This document shows positions 1 to 11,799 of a stretch of DNA of 11,799 nucleotides, one piece after another. A program made the translations under genes and the position numbers. The stretch's first letter is position 1. Every line of letters begins with the position of its first letter. The notes beneath the pieces were generated by a model. That model did not search any database. It was given only the letters and a program-made list of their open reading frames with translations, and had not been told where the DNA came from. The DNA comes from Moraxellaceae bacterium (GTDB lineage Bacteria > Pseudomonadota > Gammaproteobacteria > Pseudomonadales > Ketobacteraceae): the NCBI GenBank assembly GCA_002402125.1, contig NVVG01000127.1, positions 1-11,799 on the forward strand, written 5' to 3'.

Positions 1-69
1 TATGGAAGGATTAAGCAGGCGCGCAGGGAAACACTGCTTTTAACTAAATATAGGTCTTTGTAGGCTGTC

Positions 70-91
70 ATGCTAAAGACATAATTAGCAT
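70..91. repeat. 7-bp perfect inverted repeat downstream of the operon
   Basis: The arms ATGCTAA (70-76) and TTAGCAT (85-91) are exact reverse complements around an 8-base spacer. The repeat lies beyond the probable operon terminator. No T-run follows it on either strand, so it is not a classical intrinsic terminator. It could be a secondary RNA hairpin or a protein-binding site. The rest of bases 1-127 shows no gene that I can support; a 4-bp GCAG/CTGC hairpin with four T after it (plus strand, 23-41) is too weak to call. Confidence 0.35.
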
Positions 92-127
92 AGAGTACTA
101 ACTAAAAATTATTAGCGGAATTTAGAC

Positions 128-181
128 AAAAAAAGGCTGGCATTAACGTAATTCCAATTAGGTTAATGGAAAACATTAGCC
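128..181 (-). terminator. Probable rho-independent terminator of the XrtA operon
   Basis: Read on the minus strand, an outer GGCT (181-178) can pair with AGCC (138-135). Inside it, CATTAAC (168-162) pairs exactly with GTTAATG (147-141). The inner stem can extend by three further pairs after one mismatch, closing on a 6-base loop. Seven T (134-128) follow the AGCC arm directly. The structure begins about 20 bases after the stop codon of the ligase gene, where an operon terminator is expected. The stem is AT-rich and interrupted, so efficiency is uncertain. Confidence 0.62.
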
Positions 182-200
182 GAGTTCCACCGAGCAACGA

Positions 201-1520
201 TCATGCTTTCCGCAGCTTTTCCTGAGGTTTCAGTACATAGATATTGTACGCGCAGGCGGTAAATAGGATCAACCAAAATAGAACCTCTGCCGTCATTCTG
301 TTCATAAAGGACATTCCGACCATATAAGTTAGCAGGCCCGCTTCTATAGATATTATCTTGAAGTAATCGTCAAAGTTATCGAGTGAAAACAACTGCTGCT
401 TGCATTTATTAGTTGCTCTAAAACACGAAAACAACATCGCCAGGAAGCAGAACAATCCCAGATAGCCTATTTCAGTTAAGGCTTGAAACCAGGTGGAATG
501 AACGCTCCTATATCTACTACCCCCTGTATGTACATCTACCGGAATGTAATCTGGTGCTTTCGCTTGAAATCCCTTATAACCCAATCCAAAAGGATAGTCT
601 TTAGCCATATCTATTGCCGCTATCCAAAAGTACAGACGGGTTGCACCAGACTCCTTTTCAGAAGGTTCATCAGTGCGAATTTCCGTAGTTGTTAGGGTTT
701 TAAGTCGATTAACTGCCGTTTCGTCAAGCAGAAGCAAAACACCACATAATCCCAATACCACGAGCAAAAGCGTATTTCTTTTTTGGTTTTTTCTTTGCAA
801 CTTAGAAAAGTACAAATTACCTAGGAAATACCCCCCCCCTACGAATGTTGCAAGAATCGCACCTCGACTATTAATTAGAACAAGCGCATTTGCAATTAGC
901 GCACCAGCCATCAGCATACCAAATCTGACGCTATTCTTTTTTGACACCCATAGATAATAGAGCGCAATAATTGCTGCAGGCGCTATTGCAACGGCAATAC
1001 CGTTAGATTCCGGTGAATCAATAGTACCAACCCCTTCAACCCGATCGCCGCTATTTCTGCCTGATTGATATGTCAGCAACCCAATGTATGCTGCGCCCGC
1101 TATATATGCATACAAGGAACCGTTGAACGTTTTGGTAGTGTCAATTACTTTGTAAGCAACGCAAATTATTACAACCAGCTTAATAAAATAAACTAAGGCC
1201 TGGCCATGCCGATCAGGAAAGACAGCATATAGGCCCGAGATAATAAAAAGACCGCATACCAAAAAAATCCATTTGAATTGTGGCACTTCAAAAAAACTGT
1301 TTTTATTAAACCTTGAAAAATTCGCAGCAAACATACCTAACATCAGCAACACAACAAAGAAGGAATAACTAATATCTGGGACAAGCTCTCCCCACCACCG
1401 CATTTGGGGGTGCATAAAATAAACAATTTGATACAACATAAATGCGGTCGCAGGATTTCCTGCTAGTGAATGGATAAATCCGCCGACATATACCGACAAA
1501 AAAATTAGAACGGTCAGCAT
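201..1520 (-). CDS. O-antigen ligase/polymerase-like membrane protein, exosortase A-associated
   Basis: This 439-residue polytopic inner-membrane protein has about ten to twelve hydrophobic segments and one large polar loop (about 270-345), the architecture of the Wzy/WaaL family (O-antigen ligase domain). The loop carries the WaaL signature H-S-x9-G-x-x-G: His341, Ser342, Gly352, Gly355. Upstream are an N-S-R-G motif (217-220) and an R-x3-W stretch leading to P-F-G-L-G-Y (310-315). In WaaL-type enzymes the loop His takes part in glycan transfer from undecaprenyl diphosphate. XrtA loci commonly carry a putative 'O-glycosylation ligase', and the N-terminal M-H-P-Q-M-R-W-W-G resembles that group. 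The substrate may be a lipid A-like acceptor, a protein or another glycan chain; the sequence does not decide. The ATG at 1520 has a weak GAGAAG-type ribosome site about 10 bases upstream. It is the last gene of the operon. Three consecutive GGG codons (Gly228-230) form a G9 run. Confidence 0.85.
   Translation of the reverse strand: MLTVLIFLSVYVGGFIHSLAGNPATAFMLYQIVYFMHPQMRWWGELVPDISYSFFVVLLMLGMFAANFSRFNKNSFFEVPQFKWIFLVCGLFIISGLYAVFPDRHGQALVYFIKLVVIICVAYKVIDTTKTFNGSLYAYIAGAAYIGLLTYQSGRNSGDRVEGVGTIDSPESNGIAVAIAPAAIIALYYLWVSKKNSVRFGMLMAGALIANALVLINSRGAILATFVGGGYFLGNLYFSKLQRKNQKRNTLLLVVLGLCGVLLLLDETAVNRLKTLTTTEIRTDEPSEKESGATRLYFWIAAIDMAKDYPFGLGYKGFQAKAPDYIPVDVHTGGSRYRSVHSTWFQALTEIGYLGLFCFLAMLFSCFRATNKCKQQLFSLDNFDDYFKIISIEAGLLTYMVGMSFMNRMTAEVLFWLILFTACAYNIYVLKPQEKLRKA
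831..839. repeat. C9/G9 homopolymer inside the ligase gene
   Basis: There are nine C on the plus strand, read as nine G on the coding strand. They form exactly three Gly codons (228-230, V-G-G-G-Y) in a membrane segment of the ligase-like protein. I noticed no comparable G/C run elsewhere in this AT-leaning window. Gain or loss of one base would shift the frame and remove the downstream catalytic loop with His341. It could be a slipped-strand contingency site or simply an error-prone spot for sequencing. Confidence 0.9.
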
Positions 1521-1580
1521 GAATACAATACTTCTCTTAACATAAATAAAAATTCGCCCATCGTAGCCTTGGGCTGCTAT

Positions 1581-1638
1581 GCATTTCCCTAAATGCTAGG
1601 ACTCTGCCTGCAAAAGCAGACTGAGGCCTAGCATTTAG
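1581..1638 (-). promoter_or_regulatory. Long hairpin with a competing short hairpin in the leader of the ligase gene
   Basis: The arms CTAAATGCTAGG (1589-1600) and CCTAGCATTTAG (1627-1638) are a perfect 12-bp inverted repeat. An inner TCTGC/GCAGA pair (1603-1607 and 1615-1619) can extend the stem. A third copy of the core, GCATTT (1581-1586), can instead pair with AAATGC (1591-1596) around 4 bases. In the minus-strand transcript the middle arm can therefore pair with either neighbour, giving mutually exclusive hairpins, a layout seen in attenuators. The element starts 9 bases after the stop of the HzsA-related gene and ends about 60 bases before the ligase start. No U-run follows, so it is not a standard terminator. 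It could be an mRNA-stabilising or processing hairpin, or an operator. Its role is unknown. Confidence 0.6.
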
Positions 1639-1646
1639 AATTAGCT

Positions 1647-4625
1647 TTAAGGGTTGGAGCCTATTACTATATTTTTTGGGAATTTCGGTGGGCTTGGAGG
1701 TGCCGAAAAAATCACCTTGCGTTTGTCTACAGCCAAATTCCCAGCTAAATCTCTTACAGAAACAGTAACCAGGTATTCCGAATCGAATTCAATGTCTCCA
1801 GGTGCTGGTATATCTAAAACACCAGCACTGTTTACTTGATCAGGTTGCACCGTTATTTCTACTAGGGCACCCGGGACACCGCCATTTAGTTTTGCATAAT
1901 TAATTTCCAGCGTTGATAGATCTACCCCTGATTTTGCGTCTGCAAACCCAATACTCCAAGAATTAGTACTTTCACTGTAGCCTCGCTTGGGTCTAAAAAC
2001 ATTGATAACGGGAAGCTGGTTATCGTTGGTATAACCAAAGCCTGCTGGATCGGGGAAATCAATTGCCCCACCTAAATCGACCCATCGGGCAACCATTCTT
2101 TTTTCACTATCCGTTAATGTTAACGATGGGTGCGACTGAGGATAGTCTACATCTTCAACACGATCGCTATTGCTGCGGCCATCTAAACGCTGACCATAGG
2201 CAACCCAGACTAACAGGCTTTCTCTAGCTTGAGGTACTCGAATATATTTACTACGCTGGGGCAATGAGTACCTGCTACCGTCTGATTTCTTATTGTTAGT
2301 CAAAACACCCCAAGCATCATCGTTACCTTCACCATCTAAAATTAGCCCGCCATTATTCCCTCCTCCGGCATGGCAAGAGACACAATTAGCATTGAGAATA
2401 GGGAGAACATCTCTGTTAAATTCGACATCCAATGAGTGATTATCAGAAAAAGTTACGCCTGAGGAGGATAGAAGAGGTATACCTTTCGTTAAGTCCCACA
2501 TGCCGCCAGCAATTCTTAGATCTTTTTCAGCAACACCAGCAACCTTTCCTATGGGTGCCTGCAGTCCGGCTTGCGTCGTAGAAAAATCTAAAGGTTCTAT
2601 TGAATGCGCATGACAACCCCCACAATCAGTACGATTTTCACCTGATTTTAGTGCTCGCCAGGTTAGCTCACTCACAAGAGTCATACCGTTTTTATCCAGT
2701 GTCTGAATGAAAAACGGCGTTTCTGCTGGTATTTTTGCAGCCCAAGAGGTATCAGGGTTACCCTGGCCATCAATAACGTCCTTGTGTGTCAGTGGAAATT
2801 CTCCAATTATTTCCCAGCGCTCATTATGTAATGAACCATAGTGAGCAACAACATCATCCAACCTAACATCATTCAAATAGCGGGTTATAGGGTCCCATTC
2901 GGCTCTACCAACCCACTTACGAATTGGTTTTGTAAACGGTTTTGGAGGTGTCGCTACAATTCTTACGGCATATATATCGTCATTGGTAAATAGCCCCGCT
3001 TCCGCACCCTGAATTCTCCAACTACCATCATGGATTTCCCTAGAGGTACTTGGCTGGAATTTCCCTGGTCCATCAGATGGATCCATATTGTACATTGAAG
3101 AAGTCCCTACAATTCCAGCGGCCTCTCCTTCTTGCAGTCGATCATCAACTTCGTCAGCAATTGTTGGCAATAACTCGGGTTTTTGCTGGCCATAAACCTC
3201 CTGATAACTAACAACAGCTCTGGGCCAAATTTCATTGTAGGCTGGATTATTCTTTATCATTACTAATTTATTAGGATTATCTACCACCGAAGACGCTGCA
3301 TCTCGAATCATATAGATTCCCGATTTTAACGCTTCACATAGATTCTTTGAGGCGCAGGCTGCATCAAAATGGTTTACTGAACCTGTAGAATAAGCAACGA
3401 GCAAATCCCCTGACTTTGTTGCGGAGGGCATTGAATATTTCCCTGACAAGTTAGGTGCAGGCACATCTGAGGGCGTTGTATGAGGCGTTAAATTAGTTGT
3501 ACCCTTTCGATCAAACTCTCTATAACTAATCTTATAATTACTGCCAAAAGGTTGAGTCTCATCAATGGATTTTCGAAGGAAATCAGGGCCATCAGAGGAT
3601 ATCGGAAAACGCAACAACGCACCAAAACCATAATCAAAGGAAGGGTAATACCAACCAGACACAACCTGTTCGTCTGCAAGCTGTGTGACAAAGTGTTCTA
3701 AATTCTTATGGTGATCATGTGGTTCTGTAAACTGTTTTAAGTCTGTGCCATCTGGATTAACCGTAAACAACGAGGTCATCGAATACAGGAATTTATTCGC
3801 TGCATCTTGCCAAGTTGAGAAGATAATTCTACCGTCTTTTAACTGGAATGGATGCTGTACCATGTGTAATGAACCGGTCTCTAACCGGTGTAGATTCGCC
3901 AGCCCTGCTGTTGACATCGAACCGTTATGATCATCCATAACATACAACTGTTGCATGCTACCCCGTACTACCGCATTCGTATCTGGATCAAAAGCTGTTA
4001 GCCCTGCTCGATTAGAAGTGAACATGAGCCGACCATCTGCCAAGGGAATAGGGGCCATATCCCTGATTCCTCGCATACTTGCCTGATCATGAGCGCTGGT
4101 TGTATTTCCTGCATATTGCTGGCTTTCAAAACCATCATCAAATGTGAGTCGAATCGGTGTATAGGGTGTTCCCTTACTGAGATCAATTTTATAGATCCAA
4201 CTTGCACTTTCCTGTGTGCCGCTTTCAATAAAGCTGTAATAAACGATTCGGCCATCATAAGAAATGAAAGGGTCCATTACGCTGCATAACTCACAATCAA
4301 CTAGAATCACCTCTGAACCATTAGGCTTCAACAACATCAAATCTGCTCCCGCAGCGATGTCATAGGCGTGTTCGCCCTGGGGAATAGTTACATAGGGGCT
4401 ATTTTCTCCAACCGCAGGATAGCGTACATAAACAATATCGTAATCAACGCCAACATCACTTGGTATTGCCTGTGATGTTGATACCAGCAATCCTGAAAAG
4501 ATCACCGTTGCTAGCATGTGGCAAAGGGCTTGTTTCAAACTGCCTTTAACTCCTGACATTATTGACTTCTCGCTCCAAAAACTCATTCGACACCAAGTAT
4601 TTTGCATATTTACTAATATATTCAT
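1647..4625 (-). CDS. Exported dihaem c-type cytochrome with beta-propeller, HzsA-related protein
   Basis: The protein has 992 residues from the ATG at 4625. A hydrophobic export signal (about 33-53) ends in S-Q-A, predicting a periplasmic or secreted mature form. Residues about 115-470 contain repeated D-G-R-[IL]-x-[FY] strands (for example at 124, 198 and 264), typical of PD40/TolB-like beta-propeller blades. Two covalent haem motifs follow: C668-G-G-C671-H672 (bases 2610-2624) and C748-V-S-C751-H752 (bases 2370-2384). The second sits in D-V-L-P-I-L-x-x-N-C, as in planctomycete-type cytochrome c domains. An Ig-like beta domain (about 873-975) closes the protein. The order propeller then two haems matches the hydrazine synthase alpha subunit, and I recall such proteins being annotated 'HzsA-related'. 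True hydrazine synthesis is unlikely: no beta or gamma subunit genes are present. The mature part has exactly eight Cys: four for haem, plus C111/C114 and C424/C430. There is no PEP-CTERM tail. Substrate and role are unknown. It lies between manB and the ligase, probably co-transcribed. Confidence 0.8.
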   Translation of the reverse strand: MNILVNMQNTWCRMSFWSEKSIMSGVKGSLKQALCHMLATVIFSGLLVSTSQAIPSDVGVDYDIVYVRYPAVGENSPYVTIPQGEHAYDIAAGADLMLLKPNGSEVILVDCELCSVMDPFISYDGRIVYYSFIESGTQESASWIYKIDLSKGTPYTPIRLTFDDGFESQQYAGNTTSAHDQASMRGIRDMAPIPLADGRLMFTSNRAGLTAFDPDTNAVVRGSMQQLYVMDDHNGSMSTAGLANLHRLETGSLHMVQHPFQLKDGRIIFSTWQDAANKFLYSMTSLFTVNPDGTDLKQFTEPHDHHKNLEHFVTQLADEQVVSGWYYPSFDYGFGALLRFPISSDGPDFLRKSIDETQPFGSNYKISYREFDRKGTTNLTPHTTPSDVPAPNLSGKYSMPSATKSGDLLVAYSTGSVNHFDAACASKNLCEALKSGIYMIRDAASSVVDNPNKLVMIKNNPAYNEIWPRAVVSYQEVYGQQKPELLPTIADEVDDRLQEGEAAGIVGTSSMYNMDPSDGPGKFQPSTSREIHDGSWRIQGAEAGLFTNDDIYAVRIVATPPKPFTKPIRKWVGRAEWDPITRYLNDVRLDDVVAHYGSLHNERWEIIGEFPLTHKDVIDGQGNPDTSWAAKIPAETPFFIQTLDKNGMTLVSELTWRALKSGENRTDCGGCHAHSIEPLDFSTTQAGLQAPIGKVAGVAEKDLRIAGGMWDLTKGIPLLSSSGVTFSDNHSLDVEFNRDVLPILNANCVSCHAGGGNNGGLILDGEGNDDAWGVLTNNKKSDGSRYSLPQRSKYIRVPQARESLLVWVAYGQRLDGRSNSDRVEDVDYPQSHPSLTLTDSEKRMVARWVDLGGAIDFPDPAGFGYTNDNQLPVINVFRPKRGYSESTNSWSIGFADAKSGVDLSTLEINYAKLNGGVPGALVEITVQPDQVNSAGVLDIPAPGDIEFDSEYLVTVSVRDLAGNLAVDKRKVIFSAPPSPPKFPKNIVIGSNP

Positions 4626-4630
4626 CAAGA

Positions 4631-4635
4631 CTCCT
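4631..4635 (-). promoter_or_regulatory. Ribosome binding site that decides the HzsA-related start
   Basis: AGGAG on the minus strand lies 5 bases before the ATG at 4625 and only 2 bases before the TTG at 4628, so the ATG is the better start. However, the protein from this ATG has about 22 residues in front of what looks like a normal signal peptide beginning at the internal ATG at 4559. That ATG has a weaker AGAAG site about 6 bases upstream. Both starts are in frame, and the internal one would give a 970-residue protein. Confidence 0.6.
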
Positions 4636-4712
4636 ACTAACGAATTTTTGAAGTACTGTTTGCTTAGCGGTTTGGCTCTATAACAAACTAGTGTAGTACC
4701 TTACAGGATGTA

Positions 4713-4726
4713 GTGGTATTAACCAC
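4713..4726. repeat. 5-bp inverted repeat in the manB / HzsA-related gap
   Basis: GTGGT (4713-4717) and ACCAC (4722-4726) flank ATTA, forming a small symmetric site about 30 bases after the manB stop. The gap (4626-4754, about 129 bases) is the longest but one between genes here. I see no U-run for termination and no convincing -35/-10 pair. The site could be a weak hairpin or an operator, and the gap may house a promoter that I cannot recognise. Confidence 0.3.
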
Positions 4727-4754
4727 GTCACATAGTATTGCATCCACGAAGTAA

Positions 4755-6143
4755 TTAACTATTACCTCGGAGCAAAGCCAACAGTTCTGCGGTCTTTAGT
4801 TTCATGAGGGCAAAATTCCCTTTGGATTCAACGTTCAAGCGCACCACAGGCTCCGTGTTTGAGGAACGCAAACTGAACCGCCACTCACCTTCTGGACCGG
4901 CAAACGAAAGGCTTATTCCATCGGTATGGTCAATACTGACTGCCGATTCCTGATAAGCGATAAGAACCCGATCAATCGACGCTTTAGGGTCCTCTAACTT
5001 AGAGTTAATCTCCCCTGAGGATGGATAGGCCTCAATGCGTGCGGATACCATCTCTGAAAGTGAGGTTTTTTGTACACATAGCAGTTCTGAGACCAGTAAC
5101 CACGGGATCATGCCGCTATCACAATAGGCAAAATCTCTAAAATAATGATGAGCACTCATTTCACCGCCATATACGGCATCTTCTTTACGCATCCGCTCTT
5201 TGATGAAGGCGTGGCTGGTTTTGCATAGAATCGCCTCACCGCCTCCTGCTTCGACGATATCTATGGTATTCCAGGTTAAGCGTGGGTCATGGATGATTTT
5301 GGCGCCAGGATTTTTCTTTAAGAAGGCTTCCGCCAATAGACCTACTATGTAGTAGCCCTCTATGAAGTCGCCGCTTGCATCAAAAAGAAAACATCGGTCA
5401 AAATCACCATCCCAAGCGATACCCATATCTGCTCCATGTTCACGTACAGCATTGGCGGTGTCATCTCTGTTCTCTGGTAGCAGCGGATTGGGAATTCCAT
5501 TGGGAAATGTTGCATCTGGCTGATGATGGACTTTGATGAACTCTATTGGAACACCTTGTTTTTTGAAGCGTATTTCAATCTCATCGATTACGTGTCCGGC
5601 GGCACCATTACCGGAATTCACTACCAATTTTAACGGGGTGATATTGCTTGGTTGGATATAAGTAAGAAGGTGATCGACGTATTCGGTTAATGTTGATTGC
5701 TTGTTGTATTCGCCTCTTTGGGCTGGGTCGACTTCAGGGAAGTTATTTTCTTCCGCTAAACGCTGAATGTCATTTAGACCGGTATCACCTGAAATTGGTT
5801 TACTGTCTTCTCGCACCAATTTCATGCCATTGTAGTCCATTGGATTGTGCGATGCGGTAACTTCGATGCCACCGTCGGCCTTGAGGTATTTTGTGGCAAA
5901 ATAGATTTCTTCTGTACCTACCATGCCAATATCAATTACGTTGCTGCCGGCATCTTGCAGGCCTTTTGCCAGTGATTGTTTTAGGGATTCTGATGTTGCG
6001 CGCATGTCGCCACCCACTACCACCACTTTTGGCTTTAGGTATTCTCCGAAAGCTCGGCCGATACGATAGGCTATTTCATCATTTAGCTCGGTGCCTAGTT
6101 GCCCTCTTATATCGTAGGCTTTAAAACAGGTCAGTTTTTTCAT
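4755..6143 (-). CDS. manB: Phosphomannomutase (ManB/CpsG type)
   Basis: The enzyme interconverts mannose-6-phosphate and mannose-1-phosphate in the cytoplasm, the middle step of GDP-mannose supply. The 462 residues match the usual length of alpha-D-phosphohexomutases, and all four active-site loops are visible. The phosphoserine loop is T-A-S-H-N-P (96-101, Ser98). The metal loop is D-G-D-F-D-R (245-250). The sugar-binding loop is G-E-M-S-A-H-H (327-333). The C-terminal phosphate-binding loop is [10 protein letters not shown] (426-435). The F in the metal loop is common in the CpsG/ManB subgroup. The G-E-M-S sugar loop fits mannose/glucose mutases rather than GlmM. Some relatives (AlgC) also act on glucose phosphates, so dual activity cannot be excluded. 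The start overlaps the manC stop by 4 bases (ATGA, 6140-6143), implying coupled translation. Confidence 0.93.
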
Positions 6144-7579
6144 GATTTTGCTCGCCCGTAGATGTCTTCAAAACGCACAATATCATCCTCACCAAGATAA
6201 GAGCCTGACTGCACTTCAATTAATTCTAATGGCACCTTGCCGGGGTTTTCTAAGGAATGTTTTACCCCTAGTGGAATGTAGGTTGATTCATTTTCAGTAA
6301 CTAAAAAGGTCTTTTCGCCGTTGGTGACTTTTGCTGTACCTGAAACTACAACCCAATGTTCGGCACGATGATGGTGCATTTGCAGGCTGAGTTTGGCTCC
6401 GGGTTTAACGGTAATGCGTTTTACCTGGTAGCGATCTCCGCTATTAATGGAGTCGTATTTGCCCCAGGGGCGGTAGACTTCTCGGTGCAATTTATACTCG
6501 CTGCGGTCTTCCGCTTTGAGTTGTTCTACTATTTTTTTGACGTCTTGCACATGGCTCTTAGCAGCTACCAAAATAGCATCTTTGGTATCTACTACAATTA
6601 GATCATCCAGCCCTATCAGAGAAATTAGTCGCTCTTCTCCGTAGACCAGGCAGTTTTTGCTATCACGGGCAATCACATCTCCGCGGGTTACATTGCCATC
6701 TTTGTCTTTATCTCCAATCTCCCATAATGCGGTCCAGGAGCCGACATCACTCCAGCCGGCATCCATTGGTACGACAACGGCGCCATCGGTTTTTTCCATT
6801 ACGGCATAATCGATCGACTCGTCGGGGCATTGCTCAAACGCTTCTGCATCTAAACGCACAAAATCCATGTCTTGATTGGTGCTTTTAAGGGACTGCTCGC
6901 AAGCGGTTGCTATATCTGGGCGGAATTGACGTAATTCCTGCAAATAACGACTAGCACGGAACAAAAACATGCCGCTATTCCAGTAGTACTCTCCACTGTC
7001 CAAATAACCCTGGGCTGCGGTTGCATCGGGTTTTTCGACAAACTCTTTTACTTCAAAACCATCACTTACGCTGTTGCCCCGACGTATATAACCATAACCT
7101 GTGTGTGCTTCCGTTGGTACTATGCCAAAGGTCACTAGTTTACCTTGTTCCGCTAAGGGTATAGCGCGTTGCACTGCAGCGGTAAATGCGGCTTGGTCTC
7201 TTATGTCGTGATCGGCGGCTAATACCAACAAAATAGGATCATCATCCGCTTTGGGATTTGCGCTATTGAGTGTATTAGATAGCTGTGCGGCAATCGCGAT
7301 AGCTGGGGCGGTGTTTCTACCAACAGGCTCCAACACTATCGGGCCCATTTTATTGATGGCGCGTAACTGTTCAGCGACGATAAATCGGTGTTCTTCGTTG
7401 CAAATTGTGAGCGGCGGCATAATGTCTAACGATGACAGGCGCTGTACGGTTGTTTGCAGCATGGTTGATGCATCGGAAGCGCTGCCGGTTAATGCTAAAA
7501 ACTGTTTAGGGTGTAGTGATCGAGACAAAGGCCAAAGCCGACTACCAGAACCGCCCGCCATAATTACAGGTAAAATCAT
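6140..7579 (-). CDS. manC: Bifunctional mannose-1-phosphate guanylyltransferase / mannose-6-phosphate isomerase
   Basis: The 479-residue protein matches type II GMP-PMI enzymes (ManC/CpsB/AlgA/XanB). The N-terminal nucleotidyltransferase domain has the pyrophosphorylase signature [14 protein letters not shown] (7-20), P-K-Q-F (24-27) and the sugar-binding F-V-E-K-P-D (180-185). The C-terminal cupin (about 365-475) has the isomerase metal-site residues in [10 protein letters not shown] (400-409) and P-L-G-V-K-H (436-441). It therefore isomerises fructose-6-phosphate to mannose-6-phosphate and also joins mannose-1-phosphate to GTP, giving GDP-mannose. With ManB next to it the whole route is present. 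It overlaps the glycosyltransferase stop by ATGA (7576-7579) and manB by ATGA (6140-6143). The ribosome site is weak (a GGAAA-like run), consistent with reinitiation after the upstream gene. Confidence 0.95.
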
Positions 7580-8838
7580 AAGGCATTCATTTCCATTTTG
7601 TTGTTTGAACAGCTAGCGCTGCCTCCCTCCAAGAGAGGGGTCAAATTATCCAATTTTGCATCCCAATTATAATAATCAGTCACAAATTTCCTATTTTTTT
7701 GGCTAAGGGTGGGCGCTTTCACTTCAGTAGCGATGGTTAATTGATTGGCCAACTTATTACCGAAGTCAATGGCGTCATCCGCTACCAACACATCAAGCTC
7801 TTGGCCTTCGACTTCGATACCTTCAAACGCCATGGTAGTACCTACTACCACTTTGCCAATTGAGAGCGCTTCCAATACTTTGTTTTGTATGCCTCTAGCA
7901 ATTCGTAATGGTGCCACCACGGCAGCAGAACCATCTAGGTAAGGGCGAACGTCTTCTACCCTTCCCGTAACCACCACTGAGCTACCATTGTTTAGTGCTA
8001 GTACACCGGGGTTTGGATTCGTGCCTACAATGTAGAAACAGGCATCGGGGTGGATTTTAAGCACTTCTGGCCATACCTTTTTACAGAACCAAACGACGGC
8101 TTCCTCATTTGCCCAGTAATCCATGGCGCCGGTAAAAACGACGGTTTTTGCCGGTAACGAAATATTTTGAAACGCACTCTCCGGTGAAAAGTACTCAGAA
8201 TCAACACCGTTGGTCACGGCGTGAACTTTGTTTTTTAAATCATCTGGGACCATGGAACGAAATAGCTCTGCTTCTTTTTCTGACACCAATGCTATTGAAT
8301 CATATTGTTGAGTCAATTTCTTCTCATAGGCGCCTAATTTTACGCTTTCTCGATGGTAAATCCAGGACATTGGGAAGTTGGCTTTTTGCGCGTATTGGTG
8401 CCATTTATCAGAATCGACATCAACCAGGTCGAGCACGCGTAATAGTTTGCTATAGGTTTCATCTTCTAAATATGGCCCCATCGAAGAGGAGAACATTAAG
8501 GCGCGTTGTATAGACTGTTTATCGACGACTTGCTTAACCCAACTGGCTAATTCCTTTGACGAGAAATACGTTAATGTAATGGGTGAACCATCGATGAAAC
8601 TGGCTAACGACTTTATTTTTGCCTGTAGCGGCTTTAATTCAACCACCTTGTAGCTGGCACAATATTTTTGCAATTCATCGATATACTGTTTGTCCTCTGG
8701 CGTATCGATAAAGCATCCCAGATGTACTTCATAATGCTTGGACAGCCAACGCAACATATTAAAGGAGCGTATCTTATCTCCTTTATTTGGCGGGTACGGT
8801 ATGCGGTGAACCATGAATAAAAGTGGTTCCAATTTCAT
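7576..8838 (-). CDS. GT4-type glycosyltransferase, PEP-CTERM/XrtA system-associated (TIGR03087-like)
   Basis: This is a cytoplasmic or membrane-peripheral glycosyltransferase of 420 residues with a two-Rossmann GT-B layout. The N-terminus has [15 protein letters not shown] (11-25), which I recognise as the hallmark of the XrtA-associated sugar transferase family. Further motifs are V-S-E-K-E (185-189) and V-T-N-G-V-D (208-213) at the domain junction, [12 protein letters not shown] (235-246) at the start of the nucleotide-sugar domain, and [12 protein letters not shown] (314-325), where GT4 enzymes bind the donor phosphate/ribose. The donor cannot be read from sequence; the adjacent manC and manB make GDP-mannose an attractive guess. 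It overlaps the deacetylase stop by ATGA (8835-8838) and manC by ATGA (7576-7579). I see no clear ribosome site of its own. Confidence 0.9.
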
Positions 8839-9674
8839 GACTCATAACCGTAGACGTCGGACATGCTAGACCAGTTAAAGTCTGTCAGTAGGCGAGTCAC
8901 GCGACTTTCTACGCGGTTTAAATTTAGATAATGCCGAAACCGTGTTTTTGCGCTGATACCCTGCACTCTGGGTTGTAAGCTGTCTATTTCCCAGGGGTGC
9001 AAATAGAATATATAGGGCTGCTGCTCTTTGGATACAAATGCTCTAATGGCGAACCGGGTGAACATATACGGGTATAATCGAAAATAGCCGCCACCTGAGA
9101 TGGGGATGTTCTTACCAAACCACTTTAAGGTACTTAAAGGAATTTCATCCACAGCAGTATGAGTGGCATATTTAAAACGTGGGGCATCGGGTATTCCATA
9201 ATGGTCATGTACTACCGGATAGACACTGGAACTATATTTATAACCTTCAGTGTGCAGCACATCATAAACCCATTCATTGCGCTCGGTGAATGAAAAGCTT
9301 GGTGCCCTATAACCAATAACAGGCTTGCCGATTAAGTCCTCTAATAGTTTTTTTGCGTCACCTACGTCTGCTCTAAATTCGTCTTCGGTCTGATCTGTTG
9401 CTCTTTTATGCATGGTGCCGTGGCTAGCCACTTCATGACCTTCATTGGCGATTCGTTTAATCAGCTCGGGAAAGCGCTGGGCTACCCAGCCCAAGGTGAA
9501 AAAAGTCGCTTTTGCATCATGGGCAGCAAACAAATCTAGCAATTTATTCGTGTTAGTTTCTACTCTTGGTGCAATATCATCCCAGTTGTTGGGATTGAAC
9601 TTATCCTCAAACGCTGAGACTTGAAAGTAGTCTTCTACGTCGATGGTCATTGCATTTTTTATCGGTTTAGTCAT
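8835..9674 (-). CDS. XrtA system polysaccharide deacetylase (NodB fold with DUF3473-type C-terminus)
   Basis: This 279-residue carbohydrate esterase family 4 enzyme is expected to remove N-acetyl groups from glycan. The catalytic pattern is visible: T-I-D-V-E-D-Y (10-16, with Asp12 and Asp15), the metal-binding S-H-G-T-M-H (84-89, His85 and His89), G-Y-R-A-P-S-F-S (121-128) and F-Y-L-H-P-W-E-I-D (223-231, His226). The D-V-E-D-Y-F-Q-V-S-A-F opening and the C-terminal region after about 230 mark the PEP-CTERM-locus subfamily (TIGR03006-like). No signal peptide is apparent, as is usual for this subfamily, so its compartment is uncertain. A 64-base gap (9675-9738) separates it from exosortase. 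The ribosome site is poor, and I see no clear promoter or hairpin in that gap. It opens the ATGA-coupled block of four genes. Confidence 0.93.
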   Translation of the reverse strand: MTKPIKNAMTIDVEDYFQVSAFEDKFNPNNWDDIAPRVETNTNKLLDLFAAHDAKATFFTLGWVAQRFPELIKRIANEGHEVASHGTMHKRATDQTEDEFRADVGDAKKLLEDLIGKPVIGYRAPSFSFTERNEWVYDVLHTEGYKYSSSVYPVVHDHYGIPDAPRFKYATHTAVDEIPLSTLKWFGKNIPISGGGYFRLYPYMFTRFAIRAFVSKEQQPYIFYLHPWEIDSLQPRVQGISAKTRFRHYLNLNRVESRVTRLLTDFNWSSMSDVYGYES

Positions 9675-9738
9675 TGGGTTTTCAATTTTTCCGGCTATTA
9701 CTTGAGTTCCATTACTCGCGTTCTATTAATCTCATTGT

Positions 9739-11235
9739 CTAGTTAAAAACTGCCATCTTATGCAGTTGATGTGTATATTCATTAGCGTACTGAAGTAGCA
9801 ATGTTTTGTCGGATTCCAGATCTAATCCATAGGGTATTGAGATGGCTACTGCCACCCCTGCATCCCCTTTGCCTAGCAGTACATTCACTGCTTGCATTAG
9901 CTTGATCTGAATTCCTCTGCTTGATGCGTAGTTGGGTAAAAGATACCAGTGTAACACTAAGCGTTTATGGCCGCTGGTGGTGCCTATCTGTAATAATCTG
10001 GCATTAATCGGCTGCTCGATATCTTTAGCAGTTAGCGAGATTGTCGAGGCAGTGATATAGCGCCATGTCTTGATATCGAAAAAACGATTATTGCTAGAGA
10101 CCAGCTCTTTGTCTGGTTCACCGTCATTATACCCTGCTAAATAGTAATCAAACTTACGATCTACTCTGCCAAAATGTTCTGACGCAGGGTTAGTGAACTG
10201 TGGTTTCCACGAAACGCTGTCTAATTCCATAGTTTGACCGGGTTGCTTGGCCACATCAAAATGCACACTGCTGGTAACGTTTGATAGCCCTAACACCATT
10301 GCTGCGGTAAACACCAAAGGCAATATTGAGGCGAATGCAATGGGTGGCCAATGGGTGCTAGCCCAGTTTTTATGTAAAGAGATTGCCCCTGTGTTTGTGT
10401 GAGCGTGTGCATCCGGATCGGCACCGATTTTCGATGACAACACTAGGATCATCACTACAAACGCGAAAAAGCCCCAGCCATAGATAAGATGATCCGCAGC
10501 ACTGGCATATTTCATGTCGATTAAATGACCGACCATGATTGTTCCGTATGCTCTGAGCCCATTGGCTAGTATCGGTAATATTATTGCAAATAAAAGAAAT
10601 AGAATTCTTTTCCATATGGCCGTGTAACTGACATAGGCTATTACCGACCCCAATACCACGCAAGCTACAAAAAAACGTACGCCAGAGCAGGCTTCGGCAA
10701 CCTCAAATAACCCATCAGGGATGGTGATAAACAAACCGTCTCGATAAACAGCAACACCGGACCATTGCAGAAACTGTACCGACATATCGGCGGTTATTAC
10801 TTGAAACAGGGGGACCAACTCTCCCCCTAAAGGAATAGAGAAAACAACAAAACACAATGGAAACCATAGTATTTTGGCTATTTGGAACCCCAAGAACATG
10901 ACAACAGCGCAGGGTAACATACCGAATACTGCGGCGTGCTTGAATAACTCCACATCAGCGGCGTACCCTAATAACCATAACCCTTGCAGACCGAAAAACG
11001 GTACTAACATAATGATTGCCGGTTTGGGTTTGGCTTCTAATACCAAGTGTTTTCTTTCATAGGCAAAATATAGCGCTATTGGAATCACAAAGAAGCAGTG
11101 CATGTAGGTGTTGTCATTCATCCACACTGAGGCAACTGATATTAGCGTTTCATAAAAAACACCGAACCAAATAGCGCACCAGGCTAATAACAAAAATAGT
11201 GGAGGTTTAATCGCTGCCAATACCGCATTACTCAT
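9739..11235 (-). CDS. xrtA: Exosortase A with fused EpsI domain
   Basis: The 498-residue inner-membrane protein has about eight hydrophobic segments in its first 270 residues and a soluble C-terminal part. The exosortase active site is visible: Cys183 in V-A-E-A-C-S-G-V-R, Arg228 in A-N-G-L-R-A-Y and His249 in A-D-H-L-I-Y-G-W, the Cys/Arg/His set proposed for this transpeptidase-like family. Another hydrophobic segment (about 297-318) leads into an EpsI-type domain (about 320-498) with the expected G-Y-N-D-G-E, N-N-R-F-F and H-W-Y-L features. The length and fusion match XrtA rather than shorter exosortases. Exosortases recognise C-terminal PEP-CTERM tails and are thought to cut them during export to the matrix. 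It starts 3 bases after the preceding acyltransferase stop, so the two are co-transcribed. No PEP-CTERM substrate gene is in the window. Confidence 0.95.
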   Translation of the reverse strand: MSNAVLAAIKPPLFLLLAWCAIWFGVFYETLISVASVWMNDNTYMHCFFVIPIALYFAYERKHLVLEAKPKPAIIMLVPFFGLQGLWLLGYAADVELFKHAAVFGMLPCAVVMFLGFQIAKILWFPLCFVVFSIPLGGELVPLFQVITADMSVQFLQWSGVAVYRDGLFITIPDGLFEVAEACSGVRFFVACVVLGSVIAYVSYTAIWKRILFLLFAIILPILANGLRAYGTIMVGHLIDMKYASAADHLIYGWGFFAFVVMILVLSSKIGADPDAHAHTNTGAISLHKNWASTHWPPIAFASILPLVFTAAMVLGLSNVTSSVHFDVAKQPGQTMELDSVSWKPQFTNPASEHFGRVDRKFDYYLAGYNDGEPDKELVSSNNRFFDIKTWRYITASTISLTAKDIEQPINARLLQIGTTSGHKRLVLHWYLLPNYASSRGIQIKLMQAVNVLLGKGDAGVAVAISIPYGLDLESDKTLLLQYANEYTHQLHKMAVFN

Positions 11236-11238
11236 GGT

Positions 11239-11799
11239 TTATGATGTCCTTATTATCGATTGGTAACGTTGAAAAAAATGCTTTATGCCTCTTGCATGTT
11301 GTTCTATGCGTAGCTTTAATACAGGTCGTTGTAATGCACAGAGTACTAAACCGTCATTTTTATCGCCGAGGCTTTGCTTGTATTGGGCCTCTCCACCCAA
11401 AAAGTCGTAGCTATCTTTTCCATTTTCCATGTATTGCTTTATGCACAGGGCGTGAAAAACCAAACCTGGCTTGAGTTTATTTTCTGTACTTGGGGATATA
11501 CCGCTTAAATAGAAATATACCTTATTCTGATAGACGAAATTGTAGAGATAACCCAATGTTTCGCCCCCAACGCTGAGTTTATATAGCTCAACTATGCCAG
11601 AGTCAGAACCAGAGTCAAAACCACATTGTATTAATCGCTGGTGAAACTCAACGAAATATCTATTATTAAAACCGCTGTCTTTTCCCCAGCGTTGTTGATG
11701 AATAGGCCCTGTTGACTGAAAATATTGCAGGGCCTCTTCTATCGTTTCTGCTTTGTGCAATATCAGCTCGCCTTCTCGCTGATAATGATTCATTGAGCG
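11239..11799 (-). CDS. CelD/BcsL-type acyltransferase (GNAT_6, FemAB-related), C-terminal part, truncated by the window edge
   Basis: About 186 residues are visible. The frame stays open to base 11799, and the ATG at 11793 is probably internal: family members are roughly 330-400 residues, and this is their second half. Numbered from that ATG, the family signs are I-H-Q-Q-R-W (31-36), L-G-Y-L-Y-N-F-V-Y (80-88), Y-F-Y-L-S-G (93-98), L-K-P-G (107-110) and Y-D-F-L-G-G-x3-Y-K-x-S-L-G (129-143), the acyl-CoA/acceptor-binding core of the C-terminal GNAT-like domain. Members in exosortase loci sit directly before xrtA, as here. The likely role is acylation of a sugar or lipid-linked glycan intermediate in the cytoplasm. 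A FemAB-like aminoacyl transfer cannot be ruled out from this half. The stop is TAA, 3 bases before xrtA. Confidence 0.82.
   Translation of the reverse strand, partial: RSMNHYQREGELILHKAETIEEALQYFQSTGPIHQQRWGKDSGFNNRYFVEFHQRLIQCGFDSGSDSGIVELYKLSVGGETLGYLYNFVYQNKVYFYLSGISPSTENKLKPGLVFHALCIKQYMENGKDSYDFLGGEAQYKQSLGDKNDGLVLCALQRPVLKLRIEQHARGIKHFFQRYQSIIRTS
11247..11250 (-). promoter_or_regulatory. Ribosome binding site of exosortase A
   Basis: AGGA on the minus strand lies 11 bases before the ATG at 11235 and inside the last codons of the upstream acyltransferase. This supports the start used and close coupling of the two genes. Confidence 0.5.

Follow-up and report, generated by a model that had tools for sequence, protein, structure and literature searches.

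Closest Described Systems

HzsA, the alpha subunit of the hydrazine synthase of anammox bacteria, is known from the Kuenenia stuttgartiensis structure (PDB 5c2v), in which a propeller is followed by an HZS_alpha middle domain with haem I and a C-terminal domain with haem II. According to the available text of PMC12607021 and PMC12758564, His587 of the haem I motif binds zinc and Tyr591 is the iron ligand, His772 is the distal ligand of haem II, and the zinc ligand Cys303 is not universal even among anammox bacteria (PMC12758564). As far as the available text of PMC12758564 goes, HzsA-related (PF18582) homologues of clades I–III from non-anammox bacteria lack Tyr591, with a two-residue gap at its place; they are co-located with beta-gamma-like genes and occur in Planctomycetota, Desulfobacterota and few other groups, and those of clade I lack His772. 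Neither "Gammaproteobacteria" nor "exopolysaccharide" appears as a word anywhere in that paper's main text.

The second system of relevance is the XrtA/PEP-CTERM exopolysaccharide locus (EpsH system, PMC1569441), which, in the available part of the source, combines an exosortase with exopolysaccharide genes, as does the locus described here. The main text of PMC1569441 contains the words "cytochrome", "heme", "hydrazine" and "propeller" 0 times each. Among the best matches in the open-licence literature, a scope outside which most subscription journals lie, no published link between HzsA-like proteins and polysaccharide loci was found, and the best matches in the same literature included no non-anammox HzsA-type protein with a tested function. 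The HzsA fold and the XrtA loci had each been described before.

Organization of the Locus

The window, i.e., the whole stretch of 11,799 nucleotides analysed here (G000:C257:1-11799), belongs to a 13,111-base contig, and all genes of the locus are found on the same (-) strand. In the order of transcription, these code for a GNAT-domain protein (Acetyltransf_6, called FemAB-like; 11239..11799, truncated where the window ends, with a length of 375 aa on the contig), exosortase A with an EpsI domain (9739..11235), XrtA-system polysaccharide deacetylase TIGR03006 (8835..9674), XrtA-system glycosyltransferase TIGR03087 (7576..8838), mannose-1-phosphate guanylyltransferase/mannose-6-phosphate isomerase ManC (6140..7579), phosphomannomutase ManB/CpsG (4755..6143), the HzsA-fold exported dihaem protein (1647..4625), and an O-antigen-ligase-type (Wzy_C) glycan ligase (201..1520). 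Directly past the window, the contig has many scattered N bases (L003:11800-12250).

The XrtA exopolysaccharide setting proposed by an earlier, sequence-only reading of this DNA agrees with the database models, as exosortase A, the TIGR03006 deacetylase and the TIGR03087 glycosyltransferase all score above their cut-offs. The ligase falls short of the XrtA-associated model TIGR03097 (93.9 of 188.1 bits) and is above the cut-off for Wzy_C. The open reading frame of the HzsA-fold gene opens at TTG 4628, and the ATG at 4625, the start given by the same reading, is preceded by AGGAG 5 bases upstream.

Four-base overlaps join the deacetylase to the glycosyltransferase gene, the latter to manC, and manC to manB. 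The HzsA-fold gene is separated by 129 bp from manB and by 126 bp from the ligase gene, and the latter gap harbors a long, near-perfect hairpin (1589..1638, (-) strand; 50 bases) with no T run. The hairpin has a z value of -3.8, and the surrounding stretch of 101 bases is more stable than all of its 200 shuffled versions (0/200 as stable). It is absent from the terminator-like candidates of the window, and the Rfam search of the window returned 0 matches. Given these gaps and the hairpin, the HzsA-fold gene may or may not be co-transcribed with the rest of the locus.

Domain Structure of the HzsA-Fold Protein

Bioinformatics analysis revealed that the product of the HzsA-fold gene contains the HZS_alpha domain PF18582 (35.1 bits; gathering score, 26.6), and that HzsA is the top fold for its predicted structure, which has the three-domain HzsA arrangement overall by structural alignment. 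The resemblance to HzsA and the propeller, both proposed from the letters of the DNA, are thus borne out, and so are the two haem motifs and the export of the protein described below. MauG/CcP-type chains were absent from the fold-search rows shown, an absence that rules nothing out.

A probable signal region (4467..4559, (-) strand; about residues 24–54) was recognized by eye, and the AlphaFold model has a helix at residues 29–51, with low confidence ahead of it. Since a hydrophobic N-terminus is present in 112 of the 120 listed homologues as well, the N-terminus may be called export-like, and the protein is probably secreted or lipid-anchored; a lipobox-like match is found in 33/120 homologues, several of them doubtful. 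The TolB-like propeller domain (3102..4448, (-) strand) spans about residues 61–509, including excursions. The match to the TolB beta-propeller is confined to this part of the protein; to our knowledge, TolB has no haem domains.

Haem motif 1, CGGCH (2610..2624, (-) strand; residues 669–673), is followed by Ala and the invariant His675, and haem motif 2, CVSCH (2370..2384, (-) strand; residues 749–753), has His833 as the probable distal ligand. Two alignments were used, A1 (the window protein plus 34 homologues taken from the list of 120) and A2 (40 rows). Both haem motifs and His675 are invariant in 40/40 rows of A2, and His833 is His in 34/35 rows of A1 and 31/40 rows of A2. The surroundings of haem I are strongly conserved, including invariant His675, Trp657, and Glu and Asp residues. 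The C-terminal beta-rich domain (1707..2009, (-) strand; residues 874–974) consists of strands in the AlphaFold model, is Ig-like by eye only, and has no match in the Pfam search. A C-terminal PEP-CTERM signal was found on the protein neither by models nor by eye, and a role as an exosortase substrate was therefore rejected.

The window protein shares the three domains of HzsA, with 606 residues superposing on 5c2v at 16–21% identity in structural alignments, but has an extra C-terminal beta domain. In the comparison of residues, positions in the 5c2v chain are offset by 27 from the numbering of the papers, as inferred from the motif position. The distal ligand His772 of haem II aligns to His833. 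In contrast to HzsA, the Tyr ligand of haem I is missing and a His is found at +2 instead; Tyr591 aligns to Ile677, and this position is occupied by Ile, Val, Thr, Gly or Gln in 35/35 rows of A1. The absence of Tyr591 is common to the window protein and to the homologues described in the available text of PMC12758564, whereas the window protein keeps the distal His lacking from those of clade I and differs from all of them in its neighbors. Unlike hzsA, its gene lies among polysaccharide genes. Genes for beta or gamma subunits or a redox partner were found by the sequence-only reading to be missing, and none is present among the eight main ORFs of the window; the HzsA-fold protein itself weakly matches the gamma model (15.2 of 625 bits) at the haem motif. 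The score for the NCBIfam equivalog NF052339 is 57.4 bits against a cut-off of 800.

Homologues and Their Neighbors

The protein search yielded 202 passing homologues out of 7999 scored candidates, and the 120 listed share 43–69% identity with the window protein. For some of the matches listed, the NCBI or UniRef entry already bears the name "HzsA-related protein", and both haem motifs are present in 119 of the 120. Some relatives have further Pfam domains, namely the surface Ig-like domain PF16403, PF00801 or PF17803, the latter two of which we take to be PKD and cadherin-like domains, respectively. Scanning of contigs with two peptide patterns revealed 34 loci of relatives (0 relatives in an earlier scan). 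A plasmid or phage home of the gene has no support, as both collections gave 0 matches.

The genome of the window contains a second, lipoprotein-like HZS_alpha gene in a different cluster (G000:C185, L004:6117-16748), surrounded by genes for an SH3/outer-membrane barrel (OMP) protein, a redoxin, a DUF3570 protein and a LamG protein. Relatives in L041, L042 and L044 are flanked by genes of sizes and orientations similar to those in this cluster.

The scanned neighbors of close relatives include Wzy_C ligases, GT2 and GT4 glycosyltransferases, flippases, and AT3-SGNH and hexapeptide acyltransferases, some being without a Pfam match. The order of the adjoining genes varies between genomes, and the position between manB and the ligase gene, which the sequence-only reading had proposed to survey, is not conserved. 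The spacing is tight in some cases, with an overlap of 4 bp between the gene and the preceding one in G675 and a gap of 3 bp to the following one in G653. Neighbors in G596 and G696 code for a protein in which UDP-GlcNAc 2-epimerase is fused to UDP-sugar dehydrogenase, and those in G118 for a protein of the VanZ/heparinase II/III type and a sulfatase. Both G596 and G696 have their HzsA-fold genes in tandem pairs (L120:5955-13683 and L123:5435-13641), which lie about 18–25 kb away from the exosortase. In G237 (L084:2237-12082), the HzsA-fold gene is followed by two genes of the alginate lyase family with Ig domains. With the sulfatase, heparinase-type and alginate-lyase genes near remoter relatives, the tie widens from XrtA loci to polysaccharides generally.

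Other relatives are found outside glycan loci. Those of G003, G451 and G388 share 32–39% identity with the window protein and have unrelated scanned neighbors, which in G003 and G451 are not glycan-synthesis genes. The neighbors scanned in G359 code for a regulator, a GH108/peptidoglycan-binding protein, alanine dehydrogenase, a peptidase and one protein without a match, and for the Myxococcales and Sulfidibacter genes (45% identical) no glycan synthesis was found among the six neighbors scanned.

A transglutaminase-like protein of about 270 aa with hydrophobic ends (L110:6724-7533, L019:3917-4741, L014:12950-13750, L017:7883-8734 and L112:1439-2263) has invariant Cys, His and Asp in 5/5 copies, of which only that of L017 passes a Pfam cut-off (DUF553). 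Its gene adjoins the relatives in G653, G675, G686 and G490 and lies elsewhere in the G407 locus. Among the 395 genomes of one family, 28 have this gene, and wherever it and the exosortase are both listed on one contig, the two lie near each other. In 23 of these 28 carriers, there is no relative of the window clade or G407 type, and at least 15 of the 23 have the gene within 24 kb of an exosortase; it was found in 0/14 genomes of the family of the window. A role as an obligate partner was rejected because of these carriers without a relative and the absence from the window's family.

Placement near Exosortase Genes

For the survey of genomes, A1 was used as the profile at E ≤ 1e-20, a threshold that drops weaker matches of the single-protein search in G001, G008, G020, G025 and G035. 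Relatives were detected in 8/369 genomes of the class, 15/395 genomes of the family of G176, 5/22 genomes of one genus (with no new genome), and 2/15 genomes of the window's family. In total, 23 distinct genomes have relatives, 20 of them with an exosortase; none was found in G388, G233 and G451.

The exosortase lies no more than 28 kb from the gene in 10 of the 23 genomes (10 of the 20 that have an exosortase), its places in the 395-genome family being the best ones among the matches listed. The distances on the same contig are 0.8 kb in G407, 5.9 kb in the window, 6.4 kb in G176, 14.3 kb in G653, 18.4 kb in G696, 19.8 kb in G596, 21.5 kb in G118, 24.6 kb in G686, 26.8 kb in G490 and 27.6 kb in G725. 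BLAST with the window proteins identified an exosortase and a glycosyltransferase in all nine of these loci other than the window, and a deacetylase in each of the nine except for G118. In the other ten exosortase-bearing genomes, no exosortase is present within 30 kb. In nine of these (G675, G237, G101, G593, G716, G797, G750, G564 and G003), the two genes are on separate contigs, which leaves linkage undecided; the G675 contig is 6.6 kb long and carries glycosyltransferase genes, and those of G564 are 8.4 kb. In G359, the copies lie on one contig, >500 kb from its exosortases. The weaker relatives below the threshold in G001, G008 and G035 are on contigs other than that of the exosortase.

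At a chance of 1.5% each, the binomial P for 10/20 is ~1e-13, which overstates the case, as the figure assumes independent genomes and uniform placement and the placement of a control family was not surveyed alongside. In a tree of 36 rows (of the "quick" kind, with no bootstrap and the root not inferred), the 13 rows labelled as polysaccharide-locus need four changes, against a mean of 10.8 for shuffled labels (0/500 as low); such counts cannot separate gain from loss, some "other" rows are on short contigs, and the label of row G675 rests on glycan neighbors and not on a linked exosortase. These rows form the window clade (six rows), G407, G596/G696/G725, and G118. The G407 protein is 32% identical to that of the window and groups with G003 and G451 (SH-aLRT 98). 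The tree omits the partial locus L028, L029, L030, L032–L040, L042–L046, L007–L013, the second G237 copy, and the relatives in G101, G233, G593, G716, G750 and G797. With 10/20 exosortase-bearing genomes within 28 kb and four changes on the tree, chance is an unlikely explanation for the placement in polysaccharide loci.

The gene is rare in such loci. In the family of G176, 258 of 395 genomes have an exosortase, and 8/258 have a relative within 30 kb, among the matches listed. All four congeners (4/4) have the XrtA locus without the gene; G003 has a 39% identical relative on another contig, and G004 keeps the FemAB-XrtA-deacetylase-glycosyltransferase-ManC-ManB order (43–80% identity), with different genes after ManB, where the window has the HzsA-fold gene and the ligase. 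The absence from the congeners and the other genes in G004 indicate that the gene occupies an exchangeable part of the locus; thus, it is probably matched to a particular type of glycan rather than to the XrtA machinery shared by such loci. The sequence-only reading had regarded occasional and random adjacency to XrtA loci as the outcome contrary to it: presence is indeed only occasional, judging by these two counts, and random placement is not what was found.

Possible Function

The predicted fold, the two haem-attachment motifs, the export-like N-terminus and the recurrent locus placement, as established above, are best explained, albeit tentatively, by a c-type redox protein that has two haems and the HzsA fold, is exported, and forms an optional component of XrtA-type loci; it may act on the polysaccharide or on something held in it. 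The protein would be secreted or lipid-anchored; the reactive center would be haem I, at which His673 and invariant His675 stand where the tyrosine site is found in HzsA, and haem II, probably coordinated by His753/His833, would pass electrons. After export, the protein would oxidize (or reduce) a group on the polysaccharide of the locus or a small molecule held there. What the protein acts on, which way its electrons move and whether His673 and His675 serve as ligands are matters of inference. Against this reading stand the varying gene order beside the gene, the relatives outside glycan loci, the distant copies of G359, and the ten of 20 exosortase-bearing genomes without the gene within 30 kb, although linkage is undecided in nine of them. 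An envelope redox activity tied to a glycan had been suggested from the window alone, and the placement supports a link to polysaccharide loci; any reaction would be as conjectural here as it was there.

It is somewhat unlikely, though the next best account, that the protein is a cytochrome of the matrix, anchored in the extracellular polysaccharide by its propeller and C-terminal domain and leaving the glycan unaltered, with haems that act as carriers or a buffer of electrons or dispose of peroxide or NO. Polysaccharide-retained cytochromes of Geobacter provide an analogue. The exported or lipoprotein-like N-termini, the propeller with its added beta module, the extra Pfam domains of some relatives and the conserved distal His at the second haem would all suit such a protein, but it has two haems only, the window encodes no further cytochrome among its main ORFs, and the strongly conserved surroundings of haem I (His675, Trp657, Glu and Asp) suggest a reactive site rather than a wire.

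Less probable still is a passenger gene in the variable part of loci that are hot spots of exchange, without a functional tie to the glycan. The exchangeable position fits such a gene and a glycan-matched role equally; its rarity and varying neighbors favor a passenger, whereas the low number of changes on the tree, the tight spacing in G675 and G653, and the sulfatase, heparinase-type and alginate-lyase genes adjoining remoter relatives argue against it. A non-catalytic structural or glycan-binding protein, the haems of which stabilize the fold only, is very improbable: binding is a common role of propeller and beta modules, but both haem motifs are invariant. A true hydrazine synthase alpha subunit, serving nitrogen metabolism, was rejected despite the HzsA fold and two haem motifs, given the equivalog score, the haem-I ligand and the lack of beta and gamma partners among the eight main ORFs of the window; the protein does not make hydrazine.

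Implications

HzsA-type proteins outside anammox bacteria have no assigned job in the literature searched, and the repeated tie to polysaccharide loci offers a definite starting point for the search, also among cultured bacteria. More speculatively, and with considerable doubt, the HzsA fold may be an ancient exported haem-c scaffold that was recruited several times as a polysaccharide-modifying oxidoreductase, a haem-c glycan enzyme of a previously unknown kind, hydrazine synthase being one specialized offshoot in which CGGCH-x-H became a Tyr-ligated N–N-forming site. The tie could bring to light a redox step in the chemistry of extracellular polysaccharides and the type of ancestor from which hydrazine synthase arose.
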